Assembly (NCBI GenBank): GCA_902628375.1
Contig: CACOMS010000005.1
Location: 1 to 64,000, forward strand
Source of the DNA: an uncultured SAR86 cluster bacterium
GTDB taxonomy: Bacteria > Pseudomonadota > Gammaproteobacteria > Magnimaribacterales > Magnimaribacteraceae
Direction of reading: 5' to 3'
Length of the DNA stretch: 64,000 nt
The translations under genes were made by a program, and so were the position numbers. This document shows positions 1-64,000 of this stretch, piece by piece (positions within the stretch are counted from its first letter, which is position 1; each line of letters begins with the position of its first letter). The notes beneath the pieces were generated by a model. It ran no database searches, was not told where the DNA came from, and saw only the letters and a program-made list of their open reading frames with translations.

Positions 1-58
1 AGTTTAGTAATACAAAAAAAGCATATAAATTAATCAAAGAAATAAATAGATATGACAT
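1..58 (-). CDS. YggT family membrane protein, N-terminal fragment (continues beyond window start)
   Basis: Reverse complement from 58 reads MSYLFISLINLYAFFVLLN, hydrophobic and YggT-like; argS-yggS-proC-yggT order fits common gammaproteobacterial synteny. Confidence 0.5.
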   Translation of the reverse strand, partial: MSYLFISLINLYAFFVLLN

Positions 59-66
59 AGAGGTCG

Positions 67-888
67 TCATTTCTCTTCTCCTAACTTTTTAGCCTTTTTC
101 TCTCCTGCTTCTATGGCAGAAACTATATTTTGAAAGATTTCTTTTTCTTGCATGTACATAATAGCCTCTTGAGTGACTCCACCTGGAGAAGTAACTTGAT
201 CTCTAAGAGCAGATAAAGACTCTTTGGAGTTTTTAGATAATTTTAAAGAACCTTCGATAAGCCTCTCTATGAGAGCTCTTTTTTCTTCGTCAGGTATTTC
301 AAGACCTTCTGCAGCTTTAATTAAAGATTCAGCAAAATAAAACACATACGCTGGACCAGAGCCTATTAAAGAAGTGAATAAGTCGAATTTATTCTCTTGG
401 AGCTTTAGAGTAGTTCCAACCGAATTAAAAATTGATTCAGCAATTAGTAAGTCATTTTCTTTAATTTCAGAATTACCACATAAGGCTGTTATTCCTGAAT
501 TAACTGAGGAGGGGGTATTTGGCATGGCTCTTATGACTCTGACTCCTTGAGGTAACAATTTTTCTATAGAATTTATTTTTATCCCAGTTGCTACAGATAT
601 TACTAAAGGAAAGCTTGCTTCCACCTCATTTTTAATTTCCTCTAAAACTACGGTCATTTTGTTAGGCTTAATGCCCAAAATTAATACCTCACTTGCTCCA
701 GCTACATCTAAATTATTAGTTGAAGTATTTATTCCAAGTTCCTTTTCTAATTGATTTAGATCTTCTTTATTTGGAGAGCTTGTAAATAATGAGTCTTCTT
801 TTTGACCTGTATTTATTAGCCCACGAATAATCGAAGAAGACATATTCCCGGCACCAATAAAGCCTATTTTCTTATTGATATGACTCAT
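67..888 (-). CDS. proC: Pyrroline-5-carboxylate reductase
   Basis: N-terminal KIGFIGAGNMSSSIIRGL Rossmann motif; RAMPNTPSSVNSGITAL; C-terminal LRDQVTSPGGVTQEAI. Confidence 0.95.
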   Translation of the reverse strand: MSHINKKIGFIGAGNMSSSIIRGLINTGQKEDSLFTSSPNKEDLNQLEKELGINTSTNNLDVAGASEVLILGIKPNKMTVVLEEIKNEVEASFPLVISVATGIKINSIEKLLPQGVRVIRAMPNTPSSVNSGITALCGNSEIKENDLLIAESIFNSVGTTLKLQENKFDLFTSLIGSGPAYVFYFAESLIKAAEGLEIPDEEKRALIERLIEGSLKLSKNSKESLSALRDQVTSPGGVTQEAIMYMQEKEIFQNIVSAIEAGEKKAKKLGEEK

Positions 889-1562
889 GTTCTTTCGCCA
901 AACAATTTTGTTCCTATTCTAATCATATTAGAACCACAGAGAATCGCAGATTTATAATCATTGGACATCCCCATTGACAAAGTATCCAAAAATGGAAACT
1001 TCTGTTTTAGGTCATAGAAGTTTCTTTTCATTTTTTTAAAGCTTTCCACTTGATCTACCTCTTCTGTTTTTATTTTAGGGATAGTCATTAAACCTCTGAT
1101 TCTTAGATTATTAAATTGCATCATACTGGATATAAGGTCTTCTGCTTCCTCGATTTTAATCCCTGACTTTGATTCTTCCTCATCTATGTTAATTTGTATA
1201 CATACATTCAGCTTATCTAAACTTTCTGGCCTATATTGATTGAGTTTATCAGCTACTTTTATTCTTTCTACAGTATGAACCCAGTCGAACATAGAGGAAA
1301 TCTGCTTACATTTATTGCTTTGGATGCTACCAATAAAATGCCAATTACAATTGGGTAGGGCTTCTATTTTTTTACTCGCTTCTTGTAGAAAGTTTTCTCC
1401 AAAGTCTTTTATTCCAGAATCTAGGGCTCTTTGAATTGTTTCTAAACTTTGATTTTTTGTTGCTCCTACAATAGTTATTTCATCAATATTTATTGCATTC
1501 TCATCTAAAAAGCTTTTTATTTCAGACAAAGTAGAATCAATTTTATTGGCTGGTTGATTCAT
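885..1562 (-). CDS. YggS family pyridoxal-phosphate homeostasis protein
   Basis: GATKNQSLETIQRALDSGIKDFGENFLQEA, WHFIGSIQSNK, LSMGMSNDYKSAI; start placed at MNQPANK because the longer ORF start overlaps argS. Confidence 0.92.
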   Translation of the reverse strand: MNQPANKIDSTLSEIKSFLDENAINIDEITIVGATKNQSLETIQRALDSGIKDFGENFLQEASKKIEALPNCNWHFIGSIQSNKCKQISSMFDWVHTVERIKVADKLNQYRPESLDKLNVCIQINIDEEESKSGIKIEEAEDLISSMMQFNNLRIRGLMTIPKIKTEEVDQVESFKKMKRNFYDLKQKFPFLDTLSMGMSNDYKSAILCGSNMIRIGTKLFGERT

Positions 1563-1566
1563 AAGC

Positions 1567-3321
1567 CTACATAGATTCAGGTGCTTGTATTCCCAGAACC
1601 CCCAGACCATTTTTTATCACCTGACGTACGGAGTTAATCAATAATAGTTTAGATTGAAGCAAGTTTTCATCATCAGTAATTATTTTTTCATCGTTATAGT
1701 AACTATGAAAGATTGAAGCAAGATCTTTCAAGTAATAGCAGATTGTATGAGGTTCAAGTTTTGAAGCAGATCTCTCGATAATTTCTGGAAACATAGCAAG
1801 TTGTTTTTGAAGATCTATCTCCTTTTCACCAATCAGCAGATTAAGATTTTTCTTCGCTATATTAATATCTAATTTTTGATTCTTATTTAGTTTCTGCATT
1901 ACGCTGCAGACCCTTGCATGAGCATACTGAATATAGAAAAGAGGATTATCTTTACTTTGTTCTTTTGCTAGATCTAGATCAAAGTCTAAATGCTGATCTC
2001 CTTTCCTATTGATATAAAAGAATCTGGCGGCATCAGAACCAACTTCTTCAATGAGATCTGCTAATTCGATGAACTCTCCGCCTCTTGTAGACATGGATAC
2101 TTTTTCCCCTGATCTAAGTAAATTCGCAAATTGAATAAAAACTACTTCTAATTTTTTCTCATCTTGTTTTAAAGCAGAAACAGAAGCCTTAACTCTAGGC
2201 AAATATCCATGATGGTCAGAACCCCATATATTAATCACACGATCATACTTTCTTTCATATTTATCTAAATGGTAAGCAATGTCAGATGCAAAATAAGTAG
2301 GATCTTCATTGGCTCTTCTGACCACCCTGTCCTTATCATCGCCAAATTCTGTTGACTTGAACCAAATGGCTCCATCTTCTTCGTAAATGAAATTATTGTT
2401 TTGGAGAGTTTCTAAGGCTTGTTCTATTTTGCTATTTTTGCTTCCTTCTTTTTTATACAAGCTTGATTCATGAAACCAAGAGTTGTGATTAACACCAAAT
2501 TCTTTTAGATCTAGCTTTATAACTGAAAGTATATTTTTTAAGGCAGAATCCTTAATAATCTTTAGGTTTTGAACTTCTTCATCTTTGATCCAACTTATAG
2601 TTTCATTTAATCCTTCTTCAGAATCTTTAGCCTTCTTAACTAATTCAAAGAATTCACTGCTTTGAGGTACTAACTTATTCTTTGATTTTACAAATATTTC
2701 TTTAGCTATCTCTTTGATGTAATCCCCTTGATAACAATCATCGGGATAATAAAGCTCTATATCATTTAGTTGTATATACCTTAATAAAACACTGACTGCC
2801 AGAATATCCATTTGCCTACCGTGGTCATTTACATAGTATTCCTCGTCAACAATATTTCCATTTGCTCTGAGCAGGCTCGCCAGGACTGATCCAAAAGCAG
2901 CCCCTCTTCCATGACCTATATGTAATGGTCCTGTAGGATTACTTGAAACATATTCAATTAAGATCTTTTCTTGATCTGTTTTTGTCTTAATACCGTATTT
3001 GTCACCCTCTAAAAAAATATCCTCTAAGACCTTAAAACGAGAGGTATTTGTAACGAAGAAATTTATAAAACCTGGTCCAGCTATTTCTAATTTCTCTATT
3101 CCTTCTATTCCTTTTAAGTTCTCGATAACATCTTTAGCTAAATCTATGGGGGTTAAAGATAGTTTTTTTGCGCAGACCATTGCCGCATTTGAAGAGAAGT
3201 CTCCAAAATCTTTATCTTTATTTTCTTTTATTTCTATTCTTATATCAGATAAATCAATATGACTCTTATTTCCAATTTTAATTAGAGTTTCTTTGAGCTT
3301 CTCAGCTAATTTATCCTTCAT
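1567..3321 (-). CDS. argS: Arginyl-tRNA synthetase
   Basis: EYVSSNPTGPLHIGHGRGAAFG (HIGH), class Ia architecture, YIQYAHARVCSV. Confidence 0.96.
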   Translation of the reverse strand: MKDKLAEKLKETLIKIGNKSHIDLSDIRIEIKENKDKDFGDFSSNAAMVCAKKLSLTPIDLAKDVIENLKGIEGIEKLEIAGPGFINFFVTNTSRFKVLEDIFLEGDKYGIKTKTDQEKILIEYVSSNPTGPLHIGHGRGAAFGSVLASLLRANGNIVDEEYYVNDHGRQMDILAVSVLLRYIQLNDIELYYPDDCYQGDYIKEIAKEIFVKSKNKLVPQSSEFFELVKKAKDSEEGLNETISWIKDEEVQNLKIIKDSALKNILSVIKLDLKEFGVNHNSWFHESSLYKKEGSKNSKIEQALETLQNNNFIYEEDGAIWFKSTEFGDDKDRVVRRANEDPTYFASDIAYHLDKYERKYDRVINIWGSDHHGYLPRVKASVSALKQDEKKLEVVFIQFANLLRSGEKVSMSTRGGEFIELADLIEEVGSDAARFFYINRKGDQHLDFDLDLAKEQSKDNPLFYIQYAHARVCSVMQKLNKNQKLDINIAKKNLNLLIGEKEIDLQKQLAMFPEIIERSASKLEPHTICYYLKDLASIFHSYYNDEKIITDDENLLQSKLLLINSVRQVIKNGLGVLGIQAPESM

Positions 3322-3325
3322 CTAT

Positions 3326-3889
3326 TTAGGCTCTGCCTTGATATTCGCCATTTCTAGTATCTATAGTCACTATTTCACCTTCCGAAATAAATAAAGGCAC
3401 TTTAATAATAGCTCCTGTAGAAAGAGTAGCGGGCTTGCTTCCTCCGCTTGCTGTATCTCCTTTCACTCCAGGGTCGGTTTTGGTTATTTCTAAGTTAACG
3501 AAAACAGGAGGAACAACAGATATGGGTTGCTGGTTCCATAGAATTACTTGGCAAATATCGCCTTCTGACAGCCAGTCTTTATTTGTCCCAATTAAATCTT
3601 GATTAATGGATATTTGTTCAAAATTTTCAGGATGCATGAAGACCCAACTATCTCCATCTAAATAAAGAAACTGCATCTCAAGCTCTTCTACATCTGCAGA
3701 TTCAATAGACTCACCTACCTTACAAGTTTTCTCTCCAACTCTTCCGGTTAGCAAGTTTCTAAACTTGACCTTACTAAAAGCTTGACCTTTGCCTGGTTTA
3801 ACAAAATCTTCTTCAATGATTTCGCATGGATCATTATCTATAATGATCTTCAAGCCAGGTTTAAAATCGCTAGTACTGTAATTAACCAT
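3326..3889 (-). CDS. efp: Elongation factor P
   Basis: Full-length EF-P; FVKPGKGQAFSKVKFRNLLTGR with modifiable Lys loop; C-terminal IDTRNGEYQGRA. Confidence 0.96.
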   Translation of the reverse strand: MVNYSTSDFKPGLKIIIDNDPCEIIEEDFVKPGKGQAFSKVKFRNLLTGRVGEKTCKVGESIESADVEELEMQFLYLDGDSWVFMHPENFEQISINQDLIGTNKDWLSEGDICQVILWNQQPISVVPPVFVNLEITKTDPGVKGDTASGGSKPATLSTGAIIKVPLFISEGEIVTIDTRNGEYQGRA

Positions 3890-3891
3890 TT

Positions 3892-4731
3892 TTATAATTT
3901 AAATAAAGTTTCGCCTAATTTTACAGGCTTAAGCTCTTCTAGGTAATCTGAGTTAAGATTTAATTTTCTTTCAAACAAAAGTATTACTGTTGATCCCATT
4001 TGAAAAAATGCAATTTCTTGTCCTTTTTCTACAACTTTAAGGTTTTTTTCTGGACCTAGCTTCCAAGAATCAATTATTTTATCAAAATCATTCAGTTTCT
4101 CGTTATACCAATAGGGAACAATATTACCTACTATAGCTGCACCAACATTAACTAGCATAAAGTTAAAATTTTTATTTTTTATCCCCATAAGAGTTCTTTC
4201 ATTTATTGCATATAAATCCCTTACTGACCTCTGAGAGCTCTCATTAACACTAAAAAGAGATCCAGGTATATGTTCTGTTAAATAAACCTTTCCGTCAGAT
4301 GGAGAATGGATTCTATGATAATCTTTAGGCGATAAATAAATTGTCAAAAAATATCCGTTATTAAATTTTTTGTACTCTGTTTCAGACCCAACTAAATCTT
4401 TTAACGAATAATCTATTCCTTTTGCTTGTATTAATCGACCTTCTTCTATTACTCCAAAACTTGATATAACCCCGTCGACTGGCGATCCTATTTCAAGCAA
4501 GTCTTCGTCAAAAGTTCTAGATTCTTCTTTGATCTTTCTTATAAAGAAGTCATTCAAACTTGAGTAGTCTTTGAGGTTTTTCTCTCTAGCTTCATTTAAG
4601 TTCGGTTCATATATCGAGTTGAATAGCCAAATAAGAGGATATCTTATTAGACTTAAATTTGAATGGGCTAAGAAAGCAACCATTTTGGTTATTTTCTTCA
4701 TTGGAAGAAGTTTTAGTATTAAATGAGTCAT
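3892..4731 (-). CDS. psd: Phosphatidylserine decarboxylase
   Basis: SPVDGVISSFG, LSPKDYHRIHSP, FQMGSTVILLFE (GST processing site). Confidence 0.94.
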   Translation of the reverse strand: MTHLILKLLPMKKITKMVAFLAHSNLSLIRYPLIWLFNSIYEPNLNEAREKNLKDYSSLNDFFIRKIKEESRTFDEDLLEIGSPVDGVISSFGVIEEGRLIQAKGIDYSLKDLVGSETEYKKFNNGYFLTIYLSPKDYHRIHSPSDGKVYLTEHIPGSLFSVNESSQRSVRDLYAINERTLMGIKNKNFNFMLVNVGAAIVGNIVPYWYNEKLNDFDKIIDSWKLGPEKNLKVVEKGQEIAFFQMGSTVILLFERKLNLNSDYLEELKPVKLGETLFKL

Positions 4732-4735
4732 TAAA

Positions 4736-5473
4736 TTACTTCAGTTTAGGGAAAAGCATCCAAGAGGAAGATTTGTAGTCTTTGAATTGATTATATTTAT
4801 TTTCCAGTCTAGTGTCTTCTTTAGGCAAGACTATCTTTAATAAAATTATTATTAAAACAAGAGGTCCATAGATACTCATGTAACCGTTCACGGAACCAAT
4901 TGCCAACATGTAAATGGATAACCAAAAAATTACTTCTCCTAATGCATTGGGGTATCTACAAAAAGATCTAAGCTTTCCATTACAAATTAAATTATCTTTT
5001 TCATTCTTTAGTAGCTCCATATTTGAAATATATTGAATATAAATTCCAACTAAAGCTAAAGCAAAACCAAAAAGATCAGCTAGAGTAATCCAACTGGCTC
5101 CAGGCATGAAGTGTATAGAAAGTATTGGGGCTGCTACTACCAACTGGAATACATTCATTCTTAAAATAAAACCCAGTCCTCTTTCTTGCTCCCTTTGCAT
5201 CTCTTGTTTCCTCTTTAATCTTCTGTTTATCTGTATAAAAACAATCAAAGACCACAAAAAAACTAAAGAAATACTCAAGATTTGTCTGAAGTGGAACTGT
5301 GGATAGGATATAAAGCTCAGAAAATAAGCCGAACAGCATATAAAAAAGAAACCTAATGGCCAAAGTTTCATTATCTGTCCAATTTTGTTGTATTTTTTTG
5401 CCCAAAGATAGAAATAGTAAGACATTGACATATAAAGAATGCTAATGATTAAAAATGTACCTGCTAAAGACAT
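4736..5473 (-). CDS. DUF1295 / isoprenylcysteine methyltransferase-like membrane protein
   Basis: Multiple TM segments; C-terminal FCRYPNALGEVIFWLSIYM resembles the R-x-PNYFGE signature. Confidence 0.65.
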   Translation of the reverse strand: MSLAGTFLIISILYMSMSYYFYLWAKKYNKIGQIMKLWPLGFFFICCSAYFLSFISYPQFHFRQILSISLVFLWSLIVFIQINRRLKRKQEMQREQERGLGFILRMNVFQLVVAAPILSIHFMPGASWITLADLFGFALALVGIYIQYISNMELLKNEKDNLICNGKLRSFCRYPNALGEVIFWLSIYMLAIGSVNGYMSIYGPLVLIIILLKIVLPKEDTRLENKYNQFKDYKSSSWMLFPKLK

Positions 5474-5607
5474 AATATTAATGAATATTTATAATTGCGT
5501 TGTCAGGGGATTCATTTTATAGTCTGGGCAGCCAGACGGGGAAATTTTAATCGCTGGCTTTATTTTTATAGAAAAATATTACGGAAATTTTAATTAAGGA
5601 GACACTT

Positions 5608-6378
5608 ATGAAGCGTCTAAGCATCTTAACGGCCTTAGTAATGGGTACATTGCTAAGTTCGTCGATTGTTTTGGCTGATGCAATTCAGCCCTTATTGGAT
5701 GTTGGAGAGGAGAGATCTAAAAACGAAAAAACATCCCAATCGAAAATTGACTCAATGGATGATGATACATCTTTGATAATTAATGAATTTAAGATTGTTA
5801 GCAAACAAATAGAAGGTTTGAGGGTTTATAACGCCCAAATGAGAAAGCAAATTGCACGACAAGAAGAAAGGCTTAAAGAGATTGATAAAACAATGAAAGA
5901 AGCTCAAGTAATGCAAAGGCAAATACCTCCATTTACAAGAAGAATGCTAGCAGGGGTAGAAAAGTCTATCGAATTAGACTTGCCTTTTCATTTAGCAGAA
6001 AGAAAGGAGAGGATAGCATTTGCTAAGGCAGCTATTGATAACCCTACTGTTTCTCCAGCAGAAGGCTTAAGGCAGGTACTTGAAGCCTTTAATGTAGAAA
6101 TGGAATATGGAAGAAAATTAGATTCTTACAAAGACACCATCAAAATAGATGGACAGGATAGGGAAGTTAATATTCTAAGAGTAGGAAGAGTTGCTATGGT
6201 AGCTCAGACATCCGATCAATCGGAAACACTTGCTTATGATATTGAATCAGGAAGCTGGGTTAAATTGGATGGAAGCTATAAAAACCCAGCAACTAAAGGT
6301 ATAAGGATTGCAAATAAACTAGCTACAGTAGATATGCTAGAACTTCCAATCCAAAATGCGGAGGATGGAAATGAATAA
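5608..6378 (+). CDS. DUF3450 family periplasmic coiled-coil protein of TonB2-type operon
   Basis: Signal peptide plus coiled coil; first gene before TtpC-like/ExbB/ExbD/TonB. Confidence 0.8.
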   Translation: MKRLSILTALVMGTLLSSSIVLADAIQPLLDVGEERSKNEKTSQSKIDSMDDDTSLIINEFKIVSKQIEGLRVYNAQMRKQIARQEERLKEIDKTMKEAQVMQRQIPPFTRRMLAGVEKSIELDLPFHLAERKERIAFAKAAIDNPTVSPAEGLRQVLEAFNVEMEYGRKLDSYKDTIKIDGQDREVNILRVGRVAMVAQTSDQSETLAYDIESGSWVKLDGSYKNPATKGIRIANKLATVDMLELPIQNAEDGNE

Positions 6379-7774
6379 GCAATTTTGGTATTTATTACTT
6401 TTAACTCCACTTTTTCTTCTTCCTTTGAATGCAGAAGAGGAAGATGACATTCTTGAAGAGGAGGTAGTAGATGCGCCTTCTAATCCTCAAGAGCTACTTG
6501 AAGTGGTAAGAAGGGGTCAATTTGCAGATACACAAATGCAAAGAGATAGAGAAAATAAATTTCTAAGCGAGAAGAATAGACAAGCAAAACTTTTATCTGA
6601 CGCTAAAGCAGAAAGAGCGAGACTTGAAAGAATTGCAGATCAGCTCGAAAAGAAATTCGAAGCAAACGAAGCTTTATTAGTTGTTGCAGAAGCTCAATTA
6701 AAAGAGAGGTTAGGATCTCTTAATGAGATATTCGGCCACATAGCTGGTTTAACAACAGAAGCTAGGAATATATTCGAACAATCTATTACAGCAGGTCAGT
6801 TTGGTAAGGAAAGAGAGGATTTCCTTAAAAACTTAGGCGCAAAAATGGCAGAAGGTATTCAACTTGCCACGATCGAAGAGCTTGAAAGACTCTGGTATGA
6901 ACTTCAAAGAGAAATTACCGCTTCAGGGGAAGTTGTTAAGTTCAATACTGAAGTTATAACTACAGAAGGAACTACAGATTCTAGAGAAGTTGTAAGAGTA
7001 GGTGTATTTAATGCTGTTTCAGACGGTAAATACCTAAGCTATGCACAATCTAGAGGAATGTTTGAGGAGCTCCCATCGCAACCTGCTGGAAGGTATACAG
7101 GCACAGCCACAGAAGTGATGTCTGCCGATACTTTTCCTGTTCAATTTGCTGTTGATCCAACTGGACCTCAAGGCGGTTCTTATTTAGCTAGTCTAATTTC
7201 TATGCCTTCTTGGGGAGAAAGAACAGGTCAAGGTGGTCCAGTAGGCTATACAATTCTATACGTATTGGGATTAGGAGGAACGCTCTTATTCATCTGGAGA
7301 CTAATCTCTCTTAGAGCTATTAGAGCTTCAATTGACGCTCAGTTAGAGAACAAAACTCTAAGTAATGACAATGCTTTAGGAAGAATTCTCAAGATTGCTG
7401 AAGATAATCCTAAAGCTGATACTGAAACGGTAGAGCTAAAAATGGCAGAACAGATATTAGCTGAAAGACCGGAAATAGAGAGATTGAACTGGCTTGTAAA
7501 ATTGATTTCTGTCGTAGCTCCTTTGATGGGATTATTTGGAACAATCATTGGTATGATTGAGACTTTCCAGATGATCACATTATTTGGAACTGGAGATCCT
7601 AAAACAATGGCTAGTGGTATTTCTATAGCACTTGTTACAACATGGTTGGGTCTACTAGTTGCTATACCGATGTCATTTATGTCAGCTACTCTCAATAATT
7701 TTTCTAAAGGGATTTTAGAAACAATAGAAGAGCACTCTACTGGAATGGTAGCTGAAAGGGCAGAAGCAAAATAA
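6371..7774 (+). CDS. TtpC-like large ExbB/MotA/TolQ-family protein
   Basis: Signal peptide and coiled-coil N-terminus, C-terminal ISVVAPLMGLFGTIIGMIETF; start set at ATG 6371 (MNKQFWYLLLL) which gives a proper signal peptide. Confidence 0.87.
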   Translation: MNKQFWYLLLLTPLFLLPLNAEEEDDILEEEVVDAPSNPQELLEVVRRGQFADTQMQRDRENKFLSEKNRQAKLLSDAKAERARLERIADQLEKKFEANEALLVVAEAQLKERLGSLNEIFGHIAGLTTEARNIFEQSITAGQFGKEREDFLKNLGAKMAEGIQLATIEELERLWYELQREITASGEVVKFNTEVITTEGTTDSREVVRVGVFNAVSDGKYLSYAQSRGMFEELPSQPAGRYTGTATEVMSADTFPVQFAVDPTGPQGGSYLASLISMPSWGERTGQGGPVGYTILYVLGLGGTLLFIWRLISLRAIRASIDAQLENKTLSNDNALGRILKIAEDNPKADTETVELKMAEQILAERPEIERLNWLVKLISVVAPLMGLFGTIIGMIETFQMITLFGTGDPKTMASGISIALVTTWLGLLVAIPMSFMSATLNNFSKGILETIEEHSTGMVAERAEAK

Positions 7775-7790
7775 GGAGAGAGTTTAGATT

Positions 7791-8315
7791 ATGAATCTAA
7801 TCTACAATGCCCAGGATGCTCTTTTTGAGTTCATGCAAAAAGGAGGAGATGTTCTATATCTAATAGCTCTCCTTGCCTTTTTCATGTGGCTGTTAATCTT
7901 TGAAAGGATCTGGTATTTCTACTTTATTTACAATAATGAGTTAAGAGAAGCTGTAGATAAATGGGAACCCAGACCTGATAAATCTTCATGGAACTCTAAA
8001 GCTATAAGAGGAATGTTGATTTCAAAGACCAGTTCAAGAATTAATGCAAACCTGCCCTTCATTAAATTGTGTGTAGGTGTAGCTCCTCTTTTTGGTCTTT
8101 TTGGGACAATTGCAGGAATGATGGAAGTTTTTCATTTACTTGCAATAACTGGGGGAGGAGATGCAAAGGCTATGGCAGGTGGTGTATCTAGATCAACTAT
8201 ACCTGCGATGGCTGGATTGGCGGTTGCTTTAACTGGAACATTTGCAAACCAATTCTTAACAAACAAAGCCAGAAGAGAAACTGAATTATTACAAGAACAC
8301 TTAGTGTCTGAATAG
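7791..8315 (+). CDS. exbB: ExbB-type biopolymer transport protein
   Basis: LCVGVAPLFGLFGTIAGMMEVFHLLA, MAGGVSRSTIPAMAGLAVAL. Confidence 0.9.
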   Translation: MNLIYNAQDALFEFMQKGGDVLYLIALLAFFMWLLIFERIWYFYFIYNNELREAVDKWEPRPDKSSWNSKAIRGMLISKTSSRINANLPFIKLCVGVAPLFGLFGTIAGMMEVFHLLAITGGGDAKAMAGGVSRSTIPAMAGLAVALTGTFANQFLTNKARRETELLQEHLVSE

Positions 8316-8323
8316 GAAATATT

Positions 8324-8734
8324 ATGAGAAGATCACCAATTAGCCAAGCAACAGAAGCAGAAGAAGAAATTAGTCTAACTCCAATGTTGGACGTTGTATT
8401 TATCTTGCTTATTTTCTTTATTGTTACTGCAAATTTCATCAAAGAACCAGGTCTAGAGGTTAACAGACCTGATGCTGAGACATCTACTATCCAGGAGAAT
8501 GCTGCTATTTTGATTGCAATAGGTGCAAATGACGATATTTGGATAGACGGCAGAAGAGTAGACGTAAGACAGGTAAAAGCTAACGTTACGAAGCTTTTGG
8601 CAGATAACCCACAAGGCTCAGTAGTAGTTCAAGCAGATGAGAGGGCTACGGCTGATGCAATAATTAAAGTAATGGATCAAACCAGGGAAGCGGGTGTTTA
8701 TGCCATCTCCTTAGCGTCGGAGCCTAAATTTTAG
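8324..8734 (+). CDS. exbD: ExbD-type biopolymer transport protein
   Basis: EISLTPMLDVVFILLIFFIVTANF single TM with catalytic Asp. Confidence 0.93.
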   Translation: MRRSPISQATEAEEEISLTPMLDVVFILLIFFIVTANFIKEPGLEVNRPDAETSTIQENAAILIAIGANDDIWIDGRRVDVRQVKANVTKLLADNPQGSVVVQADERATADAIIKVMDQTREAGVYAISLASEPKF

Positions 8735-9376
8735 ATGGGAACTTTTGCTCCTGAAAACCTTAAGAAGCTAGCTATAGCTTCTTCTGGCGCTTTAGTTGTA
8801 ACGCTTACTATATTCTTAATTATGCAAGCTCTAATCGCAGTAGGAGACGTAGCTTTACAAGAGAAAGGAATCAAAATAGCAGATGTAACTATGCCTGAGA
8901 GAGAGTTAGAATTATTACAGGATATTGAAAGACCACAAGAAGAAGAGCCTCCACCAGAGAATATCCCTCCAGAATTTGATATGACCCCACCTGCAGATTT
9001 AGATAATGCTGCACCTAGACCAAAATTTGACTTTCAAGGAAGAAAGGCAGGAGTGTTTGCTGATGGTTCTTATGTACCTATATTTAAAGTTCCTCCAGTT
9101 TATCCTAGAAGAGCGCAAGAAAGAGGTATAGAGGGTTGTGTTCAGGTAGAGTTTACAGTTACAAAAGTTGGTTCTGTTAGAGATCCTATAGTTGTTTATT
9201 CACAACCTAATGGAATTTTTGATAGATCAGCCCTTAGAGCTGCAGCTAAGTTTAAATATAAACCTCAAATTAGAGATGGTGAAGCTATTGAGGTACCTGG
9301 CATTAATAATATGATCATCTTTAAAATTGAAGATCCGAATAAGCCAGCTGATTACATACCACCAGGATGCGAGTAG
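8735..9376 (+). CDS. tonB: TonB family energy transducer
   Basis: N-terminal TM, Pro/Glu-rich linker, C-terminal VPPVYPRRAQERGIEGCVQVEFTVTKVG. Confidence 0.92.
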   Translation: MGTFAPENLKKLAIASSGALVVTLTIFLIMQALIAVGDVALQEKGIKIADVTMPERELELLQDIERPQEEEPPPENIPPEFDMTPPADLDNAAPRPKFDFQGRKAGVFADGSYVPIFKVPPVYPRRAQERGIEGCVQVEFTVTKVGSVRDPIVVYSQPNGIFDRSALRAAAKFKYKPQIRDGEAIEVPGINNMIIFKIEDPNKPADYIPPGCE

Positions 9377-9380
9377 AGAT

Positions 9381-10799
9381 ATGATTAAAACAACCTTTAT
9401 TAGATTTTTTACATTACTTATATTTTTTAGTTTATTACCCATAGCAGTTGAGAATAGTTTTCCAGAATTAGATGGTTATAACCTTCAGGCTGAAGAGAAA
9501 AAGAAGAAAAAGAGAAAAAGAGCAAAACTTCCTTCTAAAAAAGCTCAAAAAATTATGCAACAAGTTCAGCCTTTACTAGAGTCTGAGTCTTGGGACGAAG
9601 CCGAGATGATGATTTCTCAAATAGCCATGGGAGAGAAATTTTCTGGTACTGACAGAGGAGTGATGTATTTTTATTTAGGATATATCTACTTCTCTACTGA
9701 AGAATATGATCAGGCAATAGATTCTTATGTCGCTCTTATAAATGAAGAAGAAGCGGATTACAGACAACAAAACCAAGCAAGATATTCTTTAGCTCAGCTT
9801 GCTTATATTAAGGAAGATTATAGATCAGCAGTTAATTACTTATTAGCCTGGATTGACAATGAAGAGATGCCAAGTTCGCAAGCTTATTCTCTATTGGCTA
9901 CTGCATACTATCAATTGCAAGAATATAGAAATGCAAAAACTAATATCGATGTAGCAATTTCAATGGCTGAGGATAAGGATATTCCTATTTTAGATGAGAA
10001 CGGTGAGGAGACTGGAGAGTTCAAGAAAGGTGTGGCTAGAGAGAACGACTATCTTCTAAAGATGGCCATTTTCAATGAGTTAAAGCAAGAGCTGGACGTT
10101 CTTCCTATTTATGAAATATTAGTTCAGCACTATCCTAAAAAACAATATTGGGTTCAGTTATCTGGATTGTATGGTTCAAGAGATAGACAGATGGATCAGA
10201 TGTCAGCACTTGAAGCTGCTTATGATGACGAATTATTAGATAAACAGAGAGAATTTGTTGCTTTATCACAACTTTTATTCATGTTCCAAAACCCCCATAA
10301 AGCAGCCCTTGTTATGACCGATGGATTTTCACAAGGAGTAATTAAAGAAGAGGAAAAAACTTTAAAAGCCCTTGCTCAATATTGGCATGCATCCAAAGAG
10401 CTAGAGAAAGCAAAGCCATATTATGAGAAAGCGGCAAAAGTATCAGAAAAAGGAGAAATATTTATATTTCTTGGTCAGGTACATTTTGGTTTAGATGAGT
10501 TTAAGAGTGCAGAAGCAGCTATAAAATCTGGTATTAATAAGGGTCAACTAAAAGATGAAGCTGGGGCTTACATGCTTTTAGGACAGGTTCAGTTTGAAAG
10601 ACAAAATTGGGATGAAGCAATAAAAACCTTTAGAAAAACTATAGACGTTGCAGAAAACCAATATAGCGATAAGAAGAAGAAAGAAAAAGAAAAGAAAAAG
10701 AAACTTCAAGATCAGGCAAGAAAATGGATAACTTATACTGAAGGCGAAGAAGAAAGAGTAATCGCCCTTGAAATGAAAAGAAGAGATTTAGGCGTTTAA
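9381..10799 (+). CDS. TPR-repeat protein of TonB2-type operon
   Basis: Signal peptide after ATG 9381 (MIKTTFIRFF), repeated TPR motifs; last gene of operon. Confidence 0.83.
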   Translation: MIKTTFIRFFTLLIFFSLLPIAVENSFPELDGYNLQAEEKKKKKRKRAKLPSKKAQKIMQQVQPLLESESWDEAEMMISQIAMGEKFSGTDRGVMYFYLGYIYFSTEEYDQAIDSYVALINEEEADYRQQNQARYSLAQLAYIKEDYRSAVNYLLAWIDNEEMPSSQAYSLLATAYYQLQEYRNAKTNIDVAISMAEDKDIPILDENGEETGEFKKGVARENDYLLKMAIFNELKQELDVLPIYEILVQHYPKKQYWVQLSGLYGSRDRQMDQMSALEAAYDDELLDKQREFVALSQLLFMFQNPHKAALVMTDGFSQGVIKEEEKTLKALAQYWHASKELEKAKPYYEKAAKVSEKGEIFIFLGQVHFGLDEFKSAEAAIKSGINKGQLKDEAGAYMLLGQVQFERQNWDEAIKTFRKTIDVAENQYSDKKKKEKEKKKKLQDQARKWITYTEGEEERVIALEMKRRDLGV

Positions 10800-11281
10800 T
10801 TTTTCCTTTTATATCTTACAAATTCGTAATTAATTATTTGGGAATCGTCTTTTTTGGCTTCCCTAGAAACCTCTAACCATTCAGACTCTTCCCATTTAGG
10901 GAAATAAGTATCTCCCTCTGTATCTAAATCAATTTCTGTGAGAAGCATCTCAGAAGCCATTTCTAAGAATTCCTTATAAATATATTCTCCTCCAATGACA
11001 AAGATTTCAGAAGAAAAACCCCTTCCTTCCTCGATGGCAACTTCTCTATTTGGGGCAATGATGACATCATCTATTTTTTCTTTAGACCTAGTCATAACTA
11101 TATTTAGCCTATTTGGCAATGGCCTTCCTATAGACTCAAAAGTCTTTCTTCCCATAATAATTGCTTTGTTTGTTGTCTTTTCTTTAAAGTAATTGAGGTC
11201 CTCTTGAATGTTCCAAGGAATAGACCCTTCGCTACCTATAACTCTGCCTTTATCTAAAGCTGCAATAAGAATTATCTTCAT
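10796..11281 (-). CDS. folA: Dihydrofolate reductase
   Basis: [57 protein letters not shown]. Confidence 0.95.
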   Translation of the reverse strand: MKIILIAALDKGRVIGSEGSIPWNIQEDLNYFKEKTTNKAIIMGRKTFESIGRPLPNRLNIVMTRSKEKIDDVIIAPNREVAIEEGRGFSSEIFVIGGEYIYKEFLEMASEMLLTEIDLDTEGDTYFPKWEESEWLEVSREAKKDDSQIINYEFVRYKRKN

Positions 11282-12075
11282 TAAACAGCAACGGGTGCCG
11301 AAATATGTGGGTCTGGGTTGTATTCTTCTAGAGAAAAGTCTTCGTATTTCAGGTCAAATATATTGTCAGTGTCTTTTGTTATTTTCATAACTGGTAACTT
11401 CTTAGGCGTTCTGCTTAGTTGTTCTTCTACTTGTTCTAAATGGTTTAAGTACAGATGAGCATCGCCAAGAGTATGAACAAAATCTCCAGGCTTTAGACCG
11501 CATACCTTGGCTATCATCAGGACCAGTAAAGCATATGAGGCTATATTAAAAGGAACTCCTAAGAAGATATCAGCACTTCTCTGATAAAGCTGACAAGAAA
11601 GTTTTCCGTCTGCTACATAAAATTGAAATAGAGTATGACAAGGAGGTAAGGCCATGTCTTCGACTAGTGAGACATTCCAGGCACTTACTATAAGTCTTCT
11701 AGAGTCAGGGTTATTCTTAATCTGATCAATGACTTGTGATATCTGATCTATCGATTCCTTTTCATTAACTGGCCAAGATCTCCATTGAGATCCATAGACT
11801 GGACCTAATTCACCTCTTTCATCTGCCCACTCATCCCAAATACTGACACCATTTTCCTTTAGGTATTTTATGTTTGTTGACCCTTGGAGGAACCACAGTA
11901 GTTCGTGGATAATGGATTTTAAATGTACTTTTTTAGTTGTTAAAAGAGGGAACCCTTCTTCCAAGTCAAATCTCATTTGATGACCAAAAATACTTAAAGT
12001 TCCTGTTCCTGTTCTATCTTCTTTCTTAGTTCCGTTCTCCTTAACGAGCTTCATCAAATCAAGATATTGTTTCAT
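11281..12075 (-). CDS. thyA: Thymidylate synthase
   Basis: [54 protein letters not shown]. Confidence 0.97.
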
Positions 12076-12863
12076 TCCTTTTTTGTCCTTTTATAAGAAT
12101 AGAATAATAACATGAGACCAATGAGAATCATCGGTATTGAAAGCATCTGTCCTCTTGTGAAGACCTCCAAGAAAGTAAAGCCTATATGATTATCTGGCTC
12201 TCTAAAAAATTCGGTTATGAATCTCAGAGAACCATAACCAATTAAGAAAATAGATGAAGTTGCCATAACAGGCCTGTCTTTTTTGGCATATAAATTAATG
12301 ATCAAGAACAAAATAACTCCTTCTGCAAAGGCTTGATACAGTTGAGATGGGTGTCTAAGCAATCCTTCGGGGTCTGTTGGAAAAATCATACCCCAAGGCA
12401 ATTCTGTTGGCCTTCCAAGAAGTTCAGCATTTATAAAATTCCCTATCCTTACAGATCCCAGACCAACAGGCATGGCTGGGGCTACAAAATCCATAATAGA
12501 AAAGAATTTAACTTTCCATTTTATTGAAAGAATAAAGCACGATATTAAAACACCTAATAAACCGCCATGAAAGGATAGGCCTCCTTGCCAAACATAAAAT
12601 ATAGAAATAGGATCTTCAATTAGTTGTTGTGATCCATAGAAAATCATATAGCCCAATCTTCCCCCAGCTATCGCTCCTAAAAGGCCCCAGAACATTAGAT
12701 CCCCTGTTTGGTCTTTATCTATAGGTCCCTTTCTTCTATTTAGAAGTATATGTATCCCTAAGAAGGCAATTATCCATGTAATTGAGTACCAGTGGACTGG
12801 CCACCACCCTAAGAAAGGAATAGGTAGCTGAAAGGCTACTGGGTCTATATTTGGAAAAATCAT
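12072..12863 (-). CDS. lgt: Prolipoprotein diacylglyceryl transferase
   Basis: [43 protein letters not shown]. Confidence 0.95.
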
Positions 12864-14614
12864 TGAGGACTTCTAATGGAGTCAACCATTTTCATTACAT
12901 CTTCAGGAGGTGGTTTTGTAAATGAAGAAACTGTTATAGCTAAAATTAAATTTAGTAACATCCCTAAAAAGCCAATGCCCTCTGGGGATATACCTAATAA
13001 CCAGTAATCACTAGAATTAAGTTCAGGATTAATAAATTTAAAATAAATAATATAAGAGAGAGTAAAAATTAACCCAATCAACATCCCTGCAATAGCACCT
13101 TCTTTATTAAGTCTCTTATAAAAGATTCCCAAAAGAAGAACTGGAAATAAAGTTGAAGCAGCTAGACCAAAAGCAAAAGCAACTACTTGAGCTACAAATG
13201 CCAGATTCATAACCCCAATGGCACCTGCTAACCCTATAGCAGCAGCTGTTGCCAATCGGCTATATAGAAGTTCTTTTCTTTCACTGATTTGGGGCATAAA
13301 AGTCTTTTTCAGTAAATCATGTGAAACCGCAGCTGAAAGAGTAATCAATAGTCCCGCGGCCGTAGAAAGTGCTGCCGCTACTCCTCCTGCAGCAACTAGA
13401 GCTATAACCCAGAAGGGTAATTTTGCTATCTCAGGGTTGGCTAGAACAATAATATCTCTATCAATATACACCTCATTATCATTCTTATTATTGGGCGGAT
13501 TAACCAAAAGTCTTTCCCCGTGAGAGCCTCTTTCTTGTCCTAAATACTTAGGTTTTGTATCTTCTAGAGCAGTTCCAGCTGAATATCTGATTTTTCCATC
13601 TTGGTTTTTGTCTTTCCAAGCTATAAGTCCTATTTCCTCCCAATTTTTAAACCATTGGGGAGAATTTACATAATCTACATCTTGTATGGAGTCGATTAAA
13701 TTCATTCGAGCAAAGGCAGAGACTGCTGGAGCAGTTGTATAGAGTAAAGCTATAAAAATAAGAGCATATCCAGCTGACTTTCTAGCGTCCTTAAAAGAAG
13801 GCACTGTGAAGAATCTTACTATTACATGCGGCAACCCAGCAGTTCCAAACATTAGGGCTGCTGTAATACAAAAAATATCAATCATACTCTTAGTATTTTG
13901 GGTATAAGCTACAAATCCTAAATCGGTTGTTACTCTGTCTAGCTTTTCTAGTAAATACTCTGATCCATTAACCAGGGTATCTCCGAAACCCAATTGAGGT
14001 ATAGGGTTATTTGTTACTATGATTGAGATATAAACGGCAGGCACTAAGTAGGCAAAAATTAGAACAGTATATTGAGCAACTTGGGTGTACGTTATTCCTT
14101 TCATGCCTCCCCATACAGCATATACAAAGACAATGGCCATACCTATGAATATGCCCATATTAATGTCGACCTCTAGAAATCTGGAAAAAACTATCCCGAC
14201 GCCTCTCATTTGACCAGCTATATAGGTAAAAGAAATAAAAACCAGGCACAGTACAGCCACAACCCTTGCGGCATCTGAGTAATATCTTTCTCCTATAAAT
14301 TCTGGGACAGTATATTTACCAAATTTTCTAAGGTAAGGAGCTAATAGCAGGGCTAATAGAACATATCCTCCTGTCCATCCCATCAAGTAAATTGCTCCGT
14401 CTTTACCCATAAACGCAATCAATCCTGCCATTGATAGGAATGAAGCTGCTGACATCCAGTCAGCTGCAGTTGCCATTCCATTGACTACTGGATTTACTCC
14501 TTTACCTGCTACATAAAATTCCGATGTAGAGCTAGCTCTGCTCTTGTAGGCAATCCATATATAAAGTGCAAAAGATAGGCCAACTAGAAGAAAGGTCCAT
14601 TCTTGAACTGTCAT
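12860..14614 (-). CDS. Sodium:solute symporter family protein (ActP / VC_2705-like)
   Basis: SSS family: FYVAGKGVNPVVNGMATAADWMSAASFLSMAG, multiple TMs, partner DUF4212 gene upstream. Confidence 0.88.
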   Translation of the reverse strand: MTVQEWTFLLVGLSFALYIWIAYKSRASSTSEFYVAGKGVNPVVNGMATAADWMSAASFLSMAGLIAFMGKDGAIYLMGWTGGYVLLALLLAPYLRKFGKYTVPEFIGERYYSDAARVVAVLCLVFISFTYIAGQMRGVGIVFSRFLEVDINMGIFIGMAIVFVYAVWGGMKGITYTQVAQYTVLIFAYLVPAVYISIIVTNNPIPQLGFGDTLVNGSEYLLEKLDRVTTDLGFVAYTQNTKSMIDIFCITAALMFGTAGLPHVIVRFFTVPSFKDARKSAGYALIFIALLYTTAPAVSAFARMNLIDSIQDVDYVNSPQWFKNWEEIGLIAWKDKNQDGKIRYSAGTALEDTKPKYLGQERGSHGERLLVNPPNNKNDNEVYIDRDIIVLANPEIAKLPFWVIALVAAGGVAAALSTAAGLLITLSAAVSHDLLKKTFMPQISERKELLYSRLATAAAIGLAGAIGVMNLAFVAQVVAFAFGLAASTLFPVLLLGIFYKRLNKEGAIAGMLIGLIFTLSYIIYFKFINPELNSSDYWLLGISPEGIGFLGMLLNLILAITVSSFTKPPPEDVMKMVDSIRSPQ

Positions 14615-14862
14615 TATTCTTCTTCCTTACTTTTTTTATATTTTTTATCTAATTTTTCCATTAGATAAACGTAGATAAAGATAATTACAACAAATGAATA
14701 AATGCTTCCTTGTTGAGAAAACCAGAATCCAAGTTTGAAACCACCAATTTGAAACTTATCCAGATAATCAGAAAATATAATTCCGAAACCAAAGGAAACT
14801 AAAAACCAAGCAAGAAGAAGCCAGAAAAGGATTTTAAGATTTGATTTCCAATAGTCATCCAT
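14614..14862 (-). CDS. DUF4212 small subunit of sodium/solute symporter
   Basis: 82 aa, two TM segments, immediately upstream of the SSS protein. Confidence 0.82.
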   Translation of the reverse strand: MDDYWKSNLKILFWLLLAWFLVSFGFGIIFSDYLDKFQIGGFKLGFWFSQQGSIYSFVVIIFIYVYLMEKLDKKYKKSKEEE

Positions 14863-14864
14863 AG

Positions 14865-15671
14865 TTAAGTCATCAATAGTCTTATACCCATTATCATAAC
14901 TAACAAAGCAAAAGCCTTCCTTAATTTCTTCTGTTTGATTCTATGCGCAGCCTTTACTCCCACTTTTGCAGTCAAGAGGCTAGCAATCCCTACTAAGATC
15001 ATCGCTGGAAAATAAACATAACCATAAGTATTCTCAGGCAATAAATGATTTCCTGAACCCACCAGCATATAAGAAATTGAACCTGATATGGCTATAGGAA
15101 TACCGCAAGCAGCAGATGAACCTATAGATTGAGTCATTGAAAACCCTCTATGAAAGAAATAAGGCACTGAAAAAACTCCTCCTCCTATCCCAAATATTCC
15201 TGAAAGCCAACCTATACCTAAACCTACAGTTAAAGGACCAGCTACTGTTGTACTTGGGTTCTGTTTCGGAGGTGGAAATTGGAAGGCCATTTGAATGGAA
15301 ACCAATATAAGAAATATGGCAATTAATGATCTTAGTGTTTCACTGCTTAATTGATCAGCAGTAATTGCTCCTAAAGCTGAGCCAATAAATATACTTGGAC
15401 CTACTATTTTAATTAAGTCCCAAACAACAACTTTTCTCCTGTTATGGGAATACGTAGATGAGATAGAACTGAAAACAATTATTCCTAGAGAAGTTCCTAT
15501 CACCATATGAGAAATTATTTCTTGTTCAAAGCCTAGGTAGCCGAAAGTAAAAAATAAAGCAGGAATTATTATAATTCCTCCTCCTATTCCAAAGAGTCCT
15601 GCTAGAATACCCGAAAAGGTTCCTAGAAATAAATAAAGAAAAATTTCTGTAATATCTACCACGAGAAGCAA
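14865..15671 (-). CDS. TauE/SafE family sulfite exporter-like permease
   Basis: GIGGGIIIIPALFF and repeated GIFGIGGGVFSVPYFF; TTG start at 15671 or GTG at 15662. Confidence 0.87.
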   Translation of the reverse strand: MLLVVDITEIFLYLFLGTFSGILAGLFGIGGGIIIIPALFFTFGYLGFEQEIISHMVIGTSLGIIVFSSISSTYSHNRRKVVVWDLIKIVGPSIFIGSALGAITADQLSSETLRSLIAIFLILVSIQMAFQFPPPKQNPSTTVAGPLTVGLGIGWLSGIFGIGGGVFSVPYFFHRGFSMTQSIGSSAACGIPIAISGSISYMLVGSGNHLLPENTYGYVYFPAMILVGIASLLTAKVGVKAAHRIKQKKLRKAFALLVMIMGIRLLMT

Positions 15672-15682
15672 CTAATTCTATC

Positions 15683-16447
15683 ATGTGTTTAATAGTATTT
15701 TCTTCATTAGAAGACATAAAGAATGAGTCTGAATACTCGTTTATCCTTCTTGCCAATAGAGATGAGTATTATGACAGGCCAACTAAGTCAATTCATTGGT
15801 GGAAAGAAGGATATCTGGCAGGGAAGGACTTAAAAGCAGGAGGAACTTGGTTGGGAGTTTCTGAGGATGGTAGATTTGCTGCAGTTACAAATTATAGAGA
15901 AGATCCAACAGTTAGAGAGAGCTCTAGAGGAGATTTGGTTAAAAATTTTTTGGAAAATCAAATCCTGGCAGAGGATTATTTGCAAACATTAAATAAGCAA
16001 GACTATGCAGGATTCAACCTTCTCCTAAGGGATTCAACAGGTATGCATTATCTTTCTAATAGAGGAGGTGATGGAACCCAGATTAATAATGGAGTTAATG
16101 CTCTAGGCAATAGAATCCTTAATTCCCCTACTAATAAAGTTAAAAATGTTAGAGATTCATTTAAGGAACTTTTACATTTCAATTTCACAAAAGAAGATCT
16201 TTTTAAGTTTATGCGTAAAGAGGAGGGCGATCTAACTAAAGTAGGAATGGATGAATTTATTCAAACGGAAGATCAAGAGCTTCCTTTTAGATTTATCAAG
16301 TCTGAATTTTATGGAACTAGGTGCACTACAGTTTATCTCATAAATAAAAATGGATCCCATCATGTTCTTGAGCAAGAATATAAAAAAGAAGGAGAACTAG
16401 GTGAGATTAGATCTTTTGAATTCAGACCAGCAGAAATTACTTCTTGA
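15683..16447 (+). CDS. NRDE (TANGO2-like) family protein
   Basis: MCLIVFSS...ILLANRDEYYDRPT, GTWLGVSEDGRFAAVTNYR. Confidence 0.9.
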   Translation: MCLIVFSSLEDIKNESEYSFILLANRDEYYDRPTKSIHWWKEGYLAGKDLKAGGTWLGVSEDGRFAAVTNYREDPTVRESSRGDLVKNFLENQILAEDYLQTLNKQDYAGFNLLLRDSTGMHYLSNRGGDGTQINNGVNALGNRILNSPTNKVKNVRDSFKELLHFNFTKEDLFKFMRKEEGDLTKVGMDEFIQTEDQELPFRFIKSEFYGTRCTTVYLINKNGSHHVLEQEYKKEGELGEIRSFEFRPAEITS

Positions 16448-16931
16448 TTTCAATATATTTAGGTAACAGCTCTATTAACAACTCTCTATAAACTTCTCTT
16501 TTAAAAGAAACTACTTCCCTCAGAGGATACCAGTAGGTGACCCATATAAAATCATCGAACTCTATGGGTAAATTTTTTAAAAGGTTTATATTTTTTTCAT
16601 GTCCAGACTTAATTTCTGCTAAAAACCACTTTTGCCTCTGCCCAATAAATTTATTCTTTCCAATGAAATAATTATTTCTTCTTTCTTTTGGGACGTCATA
16701 AAAGAACCAACTTTTTGATTCCCAGATGAAGTTTAGATCCTGTTCTGCTAAACCAGTTTCTTCTTCTACCTCTCTTATGGCTGCCTCTATGGGCGATTCG
16801 TTTTCATCTATACCTCCTTGCGGAAATTGCCACCCATCGTGATTCTTTCTTCTACACCACATAAGATTTCCCTCAGTATTAATAATAATTATTCCTACAT
16901 TGGGCCTATAGATTTCTTTTTGTTTAAACAT
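16437..16931 (-). CDS. rppH: RNA pyrophosphohydrolase
   Basis: Nudix box GGIDENESPIEAAIREVEEETGL; RPNVGIIIINTEGNLMWCRR. Confidence 0.92.
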   Translation of the reverse strand: MFKQKEIYRPNVGIIIINTEGNLMWCRRKNHDGWQFPQGGIDENESPIEAAIREVEEETGLAEQDLNFIWESKSWFFYDVPKERRNNYFIGKNKFIGQRQKWFLAEIKSGHEKNINLLKNLPIEFDDFIWVTYWYPLREVVSFKREVYRELLIELLPKYIEIKK

Positions 16932-16983
16932 TGAGTTCTTTTATTCTACAAAAGATTATAATTGACCAAAGCATTTTGATTAT

Positions 16984-17628
16984 ATGTCATTAGTCTTATT
17001 TGATCTCGACGACACTTTACTCTCAGCAGATACAGAGAGAGCTTGGGCAGAACATATGCTGACTTTATCTCTTGATATAGAAGAAGGCTTTTTAGATAAA
17101 CTTGATTTATATACTCATCAATATAGAAAAGGTGAATTGGACATCAATGTTTATACTTCTTTCCTCCTTAAGCCCATTACTGGTCTCCACAAAGATGAAC
17201 TAAAAAAACCAATAGAAGAATTCTGTAAAGAAACCTATATAAAGTATGAAGATAAAGTAACCAGGTCATTACTGGATGATCATGTTCAAGATACTTGTTT
17301 GTTGGTTTCTGGTACTTTATCTTTTTTAGTTGAGGAGATGTCCTCAATAATGCAACTGGAGCATAGTTTTGGAACTGAAGCTGAATTAGTTAAAGGTGTA
17401 TTTACAGGAAAACGAACCGGAGCCCCTAACTTCTCAGAGCAAAAAGTTTTGAATGTAAAAAGATGGTTATCTTCTCAACAAGATCAGTTCGATCAAATCT
17501 ATGCTTATTCAGACTCAATATATGATTTGCCTATGTTAGAGTTTGCTGACAATCCTGTTGCAGTTTGCCCTGATCAACGTTTAAGAAATATTGCCTTAGA
17601 AAGGAACTGGAAGATAATTGATAGGTAG
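16984..17628 (+). CDS. HAD family phosphatase (HAD-IB type)
   Basis: LVLFDLDDTLLSADTE, YAYSDSIYDLPMLEFADNPVAVCPDQRLR. Confidence 0.87.
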   Translation: MSLVLFDLDDTLLSADTERAWAEHMLTLSLDIEEGFLDKLDLYTHQYRKGELDINVYTSFLLKPITGLHKDELKKPIEEFCKETYIKYEDKVTRSLLDDHVQDTCLLVSGTLSFLVEEMSSIMQLEHSFGTEAELVKGVFTGKRTGAPNFSEQKVLNVKRWLSSQQDQFDQIYAYSDSIYDLPMLEFADNPVAVCPDQRLRNIALERNWKIIDR

Positions 17629-17631
17629 CAA

Positions 17632-20442
17632 TTAATCGAAATCCTTCATAGAAGGGCAGCTACACATTAAGTTTCTATCACCATATACATTATCAACCCT
17701 TCCAACAGGCGGCCAATATTTATTCTTTTTCAAATACTCAACAGGGTAAGCAGCTTCTAATCTACTATACGGATGCGTCCATTCATCTTCCGAGATATGT
17801 AGTGAAGTATGAGGAGCATTTTTTAGCATATTATTTTCCTTTGGAAGAGTTCCAGATTTTATTCTTTGAATTTCTTCCTTTATTGAAATCATAGCTTCAC
17901 AAAACCTGTCTATCTCCTTTTTAGATTCACTCTCAGTTGGCTCTATCATTAGTGTTCCTGGAACTGGCCAAGACATAGTGGGCGCATGGAAGCCATAATC
18001 TATTAATCTTTTTGCTATGTCTTCTACTTCAATATCTAATTCCTTTAGATCTCTAACATCAAGGATGCATTCGTGAGCTACTAAACCATTAGATCCTTTA
18101 TATAAAACTTGGTAATGGTCTTGAAGTCTCTTGGCAATATAATTGGCATTTAAAATGGCTATTTCAGAGGCCTTCTTTAGATGATCTGAGCCCATCATCC
18201 TTATATACATCCAGCTGATAGGGAGTATGCTAGCACTTCCCCAATTTGAGGCAGATACTGGACCGACGATAGAATCTTTTTCATGAAATCCTGGTAGAAA
18301 ATCTTTTAAATGCTCTTTAACTCCGATCGGGCCAACCCCCGGACCTCCACCACCATGAGGTATACAGAAAGTTTTATGCAAGTTTAAGTGCGATACATCA
18401 CCCCCGAACTCTCCTGGATAACAAATCCCTACCATGGCATTTAAATTTGCTCCATCTATATAAACCTGTCCGCCGTTTTTATGAATAATTTCGCAAACCT
18501 CTTTTACAGTATCTTCAAACACACCATGAGTAGAGGGATAGGTGATCATAATTGCAGCTAGCTGCTCTTTATTTTCTTCAGCCTTCTGCTTAAGATCTTG
18601 GATATCTATATTTCCTTCATCATCACATTCGACAGGAATGGGAATCATATTCACCATCTGAGCGGAAGCAGGGTTAGTTCCATGAGCTGATTTGGGTATT
18701 AGGCAAATATTCCTTTTTTCATCACCTCTTTGTTTATGATAAGCATCTATTGCAAGTAAACCGGCATACTCTCCTTGAGATCCTGCATTGGGTTGAAGAG
18801 AAACCGCCTCATACCCTGTAATAGATGATAGCCAATTTTCTAAGTCAGTTATTAATTTTAGATAGCCTTCGATTTGATTTTTTGGTGCATAAGGATGAAT
18901 CTCTGAAAATTCTTTCCAGCTTACAGGTATCATTTCTGAAGTGGCATTCAATTTCATTGTGCACGAACCTAAAGGAATCATTGCTCTATCAAGAGCTATA
19001 TCTTTATCACACAGCCTTCTTATGTACCTTAGCATTTCTGTTTCTGAGTGATAGCTATTGAAAACTTCATGGGTAAGGTATTCAGACTGCCTTATTAAAT
19101 CTTCTTGTATAGAAATATTTACTTGATCTGACGTCTTGTTATTTTTTCCAAAAATTGATTTAAGGCTATCGATATCTGAATCTGAGGTGGTTTCATCAAA
19201 AGATATCCCTATATGATTTGAGTCTACTACTCTTAAGTTTATTTCCTCGCTTAATGTCTTATCGATTATTAGTTGTTGTTCCTTTTCTATTTTAATTACT
19301 AAGGTATCAAAGTAAGATTCATGTTTAATTATGTACCCTTGTGCTTCAAGAAAAGCTCCAAATTTTCTAGTCTTTAAGTTAACTTCAGTAGCTATTTCTT
19401 TTATTCCTTCAGGCCCATGGTAAACGGCATACATGCCAGCCATAATTGCTAGTAAAGCTTGTGCTGTACAGATATTACTTGTGGCCTTTTCCCGTCTAAT
19501 ATGCTGCTCTCGTGTTTGTAATGCTAATCGGTAAGCTATGCTGCCATGACTATCTAGGGAGGCTCCCACTATCCTGCCTGGAATAAAACGCTTATATTCT
19601 TCCCTGGTAGATATAAATGCTGCATGAGGCCCACCAAACCCCATTGGAACACCAAATCTTTGAGAGGATCCTACGGAAATATCTGCACCCATTTCACCTG
19701 GAGTTTTTATTATTGATAGTGCCAGAAGATCAGTAGCCACGACCGAAATACCCTTACCTTTGTGAGTATGGGCAATATGTTTAGAAAAGTCTTTAACTAA
19801 ACCATCTGAGCCAGGGTTCTGAAATAATGATCCAAAAAATTCATTTTCAAAACATTGATCAGCATCTGCAATTTTTAATTGAATGTTTAGTGATTTTGCC
19901 CTAGTTTTAAGTACTTTAATGGTTTGGGAAAAACAATTTTTATCTACAAAAAAGATATTAGATTTTGATTTTGAAATTCGTTTACATAAAGTCATTGCTT
20001 CTGCAGCCGCAGTGGCTTCATCCAGTAAAGAGGCATTAGAGATCTCTAGATCAGTCAGATCAGTAACCATGGTCTGGAAATTAATTAACGCTTCTAGTCT
20101 TCCTTGTGATATTTCTGACTGGTAGGGAGTATATGATGTATACCAACCTGGATTTTCAAAGATATTTCTTAGAATAACACCTGGAGTTACTGTTCCATAA
20201 TATCCTTGTCCAATATAACTCTTGTGTACTCTATTTTCTTTCGATATTTGTCTAAGTTCCTCTAAAGCTTGTGTCTCGGTAGTCCCATCATGCAAATTTA
20301 GTTTCTCTGACTTTATTCCTTTAGGCACTATATCTTCAATTAGTTCATCGAGCTCCTGATAACCAAGATAATTTAGAATCTTTTCAATATTCTGATCAGT
20401 AAGGCCTATATGTCTTTTTGAAAAAGAATTCTTTTGATTCAT
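17632..20442 (-). CDS. gcvP: Glycine dehydrogenase (P protein)
   Basis: 936 aa full-length; RHIGLTDQNIEKIL, LHKTFCIPHGGGGPGVGPIGV. Confidence 0.97.
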   Translation of the reverse strand: MNQKNSFSKRHIGLTDQNIEKILNYLGYQELDELIEDIVPKGIKSEKLNLHDGTTETQALEELRQISKENRVHKSYIGQGYYGTVTPGVILRNIFENPGWYTSYTPYQSEISQGRLEALINFQTMVTDLTDLEISNASLLDEATAAAEAMTLCKRISKSKSNIFFVDKNCFSQTIKVLKTRAKSLNIQLKIADADQCFENEFFGSLFQNPGSDGLVKDFSKHIAHTHKGKGISVVATDLLALSIIKTPGEMGADISVGSSQRFGVPMGFGGPHAAFISTREEYKRFIPGRIVGASLDSHGSIAYRLALQTREQHIRREKATSNICTAQALLAIMAGMYAVYHGPEGIKEIATEVNLKTRKFGAFLEAQGYIIKHESYFDTLVIKIEKEQQLIIDKTLSEEINLRVVDSNHIGISFDETTSDSDIDSLKSIFGKNNKTSDQVNISIQEDLIRQSEYLTHEVFNSYHSETEMLRYIRRLCDKDIALDRAMIPLGSCTMKLNATSEMIPVSWKEFSEIHPYAPKNQIEGYLKLITDLENWLSSITGYEAVSLQPNAGSQGEYAGLLAIDAYHKQRGDEKRNICLIPKSAHGTNPASAQMVNMIPIPVECDDEGNIDIQDLKQKAEENKEQLAAIMITYPSTHGVFEDTVKEVCEIIHKNGGQVYIDGANLNAMVGICYPGEFGGDVSHLNLHKTFCIPHGGGGPGVGPIGVKEHLKDFLPGFHEKDSIVGPVSASNWGSASILPISWMYIRMMGSDHLKKASEIAILNANYIAKRLQDHYQVLYKGSNGLVAHECILDVRDLKELDIEVEDIAKRLIDYGFHAPTMSWPVPGTLMIEPTESESKKEIDRFCEAMISIKEEIQRIKSGTLPKENNMLKNAPHTSLHISEDEWTHPYSRLEAAYPVEYLKKNKYWPPVGRVDNVYGDRNLMCSCPSMKDFD

Positions 20443-20448
20443 CTAATC

Positions 20449-20835
20449 TTATGATTCACAGCTATTTATATATTCTTCTTCATCTAGTAATGAATCCAAT
20501 TCTTCAATATTGCTAGGAGAAAGTTGATAAAACCATCCATCATCATAAGGAGAGGAGTTTATGATTTCAGGGTTATCTTCTAGCTCTTCATTAATTGCTA
20601 TGACTTCTCCAGAAAGGGGGGAGTTAATTTCTGAAGCAGCTTTAACAGACTCAACTATCGCTGCTTCATCTTCTGCCTCTATTTGTTGACCTATTTCAGG
20701 TAGTTCAACAAAAACAATATCTCCTAACTGATCTTGCGCAAAATCGCTTATCCCAACTTTGGCAGAACCATCATCTTGCATCTGCACCCATTCATGCGTG
20801 GTTAAAAATTTTCTTTTATTATTTATTTCATTCAT
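20449..20835 (-). CDS. gcvH: Glycine cleavage system H protein
   Basis: FLTTHEWVQMQDDGSAKVGISDFAQDQLGDIVFVELPE, lipoyl ESVKAASEINSPLSG. Confidence 0.96.
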   Translation of the reverse strand: MNEINNKRKFLTTHEWVQMQDDGSAKVGISDFAQDQLGDIVFVELPEIGQQIEAEDEAAIVESVKAASEINSPLSGEVIAINEELEDNPEIINSSPYDDGWFYQLSPSNIEELDSLLDEEEYINSCES

Positions 20836-20839
20836 TTTC

Positions 20840-21910
20840 TTAGAGATTTAAAAATTTTGGTTTAGTAATTTTAGCTCTTATTTTCTTTCCTCTAACTTGG
20901 GCATAGCAATAATCATTGTTATTCATAGACATTCTAGCTAAAGCTATAGGTTTTTTCAGCGTTGGAGAGTAACTTCCACTAGTAACTGTACCTTGATAGG
21001 AGCCATTTTCTTCAAAATGTATATTCTGGCCAGGTCTGACAATTATTTTTTCTTCAAATATTAGACCTTTCTGGATGCTATGACTTGCTTGTTTCTTTTT
21101 ATCTATATAACTAGATTTTCCTATGAAATTTCTATTCATATCGTCAAGATCAACTGTCCAGTCCATATTGCACTCTAAGGGAGAAATTGTTTCATCCATT
21201 TCATTTCCATATAAGTTAAAACCAGCTTCAAGTCTTAATGTGTCTCTAGCACCCAAGCCTATGGGATATGCCCCTGCACTTAAAAGTTCTTCCCATAAGA
21301 TTCTAGCTTCTTCTTCAGACAGAACAATTTCAACTCCTTTTTCGCCTGTATAGCCAGTTCTTGTAACAAGAGTTTGATCCATGCAGGTGCCAGAGAAAGG
21401 ACGTTTATTTAAACCAGTTATAAATAAATCATTTTTTATTCTGGACAAGACTTCATCAGTTTTTGGCCCCTGTACAGACAAGATACTTAAATCTGGTCTT
21501 TCTTTCATAGACACATCCCAATTTATGAGATTTTCATTTATCCAACTCATGTCTTTATCTCTAGTTGCGCAGTTGACGATTAGTCTATATCCAAATTCCA
21601 TTTTATAAACAATCAAATCATCCAATACATAACCCTTATCGTTAAGCATGGCTGAATAAAGCCCATCTGAGTTTTCTTTTAACTTTTCTATGTCATTGGA
21701 AAGTAGCCTTCTTAAGAAACTCTTTGATTGATCGCCAGAAAAATCAAGTATGGTCATATGGGAAACATCAAATATTCCGCATGTATTTCTTACTATTTCA
21801 TGTTCTTTTATCTGAGAGCCATAGTGAATTGGCATTTCCCATCCGTGAAAATTAATCATCTTTGCGGAAGAGGCTAAATGCAGAGAGTGAAGGGCAGTTT
21901 TGTTACTCAA
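20840..21910 (-). CDS. gcvT: Glycine cleavage system T protein (aminomethyltransferase)
   Basis: TALHSLHLASSAKMINFHGWEMPIHYGSQIKEHEIVRNTCGIFDVSHM. Confidence 0.96.
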   Translation of the reverse strand: MSNKTALHSLHLASSAKMINFHGWEMPIHYGSQIKEHEIVRNTCGIFDVSHMTILDFSGDQSKSFLRRLLSNDIEKLKENSDGLYSAMLNDKGYVLDDLIVYKMEFGYRLIVNCATRDKDMSWINENLINWDVSMKERPDLSILSVQGPKTDEVLSRIKNDLFITGLNKRPFSGTCMDQTLVTRTGYTGEKGVEIVLSEEEARILWEELLSAGAYPIGLGARDTLRLEAGFNLYGNEMDETISPLECNMDWTVDLDDMNRNFIGKSSYIDKKKQASHSIQKGLIFEEKIIVRPGQNIHFEENGSYQGTVTSGSYSPTLKKPIALARMSMNNNDYCYAQVRGKKIRAKITKPKFLNL

Positions 21911-21971
21911 TTGATCTTTATAAATTGTATATTCTACTTCTTTCTTTAATTTCTTCCTTAATTTTGTTTTA

Positions 21972-21998
21972 ACTTATCCACTAAATCTGTGGATAAGT
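21972..21998. promoter_or_regulatory. Perfect 10-bp inverted repeat containing a consensus DnaA box (TGTGGATAA / TTATCCACA) and an 8/9 match on the opposite arm
   Basis: ACTTATCCAC-TAAATCT-GTGGATAAGT read directly in the gcvT / aminotransferase divergent intergenic region. Confidence 0.5.
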
Positions 21999-22043
21999 CT
22001 GTTAATGATTATTTAATCTTCTTTCCACCAACGCTCAAGAGCA

Positions 22044-22064
22044 ATTGATCAAATATTGATCAAT
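22044..22064. promoter_or_regulatory. Perfect inverted repeat ATTGATCAA-ATA-TTGATCAAT (possible regulator operator; contains two GATC sites)
   Basis: Read directly; same divergent intergenic region. Confidence 0.45.
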
Positions 22065-22125
22065 TAGATTTTAAAAAAATACCAGTTCGTCATGTTATGA
22101 TTGTCGCCCAGAAAGGTTCCACCGC

Positions 22126-23343
22126 ATGAGAAATTCATATAAAGAAATAGACTTAATAGAACTAGAGGTTCTTTATGAAAATCTAAAATCTAAGGGATTC
22201 TCTTTAGATTTAACAAGAGGAAAGCCTCATGAAGATCAACTTGATCTTTCCAGAAGTCTTAACGATCCTTTGGATAGCTTTCTCTACCAAGGCAAGGATG
22301 TAAGAAACTATGGAGAACTTCTGGGTTTATCGGGCTGTAGAGAAATTGGTTCCCAATTATTGGATTTTCCTGCAGATAATATAGTAGCAGGAAATAACAG
22401 CAGTCTTCTTTTAATGCATCAGTTACTTTCTTTCTTTTATATAGATGGAGGAGAAGAAACACCTTGGAATAAAAAAGATAGAGTATCCTTTTTATGTCCT
22501 AGCCCCGGATACGATAGACACTTTAGATTATGTGAGGAGTTCTCAATTAATATGATCCCAGTTTCTTTAACTGGAATTGGACCTGATATAGGTTCAATTA
22601 AGAAAGTTTTAGAAAAAGATGAATCTATAGAGGGAATTTGGTGCGTACCGAGACATTCAAACCCAACTGGAGACATATATTCAGATGAAATTACACTTCA
22701 GTTGTTAGATTTAGCTAAGAAGCATAATTTTAAAATATTTTGGGACAATGCTTACTCTGCTCATGATTTTGAAGAATCTCTAAATACGCCTAATATTTTT
22801 CAATTATCTAAAAATATACAAGCTGAAGATCATGTAATAGCTTTTGCTTCAACTTCTAAAATAACTTATGCAGGGGGAGGGGTCGGATTTGTTGGTATGA
22901 GTTCCAGGAATCTAGATAGATTCAGACCTTTCTATGCTTCAACAATTATTTCTCCTGATAAGGTAAATCAATTAAGGCATATTAATTTTTTTGAAAAGAT
23001 CGACTTGAAGACGCATATGGCTTCACATGCAAATTTAATAAGACCTAAATTTGATCTTGTTGAGAAGGTTTTATCTCTTCAGCCCTACGGAGAATGGACT
23101 AAGCCTTCTGGGGGCTATTTTGTTTCTTATTCTTCCGCTCCCGGTCTTGCAAGAGAGATTGTAAACCTAGCTAAAGAAGCAGGCCTGAAATTAACTTCTG
23201 CCGGTGCAACTTATCCCTATGGAATAGATTCGGAGGACAGCAATATTAGAATTGCCCCAACTGCTTGCAATATGGAAGAGTTAGAATCAGCTTTGGAAAT
23301 TTTAGTTGTTTGTATTTGTTTGGCAAATTTAAGAAAAAACTGA
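22126..23343 (+). CDS. Aminotransferase class I/II-fold PLP-dependent enzyme
   Basis: SLDLTRGKPHEDQLDLS, WCVPRHSNPTGDIYSDE, IFWDNAYSAHDF, FASTSKITYAGGGVGFV (PLP Lys). Confidence 0.88.
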   Translation: MRNSYKEIDLIELEVLYENLKSKGFSLDLTRGKPHEDQLDLSRSLNDPLDSFLYQGKDVRNYGELLGLSGCREIGSQLLDFPADNIVAGNNSSLLLMHQLLSFFYIDGGEETPWNKKDRVSFLCPSPGYDRHFRLCEEFSINMIPVSLTGIGPDIGSIKKVLEKDESIEGIWCVPRHSNPTGDIYSDEITLQLLDLAKKHNFKIFWDNAYSAHDFEESLNTPNIFQLSKNIQAEDHVIAFASTSKITYAGGGVGFVGMSSRNLDRFRPFYASTIISPDKVNQLRHINFFEKIDLKTHMASHANLIRPKFDLVEKVLSLQPYGEWTKPSGGYFVSYSSAPGLAREIVNLAKEAGLKLTSAGATYPYGIDSEDSNIRIAPTACNMEELESALEILVVCICLANLRKN

Positions 23344-23346
23344 TAA

Positions 23347-23679
23347 TTAGTTTTTACTACCCTCTAATATCTGATAGGTGTTTCCAGTTAACTTTCCAAA
23401 AAAGGTCGAAACATCTGGGTGAGATACCGGTGTGTTGCTATCGTCAACCAATAGGTTTTGCTGAGAGACATAAGCAGAATAGAAAACTTCTTCATTCTCA
23501 GCAAAGACATGATAAAAGGGTTGATCCTTTTTTGGTCTTATTGCAGCTGGAATAGATTGATACCATTCTTCAGTATTATTAAATTCTGGATCAACATCAT
23601 AAATAACACCCCTAAAATCTAGGTATTTATGCTTCACAACTTGCCCGATGGAGTATTCTGTTTCAACAATATTGGTCAT
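23347..23679 (-). CDS. hspQ: Heat shock protein HspQ
   Basis: YSIGQVVKHKYLDFRGVIYDVDPEF, DQPFYHVFAENEEVFYSAYVSQQNL. Confidence 0.9.
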   Translation of the reverse strand: MTNIVETEYSIGQVVKHKYLDFRGVIYDVDPEFNNTEEWYQSIPAAIRPKKDQPFYHVFAENEEVFYSAYVSQQNLLVDDSNTPVSHPDVSTFFGKLTGNTYQILEGSKN

Positions 23680-24884
23680 TTCACTAATTCGTTTAGATCA
23701 TTTGCTGTCTTTGTAAGTATATCTGAACTTATTTTTACTTTTTTTTCAACTAGCTTTTTACAAATTAAAAATTCTTTTGGGTTATTTATAGTTGTTACTG
23801 AAATAATAGTTTTATTACTCAAATAGAAAAGTGAAAATCCATCTGCATATTCTCTTTTAACTATTTCGTCATATTCTTCTGGCATGCCTACAATCTGGAG
23901 TTTCTGATTGTATTGATCTGACCAAAACCAAGGAATTACTTCATATTTTTCTTCTTGGCCCATAATATTAGCTGCGACAACTTTTGACTGCTCAAGTGCA
24001 TTTTGCACTGACTCTAGCCTTACGTTTTTATTAAGAAATTTATTAGGATGATTAGTGCAATCACCGCAAGCAAAAATTGATTGATCCGAAGTTATACCTT
24101 TATCGTTTACTAAAATACCATTATTACAATCAAGACCAGCATTTTCTGCTAACTCCTGGTTCGGAATTATTCCAATACCTATTATTAGAATATCAGCAGG
24201 TATTAAACTGCCATCATCAAGCTTCACCCTTTCTATACAAGTTTCTCCTTGCAGTTTCTCTATATTTGATTGGAAGTAAAAATTTACCCCATTTGTTTTA
24301 TGTAGATCTTCAAAATGCTCTGATATTTTTTTATCCACGGTTCTATTCATAGAACGATCAGCCATTTCAAATATAGAAACATTCATTCCAAGTTCACTCG
24401 CCACGGCTGCTACTTCTAATCCTATGTATCCAGCTCCTATGATAGAAAGATTTTTGCAGACACTCATTTGTTCTTTTATTTTTTCGACATCATCTATTGT
24501 TCTAAGGTAATAAACATTACCTAACTGTATTCCTTCTATTTCTAACTCTCTAGCTCTACTTCCTGTAGCTATTACAAGTTTTTCAAATTCAAATTCCTTT
24601 CCACATGAAGTTCTTACTTTTTTCTCTTCTCTATCAATTTCTTTAACTAGCGTATTTGGATAAAACTCAACCTCATTCTCTTCATAAAATTCTCTATTTT
24701 TCATATAAACCCTTTCTAAACCAACTTTTCCTTCTAAAAAAGATTTAGATAAAGGAGGTCTTTGATAGGGAGGGTGAGACTCTTCACCAATTAAAATAAT
24801 TTTATTGGTACAACCAAGTTTTTTTAAAGTTGCCACACATTGTCCAGCAGCTTGACCAGCACCTATGATTACTATGTTGCTCAC
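23676..24884 (-). CDS. FAD-dependent NAD(P)H-ferredoxin/rubredoxin reductase-like oxidoreductase
   Basis: NIVIIGAGQAAGQCVATLKKLG, PYQRPPLSKSFLEG, IGAGYIGLEVAAVA, IFACGDC. Confidence 0.88.
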   Translation of the reverse strand: MSNIVIIGAGQAAGQCVATLKKLGCTNKIILIGEESHPPYQRPPLSKSFLEGKVGLERVYMKNREFYEENEVEFYPNTLVKEIDREEKKVRTSCGKEFEFEKLVIATGSRARELEIEGIQLGNVYYLRTIDDVEKIKEQMSVCKNLSIIGAGYIGLEVAAVASELGMNVSIFEMADRSMNRTVDKKISEHFEDLHKTNGVNFYFQSNIEKLQGETCIERVKLDDGSLIPADILIIGIGIIPNQELAENAGLDCNNGILVNDKGITSDQSIFACGDCTNHPNKFLNKNVRLESVQNALEQSKVVAANIMGQEEKYEVIPWFWSDQYNQKLQIVGMPEEYDEIVKREYADGFSLFYLSNKTIISVTTINNPKEFLICKKLVEKKVKISSDILTKTANDLNELVK

Positions 24885-24958
24885 TTAATAAAAAACTCGA
24901 TTTATTCCACAAATATTAATAAAGTTTACCCTTATTTTTAAACAATTAGAGGAAAATT

Positions 24959-25240
24959 ATGATTGGAATCGTAGCTACGTTAAAAATTAAAGAAGGATCT
25001 GGAAGTGACTTTGAAGCAGTTGCAACTGAACTGGTAGAAAAAGTTAATGCAAATGAAGAAGGTGTTGTTTATTACGATCTATATAAACAAGATGAAACAA
25101 CTTATGTCTTTTTAGAGAGGTATAAAGACCAAGAGGCACAAGAAGCTCACGGCAAGACTGACTACTTTAGAGAATTGGGTGCAAAGATGGGAGCTTTTAT
25201 GGCAGGGGCACCAGACATAAAGGTTTTACAGTCCGTTTAG
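24959..25240 (+). CDS. Antibiotic biosynthesis monooxygenase (ABM/YgiN-like) domain protein
   Basis: 93 aa ABM fold pattern: VATLKIKEGSGSDFEAVA, YYDLYKQDETTYVFLERYKDQEAQEAH. Confidence 0.85.
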   Translation: MIGIVATLKIKEGSGSDFEAVATELVEKVNANEEGVVYYDLYKQDETTYVFLERYKDQEAQEAHGKTDYFRELGAKMGAFMAGAPDIKVLQSV

Positions 25241-25241
25241 A

Positions 25242-26297
25242 CTAAGGAAGATGAGGTTTAGCGAGATAATCTCTAGACCTCATTTCTTCTAGTCTGCTTA
25301 CAGTTCTCTTAAACGGATCTTCCAGTCTTGATCCTTTGTAGATTTCTGCTATTAGTTTTTCAGAAGAAATTATCAGGTTTACATTTCTCTCATAACATTC
25401 ATCAATTAGAGCTATAAATCTTCTTGCCTCATCATCTCTATTTTCTAGATTAGGTATGTCTGAAATTATTAAGGTATGAAACTCTTTAGTTAGTTCTATG
25501 TAATCCTTGCTACTTCTCGGCCCTCCACAGATATCAGAGAATCCAAACCAAGCAGTTCCTTCAGATAGCATTTCGACATTAATATCTCTTCCTAGTATAG
25601 AAATGTATGTCTTTTTAGAAATATTTCCTTGCGCTAATTCATAGAAATAAGATTTTAGAGTCTTAGTTGAGTCTTTAGAGTTCGATTGAAGGTAGATTTC
25701 CTTTTTCTCCAAGGACCTTAGTCTATAGTCTTGTAAACTGTTTAGCTCATAAACATGACAGTTTCTTTTAATTAGGTCTATTGCAGGTAGGAATCTAGCT
25801 CTATGCAATCCATCTTTATACAATTCATCCGGGTTTGTATTAGAAGTTGTAATAAGGACTATCTTCTTTTCAAACAGCTTTTCAAGAAATCTCCCCAAGA
25901 TCATTGCATCACCAATATCTTCTACTAAAAATTCGTCGAAACACAAAACCTCACAGTTCTTAGAAATCTCATCAACTGCTTTATTAATAGGGTCTGATAT
26001 ATTAGAGAACCTGGATAGGTCATCATGAAGCTTTTGCATAAACCTATGAAAATGTAACCTTTCCTTTTTTTTACTTTGTATGCTTTCAAAAAATATATCC
26101 ATCATTTGGGTTTTCCCTCTTCCAACTTTGCCATGTAGATAGAGCCCTTTTATTTGAGGATTTTTAAACCAAGATTTGGATCTTTTATCTATTTTTTTTT
26201 GAATCCCATCTAGAAGGTAAACCAATTCTCTCTGTTTAGAATCTAATAGTAGTTTGTTCTCCTTAATCAGAGATTCAAATATTTGTGATGGCTTCAA
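25242..26297 (-). CDS. zapE: Cell division protein ZapE / AFG1-like ATPase
   Basis: GLYLHGKVGRGKTQMMDIFF, VLCFDEFLVEDIGDAMILGRF, TSNTNPDELYKDGL. Confidence 0.92.
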   Translation of the reverse strand: MKPSQIFESLIKENKLLLDSKQRELVYLLDGIQKKIDKRSKSWFKNPQIKGLYLHGKVGRGKTQMMDIFFESIQSKKKERLHFHRFMQKLHDDLSRFSNISDPINKAVDEISKNCEVLCFDEFLVEDIGDAMILGRFLEKLFEKKIVLITTSNTNPDELYKDGLHRARFLPAIDLIKRNCHVYELNSLQDYRLRSLEKKEIYLQSNSKDSTKTLKSYFYELAQGNISKKTYISILGRDINVEMLSEGTAWFGFSDICGGPRSSKDYIELTKEFHTLIISDIPNLENRDDEARRFIALIDECYERNVNLIISSEKLIAEIYKGSRLEDPFKRTVSRLEEMRSRDYLAKPHLP

Positions 26298-26300
26298 TTT

Positions 26301-26711
26301 TTATTGGATAGGATTTTTCTTAAAAGTATGTACGGTTAAATCAGCTGGAGACCAATTTTCGGCACTATCACCCCAAAAATTTGAGTCTATCTTTACCCAA
26401 GATGAATCATTTAGTCCTCCCGCTTTGATGAGCTTAATGCCTTCCATGCCCTCTATCTTACTAATAAGAGGGGAACCGCATTTCTCGCAGAATCCTCTGC
26501 TAACTACAGCACCATCAGTGCCTGTAACAGAAAAATATTTAATTTCTCCATTAATAACGAGAGAGCTATCTTGAATCATTATTATTGTAGCTTTACCAGA
26601 TCCAGTTGATTTACGACAATCAGTGCAGTGGCAGTGACTTGCAGATATGACTGCATTTGAATTGAATGAGTAGCTAATTTCTCCACATAAACATCCGCCT
26701 TCTCTATTCAT
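26301..26711 (-). CDS. GFA (glutathione-dependent formaldehyde-activating-like) family protein
   Basis: GGCLCGEISYSF, SHCHCTDCRKSTGSG, FCEKCGSPL zinc-binding Cys pattern. Confidence 0.87.
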   Translation of the reverse strand: MNREGGCLCGEISYSFNSNAVISASHCHCTDCRKSTGSGKATIIMIQDSSLVINGEIKYFSVTGTDGAVVSRGFCEKCGSPLISKIEGMEGIKLIKAGGLNDSSWVKIDSNFWGDSAENWSPADLTVHTFKKNPIQ

Positions 26712-26773
26712 TTTATTTCCCCCTTTTTATGCGTATAAATTTTTTTAAGTAATTACATTAAATTTTTCAGAAG

Positions 26774-27349
26774 TCAGCTTTTAGAAAAGAATAATTCTTT
26801 TTCAACAGCACTACAGATCTCATGTCCTAATGCAGAATGTATTTCCTGTATTAGGGCTGTATTATTATCAGGGACTATGAAACAGATATCACAAAGTTCG
26901 GACATCTTTCCTCCATCATTACCACTAAAGCCTAAACTTACAACTTTCTTTTCTTTAGCTGATTCAAGAGCGCAGACTATATTCTCAGAATTTCCACTAG
27001 TAGAATAAGCAAAAAATATATCTCCTTCTTTGGTAAGAGTTTCTATTTGTCTTTTAAATACTTCTTTGTACCCAAAGTCATTCGTCCATGCTGTAATAAA
27101 TGAGCTATCTACCGTCAAGGCCATAGATTTTATACCAGGTCTAAAATTGTGATGACTCAATGTAGCTATATATTCTGCACTCATGTGTTGAGACTCTGCT
27201 GCGCTTCCTCCATTGCCTGCAAAAAACAGCATGCCTTCATTTTTTATAGATTCAGTAATTTTTTTAACTGCAGAATTAAAATCATCATTAAAATCATTTC
27301 CTATCTTATCTATAAGGTATCTTCTTTTTTCTAGAGCTTCAGAAAACAT
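26774..27349 (-). CDS. gmhA: SIS-domain sedoheptulose-7-phosphate isomerase-like protein
   Basis: FFAGNGGSAAESQHMSAEYI, FAYSTSGNSENIV; GmhA/DiaA family. Confidence 0.75.
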   Translation of the reverse strand: MFSEALEKRRYLIDKIGNDFNDDFNSAVKKITESIKNEGMLFFAGNGGSAAESQHMSAEYIATLSHHNFRPGIKSMALTVDSSFITAWTNDFGYKEVFKRQIETLTKEGDIFFAYSTSGNSENIVCALESAKEKKVVSLGFSGNDGGKMSELCDICFIVPDNNTALIQEIHSALGHEICSAVEKELFFSKS

Positions 27350-27354
27350 AACTT

Positions 27355-28239
27355 TTATTTTATTTTTAGTTTAGGAATTAGCATAGGGGTATTTTTTAGG
27401 TACTCTTGGTAGGCTTCATTATCTTTCCATTTTTTCTTAGCCCTGGCTTCTTGCATAGAAACCCCAGATATCTTAGTTAACAAAATAAAGACGAATACAG
27501 GCGATATAAGAGTGATAAGCTGTAAACCACTTAAAACTGGTAGAGACATTAGAGTTATTCCCAGCCATAGAGTTATTTCTCCAAAATAATTAGGATGTCT
27601 AGATCTCTTCCAAAGACCTTCATTTATGAAATTATTAGCATTGTCAGGATTAGATCTGAATCTAGATTTTTGATTATCAGCTATTACTTCTGTAACAAAA
27701 CCTATAAGCCAAAGAGACAAACCAATAATGTCTAGGGGATGAGAAAAAAGGTCGACATTTTTTCCTGAAGTTATGGCTGCAAGACCAGCACACATAGTAA
27801 CAAACACCCAAAGTCCACCTAATGTCCAAGTAAAAAGAAACCACCAGAATTTAGTTTTCATCACATTAAAGCGGTTATCTCTTCCTTCTCTTTTTACTCT
27901 CAGAAATAAGAATGAACCAAGTCTAATTGCCCAAATAGTAATCAAGGAGGCAATAATAATTGATCTAAGACTCAGGTCTGTTGAAAGAGCTACTAGATAG
28001 AGTGAAACAACACAAGTCATCACATAAGAGATTGACCCCATTAGATCAAAATAATGCTCTGTTTGTTTAATCATGGAAGGAATAAATACAATCCAATGAA
28101 TAATGAAGGGTATGCATGCACAAAGGATGAATAAAGGATATCCATTAAGGACTAGTGACCCTACACTTCCAACATAACCAATAATTAGGCCAACTGAAAG
28201 AGTTGCAATAATAGATAAAATAGATGCTTTATTAGTCAT
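27355..28239 (-). CDS. DUF1295 / steroid 5-alpha-reductase-like membrane protein
   Basis: Multi-TM; WKRSRHPNYFGEITLWLGITL signature. Confidence 0.88.
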   Translation of the reverse strand: MTNKASILSIIATLSVGLIIGYVGSVGSLVLNGYPLFILCACIPFIIHWIVFIPSMIKQTEHYFDLMGSISYVMTCVVSLYLVALSTDLSLRSIIIASLITIWAIRLGSFLFLRVKREGRDNRFNVMKTKFWWFLFTWTLGGLWVFVTMCAGLAAITSGKNVDLFSHPLDIIGLSLWLIGFVTEVIADNQKSRFRSNPDNANNFINEGLWKRSRHPNYFGEITLWLGITLMSLPVLSGLQLITLISPVFVFILLTKISGVSMQEARAKKKWKDNEAYQEYLKNTPMLIPKLKIK

Positions 28240-30314
28240 TACACAAAGATATTTATTTTTTCTTCAACTACCCGTTCCAAATAAGGTGATGGAGTAAAAT
28301 CTGGTCCAAATTTCTCTTCCATTTGCTTTAATCCCTCAAGTATTTTATCAAAACCAATCAAGCTGCCATAAAACATAGGCCCTCCCTCATAAATTGGCCA
28401 ACCGTAACCATATACCCACACAACATCTATATCGCTTGCTCTGATAGCCATTCCTTCTTCTAATATCTTAAAGCCTTCATTAATCATTGGGTAAAGGCAT
28501 CTTTCTAGAATTTCTTCTTTAGTAACATCTCTTAACCTTATTTGTCTTGTTTCAGCAAAATCTCGAATAATTTGTTCTACCTCAGGGTCCGGAGATTTAT
28601 TTCTATTTTCATCATATAGGTAAAAACCTTTCCTTGATTTTTGACCTAATCTACCAGCCTCGCAGAGAAGATCTCTTAATGTCTCTCCTTTAGATGTTTC
28701 TTTATTCCATCCTATATCTAGTCCAGCTAGGTCAGACATGGCAAAAGGCCCCATAGGAAAACCAAAATCATATAAAGCATCGTCTATTTCCCAAGGCAAA
28801 GCACCTTCTAAAATAAGTTTATTAGCTTCTCTTTGTCGCTGAGCTAAAATCCTATTTCCCACAAACCCTGGACAAACTCCAACTACAGCAGCTATTTTAT
28901 TTATTTTTTTAGCAATAGCTAAAGAACTAGCAACTACTGATTTAGATGTCTTTTCTCCTCTAACTATCTCAAGTAATCTCATTACATTAGCTGGACTAAA
29001 GAAATGAAGTCCAATTACATCTTCTGGTCTAGAAGTTTCCGCGGCTATTTCATTCACATTAAGAGCAGATGTATTTGAAGCTAAAATTGCACCTTCTTTA
29101 GCAATTGAATCAAGCTGCTTGAATATATCTTTTTTAAGATCCATATTTTCAAAAACTGCCTCAATAATTAGATCGCAGTCATTTAGTGAACCCAAGGAGG
29201 TTTGGCCATTTATCAGACCCATTCTTTTTTCTACATCATTTTCTGAGATTCTTCCTTTCCTTGCAGTATTTTCGTAGTTCCTTCTCATTACTGAGATTCC
29301 TCTTTCTAACCTTTCTTCATTCTGCTCGATAATGGTGACAGGTATCCCTACATTGGCAAAGTTCATAGATATACCGCCGCCCATAGTTCCTGCTCCAATC
29401 ACACCAACTTTTTTTATTTCCTTAATGGACTCATCTTTTGAGATATCAGGAACTTTATTCGCTTGTCTTTCAGAGAAAAACGCATACCTTTGTGCTGCAG
29501 ATTGACTTCCTGTCATTAATTTAGTGAAAAGCTCTCTCTCTACTTTTATTCCTTCATCAAAAGGTTTATTAACTGCTGCTTCAACACATTGAATATTATA
29601 TTCTGGAGCTAAAAATCCCCTGGTTTTCCTGGCTATAGATTTTCTGAAATTAGAAAATAATTCTTCATTACCTCTATCTTTATTAATTTTCTCATCGTTA
29701 TCTCTTACTTTTACTAATGGTCTTTTCTCATTGATTATTTGATTAGCAAAATTAACAGCATCTTCTAATAGAGAATCTTCATTTGCTATTTCATCAACTA
29801 GGCCCATTTCAAGGCATTGATTTGCTGGAATATGGGCTCCAGAAGTCATCATTTCCATAGCCTTTTGAGCTCCAACTATACGAGGTAATCTTTGAGTACC
29901 TCCTGCGCCTGGTAAGAGTCCCAAATTTACTTCAGGAAGACCACACTTTGAAGAGGGAACAGCAATTCTGTAATGACAAGTAAGTGCAACTTCTAATCCG
30001 CCCCCTAGAGCAGTACCATGTATAGCTGAAACTATAGGTTTAGGTGAGCTTTCAATCATATCTTGTACTTCATAAAGTGAAGGACCTTTTGGTTCTTGAC
30101 CAAATTCCGAAATATCTGCTCCTGCTATAAAAGTTCTTCCTTCACAAATAATTACAATTGCTTCAACTTCTTCATTTTCAATTGCAGATTTAACGCCAAT
30201 ATGAAGACCTTCTCTCACATTAGCTGATAATGCATTAACTGGAGGTGAGTTTAATGTTAAAACTGCTATTCTAGAGTCCACATCTAGATTTGTTACTTCA
30301 TTTAATGAAGGCAT
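28239..30314 (-). CDS. Bifunctional enoyl-CoA hydratase / 3-hydroxyacyl-CoA dehydrogenase (FadB/FadJ-like)
   Basis: Crotonase region (GRTFIAGADISEFG, HGTALGGGLEVALTCHYR) then HAD region (GVIGAGTMGGGISMNFA, LHFFSPANVMRLLEIV). Confidence 0.92.
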   Translation of the reverse strand: MPSLNEVTNLDVDSRIAVLTLNSPPVNALSANVREGLHIGVKSAIENEEVEAIVIICEGRTFIAGADISEFGQEPKGPSLYEVQDMIESSPKPIVSAIHGTALGGGLEVALTCHYRIAVPSSKCGLPEVNLGLLPGAGGTQRLPRIVGAQKAMEMMTSGAHIPANQCLEMGLVDEIANEDSLLEDAVNFANQIINEKRPLVKVRDNDEKINKDRGNEELFSNFRKSIARKTRGFLAPEYNIQCVEAAVNKPFDEGIKVERELFTKLMTGSQSAAQRYAFFSERQANKVPDISKDESIKEIKKVGVIGAGTMGGGISMNFANVGIPVTIIEQNEERLERGISVMRRNYENTARKGRISENDVEKRMGLINGQTSLGSLNDCDLIIEAVFENMDLKKDIFKQLDSIAKEGAILASNTSALNVNEIAAETSRPEDVIGLHFFSPANVMRLLEIVRGEKTSKSVVASSLAIAKKINKIAAVVGVCPGFVGNRILAQRQREANKLILEGALPWEIDDALYDFGFPMGPFAMSDLAGLDIGWNKETSKGETLRDLLCEAGRLGQKSRKGFYLYDENRNKSPDPEVEQIIRDFAETRQIRLRDVTKEEILERCLYPMINEGFKILEEGMAIRASDIDVVWVYGYGWPIYEGGPMFYGSLIGFDKILEGLKQMEEKFGPDFTPSPYLERVVEEKINIFV

Positions 30315-30383
30315 ATTTACTCCCTAAATTATTAAACAGAAACATACTCTAGCCTAAGACTGAGATTAATGGAATCTACTAGA

Positions 30384-31118
30384 TTAAATTTGAACTTTGT
30401 CTCCTGCAGAACTAAAAACCTTTATGTCCAAGTCTTCAAAATTCATTGGATTCAGTCTCTTTATTTTCAGTAATCTACTAACAAGTCCTTTTGTTAAGTA
30501 TGGTTTTGTGCCGGTTAACATCAGTTTTTTTGATTTCAAGGTATCTACTGTTTTTAAGGCTCGTGACTCGTTCATTGACAGCTCTAATAATCCTAAAAAT
30601 TTAACTGATTCAGCAGTTATTATTGCAACATCACTTTGAATCCTATTCTTTTTTAATTGTTTTAAATCCACATTATGTCCTTCATGGTATACAGATTTAC
30701 CATCTTCATTAGAGATTAATAAAGAGAACGCAGATCTGTTATAAGGAAATCCTGCAGGAAATGAAGAAAAGGTAAATGGACCTATCTCATTTATGTCTTC
30801 TATTTGCTTAAAGGGGTTATTAATATTTCGCTTTTTTAATATCTTTCTTACATTTTTTGTGGAGTAAATGATTTTATCTGTCCCAAGTTGCTCTAAAGAG
30901 GGAACATGAAGGTGATCTGCAAAGGGTGCAGTTATTATTATGGCTTTTACTTTTTCTATTTCTTCTTCTTTAAGAGAGTGTGATCCGTATCTTTTTCTTT
31001 GCAAAAAAAATGAAGAGTAAGGGTTAAGTTTATTATCTAACCATGGATCAATGAGAATTCCATAGTCAAATTCTTCAATGTACCAGCTTTGATAGTCATC
31101 AGCTTTTTTAACCAACAT
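30384..31118 (-). CDS. Metallo-beta-lactamase-fold protein (UlaG-like) with apparently degenerate metal site
   Basis: GILIDPWL, ITAPFADHLHVPSLE, VYHEGHNVD; canonical HxHxDH not intact. Confidence 0.65.
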   Translation of the reverse strand: MLVKKADDYQSWYIEEFDYGILIDPWLDNKLNPYSSFFLQRKRYGSHSLKEEEIEKVKAIIITAPFADHLHVPSLEQLGTDKIIYSTKNVRKILKKRNINNPFKQIEDINEIGPFTFSSFPAGFPYNRSAFSLLISNEDGKSVYHEGHNVDLKQLKKNRIQSDVAIITAESVKFLGLLELSMNESRALKTVDTLKSKKLMLTGTKPYLTKGLVSRLLKIKRLNPMNFEDLDIKVFSSAGDKVQI

Positions 31119-31123
31119 AACTA

Positions 31124-32347
31124 CTAAACTTTAATTTCTACCTCTGTTTTTCCATAAAATATTAAGTTTGCTATCTTTGATAATATTTTCCTAACAAATC
31201 GAGATTTGCTAATAGTTCTAATATTTTTAATCAAAAAGGTTGTAGTAGTGGATTGTTTTCTAACTATAGTGGTCGGTCTTTTTTGAAAATCTTGTACTGC
31301 GATGACCTCAGGAAGTCTTTCTTTTTCTATTTCAAGAAAAGCATCATCGATAGCTTTATTAGAATGATCTTTTTTTAATAGAGGTACTAAATGATTCGCT
31401 GCTACTATTGCATCTCTTAAAGCAATATTTATGCCTTGCCCTCCCACCGGATTCATCATGTGTGCAGCATCACCCAAAAGTAAAACTCCATTTTTATTCC
31501 AGGATTTACACCTATCTATTCCTACGTCTAAAACAAATTTATTTGAAATATTACCCTTACTTTTCTCTAAATGATCAAATAATTCTGGAGGACAAGTTTT
31601 TTGAATCTCAGAAATCCAAGCCTCCTCTCCTTGTTTATTTAATTCCTTATAAGAACCCTTGGCAATGATCCAGCCAATCTGCAATTTATCGTCATAACAA
31701 GCAGGGCAAACCATCAAGCCATTTGGAACAATATTTGCAAATGCAGTACCTCTTTTTAAGAAATCATGAGGGTAGGGAATCTTAAACCAAATAATATCTA
31801 TTATCTGTTTATAATCCTTTATTTCAAAATTAAGCCTTCTTCTTAAGGTTGATGATCTTCCATCACATCCTATTATGACTTTAGCTCGTATATTAAATTC
31901 TTGATTATTATTTACAAGACAAAGACCATTAACTCTTCCTTCCTGATAGGTTACATCTTTAACTCGATGTCCTCTATAAAATCCAAAGTTTTCATACTTT
32001 TGGCATTGTTGAATCATATACTCCAAAAGAGCTGGCTGCGACACCCATATTAACCCGTCTTCGAATCCAGGAGGATCTGGGTCTATAAGATGCTTGCCTC
32101 GATAATATACAGTAATTCTGCGATTTACCTCCATTGGTATTTCCATCTTCTTAAGATCAAAGCCTATATCCTTTAGTGCTTGATAGCCAGTTGGCATAAT
32201 TCCTTCACCTCTGAATTCTTTAGAAAAATCAGATTGTCTTTCTACTAGAGCAGTTTTAATTCCTCTAGATGCAAAGATATTTGCAAGTGCTGCTCCTGCT
32301 GGCCCAGCGCCACAAATTGCTACATCATATACTTTTGGTGACATCAA
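31124..32347 (-). CDS. FAD-dependent monooxygenase (aromatic hydroxylase / UbiH-like)
   Basis: YDVAICGAGPAGAALANIFASRGIKTALVER, VIIGCDGRSSTLRR, VLLLGDAAHMMNPVGGQGINIALRDA. Confidence 0.9.
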   Translation of the reverse strand: MMSPKVYDVAICGAGPAGAALANIFASRGIKTALVERQSDFSKEFRGEGIMPTGYQALKDIGFDLKKMEIPMEVNRRITVYYRGKHLIDPDPPGFEDGLIWVSQPALLEYMIQQCQKYENFGFYRGHRVKDVTYQEGRVNGLCLVNNNQEFNIRAKVIIGCDGRSSTLRRRLNFEIKDYKQIIDIIWFKIPYPHDFLKRGTAFANIVPNGLMVCPACYDDKLQIGWIIAKGSYKELNKQGEEAWISEIQKTCPPELFDHLEKSKGNISNKFVLDVGIDRCKSWNKNGVLLLGDAAHMMNPVGGQGINIALRDAIVAANHLVPLLKKDHSNKAIDDAFLEIEKERLPEVIAVQDFQKRPTTIVRKQSTTTTFLIKNIRTISKSRFVRKILSKIANLIFYGKTEVEIKV

Positions 32348-33219
32348 CTAGACCCATCAACAAGCTCTTTAGGACTAACAAAATTATCGTATTTAGATTT
32401 CTCACCAAATAACTCTTCAGGCGAAACAAGCTCTAAGTTATCTTTCTCATTAGGTGAGCTAAAATAACCTAAAACATATCCTGCTCTTGAGTAACCCATT
32501 AATGATCTTAGCTTCGGATCCAAATTTTTTGCTATTTCTGTAGGACAAGATAAATACTGGTTTTCTTGTTGTCTTAGCCAACTTAAAGAGTAATGTATAA
32601 ATGCACCTAGCCTAGGTGAATTTGTTTGATTCATTCCTCCTCCATGCAGTACAGTACCTGTATATAAGAGAACTGATCCAGGATTCATTTCAGCATAGGA
32701 TATTTCTTCTTGAAGAGGCTCTCTGCCTTTATCCCAAGTATGAGAACCTGGCACAACTTGAGTAGCTCCATTTTCTTTTGTAAATTCAGATACTGCCCAA
32801 ACACAGCCTAGTAAAGGCTCTATTTTTCTTGGAATGAATCCTCCATACATGCCCCTATCTCTATGTAGTATTTGAGGTTTCTCATCTGGCCCAATACTAA
32901 CTGCTTGAGTCAAGTTTATTTGATAGTCATCACAAAATGGGCCTAAAAATCCATCCAAGACTTTTTTGATTAGAGGATTCATGGCCAATTCCCTAATGGA
33001 AGGAGATCTAGCTATTAAAGCACCTATTCTTTGGGTCTTTAACCCTGAAAATTCACTTTTACCGCTTTTAGTCTTTTCAAAATAAGGTTTTAACTCACTA
33101 TCAATTGCTTTTATGAGATTTTTTGAAACAAGATTATCAATTATTACAACTGCATGAATCTTTAGCGCCTCTAAAACTTCTTTTTCTGAGCAAGTGCTAT
33201 TCAAATGCTTGATACTCAC
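32344..33219 (-). CDS. Phytanoyl-CoA dioxygenase (PhyH) family protein
   Basis: Fe/2OG pattern HRDRG ... VLLYTGTVLHGGGMNQTNSPRLG. Confidence 0.87.
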   Translation of the reverse strand: MSIKHLNSTCSEKEVLEALKIHAVVIIDNLVSKNLIKAIDSELKPYFEKTKSGKSEFSGLKTQRIGALIARSPSIRELAMNPLIKKVLDGFLGPFCDDYQINLTQAVSIGPDEKPQILHRDRGMYGGFIPRKIEPLLGCVWAVSEFTKENGATQVVPGSHTWDKGREPLQEEISYAEMNPGSVLLYTGTVLHGGGMNQTNSPRLGAFIHYSLSWLRQQENQYLSCPTEIAKNLDPKLRSLMGYSRAGYVLGYFSSPNEKDNLELVSPEELFGEKSKYDNFVSPKELVDGSS

Positions 33220-33283
33220 ATGTCTAAGTTTATCTTAAATATTCTTGCTTTAGTTAATGTTTCAATTAAACTTCTCAACTAAA

Positions 33284-33354
33284 GGCTGGATGGCAGAGTG
33301 GTTATGCAGAGGCCTGCAAAGCCTTGTACGCCGGTTCGATTCCGGCTTCAGCCT
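33284..33354 (+). tRNA. tRNA-Cys(GCA)
   Basis: Cloverleaf: acceptor GGCTGGA/TTCAGCC, anticodon stem-loop GGCCTGCAAAGCC with GCA at 33316-33318, T arm GCCGGTTCGATTCCGGC; U73; CCA not encoded. Confidence 0.95.
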
Positions 33355-33373
33355 CAGAAATTACTCTTTAGTG

Positions 33374-35491
33374 ATGTATCAAGAAGAAATTAGTCAAAAC
33401 AATCAAATAAGAATAGGGAATTTATTTAGATTGCTTCTAATGCAAACAAAATTAATTGTTTTTTCGGTTGGAATTGTTTTTATTATTTGGCTTTTATATT
33501 TCATATTCTCAGAAAGAACATACGCAGTAAGGAGTGTTCTTCAAGTAGAGCCTTCCATTCAAGGACAAGAAGTAACAAATCTGGTTAATATCTCAAATTC
33601 TGGTTCTGTCAATTTAAACCAACAAACTATTCTTTATAAAACTAGAACCAATATTTTAACTTTAATAGAAACTTTAAACCTAAATATAGGCATAAAAGAT
33701 ATTAATGATGAATTTCTTAAAATTAATTCAGATTCATTTAAATTAGAAATAAAAGAAATTAAAAGTGGTGAAAGAGTTCAATTAAACCTTATTTTAGAAA
33801 AGGATCATTTTAATTTAAGTGATTTAAATAAAAATCCTATTTTATCTAATATTCCATATGACAAAGCATATGAAGACGAAGAGATCTCCATTTTTATAAA
33901 AGATAATTCGTTTGATAAGACTAAAGAATATCAGATATCTTATAGACAAAAAGAGGATTTAGTTAATTCTTATAAGAGTAGACTCTCGGTATCTAATATA
34001 GAGTCAAATAGAGGTTTTTATTCCCCAGGCGGAGGTCTAATGATGGTCTCTTTTATTACAGCTGATACAGAACGAGGACTTAGAATAGTAGATGAAGCAA
34101 ATAAAATATTCATAGAAAGAGGTTTAAAAAATAAATCAGAGAAAGCTAGTTTGGCCATAGAATTTATAGACGAACGCCTCTCGAATATGGAGAATCTTTT
34201 AGTTCTTGAAAAAGAGAGATTGAATCAATTTCAAATGAGAAATATTACAGTTGATGTAGATTTAGAAATAAAAGAAGTTCTTCAAAGCTTAACTAATATT
34301 CAGGAAAAATTAACAGTCCTTGAGCTAGAAGAAGCCAAAACAAGAACTTCTTATACTGCTGAAAACCCTCTGTATTCTAATATTTTATCGCAAAAAAATG
34401 TTCTCCTAGAAGAAAAAACATTAATTGAAGAGAAAATAAAAGAAATGCCCATTGCAAATCAAGAGTACATAGATTTGTATAGGAATTTAGAGGTAACTCA
34501 AGGTCTTTACAATGAGCTCCTTAATAAGAAATTAAATTACTCTATTCTTGAAGCTAGCACTTTAGGGAATGTGAGGGTGATCGATGATGCTTATGTCTCT
34601 TCTAGAGTATCGCCTAGACTATCTAGAGGAGTAATCTTTTTATTCTTTGCAGGAATCTTTTCATGTTTATTAGCTCTCATAAGAGGGTTATATTTTTCTC
34701 CCATTACTAATCCAGCTGAAATAAGTGATAGTGGAATTCATGAACCTCTAGTTGGCATAATGCCATCTTCACAAGACTTTGAAACAGACAAGAACTTTAT
34801 TCAATCACTAGAGTCACTTGTTGTAAATACGAGGTTATTAGCTAAAGACAAGGGAACAGAAGGGAAGAGTAAAATTATTCTAATTACAAGTGCCTCCGCG
34901 TCAAACGGAAAATCATTGACTTCAAGAATGCTTGCAAGGGGACTTGCTGACTTAGGCCATAAAACCCTGCTAATAGATGGAGACCTAAAACAAGGAGATC
35001 AACATAAAGCTTTTGAAATTAAAACTATAACTCAAGATGAAATTCTAAAAATCAAAGAATTAAAAGATCTTGAGAGTTATTTTATTCAAGACGATCTATG
35101 TGTTCTTCCAAGGCTATCAAGACTAAAAAGCTCCTTTAAATGGTTAGATAGTTCAATCTTTCAAGATTTCCTAGAGAATCTAGCTCTGCCTAATTTCGAA
35201 TACATTATTATAGATACAGCACCTCTATTGTCAGTCTCTGACACCTCACTTCTTATAAACAAATCTGATGTAAACTTTATGGTGGTTAGACATGACCTAA
35301 CTAGGATAAACGAATTAAAACAGTCAATTGATATAGTTAATCAGTTAGGTTCAGCATTTGATGGTTACATTTACAATGATTATAAGAGACCGTCAGGTTA
35401 TTATGGTTATTATCAATATTATGGAAATTATTCTTATCAATACTATGCAGATAAATACTTATATACATCCTATGATTACAAAAATGAATAA
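33374..35491 (+). CDS. Polysaccharide co-polymerase / BY-type tyrosine kinase (Wzc/GumC-like)
   Basis: Wzz-like N-terminus, coiled coil, C-terminal ATPase (SASASNGKSLTSRMLARGL, TLLIDGDLKQGD) and Tyr-rich tail; ATG 33374 chosen because the longer ORF runs through the tRNA. Confidence 0.9.
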   Translation: MYQEEISQNNQIRIGNLFRLLLMQTKLIVFSVGIVFIIWLLYFIFSERTYAVRSVLQVEPSIQGQEVTNLVNISNSGSVNLNQQTILYKTRTNILTLIETLNLNIGIKDINDEFLKINSDSFKLEIKEIKSGERVQLNLILEKDHFNLSDLNKNPILSNIPYDKAYEDEEISIFIKDNSFDKTKEYQISYRQKEDLVNSYKSRLSVSNIESNRGFYSPGGGLMMVSFITADTERGLRIVDEANKIFIERGLKNKSEKASLAIEFIDERLSNMENLLVLEKERLNQFQMRNITVDVDLEIKEVLQSLTNIQEKLTVLELEEAKTRTSYTAENPLYSNILSQKNVLLEEKTLIEEKIKEMPIANQEYIDLYRNLEVTQGLYNELLNKKLNYSILEASTLGNVRVIDDAYVSSRVSPRLSRGVIFLFFAGIFSCLLALIRGLYFSPITNPAEISDSGIHEPLVGIMPSSQDFETDKNFIQSLESLVVNTRLLAKDKGTEGKSKIILITSASASNGKSLTSRMLARGLADLGHKTLLIDGDLKQGDQHKAFEIKTITQDEILKIKELKDLESYFIQDDLCVLPRLSRLKSSFKWLDSSIFQDFLENLALPNFEYIIIDTAPLLSVSDTSLLINKSDVNFMVVRHDLTRINELKQSIDIVNQLGSAFDGYIYNDYKRPSGYYGYYQYYGNYSYQYYADKYLYTSYDYKNE

Positions 35492-36293
35492 GATCTTTTC
35501 ATTCTCAGTTTTGGTTTTTCTAGCTTCTTGTTCCCTTTCTCCTGGAATGAATATGGAATCAGATGCAAGTTGGATTTCTCCAAAGAATGATTTTGTATTA
35601 GTTGGAAAGGAAGAAAAAAAGAAAATATTCATAAAGGAATTAACATTTGAAACTATTAAAGATAATTCTTATATTAAAACGCCTTATAAGATAGGAATTG
35701 GGGATAAGCTCAGTGTAGTAGTTTGGGGCCTTCCTGAAGTATTCCCCATGGTAAACATGACATCTGACCAGGCTCTAAGAGTTGTAAATACTGATGGAAC
35801 AATATTTTTCCCATACGCAGGCTCTGTAAAAGCTTTAGGACTAACACAGGTAGAGTTAAGGGACAGACTAACGGATAAACTTTCTAAAAACTTTAAAGAC
35901 CCACAATTAGATGTTTCCATAGCAAGATTTGAGTCTCAGAGAGTTTACTTAATAGGCGAAGTTACTAGCCCACAAAAGCTCAATATAACTGAAACACCTC
36001 TTTCTTTAGCTGATGCCTTGGGTCAAGTTAGAGGCCTAAATACAAACACTTCAGCTGCTGATCAAGTTTTTGTTATAAGGCAAGCAGCAAAAAATAAATC
36101 TAACGAAGCACAGATCTTTAGAGCAGATTTATCTAATCCAGCTTATCTATTACTTGCAGGAGAATTCTACTTAGCTCCACAAGATATTATCTACGTAAAT
36201 GCTAAAGGTACCACAAGGTGGAATAGAGTTATTTCGCAGTTCTTTCCTTTTTCTAGCTTCCTGAATAGTTTGGATAATTTAGCTAATGACTAA
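35484..36293 (+). CDS. Polysaccharide export lipoprotein (Wza-like)
   Basis: Lipobox FLASC after ATG 35484; YKIGIGDKLSVVVWGLPE, GTIFFPYAGSVKALGLT (poly-export/SLBB). Confidence 0.9.
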   Translation: MNKIFSFSVLVFLASCSLSPGMNMESDASWISPKNDFVLVGKEEKKKIFIKELTFETIKDNSYIKTPYKIGIGDKLSVVVWGLPEVFPMVNMTSDQALRVVNTDGTIFFPYAGSVKALGLTQVELRDRLTDKLSKNFKDPQLDVSIARFESQRVYLIGEVTSPQKLNITETPLSLADALGQVRGLNTNTSAADQVFVIRQAAKNKSNEAQIFRADLSNPAYLLLAGEFYLAPQDIIYVNAKGTTRWNRVISQFFPFSSFLNSLDNLAND

Positions 36294-36302
36294 GAGGAAG
36301 AG

Positions 36303-36782
36303 ATGTTATTCTCTAAAGTAAAAACTGAACTAAAACCTTCTATAAACATTATTTGCATGGCAAATTATTGCAGAAGTCCAGTAACAGAATATTTATTAAA
36401 AAAAGAATTAAAGGGTAAAATAGAAATATCTTCTTCTGGTCTAAATCCCTTTCCGAATGCAGATATGGATCCTAGATCAAGGAAGTTTCTAGAAGAAAAG
36501 GGTATAGAAGCTGGAATTCATACTCCTAGGAAGACAGATATTGCTTTGATAAATAACTCTTCACTAATCCTAGCATTAGATGTATTTGTTCTTACGGAAT
36601 TAAATCATCTTTTTAAAAAGCATACCAATAAAATAAGACTACTATCCTTTTTAGAACCAAAACTTAATCTACCTGATCCTTTTAGAATGAAAGAAAGTGA
36701 ATACACGGAAGTTATGAATAGAATAGAGAAAATTTGTAGAAACTATTCGAACGAATTTTATTTAATTGCCTCAAGTAAATAG
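36303..36782 (+). CDS. Low-molecular-weight protein tyrosine phosphatase (Wzb-like)
   Basis: P-loop ICMANYCRSPVTE (CX5R), LPDPFRM Asp-Pro motif; adjacent to kinase. Confidence 0.9.
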   Translation: MLFSKVKTELKPSINIICMANYCRSPVTEYLLKKELKGKIEISSSGLNPFPNADMDPRSRKFLEEKGIEAGIHTPRKTDIALINNSSLILALDVFVLTELNHLFKKHTNKIRLLSFLEPKLNLPDPFRMKESEYTEVMNRIEKICRNYSNEFYLIASSK

Positions 36783-36825
36783 ATAATGGACAAAATGGAT
36801 ATAGGTCTATTAAATAGCGTTTTAT

Positions 36826-36912
36826 GCCCAGGTGGTGGAATTGGTAGACACAAGGGACTTAAAATCCCTCGAAGGCAACTTCGTGCCGGTTCAAGTCCGG
36901 CCCTGGGCACCA
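36826..36912 (+). tRNA. tRNA-Leu(UAA), CCA encoded
   Basis: Acceptor GCCCAGG/CCTGGGC, anticodon loop CTTAAAA (TAA at 36860-36862), long variable arm, GGTTCAAGTCC, terminal ACCA. Confidence 0.96.
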
Positions 36913-37080
36913 TCAGTTTTAATTAATTTTGATATTAAAGATCTTGGCTGCATATTCATGCACTCTTTCTAATATTAACAAGTAAGTCAGCTTTGTGGCC
37001 AAGACCAAGACGAGGATTAAAAGGTCTATATTATATTTATGTTGTATATTAATTTATAAGAAATTTAATTTTTTATACTT

Positions 37081-37734
37081 ATGAAGTTAATAAATGTAAG
37101 AACATTAGAAGAGGCATCTTTGGTTGCTTTAGATTTTCTTCCTGAAAATACTAATCTGAATCTTAAAGTAGCTTTTACAGGAGGTAGGTTTGGAGAAGAG
37201 CTCATTAAAAATTTAGCTGAAAGAGAATATAACTTAGAGAACTGGACTATTTTGCAAACAGACGAAAGAGTTTCATGTGGTTTTGAGGATTTAATTCAAA
37301 CTAAAATAATTAATGAATTATCTGAGTGTAAAGGGTTTTGTAAAGATAAATTAATACTTTTTCCTTTTGAAGAAAATTATTTAGAAGAGATAAGTGCCTT
37401 TGAAGAACATCTTTATAAGTTAGAAATTAATAGATTAGATTTATGCTTTCTTAGCATGGGTGAAGATGGACATATGGCTGGTCACTTTAATAACTCTAAA
37501 GACTATAAAGATTCTATATTCTGTTTTAACACTAACTCCCCTAAACCCCCCAAGACAAGACTAAGCTTTAAAGTGTCTTGGCTTATGAAGGCCAATAGAG
37601 TTATTCTTGTTTCATTTGGAAAAGAAAAGCATAAAGAGTTAAAAAAATTACTTGGAGGAAGCGGGTTGCATTCACAAATTCTTCGAACAAAGGAATTGAT
37701 TATTATTTCTGATCTACTCAAGCAGGACTTTTAG
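37081..37734 (+). CDS. 6-phosphogluconolactonase / sugar-phosphate isomerase-like protein
   Basis: TILQTDERVS, LDLCFLSMGEDGHMAGHF, PPKTRLSF. Confidence 0.82.
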   Translation: MKLINVRTLEEASLVALDFLPENTNLNLKVAFTGGRFGEELIKNLAEREYNLENWTILQTDERVSCGFEDLIQTKIINELSECKGFCKDKLILFPFEENYLEEISAFEEHLYKLEINRLDLCFLSMGEDGHMAGHFNNSKDYKDSIFCFNTNSPKPPKTRLSFKVSWLMKANRVILVSFGKEKHKELKKLLGGSGLHSQILRTKELIIISDLLKQDF

Positions 37735-37967
37735 AGGAAAAATTCATGTAGTCGAGAGGCTCCATAAACGTTTAATATTTTTAGAATAGAACTAGAGATG
37801 AATCTAGATATTTTGTATTAGTAACAATAGTCTCAATTGTTTTCTAATTTTGAATTTAAACGACTAGATACTGATATTTATTCAGCTCAATTTCTTTTAT
37901 TTATCAAAGGGATCAAGGCATAATAGTAAAAAAATATCTTTAATCATTAATAAATTAAATATTAGTC

Positions 37968-38717
37968 ATGAAGCATAAGTTACTTAATCAGAAGCTAACA
38001 ATAGGAAGCTGGATAACTCTTGCTCATCCTTCCATTGCGGAGATTATGTCGCGTGCTAATTTTGATTGGTTAGCGGTAGATCTAGAACATAGCGTTATAA
38101 CTATAAGAGAAGCTGAGGAGCTTATTCGTATTATTAGCTTGTCGGGGGTTACGCCTTTAGTTCGTCTTACTTCTAATAATGCAAACCAAATAAAACGAGT
38201 AATGGATGCTGGCGCTCATGGAATAATCGTACCGATGGTTAACTCGTCTGAAGAAGCTCTAAAAGCAGTGAAATCAACACGATATGCTCCTCATGGGATA
38301 AGAGGGGTGGGCTTAGCTCGTGCTCAAGGATATGGAACTAGTTTTGAAAATTATATTTCTTGGCAAGAAGATCAAGCTATAGTCATTGTTCAAATTGAGA
38401 GCATTGATGCAGTAGATAACCTAGAGGAAATATTTTCTGTAGATGGAGTTGATGGATATATTATTGGCCCATATGACCTTTCAGGTTCTATGGGTATACC
38501 CGGACAGTTTGATAATCCTGAATTTATTGGAGTCATTGAAGAAATAAACAAAACTGCGAAAAAGATGAAAATAACTAGTGGCATACATATTATTGAACCT
38601 GAGCCCAAAGAATTGAAAAAGCGCATAGAAGAGGGCTATCGATTTATAGCATATAGTCTAGACATCAGAATGCTTGATGTATCTTGTAGAATGGGGATAG
38701 ATAGTATCTCTGACTGA
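37968..38717 (+). CDS. HpcH/HpaI family aldolase (2-keto-3-deoxy sugar acid type)
   Basis: GSWITLAHPSIAEIMSRANFDWLAVDLEHS, VMDAGAHGIIVPMVNS, IVQIESIDAVDNLEEI, YIIGPYDLSGSMG. Confidence 0.91.
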   Translation: MKHKLLNQKLTIGSWITLAHPSIAEIMSRANFDWLAVDLEHSVITIREAEELIRIISLSGVTPLVRLTSNNANQIKRVMDAGAHGIIVPMVNSSEEALKAVKSTRYAPHGIRGVGLARAQGYGTSFENYISWQEDQAIVIVQIESIDAVDNLEEIFSVDGVDGYIIGPYDLSGSMGIPGQFDNPEFIGVIEEINKTAKKMKITSGIHIIEPEPKELKKRIEEGYRFIAYSLDIRMLDVSCRMGIDSISD

Positions 38718-38723
38718 AAAATA

Positions 38724-39491
38724 ATGAAATCAATTGCAATAATTCCTGCGCGAATGGGTTCTTCCCGCTTTCCAGGTAAGCCAATGGCAAAAATACATGG
38801 CATTCCTATGATTGGTCACTGTTATATTAGGACTGCTATGTGTGCAGAGTTGCATGATACCTATGTAGCTACTTGTGATGAAGAAATTTATTCATACATT
38901 AAATCAATACAAGGTAAAGTTGTGATGACATCGGATATTCATGAAAGAGCAAGTGATAGAACAGCAGAGGCTCTGCTCAAAATAGAAGAAAAATCCAAGG
39001 AAAGATACGACGTTGTTGTTATGGTGCAAGGGGATGAGCCAATGATAACTCCAGATATGATTAAAAAATCACTGGAGCCTTTTAAGAGCGAAAAAGATTT
39101 AAATGTTGTAAATTTAATGGCTGAGATGAAGACCTCACAAGAATTTGAAGACCCTAACGAGGTAAAGGTAGTAATTGATAATGATAATAATGCTATGTAT
39201 TTCTCTCGTGAACCAATACCTTCGAGAAAAAAAGGAATTACAAATGTTAAGATGTTGAAGCAAGTTTGTATTATCCCATTCAGAAGAAATTATTTAATAG
39301 AATTCAATGACACTGAAGAAACTGAGCTAGAGAAAATTGAATCTGTAGACATGTTGAGGGTACTCGAGAGTGGCGGAAAGGTAAGAATGATCCGTACCGA
39401 TGAGAACACATTTAGTGTTGATACAAAACAAGAGCTAAGAAATGTAGAAAAAATGATGTCTGAAGATGAGTTAATGAAAACATATTTATAA
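38724..39491 (+). CDS. KdsB-like CMP-3-deoxy-ulosonate cytidylyltransferase
   Basis: IIPARMGSSRFPGKPMAKIHGIPMI, VMVQGDEPMITPDMI, AMYFSREPIPS. Confidence 0.85.
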   Translation: MKSIAIIPARMGSSRFPGKPMAKIHGIPMIGHCYIRTAMCAELHDTYVATCDEEIYSYIKSIQGKVVMTSDIHERASDRTAEALLKIEEKSKERYDVVVMVQGDEPMITPDMIKKSLEPFKSEKDLNVVNLMAEMKTSQEFEDPNEVKVVIDNDNNAMYFSREPIPSRKKGITNVKMLKQVCIIPFRRNYLIEFNDTEETELEKIESVDMLRVLESGGKVRMIRTDENTFSVDTKQELRNVEKMMSEDELMKTYL

Positions 39492-39599
39492 TCTTTTAAA
39501 TAGATGTCTGATAACACAAAAAATTAATTGCAAAGTCTTAATGAAAAAAATCATTATTACTGTGTTGCAAGATTTATAGGATTTGCAAAGGCAATATAG

Positions 39600-41507
39600 A
39601 TGTTAATTGATAAATACAACTATAAAGTCGATAAAATTATTGTTAGTAGTTATCGGAGTAATCATAACAAAAAGAACCTACTTTCAATTTTATGGAATAG
39701 TAACGAGGAAGGTGATCAATTTCTAAACCTATATGGGTATGTTGAAGAAAATTCAGATAGGCTTAGAAAGAAATATCTCAGATTTATTAGTGATTTCAAT
39801 AATTCAGAAATAAATTCTATAAAACTATATGATCATTTTAAATTAAAAAATGGCTATAACTTACTTTGGATGTCTTTAATTTCAGAAAAGAGTCCATTTA
39901 AGTCTCCAAAGATTTTAGATTGCCTTAAGCTTCTTGCTCTTGAAGAGATTATTCTCTCAGCTGGCCCATCCTCTATAGATTATTTTGGTTCAAACTACAA
40001 TGAACACCGATCTATTAAAAATTTATCAACAAGTTTAGGTCTTAGATATCGTTGGAAATATCACTTGCCTCAAATGAAAGTTTCAAGAGCTACTATTATT
40101 AAATCCATTTTATTTGCTTGTCCCTATTTATTTCAGGCTTTTATTAGTATGGTCAGATACATTTATATGAGAATGCCTTTTTTTCGGAATATGAATATTA
40201 AATGGAATGATCATAATAAATCTGTTTTCTTTTTCTCTTATTTCGTTGCCCTGGATGATGAGAAGCTAAAAGACAACATTTTTTATTCTCATCAGTGGGG
40301 TCCTTTAAAAAAGATTTTCCACGAGATGGCTATAGATACTAATTGGATGCATCATTACATTTCTAGCTCTCAGAATCTAACCCCTAACATTGCAAAAAAA
40401 AATATAAATATTTTCAATCAAAATCCAGAAATTAATGGATGCCATAATTTCATTGACAGTTATTTCTCATTTAAGATTATTTTAGAGGTGATAAATGAAT
40501 ATTTACACATATATATAAAACAACTTAGGTTTTCAATTGTAAATAAAATTTTTACCCCTAGAAAGTCAAAAGCAAATTTTTGGTTTTTCTTAAAACATGA
40601 TTGGTATAGCTCGATAAGAGGGGTGGTTGCAATTCAAAACTTATTAATGATTAAACTTATTGATAAAGCATTTAAAGATCTTCCAAAACAAAAGATAGGA
40701 TTTTACCTTATGGAAAATCAAGGTTGGGAGATGGCACTCATTAATGGATGGAAAGTAAATAATCATGGAACATTAATTGGTGTCGCTCACTCTACTGTAC
40801 GGTATTGGGATTTGCGGTACTATGATTTAGAAGAAACGTCTAAAAAAAATACCAAACCTAAACCAGACTTTTTTACTGTCAATGGTCTGGCCGCACAAAA
40901 AAATTTAAAAGCATCAAAAAGCAGGATAGATAATTTAAGAAATGTTGAGGCACTAAGATATCTTTATCTAAATGACCAGATTCAGGCCATACACAATAAA
41001 AGATCAGAACAACATAATAAGATATTAGTTCTAGGTGATATTCAGAAGGATTTAACCAGAAGCATGATTGACTGCTTCAATGATATTGCTGATCAGTTTG
41101 ATCATTATGACTTTATATTTAAACCTCATCCAGCAAATATCATTGAAGATAAGAACTTTTCAAGTTTTAAGCCCACTACAACAGATGAACACTTAAATGT
41201 CCTTTTACAGAACATAGATTGTGTTATTGCATCTGCGGCAACATCATCAGGTCTTGAAGCTTATATCTTAGGCATACCTGTTATTACATACTTTGATAGT
41301 AAGGAATTTAATATAAGTGCGCTTAGAGGTATGCATAATGCAGTTTTTGTTAACAATCCTAAAAGTCTAGCAAAGGCTATCATGAATCTAAAAAGCACAG
41401 AAGGCGGCGAGGAGGGGCAGGATGTATTTTGGCTAGATGATGCATTGCCTAGATGGCGTAAATTGTTATCGGAATTTGAGTATAATCTGTTAGACGATAA
41501 GGGCTAA
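39600..41507 (+). CDS. Large surface-carbohydrate protein, probable GT-B glycosyltransferase-like
   Basis: Soluble 635 aa; C-terminal FIFKPHPAN...IDCVIASAATSSGLEAYILGIPVITYFD resembles capsule/sialyl-type glycosyltransferases. Confidence 0.55.
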   Translation: MLIDKYNYKVDKIIVSSYRSNHNKKNLLSILWNSNEEGDQFLNLYGYVEENSDRLRKKYLRFISDFNNSEINSIKLYDHFKLKNGYNLLWMSLISEKSPFKSPKILDCLKLLALEEIILSAGPSSIDYFGSNYNEHRSIKNLSTSLGLRYRWKYHLPQMKVSRATIIKSILFACPYLFQAFISMVRYIYMRMPFFRNMNIKWNDHNKSVFFFSYFVALDDEKLKDNIFYSHQWGPLKKIFHEMAIDTNWMHHYISSSQNLTPNIAKKNINIFNQNPEINGCHNFIDSYFSFKIILEVINEYLHIYIKQLRFSIVNKIFTPRKSKANFWFFLKHDWYSSIRGVVAIQNLLMIKLIDKAFKDLPKQKIGFYLMENQGWEMALINGWKVNNHGTLIGVAHSTVRYWDLRYYDLEETSKKNTKPKPDFFTVNGLAAQKNLKASKSRIDNLRNVEALRYLYLNDQIQAIHNKRSEQHNKILVLGDIQKDLTRSMIDCFNDIADQFDHYDFIFKPHPANIIEDKNFSSFKPTTTDEHLNVLLQNIDCVIASAATSSGLEAYILGIPVITYFDSKEFNISALRGMHNAVFVNNPKSLAKAIMNLKSTEGGEEGQDVFWLDDALPRWRKLLSEFEYNLLDDKG

Positions 41508-41527
41508 TCAAAATCAATAAATTAAAT

Positions 41528-42487
41528 ATGAAATCTAATAAAGTACTCATAACGACCTTTCCTTTTGGAGAAGTAGATGATTTGCCCATTAAAATCCTCA
41601 AAGAAGAGGGGTTAGATTATTTAATCAATCCATTAGGTAAAAAACCTAATGAGAAAGAACTAGCAGAAATGTTGACTGATTTTGATATGGTGATTGCAGG
41701 TACAGAGAAATACACTCAAATGGTTCTTAATTCTGCTAAAAAATTAAAATTTATTTCTAGGGTTGGAATTGGTCTAGATGGAATTGACTTTTCATTGACA
41801 AATCAGAGAAAAATTAAGGTCTCATATACTCCTGATGCGCCCACTTCTAGTGTGGCAGAGCTTACATTGGGGTTTATATTAACTCTGATGAGGAATCTAA
41901 TAATATCCAATAAAAATATGCATAATAATAATTGGAAAAAACTTATCGGTAAAAGCTTCAGTGCATCTAAAGTTGGTATTATTGGTTTGGGTCCAATCGG
42001 AAGAGAGGTTTATAGACTTTTAGCTTCCTTTAATTGTAATGAGATACTTTTGAATGATATTTATGAAAACAAAGAAATTAAGTTAATAGGAAATACAAAA
42101 TGGACTGATAAAGAGTCAATCTTTAAAAATGCTGATATTCTTACGATTCATGCGCCTCTTAATGAACACACAAAGAATATGATAGATAAATCAGTTCTTC
42201 TAAGTATGAAAAAAGATGCAATTCTAATTAATACTTCCCGAGGAGGTATTATTAATGAAAATGATTTATTGAATGTTTTGTCTTCAGGACATCTCGGTGG
42301 AGTTGCTTTAGATGTATTTGAAGCAGAACCATATAGGGGAGGATTAACAAAAATTGAAAGGTGCCTACTGACTCCGCATATTGGTACAATGACGGCTGAC
42401 TGTCGAACAATGATGGAAGTGCAAGCAGTCAAAGAGGTTGTTAGGTTCTCTAAAGGCAAGAAATTAAAAAGAATGATAAATATTTAA
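41528..42487 (+). CDS. D-isomer-specific 2-hydroxyacid dehydrogenase (3-phosphoglycerate dehydrogenase-like)
   Basis: SRVGIGLDGIDF, VGIIGLGPIGREVYRLL, HAPLNEHTKNMIDKS, LINTSRGGIINENDL, GGVALDVFEAEP. Confidence 0.92.
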   Translation: MKSNKVLITTFPFGEVDDLPIKILKEEGLDYLINPLGKKPNEKELAEMLTDFDMVIAGTEKYTQMVLNSAKKLKFISRVGIGLDGIDFSLTNQRKIKVSYTPDAPTSSVAELTLGFILTLMRNLIISNKNMHNNNWKKLIGKSFSASKVGIIGLGPIGREVYRLLASFNCNEILLNDIYENKEIKLIGNTKWTDKESIFKNADILTIHAPLNEHTKNMIDKSVLLSMKKDAILINTSRGGIINENDLLNVLSSGHLGGVALDVFEAEPYRGGLTKIERCLLTPHIGTMTADCRTMMEVQAVKEVVRFSKGKKLKRMINI

Positions 42488-42512
42488 TTAGTAGATAGGT
42501 TTATTTAGTTAT

Positions 42513-43400
42513 ATGGATAAAGTTTTAGTAATTGGTGGTTCTGGATTTGTAGGCAGTCATACAGCTGATAAATTAAGCGAGGAGGGTTTTGATGTAACTA
42601 TTTTTGATTCTATATCTTCTAAATGGCTAAGAGAAGATCAGAAAATGGTTATTGGTAATATGTTAGACCAGGAATTACTTACAAAAACACTTAAAGGTTT
42701 TCGTTATGTTTATCATTTTGGTGGAATAGCAGATATTCAAGAATCCAAAGAGAAACCTTATGACACAATTAGTTTAAATGTTATGGGTACTACGGTAGCA
42801 CTTGAGGCTGCTATAAAGAATAATGTAGAAAAATTTATTTATGCTTCAACAATGTATGTCTATAGCCCTTATGGATCATTTTATAGAGCAAGTAAGCAAG
42901 CAGCAGAGACAATAATAGAAACATATTGTAATGAGAATTCTTTGAGATATTGTTTGTTAAGATATGGTTCTTTATATGGACCAAGAGCTCAGAGTTGGAA
43001 TGGCTTGAAGAAGAGTGTAAATCAGATATTTAGTGAGGGTAAACTAGATTATTTCGGTTCAGGTAAAGAGAGAAGAGAATATATTCATGTTCGCGATGCT
43101 GCAAGATTGAGCGTAAATATTCTTGACGAATCTCATGATAACCAGGCAATAAATTTAACTGGTCAGCAAGTTCTAGTTTCAGATGAATTAATTAATATGA
43201 TTTTTGAAATAGCTGGAAAAGAAAAAAATGTAAAATATATAGATAGAGATTTTAACCCAGACCATTACCTAATGACCCCATATCGTTATACCCCTAAGAG
43301 CGCCAAGAAGATTGTGCCCGAAAGCTTTATTGATTTAGGTGAAGGTATCCTAGAGGTCATTCAAGAGATTGATAACAACCTCAATAATGAAGAAAACTAA
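42513..43400 (+). CDS. NAD-dependent epimerase/dehydratase (extended SDR)
   Basis: VLVIGGSGFVGSHTADKL, YASTMYVY...YRASKQAAE, LRYGSLYGPRAQ. Confidence 0.9.
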   Translation: MDKVLVIGGSGFVGSHTADKLSEEGFDVTIFDSISSKWLREDQKMVIGNMLDQELLTKTLKGFRYVYHFGGIADIQESKEKPYDTISLNVMGTTVALEAAIKNNVEKFIYASTMYVYSPYGSFYRASKQAAETIIETYCNENSLRYCLLRYGSLYGPRAQSWNGLKKSVNQIFSEGKLDYFGSGKERREYIHVRDAARLSVNILDESHDNQAINLTGQQVLVSDELINMIFEIAGKEKNVKYIDRDFNPDHYLMTPYRYTPKSAKKIVPESFIDLGEGILEVIQEIDNNLNNEEN

Positions 43401-43567
43401 AGAGATACTTGCCATATCAAAAAGACAAGATTTGAATGTAAAGAGGATATACAAATACTCAGATTTTTAGGAAAAGAGCATAAAGTTAGAATGGTAAAAA
43501 TGGGAATTCAATCTATGCCTATAGATTTCAGAAGATGTAAAGAAGACAGAGTATTGGCCAGATAAGA

Positions 43568-44230
43568 ATGGATTTGAATAAACTTTCAGAATATAGAACA
43601 TCTATCTTTGATTGTGATGGAGTTTTATTAAACTCAAATAAAATTAAGAGCGAAGCATTTTATGAAACTACTTTTATTTATGGAGTAGATTACGCTCAAG
43701 AATTCTTGAAATACCATAAGGAAAATGGCGGAGTGTCAAGATTTGAGAAGTTTAATTATTTTATTTCAAATATTATCAAGGAAGATATAACTAAAGAAAA
43801 GCAAGTAGATAGTTTACTAAAAGATTTTTCTAAAATTTTAGATAAGAATTTAAGAAAAGCCGAAGTTGTACCAAATCTTGAGATTATAAGATCGAAGCTT
43901 CCTCGACAAGACTGGATGGTAGCATCTGGATCTAAAGAAGATGAATTAAGAGCAATACTAGAATATAAAGGTATAAGTAGTTTTTTTAATAAAGGCATAT
44001 TTGGAAGCCCCCTTTCTAAGATTGAAATTATTCAAAAAAAATTTGAAGCTAATGAGCTGAAAAAACCAATTATATTCTTTGGTGATAGTTATTATGATTA
44101 CTTTTGCGCAAAGAAATTTGAGATAGATTTTGTATTCATTTGGGAGTGGACAGAAGTCACAGACTGGAAAAACTTTTGTAAAGAAAATAAAATTCCTTTT
44201 ATGAAAAGTATTTCAAGCATAGTTTTATGA
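43568..44230 (+). CDS. HAD superfamily hydrolase
   Basis: SIFDCDGVLLNSN, VASGSKEDELRAIL, IIFFGDSYYDYFCAKK. Confidence 0.85.
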   Translation: MDLNKLSEYRTSIFDCDGVLLNSNKIKSEAFYETTFIYGVDYAQEFLKYHKENGGVSRFEKFNYFISNIIKEDITKEKQVDSLLKDFSKILDKNLRKAEVVPNLEIIRSKLPRQDWMVASGSKEDELRAILEYKGISSFFNKGIFGSPLSKIEIIQKKFEANELKKPIIFFGDSYYDYFCAKKFEIDFVFIWEWTEVTDWKNFCKENKIPFMKSISSIVL

Positions 44231-45150
44231 AAGAAGTAGTTCTTCTTACCGGAGTGGCAGGTTTTATTGGTTCATCTTTAGCTAAAGGACTCATAGAAAG
44301 GGGCTACCAAGTATTTGGGATAGACGATTTAAGTTCAGGAAAAGAAACTGCTATCCCAAAAGGTGTAGAGTTTATAGAGGGCGACCTATCAAAGGCTAGT
44401 ATTTTGACAAAAATAGATAAGAATATCTCTTCAATTCTTCACTTGTCAGGCCAATCATCAGGAGAAATAAGCTTTATAGACCCTATTGCTGACTTAGAAA
44501 AAAACACTATTTCAACTCTTAATCTTATAGATTTCTGTATTAAAAATAACATCCCTAAGTTCTTATATGCTAGCTCAATGTCTGTTTATGGAAATGTAGA
44601 AGATAAGCCTATAGGAGAAGACCATATTTTAAGGCCCTTATCTTGTTATGGTGTAGGAAAACTTGCTTCTGAAAACTACTTGAGAGTTTTCAGTAAATAT
44701 TTTCATCATATTTCCTTAAGAATGTTTAATGTTTATGGCCCTGGTCAAGACTTAGAAAACTTGCAACAGGGGATGGTTAGCATTTATCTCTCGCAAGCTT
44801 TAGAAAAGAATGAAGTAATAGTAAAGGGCGGATTAAATAGGTTTAGAGATTTTATTTATATAGATGATGTTGTGGATTCTTGGATCCAAATAATGGAATT
44901 AGAAAAATATCCTATGAAAACAATTAATATTGGAACTTCAAAAAGAACATCTGTAAGTGAATTATTAGATTTAATAAGCATTAATTTTAATGGGCTTAAG
45001 ATTATTCAAGATTCTTCAACTCCCGGAGATCAAGAAGGAATTTATTGTGACAATTCTCTTCTAAAAGAAGTTATAGATATAAACTTTACAGATATTAATT
45101 CTGGCCTAAATAAATTTATAGATTGGGCTAAAAAAGAGAACCAGATATAG
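44227..45150 (+). CDS. NAD-dependent epimerase/dehydratase (UDP-glucose 4-epimerase-like)
   Basis: VVLLTGVAGFIGSSLAKGLIERGYQVFGIDDLSSG, SSMSVYG...YGVGKLASE, LRMFNVYGPGQ. Confidence 0.91.
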   Translation: MKEVVLLTGVAGFIGSSLAKGLIERGYQVFGIDDLSSGKETAIPKGVEFIEGDLSKASILTKIDKNISSILHLSGQSSGEISFIDPIADLEKNTISTLNLIDFCIKNNIPKFLYASSMSVYGNVEDKPIGEDHILRPLSCYGVGKLASENYLRVFSKYFHHISLRMFNVYGPGQDLENLQQGMVSIYLSQALEKNEVIVKGGLNRFRDFIYIDDVVDSWIQIMELEKYPMKTINIGTSKRTSVSELLDLISINFNGLKIIQDSSTPGDQEGIYCDNSLLKEVIDINFTDINSGLNKFIDWAKKENQI

Positions 45151-45173
45151 TTTACTAAGTAACAATAATTAAC

Positions 45174-45848
45174 ATGAAACCTTGCATAATCCCAGCTAGA
45201 GGAGGCTCTAAAGGAATACCCAGAAAGAACTTAAAGGAAATAAATGGAAGACCTCTTATAGAATGGACTTTAGCTCAAGCAATAAATTCATCTAAATTGG
45301 ATAATATTTTTGTATCAACTAATGATTCAGAAATAGCTCGTGTTTCCTCTAAAATGGGTGCAGAGGTTATTAATAGGCCGGATTCAATATCTGGTTCGGA
45401 TGATACATCTGAATCTGCTTTGTTACATTCTTTAAAAGAAATTAAGGACATATATCAGAGAGATATTGAATTTGTTATATTTTTACAAGCAACTTCGCCG
45501 CTTAGGCTTTCTGGTGATATTGATAAAGCTATAAATCTATTTGAAACCTCAGGTGCAGATTCTTTATTTTCTTCTTCAGTAATGGAAGACTTAACTGTCT
45601 GGAACAAGGGATCAGATTGGGAAAGTGTCAATTTTGATTATAAAAATAGACAAACTAGACAAAACTCTAATACACAATATATTGAAAATGGTTCTATTTA
45701 CATCTTTAAGCCAGAGATTCTTTTTAATAATAAAAATAGGCTGGGTGGAAAAATTGAAAGCTATATTATGAAACAATGGCAGGTTCATGAAATAGATAGT
45801 TTTGATGATTTAGAGTTAGTAGAACATTATATGAAAAAGTATTTATGA
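45174..45848 (+). CDS. Acylneuraminate cytidylyltransferase family (NeuA-like)
   Basis: CIIPARGGSKGIPRKNLKEINGRPLIEWTL, FLQATSPLR, YIENGSIYIF. Confidence 0.91.
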   Translation: MKPCIIPARGGSKGIPRKNLKEINGRPLIEWTLAQAINSSKLDNIFVSTNDSEIARVSSKMGAEVINRPDSISGSDDTSESALLHSLKEIKDIYQRDIEFVIFLQATSPLRLSGDIDKAINLFETSGADSLFSSSVMEDLTVWNKGSDWESVNFDYKNRQTRQNSNTQYIENGSIYIFKPEILFNNKNRLGGKIESYIMKQWQVHEIDSFDDLELVEHYMKKYL

Positions 45849-46987
45849 GCATAAAGAATATAAATATCAGATTAAGGTCAGAAATAAAAATTGGATTAGG
45901 TTTGTTGAATGAACTTCAAGACGAATTAGATTCTTCTTCTCTATATTTGGGGAGAATGCTTGTCTTGTATGACAAGAATTTAGAAGACTCAGACTATTTC
46001 ATTAAGATACTATCAAAGTTGAAGGAAAAGAATCCAGGTTATTTTTTTCAAGAACTTTCTTTAATGGGTGAACCATCATACGAACTTTTAGAGGAATTAC
46101 TCGAAAAATTACCTATGGGTGATTTTGATTCTATAATTTCATTTGGAGGAGGAAGTCTAATGGACGTAGGCAAGGGGATCGCTCTTCTTTCAACAAACCC
46201 AGAAAAACCAAAAGACCTCAAAGGTTTTCCAACAAATCTTAATAACCCGCTTCCTCATATAACTGTACCTTCTATTTTAGGAAGTGGAAGTGAAGCAAGT
46301 TTCAACGCTGTTTTTGTGGATGAAGAAGAAGGGAGGAAGTTAGGCATTAATTCAGTTAATAATTTTCCTTATTTAGTTCTTGTAGATCCAAACCTTACCT
46401 TAAGTGCTCCAATTTCTTCAGTTATTTCTTCTTCTTTAGATTCAATGGTCCATTGTGTAGACAGTTTTGGTTCACAAAAATCAAACTCCTTTACAAGAAT
46501 GTTTTCCATTGAGGGTTTCCGTAATATTTGGCACTTTCTCAATAATTGTGATCTAAAAGATCCTGAGTCAAGAATATATCTCGCTAAATCTAGCATTATG
46601 GGAATATATGCCTTAATGAATTCTGGTGATGGCCCTACAAATGGTTTTGCTTATTATTTTGGTGTTAAAGATAAAATACCTCATGGTTTAGCAGGAGGCA
46701 TGTTTTTAAAAGATGTCATGATGTGGAACTATAGATCAGGATATAAAGATTATGCGGATTTACTTATTGATACTAATTTAAATTTAGATATGTTTTTTGA
46801 CTCATTTAATGACTTACATACAAAACTCAGTCTTCCAAGATTAACTGAATATGGCTATCTTGCACAAGATTGTAAGAAGTTATCGCATGAAGTTTCGACT
46901 GCGTTGACGGGATCTTTTTCAGGTAATCCAATATTATTTGATCAGAAATCTACAAAATGGGTCTTAGACCAACAGTTTAAGGAGTAA
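45845..46987 (+). CDS. Iron-containing alcohol dehydrogenase family, KdnB (Kdo 8-oxidase)-like
   Basis: SFGGGSLMDVGKGIALL, VPSILGSGSEASFNAVFVDEEEGRKLGINS, DSMVHCVDSF; immediately upstream of KdnA-like aminotransferase. Confidence 0.7.
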   Translation: MSIKNINIRLRSEIKIGLGLLNELQDELDSSSLYLGRMLVLYDKNLEDSDYFIKILSKLKEKNPGYFFQELSLMGEPSYELLEELLEKLPMGDFDSIISFGGGSLMDVGKGIALLSTNPEKPKDLKGFPTNLNNPLPHITVPSILGSGSEASFNAVFVDEEEGRKLGINSVNNFPYLVLVDPNLTLSAPISSVISSSLDSMVHCVDSFGSQKSNSFTRMFSIEGFRNIWHFLNNCDLKDPESRIYLAKSSIMGIYALMNSGDGPTNGFAYYFGVKDKIPHGLAGGMFLKDVMMWNYRSGYKDYADLLIDTNLNLDMFFDSFNDLHTKLSLPRLTEYGYLAQDCKKLSHEVSTALTGSFSGNPILFDQKSTKWVLDQQFKE

Positions 46988-48130
46988 GTGATGGCAGGAG
47001 CAGAAATAATTGGAAAGGAAGAATTAGAAGAGATCATTAAATTATTTTCTGATGATAAAGTGAACCTTTATAGATATGGTCAAAATAATTACCTTACAAA
47101 AGAATTTGAAGATATGTTTTCTAGTTATATGGGGACTAAATATTCACATGCCGTTTCTTCTGGAACAGCAGCGATACACAGCGCTCTTGCAGCAGTAGGA
47201 GTATGTCCTGGAGATGAAGTTATTACTACAGCTTGGACATTTGTTGCTCCTATAGAAGCAATTATCTCTTTAGGGGCTGTTCCTGTTCTAGTCAACTTAG
47301 ATGATTCTTATCATCTAGATCCAAGAGAGATAGAGAATAAGATTACACATAAAACGAAAGCTTTAGTTTCAGTTCCAATGTGGGCTGCTCCTAATATGGA
47401 TGAAATAATTAGAATATGTAAAGAAAATTCAATATATTTGGTAGAGGATTCTGCTCAGTCTTTAGGAGGAGAATATAAAGGGCAAAAGTTAGGAACTTTA
47501 GGAGATATAGGAACTTTTTCTTTTGATGCCGGCAAGACACTTCATACAGGAGAGGGAGGTATGATAGTAACAAATAATAAGGAGCTATATTTAAAAGCTG
47601 CTGAGTTTTCAGACCATGGGCATATGCATTTGGACAACCTACCAAGAGGAAAAGATCCTAGAAGAAAACCGGGATTAAATTATAGAATGAGTGAGCTCAC
47701 TTCAGCAGTAGGCATAGCTCAATTGAAAAAGATTGATCTAATTCTTAGTAAAACTAAAGAGAACAAATATAAGTTGAAAGAGTTACTGAAAAGTATATCT
47801 AACTTGGAACTAAGAAAATTTCATGATGAAGAAGGCTCTTTAGGAGATACTTTAATATTTTCAGTAGACAGTATGGACATTGCGATTGAAGTAGAAAAAT
47901 CTATGTTAAAGAACGGTTTTGGAACAAAGATACTTCCTGAAGCTATGGATTGGCATTATGCAGGATCTTGGACTCATATTTTTGACAAGACACCAGAAGA
48001 GTTAGAAATTGAGTTTTCTTCAACTGGCAAACTTCTAAGAAGGAGCGTTTGTATCAATATCCCAATTAAGCTTAAGGATGAAGATATTGAAAGCATCTTT
48101 TCTTCCATAGTTACAGTTCTGAATAAGTAG
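46988..48130 (+). CDS. DegT/DnrJ/EryC1/StrS aminotransferase, KdnA-like
   Basis: SHAVSSGTAAIHSALAAVGVCPGDEVITTAWTFVAPIEAI, VEDSAQSLGG, GTFSFDAGKTLHTGEGGMIV (PLP Lys). Confidence 0.85.
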   Translation: MMAGAEIIGKEELEEIIKLFSDDKVNLYRYGQNNYLTKEFEDMFSSYMGTKYSHAVSSGTAAIHSALAAVGVCPGDEVITTAWTFVAPIEAIISLGAVPVLVNLDDSYHLDPREIENKITHKTKALVSVPMWAAPNMDEIIRICKENSIYLVEDSAQSLGGEYKGQKLGTLGDIGTFSFDAGKTLHTGEGGMIVTNNKELYLKAAEFSDHGHMHLDNLPRGKDPRRKPGLNYRMSELTSAVGIAQLKKIDLILSKTKENKYKLKELLKSISNLELRKFHDEEGSLGDTLIFSVDSMDIAIEVEKSMLKNGFGTKILPEAMDWHYAGSWTHIFDKTPEELEIEFSSTGKLLRRSVCINIPIKLKDEDIESIFSSIVTVLNK

Positions 48131-48144
48131 CTTTAAAGATAGCC

Positions 48145-50391
48145 ATGAAAATTACCAGAAATATAGAAGACTACATAATAAGTAAAAGCTCTTCGATTAA
48201 TGAAGCTTTAAAAAAATTAGAAGAATCTGGCTTACAAATTCTTTTTTTAGTGGATTCAAAAAAAAGACTGAGCGGGGTAGCCACGGATGGAGACATCAGA
48301 AGATGGTTACTAAAACAAGAAAAACCAGATTTAAGTTTAGAAATTTCAAATGCTTCTCAATCTACTTACGTCAGCATTCTTAAGGGAACGGGTGAGCACA
48401 AGCTCCCAAACCTTTTTTCTAGAGGAATCAGATATATTCCAATATTGGATGCAAATGGACTAATCTGCGAGGTTGCAACTGATCAATATTTTCCAATTTC
48501 TATAGGAGATAAGAAAATAGGAAAAGATCAGAGTGTATACATCATAGGAGAAATAGGAAACAATCATCAAGGCAACCTAAAGCAAGCTAAGCTTTTAATA
48601 GAAATGGCATCTGAGGCTGGAGTTGACTCAGCTAAATTCCAGATGCGATCTATGAATAGACTTTATGAAGAAGAAAATTCATTCAAGAAAAACTCCAGTA
48701 AAGACTTAGGAGCAGAATATACCCTAGATCTTTTAGATAGATTTCAATTATCAGATGATGATTTATTTAGAGCTTTTGATCATTGCAAAAAGTTCAATAT
48801 AGAGCCTTTATGTACTCCTTGGGATGAAGAAAGTTTAGAAAAGCTCAGCTCATATGGATTAACCGCTTTTAAAGTGGCATCTGCTGATTTTACTAATCAT
48901 GACCTTCTTAGAAAGGTTGCTCAAAAAAAACTTCCTATGTTTTGTTCAACTGGCATGTCTACTGAGATTGAGATAGATGAAAGTGTTTCTTTACTGAGAC
49001 ATTTAGGTTCTGAATGTATCCTTCTTCATTGTAATTCTACCTATCCTTCTCCTTATAGAGATATAAATCTTAATTATTTTAGGCGTTTGTTAAAGTATGG
49101 TTTTGATGTCGGTTATTCTGGTCATGAAAGGGGCATCTTTGTTCCTATAGCTGCCGTAGCTCTTGGAGCTTGTGTCATTGAGAAACATATAACTTTTGAT
49201 AAAGAACTTGAAGGAAATGATCACAAAGTGAGCCTACTTCCTGATGAATTGTCGCAAATGGTTAGAAATATAAGGTCTTTAGAAGAATCAATGGGCAAAT
49301 CTGGGCCAAGAGATTTATCACAAGGGGAGATGATAAACAGAGAGGTTTTAGCGAAGAGCCTTTATGCAAAAGTTGATATAGAGCAGGGGGAAAAGATACT
49401 AAGGAAAGATATAGGGATAAAGAGCCCTGGACAGGGTTTGCAGCCAAATAAATTAGATGATTTAGTTGGGAAAACATCTTATCGGAAGGTTCAAAAAGGA
49501 ACCTTCTTCTTTAATTCAGATATTGCTCAGAAACTAGAAAAAAAAGAAAAGTATATTTTTTCGCGTCCTTACGGGATACCCATTAGATATCATGATTACC
49601 AAAATCTTGCTTTAGGAACGAATCTTGATTTTGTTGAATTTCATCTTTCTTATAAGGACCTAGAAATATCTCCAGCTGATTATATTAAGTCTAAACCTGA
49701 ATTTTACTTTTCTGTTCATGCCCCTGAGCTATTCAAGGGAGACCATATCTTAGATTTATGCTCATTAGACTCTGAATATAGAGAAATTTCTTTAGATAAT
49801 ATGAAGATGGTTATTGAGCATGTCAAAGAATTAAGAAATCAATTCAATCCCCAGAAAGATCCTATACTTGTTATTAATGCAGGAGGTTGGAATAGAGATG
49901 GTTTTATAAGCAAAGAACAAAAGACTCAAAAATATCGTATTCTAAAAGAAAGTCTTTCTAATCTTGATCTTGAAAGCATTAGCTTAGCTATCCAAACTAT
50001 GCCTCCATTTCCATGGCATTTTGGAGGACAGAGCTTTCATAATCTATTTGTAGATCCAAAAGAAATAAATGATTTTTGTTCAGAGACAGGGTTAAAGGTA
50101 TGTTTGGATATATCTCATTCTATGATGGCTTGTAATTACTATGGTTGGGATTTAAAAGGCTTTATAGAAACAATTAAAGACGATATTTCTTATTTACATA
50201 TAGTCGATTGCAAAGGATTTGATGGGGAAGGTATCCAAATTGGAGAGGGCGATGTTAACTTTGAAGAATTATCAAAAACACTTAATAAAAATTGCCCCCA
50301 AGTGCCATTTATACCTGAGATTTGGCAAGGACATAAAGATAGTGGAGAGGGGTTCTGGAAGGCATTAGATTTCTTAGAGTTATATTTTTAA
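48145..50391 (+). CDS. Multidomain sialic-acid-synthase family protein: CBS-like + NeuB + SAF + TIM-barrel sugar isomerase/epimerase-like
   Basis: VDSKKRLSGVATDGDIRRWL (CBS); YIIGEIGNNHQGNLKQAKLLI...HCNSTYPSP...GYSGHERG...IEKHITFDK (NeuB); REVLAKSLYAKVDIEQGEKI (SAF); FSVHAPE...CLDISHSMMACN...HIVDCKG (TIM barrel). Confidence 0.87.
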   Translation: MKITRNIEDYIISKSSSINEALKKLEESGLQILFLVDSKKRLSGVATDGDIRRWLLKQEKPDLSLEISNASQSTYVSILKGTGEHKLPNLFSRGIRYIPILDANGLICEVATDQYFPISIGDKKIGKDQSVYIIGEIGNNHQGNLKQAKLLIEMASEAGVDSAKFQMRSMNRLYEEENSFKKNSSKDLGAEYTLDLLDRFQLSDDDLFRAFDHCKKFNIEPLCTPWDEESLEKLSSYGLTAFKVASADFTNHDLLRKVAQKKLPMFCSTGMSTEIEIDESVSLLRHLGSECILLHCNSTYPSPYRDINLNYFRRLLKYGFDVGYSGHERGIFVPIAAVALGACVIEKHITFDKELEGNDHKVSLLPDELSQMVRNIRSLEESMGKSGPRDLSQGEMINREVLAKSLYAKVDIEQGEKILRKDIGIKSPGQGLQPNKLDDLVGKTSYRKVQKGTFFFNSDIAQKLEKKEKYIFSRPYGIPIRYHDYQNLALGTNLDFVEFHLSYKDLEISPADYIKSKPEFYFSVHAPELFKGDHILDLCSLDSEYREISLDNMKMVIEHVKELRNQFNPQKDPILVINAGGWNRDGFISKEQKTQKYRILKESLSNLDLESISLAIQTMPPFPWHFGGQSFHNLFVDPKEINDFCSETGLKVCLDISHSMMACNYYGWDLKGFIETIKDDISYLHIVDCKGFDGEGIQIGEGDVNFEELSKTLNKNCPQVPFIPEIWQGHKDSGEGFWKALDFLELYF

Positions 50392-50607
50392 TTATTTATT
50401 TATCTAAGAAAATTGAATAAATACAGAGCTATTATTTTAGATCATGCAGATGAAGTTGACCTAGATTCTTTTGACTTAATTATTTACTTCAATAGAGGAA
50501 AAAAGATTGAAAATAAGGAATACGAAAGATGACAACAGATACATAATAGATGATTACTTTTTTAGATTACAAATTGAGTAGGAGGAGAGGTTTTTTAAGC
50601 GAATAAT

Positions 50608-51705
50608 ATGAAAAATGTTCTCGTTTTTAATTATATAGCTACTTGGACTCCTAGAGATCATTCTAGATACAGAATAGATAAAATCCTTGAATTAGGTATA
50701 GACATTATAGTTATATCTCCTGACTGTTCCTTTAATGCCAGTTATCATATTAACTCAGATGATCAAAAACTTGTTGAGAATAGATTTAGTAAAATTAATA
50801 AAAGTAAGGTTTTATTCTTATTTCTAAATCTAGGCATGCCTAGTTTGTGGCTTTTGAAGTCAGTAAAGAAGAACTTTTTTCAGTGGGGTTTTTACATAAA
50901 ACATCCAATCCCTGAGTCTACATATTTACCAGAATTCACATCTGGAATTAAAAAATATATTTATTTACTAAGAAGTATAATCAGGTCAATATTTTATTGG
51001 CTATTTTATAAGCTTACTTCTCGACCAGATATTTTTCTATTTGGAGGAAGCTCAATGAAGAGGACTATAGAGTATAAGATTTCTACAAGAAAAATACCTT
51101 GCCCTTCAAGCGATTTTGAGAACTTCTTAGATGCCTCTAATACGTTTACAAATAAAGAAGATAAAATTATGGTTTTTCTAGATGAATTTGGTCCTATGCA
51201 TCCTGATCAAGAACTTGTGAGGAACTATAGCGGAATAAATCCAAGCAAATCAGGTGACTATTATCACCATATTGAGTCAAGTCTAGATGTCTTATCAGAA
51301 GGTTTGAAATGTAGAACTATTATTGCTGAGCACCCTAAGGCAGATTATAAGAAATACGAGTATTTTAAAGACTTTTTTTCTATTAAAAATAAGACAGCTC
51401 AATTAGTTGGGTGTGCTGAATATGTCACATTACATAAAAGCACGGCTATTAGCTTTGCAATACTGAATAACAAAAAGATGATTTTTATAGATCCTTCAGA
51501 AGCAGCTGATCGAGAATATAGAAGAAGGGTTTCAGATTTAGCTAAATTCTTTAAATGCAATCTTTTTGATTATAGATCTCATAAAGGTGACTTAGGTTTA
51601 TATACTGCTTCGAAAGAAAGTTACGAAAAATATAAAGATCTTTTTATTAAACCAAAAGAGTGTAGTAATAATGAATCCGCTTTAATTATCAATTCCTTAT
51701 TCTGA
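50608..51705 (+). CDS. Uncharacterised polysaccharide-locus protein (possible glycosyltransferase)
   Basis: 365 aa intact ORF in the island; FLDEFGPMHPD, TIIAEHPKADYKKYEY, EYVTLHKSTAISFAI; no family confidently recognised. Confidence 0.5.
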   Translation: MKNVLVFNYIATWTPRDHSRYRIDKILELGIDIIVISPDCSFNASYHINSDDQKLVENRFSKINKSKVLFLFLNLGMPSLWLLKSVKKNFFQWGFYIKHPIPESTYLPEFTSGIKKYIYLLRSIIRSIFYWLFYKLTSRPDIFLFGGSSMKRTIEYKISTRKIPCPSSDFENFLDASNTFTNKEDKIMVFLDEFGPMHPDQELVRNYSGINPSKSGDYYHHIESSLDVLSEGLKCRTIIAEHPKADYKKYEYFKDFFSIKNKTAQLVGCAEYVTLHKSTAISFAILNNKKMIFIDPSEAADREYRRRVSDLAKFFKCNLFDYRSHKGDLGLYTASKESYEKYKDLFIKPKECSNNESALIINSLF

Positions 51706-51822
51706 TGATATATTTGAAGCCCTCTAAAGATATCTTTTGAATTTATAGAATAGTGTAGAATATTTTGGTTTATAAAGTTTTTCAGTTTAATAAACTCGAT
51801 AAACTAAAAATATTAAGAAGTT

Positions 51823-53037
51823 TTGCAAAATCACTTAGAAACATATAGATCAAATCTCCTTTTGTTAGCCTTATTTCTTTTTTTTACAGAAATTCTCCTA
51901 CCACATATATACATTTTTTATTCTAGTGCTTTCTTTACGGATGATTATTTTATGCTTAATCTTATTAATCCAGAGAATATACCCGAAGGAATTGCATATT
52001 CTTTAATTAATTTTTTGATATTTATAGGGATTTTTTATTACCTCTTACCAAGCTCTATTTCAAAGACCTCTTTGAGAAAATTAGAAAAAATCTATATCAC
52101 TTTTTTCCAAGTTCTTTTTTTAATGGCATTATGTTCTTTAGTAACAGACATTTTTCTCGGCCTTGTATTTGGAGCTGCTGAAACATCTTTTACTTCTACG
52201 AGGCCACCATGGGCTACTTTCCTTGGTTATGTTTCTGGTGCTGCAAAGCCTGCATTCTGGATGTTATTTTTAACTAGTATAATTTTATATGGTACTTTTA
52301 ATAAAAGACTTCTCTTATTAATAGCTCTTTTTATTTTGTTCGGGATAGTGATAGGGCAGAGATCAACAGCATATACTTTATTATCCATGTCAATGATGGC
52401 CTTTTGCTTTAGCCCGCACAAGATTCCTCTTTCGGCTAGTAATATAGCAGTTGCTTTAGCTATAGTTCTTTTTTCTGCACTTCTTGGCCAAATAGTGAGA
52501 ACTTCGGGTACAGAACAACTTTTTTCCGTTCTTGCTATTAGATTTTTTCAAGAGATATCTGTTTTATACTTAGCCCTAACTGATTACGAGGCTATTAATA
52601 ATATTTTGCTTCAGGATCAACCTCAAGCAATGTTGTCTCAAATGTTCTCTTTTTTAACTGGAAGAGAGTTTCTTCCTTCCTCTGTAACTCTTCCTCAATT
52701 TTGGGGCTTTGATTTTTATAATCGAGGAGGTCATTTTGTTGGATATATTTATGGATGGTTAGGTTTATCATATGGACTGGGTGCTTTTATTGGAGGGACT
52801 ATTATAAATAGTTCGTTCTTTATTATAGTTATATCAAATATTAGAAGACTTATTGTCAACTCATCCTCCTTCAGTGCTTTTATGTTCCTTCCATGGTGGT
52901 TTTTCTTGTTTCTTGAATACTTCAATAATTTAGGGTTAGATTCTTTTGTTGAAAAAGGTTTTAAGCTTTTTATTTATATTTGTTTGATTTATTCTTTTCT
53001 TGCTTTAATCAATAGATCATATACGACTATTAAATAA
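51823..53037 (+). CDS. O-antigen/capsule polymerase-like (Wzy-type) membrane protein
   Basis: About 10 TM segments, next to flippase; TTG start. Confidence 0.6.
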   Translation: MQNHLETYRSNLLLLALFLFFTEILLPHIYIFYSSAFFTDDYFMLNLINPENIPEGIAYSLINFLIFIGIFYYLLPSSISKTSLRKLEKIYITFFQVLFLMALCSLVTDIFLGLVFGAAETSFTSTRPPWATFLGYVSGAAKPAFWMLFLTSIILYGTFNKRLLLLIALFILFGIVIGQRSTAYTLLSMSMMAFCFSPHKIPLSASNIAVALAIVLFSALLGQIVRTSGTEQLFSVLAIRFFQEISVLYLALTDYEAINNILLQDQPQAMLSQMFSFLTGREFLPSSVTLPQFWGFDFYNRGGHFVGYIYGWLGLSYGLGAFIGGTIINSSFFIIVISNIRRLIVNSSSFSAFMFLPWWFFLFLEYFNNLGLDSFVEKGFKLFIYICLIYSFLALINRSYTTIK

Positions 53038-53060
53038 AGATTTATGTGGTTGTTTCTTTG

Positions 53061-54545
53061 ATGTTTAAGAACTTAGGATATAGATACATTCTGAACTCTT
53101 TTATTTTAGGCCTTAAAGCTATTGTTCTTTTTTTATTAACCTTAGTTCTAGCAAGAAGTCTTGGTCCAGAAGTATTTGGTATATTTATTTTTCTAACTAG
53201 TATATTAATTTCTGTATGGTCTATTTTAGACATTGGCATTCAGAAAGGGTTTTTTACCTTTATTTCAGAAGAAGTAAGGCCAAAAGCTTATTTTTATGGT
53301 TATGGGATGATTCTTTTAATTCAATTATTGATAATCTCCTTAGCTATATATTTTATTCCCGATGTAATTTTTGAAAAGATATTTTCAAATAATAGTAAAG
53401 AAATGGTTTGGGTTTGTTTTGCTTCTGTCTTATCTCAAAAGTCTATTCTAAACATGTCCACTCTTATAGCAGAATCAAAAAGAAAAAATATAATCGGTAA
53501 TTCTGTAGAGACAGCTAGCTATATTTTTCAGCTTTCTTTTATTTTTTATTTATTAAGTAGTTCATTTGATGAGGAGGAAATTCTATTCACTATATTTTTA
53601 GTTCAGATAAGTATAAATATAATTTTTTCCTTGATAACGATTTTATTATTAAAAGAAATATTTCTTGATTTTCTTGGCTCTATTAAGAGATTCTTTTTGG
53701 ATATCTTTTCTTATATTAAACCTTTTGCTCCTTATCTTATTTTAGGAGGTTTGGTTGCTTTTTTTGATAATTGGTTGTTGATAAGCATGGCAGGAGCAGA
53801 AGGTCAGGCTTTTTACGGTTTTTCTTTAAGATTTATAGCAATGGCTCATATAGCCTCTGCAGCTTTCTTAAATATTCTCTGGAAAGAAGTTTCTGAGGCA
53901 AGAAATCAGGGTAATCTAAACTTAATCAAAGAAATTGCTTTAGATTCAATAAACATCTTTTGGGCACTTTCATCTTCTATTGCGATAATAATTGCAGTTT
54001 ATGCAGAAGAATTAATCCTGATATTAATGGGCAAGGACTATTATCAAGCAATCTCCGTTACTCATATTTTATGTTTATATATACCTATTCATACACTTGG
54101 AGCAATTATTGTAACTTTGTATTACTCTTCGAGAAGAGCAACTGAGTTTATTATTATTAACTCTATATTTCTCATATTGGGAGTATTAATTTCTATGAAG
54201 CTTATTTCAGATTACTCTTGGGTAGGAGGATACGACCTTGGAGCTAATGGAATGGCTTTAAAATTGCTAATAATTTCAGCAGCCACACACATTACTGCCT
54301 TTTTTAGATATTTTAGAGGAATAAGTTATATTGAATTTCTGTTAAAGTTTATTTTGCCCATTATCAGTTTAGGTTCCTTGGCATTTATAATAAAAGCCTT
54401 TTTAATTATTTACTTTGATGACCTTTTGCTTCTCCTTCTTGGTGGTATCTCTTACATTTTAGTTTTATTTTTATTATTCTTTTATTCTCCTAAATTCCTT
54501 TTTTACAGATTTAACCCTTTAGAGGTGCTTAAAAAATACTTCTAA
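53061..54545 (+). CDS. Polysaccharide flippase/translocase (Wzx-type)
   Basis: YILNSFILGLKAIVLFLLTLVLARSLGPEVFGIFIFLTSI, multi-TM MATE-like; ATG 53061 preferred over GTG 53046. Confidence 0.85.
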   Translation: MFKNLGYRYILNSFILGLKAIVLFLLTLVLARSLGPEVFGIFIFLTSILISVWSILDIGIQKGFFTFISEEVRPKAYFYGYGMILLIQLLIISLAIYFIPDVIFEKIFSNNSKEMVWVCFASVLSQKSILNMSTLIAESKRKNIIGNSVETASYIFQLSFIFYLLSSSFDEEEILFTIFLVQISINIIFSLITILLLKEIFLDFLGSIKRFFLDIFSYIKPFAPYLILGGLVAFFDNWLLISMAGAEGQAFYGFSLRFIAMAHIASAAFLNILWKEVSEARNQGNLNLIKEIALDSINIFWALSSSIAIIIAVYAEELILILMGKDYYQAISVTHILCLYIPIHTLGAIIVTLYYSSRRATEFIIINSIFLILGVLISMKLISDYSWVGGYDLGANGMALKLLIISAATHITAFFRYFRGISYIEFLLKFILPIISLGSLAFIIKAFLIIYFDDLLLLLLGGISYILVLFLLFFYSPKFLFYRFNPLEVLKKYF

Positions 54546-54595
54546 TTTTAAAAAATTATCACCTTTATTTTTTCTCTTGCATACAATAGTTAGGA

Positions 54596-56554
54596 ATGTG
54601 TGGTTTTGCAGGATTCTATTCCAAAGAAAAATTTCCGCAAGAAGCTAGGGAATTATTACTTAGTATGGGCGAGGCCATAAGTCATAGAGGGCCTGACAAC
54701 ACAGGAGTATGGTTTAATAATTCAGATGGTATTGGGTTTTCTCATAGAAGACTATCAATTTTAGATTTATCAGATTCCGGCCATCAGCCAATGCCTTCTT
54801 CGAACTCTAGATATGTAATTGTCTTTAATGGTGAAATTTATAATCATGAAGAAATTAGAAATTTCTTATCAAAAAGAGGATCAAAAATCTCTTGGAAAGG
54901 GCATTCGGACACTGAAACACTAGTTAATGCTATACAGGAAATTGGTATTAAAGAAACTTTAAGAATGTGCGTTGGTATGTTTGCTTTTGCAGTATGGGAC
55001 TGTGAAAAAAAAATACTCACTCTTGCAAGAGATAGGATTGGAGAAAAACCCCTATATTATGGTTGGCAAAGCAACTCCAGGGGGCGCGCTTTCTTTTTTG
55101 GATCTGATTTAGCTAGTTTTTGTAAACATCCTGATTTTAAAGAGCAAATTGATATTAATTCTTTAGGTCAGCTTTTAAGATATAACTACATACATAGTCC
55201 CAAATCAATTTACAAAGATATTTATAAATTAGAACCAGGAAAGATACTCACTCTGAATACTAAAAACCAGGAACTATCTTTAGAAAAGTACTGGTCTATT
55301 CATGAAATTATAAGCAAAGGGATTAATAGTAAATTTAATATAGAAGATAGCCTGTTGATAAGTAATTTAGAGGAAAAACTGAAAGAATCTGTTAAGGGGC
55401 AAATGAAATCTGATGTTCCTCTTGGGGCATTCCTCTCAGGCGGCATTGACTCAAGTACTGTAGTTGCTTTAATGCAAAGCATTTCTTCAAAGCCCGTCAA
55501 AACTTTTTCTATAGGGTTTAAAGATCAATCCCACAACGAAGCTCCTAAGGCTAAAGAGATAGCTAAACATCTGCAAACAGATCATACAGAAATGTATTTA
55601 TCACCAAAGGATTGTTTAGAAATAATCCCTGAACTTAGTTCAATTTATACAGAGCCTTTTGCAGATTCTTCTCAAATCCCAACTTATTTAGTAAGTAATT
55701 TAGCCAGAAAGGAAGTTAAAGTTTCTCTTTCTGGAGATGGTGGTGATGAAATATTTGGTGGCTATAACAGATATATTAGTTCTAATAGATATTGGTCTTA
55801 TTTGAGATTGATGCCTCTTTCTGTTAGAAAAAAGATTTCACAATCCTTATTAAAAATACAGCCAAATCAGTGGGATATTATTTTTTCAAAAATTAATACC
55901 TTAATTCCTAGAACTCACAAATTAAGCCAATGGGGTGAAAAAGTACATAAAGGAGCAGAAGCTATTACTTTTAGAGATTTTGAAGATTTTTACCATTCTC
56001 TTATTTCCACCAATAATAATGCAGAAAGTCTAATAGAAAATTATAGAGAAGATAAGTTTGTTAACCCGCCTTTTAATCTTCCTTTTGAATTACCGCCAGT
56101 AGAAAGAATGATGGCCTATGATCAGACTTCTTATCTACCAGAAGATATCTTAACTAAAGTAGACAGAGCCACTATGGCAGTTAGTTTAGAAGGAAGAATT
56201 CCATTTCTAGACCATAGAATAATCGAGTTTGCTTGGAAAATGCCGCTAAATACAAAGATTAGATCAGGAATAAACAAGTGGGCTTTAAGACAAGTTCTAT
56301 ATAAATATGTTCCTAGTAATTTTTTTGAGGGCCCTAAGATGGGGTTTAGTCTTCCCTTATCAACTTGGTTGAGGGATCCCTTAAGGGATTGGGCGGAAGA
56401 ATTATTATCTTATGATTCTTTGAAAGATCATGAATACTTAAATAAAGATCTTGTCAGGTTAATATGGAAAGAGCATCTTGAAGGAAAAAAGAACCATACA
56501 AATATCCTCTGGAGTATATTAATGTTTCAATCTTGGATAAAAAGAGAAAGATAA
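54596..56554 (+). CDS. asnB: Asparagine synthase (glutamine-hydrolysing) family protein
   Basis: MCGFAGFYS Cys2 amidotransferase; ISHRGPDNTGVW; PLGAFLSGGIDSSTVVALM; SGDGGDEIFGGYNRY. Confidence 0.94.
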   Translation: MCGFAGFYSKEKFPQEARELLLSMGEAISHRGPDNTGVWFNNSDGIGFSHRRLSILDLSDSGHQPMPSSNSRYVIVFNGEIYNHEEIRNFLSKRGSKISWKGHSDTETLVNAIQEIGIKETLRMCVGMFAFAVWDCEKKILTLARDRIGEKPLYYGWQSNSRGRAFFFGSDLASFCKHPDFKEQIDINSLGQLLRYNYIHSPKSIYKDIYKLEPGKILTLNTKNQELSLEKYWSIHEIISKGINSKFNIEDSLLISNLEEKLKESVKGQMKSDVPLGAFLSGGIDSSTVVALMQSISSKPVKTFSIGFKDQSHNEAPKAKEIAKHLQTDHTEMYLSPKDCLEIIPELSSIYTEPFADSSQIPTYLVSNLARKEVKVSLSGDGGDEIFGGYNRYISSNRYWSYLRLMPLSVRKKISQSLLKIQPNQWDIIFSKINTLIPRTHKLSQWGEKVHKGAEAITFRDFEDFYHSLISTNNNAESLIENYREDKFVNPPFNLPFELPPVERMMAYDQTSYLPEDILTKVDRATMAVSLEGRIPFLDHRIIEFAWKMPLNTKIRSGINKWALRQVLYKYVPSNFFEGPKMGFSLPLSTWLRDPLRDWAEELLSYDSLKDHEYLNKDLVRLIWKEHLEGKKNHTNILWSILMFQSWIKRER

Positions 56555-56570
56555 CTAATAAGATATTGAT

Positions 56571-57689
56571 TTGAAGATAAAAAGAAAAAAGAAAATACTT
56601 ATTTGCTCCAATTATGCCTGGACTGTAAAGAATTTTAGACTTCCTCTTATTAAGTTTTTGAAGACAAAAGGGTATGAAATACATGTGTTAACCCAATTTG
56701 ATGGGCAAGAGGAATCACTAGCAACAGAATCTGAAACAGTAAGTAATTTATTTATTTCCAGGAAAGGTATTAACCCCTTTATTGATATCTTTACTTTTCT
56801 AAATTTCATTCAGTGTATTAGAAAATTAAAACCAGACATGGTCCTTTTATTTACTATCAAACCAGTAATTTATGGTTCTTTGGCGTGCTTTTTTCTAAGA
56901 ATTCCTGTAATTCCAATGATAACTGGCTTGGGAACGGTATTTATTCAAAATAATCTAATAACAAAAATTGTAAAATTTTTATACAAACTTTCTTTAAAAA
57001 GAGTTAACAGTGTTATTTTCCAAAATAATGATGATAAAGATCTTTTCTTAAGTGAGCGGCTAGTTATAAAAGGAAAAGAACAATTAGTACCTGGGTCTGG
57101 TATAGATTTAAAAGAATTTTATTATCAACCTTTACCAAAAGACCTTGTTTTTTTACTCATAGCTAGATTGATTTCAGATAAAGGAATTTATGAATATATT
57201 GAAGCTGCTAAATCAGTCAAAAAATTACATCCGGAAGTTACATTTAGGTTAATAGGTCCTTCGGGGGTTCAAAATAGGACAGCTATTTCTGATTTAGAAA
57301 TCCAAGAATGGGAGGAAGAGGGAAGTGTTGAATACATTGGTGAGGTAGAAGATGTTCGTCTATTTATTAGTACAAGCACCTGTCTTGTTTTGCCTTCCTA
57401 TAGAGAAGGAACTTCAAGAGTTCTACTAGAAGGGGCTTCAATGGGAAGACCTCTAATAGCTTCAAATGTTACCGGCTGCAAAGAAATAATAGATAACGGT
57501 GTAACGGGATTTCTTTGTGCAGTAAAAGATGCAGGAAATTTAAAGGAAAAAATTATGAAAATGATAGAATTATCGCACTCAGAAAGAGAGCTTATGGGCT
57601 TAAAGGGCAGAGAGAAAGTACAAAGAGAGTACGATCAAACAATAGTATTTGATACATATCATGATTTAATCTTAAAAAATTTAAAATAG
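56571..57689 (+). CDS. Glycosyltransferase family 4
   Basis: PMITGLGTVF, FLLIARLISDKGIYEYIEAAKSV, VLPSYREGTSRVLLEGASMGRPLIASNVTGCKEII; TTG start. Confidence 0.9.
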   Translation: MKIKRKKKILICSNYAWTVKNFRLPLIKFLKTKGYEIHVLTQFDGQEESLATESETVSNLFISRKGINPFIDIFTFLNFIQCIRKLKPDMVLLFTIKPVIYGSLACFFLRIPVIPMITGLGTVFIQNNLITKIVKFLYKLSLKRVNSVIFQNNDDKDLFLSERLVIKGKEQLVPGSGIDLKEFYYQPLPKDLVFLLIARLISDKGIYEYIEAAKSVKKLHPEVTFRLIGPSGVQNRTAISDLEIQEWEEEGSVEYIGEVEDVRLFISTSTCLVLPSYREGTSRVLLEGASMGRPLIASNVTGCKEIIDNGVTGFLCAVKDAGNLKEKIMKMIELSHSERELMGLKGREKVQREYDQTIVFDTYHDLILKNLK

Positions 57690-59188
57690 TGAATAATAGA
57701 AAGATATCCACCAATCCAGAAAACGGTAATGAATATTTATTACCAACGCACTTAGATGATAAGAAGAACATAGATGATTTTTTAAGTAAAAACGAGAATA
57801 AAAAAGTAATAGTAGTTCAAGGGTTAGGTTTTGTTGGATCAGTCATGAGTTTAGTTTGTGCTAATAGAGCACAAGATTATGTTGTAATTGGAGTCGACAT
57901 AGCAGATGAAAAGAATTACTGGAAAATTGCTACATTGAATGAAGGAAATTTTCCTTTAAAAGCGGAAGACGAAAATATTTATGATATTTTTGAGGAGGTG
58001 TCACAAAATCAATCTTTTTATGCAACTTATGATAGTTATGCATTTAATTTTGCTGACGTGATTCTTGTAGATATAAATTTAGATGTAAAAAAGAATTATA
58101 GTAATACAAACCTATTGGATGACTTTAGTGTTAGTTTATCTGGATTCGAAGATGCAATTAAGTCTATAGGGGCCAACTGCAAAGAAGATGCTTTGATTAT
58201 TGTTGAGACTACCGTTCCACCAGGAACAACGAACAATCTTGTATATCCACTCTTAAAGAAGAGTTTAGAGAAAAGAGGGTTAAATTCTGATTCTATTAAG
58301 GTAGGCCATTCTTATGAGAGAGTAATGCCAGGTCCAGACTATGTAGATTCTATAATAAATTTTTTTAGGGTTTACTCTGGAGTAAATGAAGAAAGTGAAT
58401 TAGCAACAGCTTCATTTTTAGAGACTATCATTAATACTAAAGAATTTCCTCTTACAAAATTAGAAAATACAGCATCAACTGAGATTGCTAAAGTCTTAGA
58501 GAATTCATATAGAGCCATGAATATAGCATTTATGGTTGAATGGTCTAGGTTTGCAGAAGAATCTGGGGTTAATTTATATAAAGTAGTAGAGGCAATAAGG
58601 AAAAGACCTACTCATTCAAATATAATGCTACCTGGACTAGGAGTGGGTGGATATTGTTTGACAAAAGACCCTCTTTTAGCAAGTTGGGCAAAACAAAACT
58701 TTTTTAAGTCTTCTGATGGTTTAGTATTTTCTGAAGATTCTGTAAGAATAAATGACCAAATGCCAAAATTTGCTTTTGATTTTTTTAGAAACTCCTATAA
58801 AGAATCTTTAGATAAGAAGGAGGTTTTATTTCTCGGAGTCTCTTATAGAGGTGATGTTGGTGACACTAGATCAACACCAGTATCACCTCTATATGATCTT
58901 TTTTATGAGAGTGGAGCAAAAATCAGCTTACATGATCCATTTGTAAGCTTCTGGGAAGAAAAAAATTTGAAAGTTAAGGCGAACTTAGAAGATTTTAAGA
59001 ATAGAGAGTTAGATATTGTTCTTATTAGTTCAGGACATTCTTTTTATCAATCTGAAAAGTTCAATGATTTTCTGTTTGAAAGAGAAGGTCTATTTATATT
59101 TGATACAATCGGATGTCTTGATCAAGATATAATTAATACGCTTTCTCAAAAACATTCCATCAAAGTATTGGGAAGAGGAGATTTATAA
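57689..59188 (+). CDS. Nucleotide-sugar (UDP-glucose/GDP-mannose) dehydrogenase family protein
   Basis: VVQGLGFVGSVMSLVCA, IVETTVPPGTT, LPGLGVGGYCLTKDP catalytic Cys, SYRGDVGDTRSTP. Confidence 0.88.
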   Translation: MNNRKISTNPENGNEYLLPTHLDDKKNIDDFLSKNENKKVIVVQGLGFVGSVMSLVCANRAQDYVVIGVDIADEKNYWKIATLNEGNFPLKAEDENIYDIFEEVSQNQSFYATYDSYAFNFADVILVDINLDVKKNYSNTNLLDDFSVSLSGFEDAIKSIGANCKEDALIIVETTVPPGTTNNLVYPLLKKSLEKRGLNSDSIKVGHSYERVMPGPDYVDSIINFFRVYSGVNEESELATASFLETIINTKEFPLTKLENTASTEIAKVLENSYRAMNIAFMVEWSRFAEESGVNLYKVVEAIRKRPTHSNIMLPGLGVGGYCLTKDPLLASWAKQNFFKSSDGLVFSEDSVRINDQMPKFAFDFFRNSYKESLDKKEVLFLGVSYRGDVGDTRSTPVSPLYDLFYESGAKISLHDPFVSFWEEKNLKVKANLEDFKNRELDIVLISSGHSFYQSEKFNDFLFEREGLFIFDTIGCLDQDIINTLSQKHSIKVLGRGDL

Positions 59189-59194
59189 AACTAT

Positions 59195-60220
59195 ATGAAA
59201 GAGAAAGTTCTTATTCTTGGAGGAGGAGGTTTTATTGGAATGAATATTGCCAAATATCTCAATGAAAATAGAGATTATAAATTAACCATAGCCGATAATT
59301 ATTTTTATAGAGATTTTGAACAATATTTTTCTGAGTCTGATCTAGAAAGTATAGAAATTTTAGAAAGCGACCTTACTTTAGAATCTTCTTTTAACAAATT
59401 AGATAAAGATTATAAATACGTCTATATGTTAGCTTCTGTTGTTGGAGTCAATAATACTATTGAAAACCCTGAAGAAGTAATTAGGGTTAATACTTCTATA
59501 ATAATGAATTCTTTGAATTGGTTGTCTCATTCAGAAGTTAGTAGAGTCTTATTTACCTCAACTAGTGAAGCTTATGCCGGAACAATAGAGAATGATCAAT
59601 ATAAGGTACCCACTGACGAAAAAATACCTTTGACAATCAACAACATAAAAGAGCCAAGATTTGCTTATGCTGTAACAAAGATTTTAGGTGAGTCTGCTTT
59701 TCTGAATTACTCTAAAAATTTCTCTTTTTCATCTACCATTGTTAGATATCATAATGTTTTTGGACCAGATATGGGGTTTAAGCATGTTATACCTCATCTG
59801 GTAGAGAGATTCATTAAGAAAGAAGATCCATTTTTAATGTATGGATTCGACCAAACAAGATCATTTTCTTATATATCTGATGTAGCCGAAGGAAGTGTGC
59901 TTGCTCTAGAGTCACCGCATTCCAAAGAAGAAATTTATCATCTTGGTTCAGAAGAAGAAGTGACTATAGAAGAGCTAATAAAATTTGTAGGAAAACTTTG
60001 CAATTTTGCAGGAGTTTACAAAGAGGCAGACACTTTTCCAGGCTCTGTTAAAAGAAGATGCCCGGATATATCAAAGTCCAAGAAAGAATTTGGTTATGAA
60101 CCAAAGATACATTGGAAAGAGGGTGTAGAAATAACTGTAAATTGGTATAAAGATTATTTCTTACAAGAAGGAAGCAGTAAGAAAGACGGTTTTAAATCTT
60201 TAGAAGAACTAGGAAATTAA
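59195..60220 (+). CDS. NAD-dependent epimerase/dehydratase
   Basis: VLILGGGGFIGMNIAKYLNE, STSEAYAG...YAVTKILGE, VRYHNVFGPDMG. Confidence 0.9.
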   Translation: MKEKVLILGGGGFIGMNIAKYLNENRDYKLTIADNYFYRDFEQYFSESDLESIEILESDLTLESSFNKLDKDYKYVYMLASVVGVNNTIENPEEVIRVNTSIIMNSLNWLSHSEVSRVLFTSTSEAYAGTIENDQYKVPTDEKIPLTINNIKEPRFAYAVTKILGESAFLNYSKNFSFSSTIVRYHNVFGPDMGFKHVIPHLVERFIKKEDPFLMYGFDQTRSFSYISDVAEGSVLALESPHSKEEIYHLGSEEEVTIEELIKFVGKLCNFAGVYKEADTFPGSVKRRCPDISKSKKEFGYEPKIHWKEGVEITVNWYKDYFLQEGSSKKDGFKSLEELGN

Positions 60221-60225
60221 ATTTT

Positions 60226-60888
60226 ATGGTTATAAGAGCATTAGATATCTTATTTGCAAGCCTTGCATTATTGATATTGGCCCCTTTGTTACTTCCAATT
60301 TGTCTAATTCTTAGGTTCTCAGGAGAAAAAGAAGTTCTATATCTACAGCCTAGAGTAGGGAAAAATCAGTCAATTTTCTATTTATACAAATTTACTACTA
60401 TGGTAAAAAATAGTTCGGATTTTGGTTCAGGCGACATAACTATAAAAGATGACCCGCGCGTTTTGCCTTTTGGAAAGTTACTAAGAAAGACTAAAATAAA
60501 TGAATTACCACAATTACTAAATATAATATTTGGAGATATGTCTATAGTTGGTCCTCGTCCTTTAGTAAAAAAAACTTTTGATAAATATGAAAATAACTGT
60601 ATTGATATAGCTTCTGTCAAGCCAGGATTAACAGGCATAGGATCTCTTATTTTTCGAGACGAAGAATCAATTCTGGATAAAAGTAATGACCCTATTAAAT
60701 TCTATTTTGATGAAATTCATCCCTATAAAGGCACTCTAGAGGTATGGTTTGTTAAGAATATGAGTATAAAATTATACTTTCAGGTAATTTTACTAACTGT
60801 ATGGGTCTTATTATTTCCAAGATCTAATTTACCTTTTCAGATTTTTGGAGATTTACCCGATAAACCTAATTTTTTAGAAAAGACATGA
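60226..60888 (+). CDS. Undecaprenyl-phosphate sugar-1-phosphate transferase (PglC/WcaJ-like)
   Basis: RALDILFASLALLILAPLLLPI, LYKFTTMV, LRKTKINELPQLLNIIFGDMSIVGPRPL, VKPGLTG. Confidence 0.92.
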   Translation: MVIRALDILFASLALLILAPLLLPICLILRFSGEKEVLYLQPRVGKNQSIFYLYKFTTMVKNSSDFGSGDITIKDDPRVLPFGKLLRKTKINELPQLLNIIFGDMSIVGPRPLVKKTFDKYENNCIDIASVKPGLTGIGSLIFRDEESILDKSNDPIKFYFDEIHPYKGTLEVWFVKNMSIKLYFQVILLTVWVLLFPRSNLPFQIFGDLPDKPNFLEKT

Positions 60889-61655
60889 AGATAGTTGTAG
60901 TAAGTGGAGGTTTTGATCCATTACATTCTGGACATATAGAATATTTTGAGGAAGCTTCTAGGTTGGGGGATAAATTATTTGTTGCTTTAAATAGCGATCA
61001 ATGGCTGATAAACAAGAAAGGAAAGTATTTTTTGCCACTAGAGGAGAGAAAAAGAATAATCTCTTCATTGTCTATTGTAGACAAAGTAATAGAGTTTGAA
61101 GATGATAAATTAGGCAGCTGTATCAATGCATTAGAAAAAATTAAAAGAGAGAACTTAGGAGATAGAATAATTTTTTGTAATGGAGGGGATAGAACTAAAG
61201 AGAATATACCTGAAATGAAAGTTGATGACTGCGAATTTGTTTTTGGTGTTGGGGGAGAAGATAAGAAAAACTCATCTAGTTGGATATTAAAGGACTGGTC
61301 ATATGACAGCGAAGAAAGAGTATGGGGAAAGTTCTTTAATTTATTTACTGAATCAGGATTAAAAGTTAAAGAGTTAATAGTATACCCAAACAAAGGAATG
61401 AGTTTTCAGAGACACTTTCATAGAAACGAGATTTGGTTTATAAGCAAAGGATCATGCGAAGTAAACTTTTCAAAAAACAAGCCAGATTCTTATGAGACAA
61501 TATCTTTACAAAAGGGAGATACATTTTTTGTACCTTTAAAGTCCTGGCATCAAATTATCAATTTAACAGAAGATCCTTGTCACATTATTGAGATTCAATA
61601 TGGAGATAAAACAATAGAAGATGACATAGAAAGACTAAGGTTTTACGAAAACTGA
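60885..61655 (+). CDS. Fusion: cytidylyltransferase-like (RfaE2/TagD type) N-domain + cupin C-domain
   Basis: VVSGGFDPLHSGHIEYFEEASRLGDKLFVALNSD (HxGH); C-terminal FQRHFHRNEIWFISKGSCEVNF cupin. Confidence 0.87.
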   Translation: MKIVVVSGGFDPLHSGHIEYFEEASRLGDKLFVALNSDQWLINKKGKYFLPLEERKRIISSLSIVDKVIEFEDDKLGSCINALEKIKRENLGDRIIFCNGGDRTKENIPEMKVDDCEFVFGVGGEDKKNSSSWILKDWSYDSEERVWGKFFNLFTESGLKVKELIVYPNKGMSFQRHFHRNEIWFISKGSCEVNFSKNKPDSYETISLQKGDTFFVPLKSWHQIINLTEDPCHIIEIQYGDKTIEDDIERLRFYEN

Positions 61656-61662
61656 AGAAATA

Positions 61663-62073
61663 ATGAAAATACTTATAATGGGTCTGCCTGGTAGTGGAAA
61701 AACTTACTTAGCAGAAAGACTTACCCCTTTAATTAATGCAAATTGGATAAATGCAGATAAAGTTAGAAATAAATATAAAGATTGGGACTTTTCTGAAGAA
61801 GGAAGAAAAAGGCAATCTTTAAGAATGTCCTCTTTGGCTCAAGAAGCCTCTGATAATGGCGAGATTGTAATATGTGATTTTATTTGTCCTACATCGGAAA
61901 CAAGAAAAACTTTTGATGCAGATTTTACAATATGGATGAATACTATTACTAAAGGTCGATTTGAAGATACTAACAAAATTTTTGAACCTCCAAATTCAAT
62001 TGATTATGAGGTACAAGAGTGGAATGACTCAAATCATAAAATAATAGCTGAAATAATTTTAAAAGATGTTTGA
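61663..62073 (+). CDS. P-loop kinase, adenylylsulfate-kinase-like
   Basis: ILIMGLPGSGKTYLAERL Walker A; NWINADKVRNKY; VICDFICPTSETRKTF similar to CysC. Confidence 0.78.
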   Translation: MKILIMGLPGSGKTYLAERLTPLINANWINADKVRNKYKDWDFSEEGRKRQSLRMSSLAQEASDNGEIVICDFICPTSETRKTFDADFTIWMNTITKGRFEDTNKIFEPPNSIDYEVQEWNDSNHKIIAEIILKDV

Positions 62074-62455
62074 TTGGAAAAAGCCAACAGTTTTAATGCT
62101 AGGCAGATGGCAGCCTTGGCATGATGGGCATCAAGAGCTTTTTAAAAGATGTATTAAAAAAACAGGACAGGTTGTTATACAAGTTAGAGATGTATCAGGT
62201 TCTTCGGGAGGAGAGGGACAGGATGATAATCCATTTGAGTGGGAAGAAATTTGTAAGGATATAGAAAAATCTTTAAATAAAGATGGATTCTTAAGAAAAA
62301 AACAATATGAAATTATAAAAGTTCCAAACATAGTAAACATCACCTATGGAAGAAACGTAGGGTATGTCTTTGAAGAAGAAATATTTGATAAATCCATATC
62401 TTCTATAAGCGCTACAAAAATAAGAAAAGAATTAAGAAAGAAGGGTAAGTTATAA
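62066..62455 (+). CDS. Cytidylyltransferase-like nucleotidyltransferase
   Basis: MLGRWQPWHDGHQELFKRC (HxGH) and SISATKIRKEL (ISATxIR). Confidence 0.78.
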   Translation: MFDWKKPTVLMLGRWQPWHDGHQELFKRCIKKTGQVVIQVRDVSGSSGGEGQDDNPFEWEEICKDIEKSLNKDGFLRKKQYEIIKVPNIVNITYGRNVGYVFEEEIFDKSISSISATKIRKELRKKGKL

Positions 62456-62462
62456 ATTAATT

Positions 62463-63620
62463 CTATCTATTTAGGTATTTAATTACTGATTCTTTATTTG
62501 AAAGAAAAGTTTTATCCTTTAGGCTTATCTCACCCTTTTGTGTTTTTTGGAAAATTCTTAATGTAAGGTAAGGTATATAAAGAATGACTGTTAAAGGATA
62601 ATTGCTTCCTATCCCAAAATAATCAGAGGTTTTTTTGAATGTTTTTTTAATATAGTCCCAAAGGACAGCTCTCTTTACTAATAAATTTATCGGGTTTACC
62701 CTCTCTTGATTTGTCATTAGAAAGTATGAATTTTCTATCACACTTTTTTCTGGTTCAGGCAAGAAATGCTTAGAAAAACTATTTTCTATCAGGCCTAATT
62801 TATTTCCCAACCAAATAGTAAGGTTTACTCCAGAAGCTATATTTAACTTATCAGACATATTAGTTATATATTCTTTATCAATCTCATATTTGTTCAAAAT
62901 ATTTACTATATCCATCATAAATTGTGGTCCTATATTAAATAGACTCTCTATACTTCCATGAGTGCAAACATGGAGAAAAGTATCTTCGATTCTTGGGAAA
63001 AGAATACCTGTTTTTTCGTAAGCTTCTTTATCATATTTATCAAGAAGGATTTTAGATAAGTTACATTCTTCTTTATTATAAGTTGAAGTGACTCTATGGT
63101 GGAGCTCAGCAGACACTATTCCGGTTGGATCTAGAAGTTTAGTTATATGTATATTCGACCTAATATTATTTTCTAGATTAATTTTCTTATTATTTTCATG
63201 AGATAAATTAAGTTTTAGGAGGCAATGATAAGCTTCTTTGATATCTTTTTTTTCTACGAGGATGTCTATATCCCTTTGATATCTCTCAGTCTTATCTGAG
63301 TAACAGCCATTGTTTAAATGTGTGCCTTTTAAAAATCTATAGTTTATATTATTAAATGCTAATTCATTGGCTATGGATTCTATAAAATCTTGATACATTA
63401 GATTTCTGTAGAGGTAAATTTTTTGAGCTTGTTTAAGGACTTTATAATGATCAATAAAAATATGTTCTTTTATTATCTTATTAGCTATTAGACCTGCAAT
63501 CCGATTATCTAAGCAATACTGTACTAACTTACTAGAATCATTTTCGTTAAGATTTGACCAAGATATTTTTTCACCTTTTATAGCAGAAAAGATCAGAGAT
63601 TTATCTTCCTCTATTTTCAT
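62463..63620 (-). CDS. Nucleotidyltransferase family protein (NTP_transf_5-like)
   Basis: NINYRFLKGTHLNNGCYSDKTERYQRDIDILVEKKDIKEA. Confidence 0.78.
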   Translation of the reverse strand: MKIEEDKSLIFSAIKGEKISWSNLNENDSSKLVQYCLDNRIAGLIANKIIKEHIFIDHYKVLKQAQKIYLYRNLMYQDFIESIANELAFNNINYRFLKGTHLNNGCYSDKTERYQRDIDILVEKKDIKEAYHCLLKLNLSHENNKKINLENNIRSNIHITKLLDPTGIVSAELHHRVTSTYNKEECNLSKILLDKYDKEAYEKTGILFPRIEDTFLHVCTHGSIESLFNIGPQFMMDIVNILNKYEIDKEYITNMSDKLNIASGVNLTIWLGNKLGLIENSFSKHFLPEPEKSVIENSYFLMTNQERVNPINLLVKRAVLWDYIKKTFKKTSDYFGIGSNYPLTVILYIPYLTLRIFQKTQKGEISLKDKTFLSNKESVIKYLNR

Positions 63621-63635
63621 TTGCTTAAATTCATC

Positions 63636-64000
63636 CTATAGATTGTTCAATAAATTAAATATTTCTTTATTTCTTGATGATAGATTCTCCTTGGAGCTTC
63701 TTATTTCATATATTTTTTTACCATCTAAGAATTTTACTAGTATGTCAAAAAGAATATTAAATTCCTTTATATTTTCTTTTTCCATTGGATTAGGTATAAA
63801 TAAATGAGGAATTAATTTTGGCAGAGCAAGTCTCGAATTTAATTCTCTTACTTGCATAGTATTAGAAGATTCAGTGAGTAAAAATAAATAGTCTATTTCT
63901 GATTCTTTAATTGTTAAAGAAGGATTAAAAGTTGCACCTACTCTTTCTAAACTATCAGTTTCGAACTTAAACTTTTTTTCTTTAAACTCTATAGCCGACT
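63636..64000 (-). CDS. Uncharacterised protein, C-terminal part (open to window edge)
   Basis: The ORF-track start at 63857 is internal: upstream codons to 64000 stay open (SAIEFKEKKFKFETDSLERVGATFNPSLTIKESEIDYLFLLTESSNT-MQVREL...), so the gene continues beyond the window. Confidence 0.6.
   Translation of the reverse strand, partial: SAIEFKEKKFKFETDSLERVGATFNPSLTIKESEIDYLFLLTESSNTMQVRELNSRLALPKLIPHLFIPNPMEKENIKEFNILFDILVKFLDGKKIYEIRSSKENLSSRNKEIFNLLNNL

Follow-up and report, generated by a model that had tools for sequence, protein, structure and literature searches.

An operon of an uncultured SAR86 cluster bacterium joining a KdnA-clade aminotransferase to NeuA- and NeuB-type enzymes: a candidate route to a CMP-activated, terminally aminated ulosonate

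Introduction

Which sugar is made by an operon that places relatives of the Shewanella enzymes KdnB and KdnA beside enzymes of the sialic-acid branch? The question arose from a stretch of 64,000 nucleotides (positions 1 to 64,000, forward strand, of contig CACOMS010000005.1, assembly GCA_902628375.1; hereafter the window) from an uncultured SAR86 cluster bacterium. An ulosonic acid with a terminal amine is already known, in the literature surveyed, in the form of 8-amino-Kdo (Kdo8N), which has been called a hallmark of Shewanella (PMC6357163). A first-pass annotation of the window had described a three-gene cassette, NeuA-like, KdnB-like and KdnA-like, and had ascribed to it the probable biosynthesis of an amino-ulosonate, named as 8-amino-Kdo-like. 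Here we analysed the genes, their relatives and their distribution.

Organisation of the operon

The window carries a long polysaccharide-type cluster on the plus strand, at the centre of which lie the genes for a NeuA-type synthetase, an iron-type alcohol dehydrogenase, a DegT aminotransferase and a NeuB fusion protein (Table 1). The three open reading frames of the first-pass cassette were found to be open and full-length, each with its expected Pfam domain, and the dehydrogenase peptide quoted in that annotation was present in the translation. The neuA and dehydrogenase genes overlap by 4 bp (ATGA), the aminotransferase gene follows with a gap of 0 bp, and the NeuB fusion begins 14 bp further downstream, a spacing which suggests translational coupling of the four genes. 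As the genes abut or overlap and the fusion follows so closely, the three-gene span is part of a four-gene operon; the cassette was thus real, but its limits had left out the NeuB fusion of the same unit. For the aminotransferase gene, a GTG at 46988 is given as the start; since the codon directly after it is an ATG (46991) and homologues begin at that methionine (MAGAE), ATG 46991 is the likelier start. All four genes recur with their order kept in G044, a genome from another family of the order, at 58, 62, 68 and 59% identity, and Chlorobiaceae have the first three, so that the arrangement is unlikely to be due to chance.

Table 1. Genes of the operon and a neighbouring hydrolase gene, in window coordinates
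Gene product	Position	Strand	Length	Pfam match	Proposed role or placement
HAD_2 hydrolase	43568..44230	+		HAD_2	Two genes upstream of neuA
NeuA-type CMP-ulosonate cytidylyltransferase	45174..45848	+	224 aa	CTP_transf_3 1.9e-25	
Type III iron-type alcohol dehydrogenase (Fe-ADH)	45845..46987	+		Fe-ADH 9e-31	Proposed NAD-dependent terminal-CH2OH oxidase
KdnA-clade DegT aminotransferase	46988..48130	+	380 aa	DegT 6.5e-77	Proposed terminal-aldehyde aminator
CBS - NeuB - SAF - xylose-isomerase-like TIM barrel fusion	48145..50391	+	748 aa	NeuB 5.4e-77, AP_endonuc_2 3e-19, SAF, CBS	Proposed ulosonate synthase

The HAD_2 hydrolase is a possible sugar phosphatase of the pathway, although the link is weak: its best NCBIfam match, below cut-off, was the beta-PGM family and not a YrbI/KdsC type, and no counterpart was found adjoining the cassette in the G044 locus (L014). 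Elsewhere in the cluster, two proteins gave no Pfam match (39600-41507, 635 aa; 50608-51705, 365 aa). A cytidylyltransferase-like protein with a cupin-like C-terminus (60885-61655) was found near the amination genes, with recurring copies in L014 (4849-5622) and L015 (290-1060) at 64% and 59% identity. A further run (37968-42487) comprises an HpcH/HpaI-type aldolase, a second, KdsB-type synthetase above cut-off and a PGDH-like gene; the similar run of HpcH, cytidylyltransferase and PGDH in L111 (1400-3927) hints at a possible aldolase-based CMP-ulosonate module that recurs.

The aminotransferase and the dehydrogenase

The aminotransferase belongs firmly to the KdnA clade, as the first-pass comparison had proposed. 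Its best PDB match was KdnA of Shewanella oneidensis (5k8b) at 259 bits, 80 bits ahead of the next (179), and a tree that included further DegT enzymes placed it, at 100/100, with S. oneidensis KdnA and the loci of canonical type, and not with ArnB or WecE of E. coli. The characterised member of this clade aminates the terminal aldehyde of an ulosonate. K183, at the position expected for the PLP lysine of DegT enzymes, was invariant. Within the KdnA superclade, the enzymes of the window, L014 and Chlorobiaceae formed a clade of their own (100/100), separated from canonical KdnA by 23 fixed differences, the loss of five residues from a loop and a shortened C-terminal segment; the canonical set was anchored by L021, whose adjoining dehydrogenase matches the KdnB structure 5k8c at 598 bits. 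Scans of viral contigs with the aminotransferase and with the NeuB fusion yielded no relatives, and a plasmid search with the aminotransferase gave partial DegT matches only, none covering 80%.

The dehydrogenase, by contrast with the claim of a KdnB-like enzyme, is a sound type III alcohol dehydrogenase that appears only distantly related to KdnB. KdnB was its 24th PDB sequence match, at 60 bits as against 86 for a methanol dehydrogenase, and while an AF2 model (pLDDT 85.7) confirmed the Fe-ADH fold, the two KdnB structures ranked only 24th and 35th in the fold search. In the tree, the enzymes of the window, L014 and Chlorobiaceae formed a separate clade (100/99), which joined canonical KdnB and L015 at 92/92 across flagged long branches; all KdnA-linked dehydrogenases were set apart from those of E. 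coli at only 63/86. Placement in clades unrelated to KdnA and KdnB, which would have spoken against the first-pass reading, does not hold for the aminotransferase and holds only in part for the dehydrogenase. A grouping of the window-type enzymes with canonical KdnB that left out L015 was rejected (p-AU 0.009), L015 grouping with the window. The third metal ligand, His in canonical KdnB, FucO (263) and others (330 in human ADHFE1), is Asn in the window, in L014 and in all five Chlorobiaceae enzymes (motif NSGDGPTNGFAYY), and Ala in L015, so that one of the four ligands of the KdnB-type set (Asp and three His) is changed. Metal-free type III dehydrogenases exist, maleylacetate reductase being an example in which the Asp ligand is the one changed (PMC5125639). 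The metal site of the window enzyme may be altered, which would not imply inactivity, although the loss of the His ligand makes its activity uncertain.

The synthetase and the NeuB fusion

The adjacent synthetase is, judging by its matches and phylogeny, of the NeuA type and not a KdsB. Its best NCBIfam model was PseF (110.7 bits, under the cut-off of 205.7), its best PDB matches were NeuA proteins (6ifd, 117.5 bits), and together with the NeuA enzymes of L014 and of the Chlorobiaceae trio it formed a 96/97 clade apart from KdsB. The combination of a NeuA-type synthetase with a NeuB fusion, as first described, was borne out by this tree and by the domain families. As the identical clade of window, L014 and Chlorobiaceae was recovered in all three trees (96/97 for NeuA, 100/99 for the dehydrogenase, 100/100 for the aminotransferase), the trio appears to move as a unit.

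In the NeuB domain, KSPG replaces KRPG at the Arg314 site in all three fusions (window, L014 and Ensifer), giving Ser where every aligned SAF-bearing non-fusion NeuB has Arg. The Neisseria chains 4ipi and 4ipj served to locate this column; they carry Ala and Lys at it, and we take them to be the published R314 mutants. Arg314 contacts and positions the N-acetyl group of ManNAc, and R314A is inactive (PMC6795526). The loss of this residue would be compatible with mannose or Man-6-P as the substrate. No PseI or NeuB equivalog cut-off was reached by the fusion. Full-length homologues were found in G044 and on plasmid pT173e of Ensifer canadensis (48.5%), where the fusion adjoins neuA behind a bifunctional PMI-ManC gene, and neither dehydrogenase nor aminotransferase is present; this pair would be fitting for a mannose-derived precursor to which amination is an add-on module. 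The Ensifer neuA and fusion (L112, 11333-14313) lie in a stretch without a listed gene in PLSDB. The TIM barrel keeps the Asp, His and Glu positions expected of this fold, but in all three fusions Gln stands where the presumed first ligand would be. The sole PDB sequence match of this domain was a weak one to MJ1311, and the domain folded alone gave a pLDDT of 47, too poor for a fold search.

Distribution of the cassette

An aminotransferase match at cut-off was obtained in 4 of the 203 genomes of the window's order: the window's own (G000, 67% complete), G044 (94% complete), G158, where the order is NeuB, NeuC, CBS, dehydrogenase, aminotransferase, NeuA, and G180 (partial). In Chlorobiaceae, the trio stands without an adjacent NeuB (L024, L025, L029 and L037; L026 has the same order with a gap). 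A KdnA-clade aminotransferase was present in 80/86 genomes of this family and a SAF-less NeuB, not a close relative of the fusion NeuB (about 33-36% identity), in 81/86; as both are core there, their co-occurrence is weak evidence of a link. NeuB is nevertheless found in both lineages that carry the trio, fused within the operon in one and SAF-less and near-universal in the other, and we counted this for a pathway that acts on the NeuB product.

Other KdnA-clade genes also adjoin NeuB (L015, L016, L028, L030 and L031). In the last four, which derive from Actinomycetota, a genome of the window's class and Prochlorococcus, the KdnA-clade gene stands beside a glycosyltransferase and NeuB. Two genomes with a KdnA-clade gene beside NeuB (G574 and G575), both possibly incomplete, gave no match for KdsA or WaaA. 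In Prochlorococcus (L028, 1294-3200), the contig with the KdnA-clade gene has no Fe-ADH, and a PhyH-like gene (weak, below cut-off) is found instead.

The substrate of the pathway

The housekeeping kdsA, kdsB and waaA genes of G000 lie on contigs other than that of the window. No protein matching PF02350, the family of hydrolysing, NeuC-type UDP-sugar 2-epimerases, was found in G000 or G044; owing to the incompleteness of G000 its absences count little, so that the argument rests on G044, and it does not extend to Chlorobiaceae, where a PF02350 protein is present. Taken with the loss of Arg314, the lack of a NeuC-type epimerase points away from Neu5Ac or legionaminic acid and towards a non-N-acetylated hexose.

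In Chlorobiaceae, a YrbI phosphatase gene beside NeuB scored higher on the Kdn-9-P phosphatase model (140-145 bits) than on KdsC (125-132 bits) in 4/4 cases, whereas the kdsA-adjacent YrbI showed the reverse (66-70 as against 106-113 bits) in 3/3 cases; all these scores are under the equivalog cut-offs and serve as comparative evidence only. In the kdsA-adjacent copies (L121 858-1430, L122 785-1402, L123 1306-1878), PVDGVL replaces DxDG and the nucleophile Asp is lost, while the intact DxDG copy adjoins NeuB. The idea of two working YrbI phosphatase routes in Chlorobiaceae is weakened by this loss. For Bacteroides thetaiotaomicron and Prymnesium, it is established that enzymes of this kind make Kdn from Man-6-P (PMC6200933). 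Searches of three genomes from the window's order (G000, G044 and G158) found no YrbI phosphatase, and the Kdn-9-P route is thus incomplete there.

Discussion

From gene content, spacing, domain families, conservation, clades and residue changes, we infer the following reactions, substrate, order of steps and destination. The NeuB domain would join PEP to a non-N-acetylated hexose, mannose or a similar sugar being the likeliest, and so form Kdn or a nonulosonate close to it. This hexose may be supplied or edited by the TIM barrel of the fusion, and the CBS domain may regulate the reaction. The dehydrogenase would then use NAD+ to oxidise the terminal CH2OH (C9) to an aldehyde, which the KdnA-clade aminotransferase would convert to an amine, and NeuA would activate the aminated product as a CMP-sugar for a surface polysaccharide. 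We give this sequence of oxidation, transamination and CMP-activation of a NeuB product a probability of about 0.55. That the operon yields a CMP-activated, terminally aminated ulosonate of one kind or another can be held with rather good confidence; terminal amination of an ulosonate, which the first-pass annotation had put forward, remains the best reading. We lean modestly towards the NeuB product, and not Kdo, as the sugar that is aminated, and the further step of calling it Kdn-type is tentative.

The dehydrogenase and aminotransferase could instead act on Kdo to give 8-amino-Kdo as in Shewanella, the NeuA-type enzyme or the KdsB-type protein encoded at 38724 activating it and the NeuB sugar being separate. 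The aminotransferase has the canonical L018, L019 and L021 and the kdsB-linked L027 among its relatives, Kdo genes are present in G000, G044 and Chlorobiaceae genomes, measurements have shown Kdo in Chlorobaculum tepidum (PMC12285230), the Chlorobiaceae trio lies apart from NeuB, and the KdsB-type gene at 38724, some 6 kb upstream, passes its cut-off. However, the synthetase next to the pair is not a KdsB, NeuB lies inside the operon in both the window and L014, G044 has no second KdsB and so no counterpart of the upstream gene, the window-type aminotransferases are set off from canonical KdnA by the deletions and fixed differences described above, and KdnA-clade genes stand beside NeuB in genomes without detected KdsA or WaaA. 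We consider amination of Kdo rather unlikely. Three lines, namely the location of the Kdo genes elsewhere, the loss of Arg314 and the lack of a NeuC-type epimerase in G044, favour a non-N-acetylated nonulosonate made by NeuB; the 8-amino-Kdo-like product named at first has thus become the less likely one, and the nonulosonate, listed there among other options, the favoured one.

The two amination enzymes might instead work before NeuB, converting the hexose precursor to a terminally aminated hexose (for instance at C6) that is then condensed with PEP, with the same kind of final sugar. Gene order does not fix the order of reactions, and the presence of a TIM barrel (PF01261) in the fusion suggests that a free sugar is handled further; yet the pair is co-inherited with neuA and not with one kind of neuB, and in the account of Gattis 2013 that is cited in PMC5125639, the characterised KdnB and KdnA work on an ulosonate that is already complete. 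This order of events seems remote to us. A little less improbable is that the pair serves a different component of the polysaccharide, for example a keto-sugar or a nucleotide sugar, and is a mere neighbour of neuA and neuB. DegT aminotransferases act mostly on nucleotide sugars, the dehydrogenase is close to general type III enzymes and several epimerases are encoded in the window cluster. Against this stand the affinity of the aminotransferase for KdnA, and not for ArnB or WecE, and the identity of the trio in two phyla with nothing else in common directly around it.

Oxidation and amination of the NeuB product, which we prefer, would share with Shewanella Kdo8N biosynthesis (KdnB, KdnA and KdsB; 5k8c, 5k8b) a type III dehydrogenase and a KdnA-clade aminotransferase beside a CMP-ulosonate synthetase, and the proposed terminal-amination chemistry. 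It differs in its dehydrogenase, which falls outside the clade of canonical KdnB and has lost a His from among the metal ligands, in its aminotransferase, which has a clade to itself marked by deletions in a loop and at the C-terminus, and in the NeuB fusion within the operon; no KdsB-type gene is linked as in Kdo8N, the adjacent synthetase being NeuA-type, the housekeeping KdsB lying on another contig and the upstream KdsB-type gene being unmatched in G044. With the Kdn pathway of B. thetaiotaomicron (Kdn-9-P synthase, YrbI-type Kdn-9-P phosphatase and CMP-Kdn synthetase) it has in common a NeuB-type synthase and a NeuA-type synthetase, and in Chlorobiaceae also a YrbI by NeuB whose best score is with the Kdn-9-P phosphatase model; the window has in addition the dehydrogenase and aminotransferase, its NeuB is fused to CBS, SAF and TIM domains, and YrbI is missing from the searched genomes of its order. 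The clusters for neuraminic, legionaminic and pseudaminic acids share the NeuB and NeuA domain families, but differ from the operon in that G000 and G044 lack a NeuC-type epimerase, Arg314 is replaced by Ser and the PseI and NeuB equivalog cut-offs are not reached. Ensifer pT173e has the same four-domain fusion at full length beside NeuA; the operon differs from it by its dehydrogenase and aminotransferase and by the PMI-ManC gene that precedes the Ensifer pair.

With some reserve, we propose that a CMP-9-amino-9-deoxy-Kdn-type sugar may be made in almost all green sulfur bacteria, and sporadically in the order of the window, by a type III dehydrogenase whose metal site is altered or missing together with a KdnA-clade transaminase. 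If this is true, amination chemistry would be joined to the sialic-acid branch, giving a zwitterionic sugar and an altered surface charge. That almost all Chlorobiaceae have the trio suggests a core role in the cell envelope within a phylum that is well studied, and an undescribed amino sugar may coat the green sulfur bacteria.
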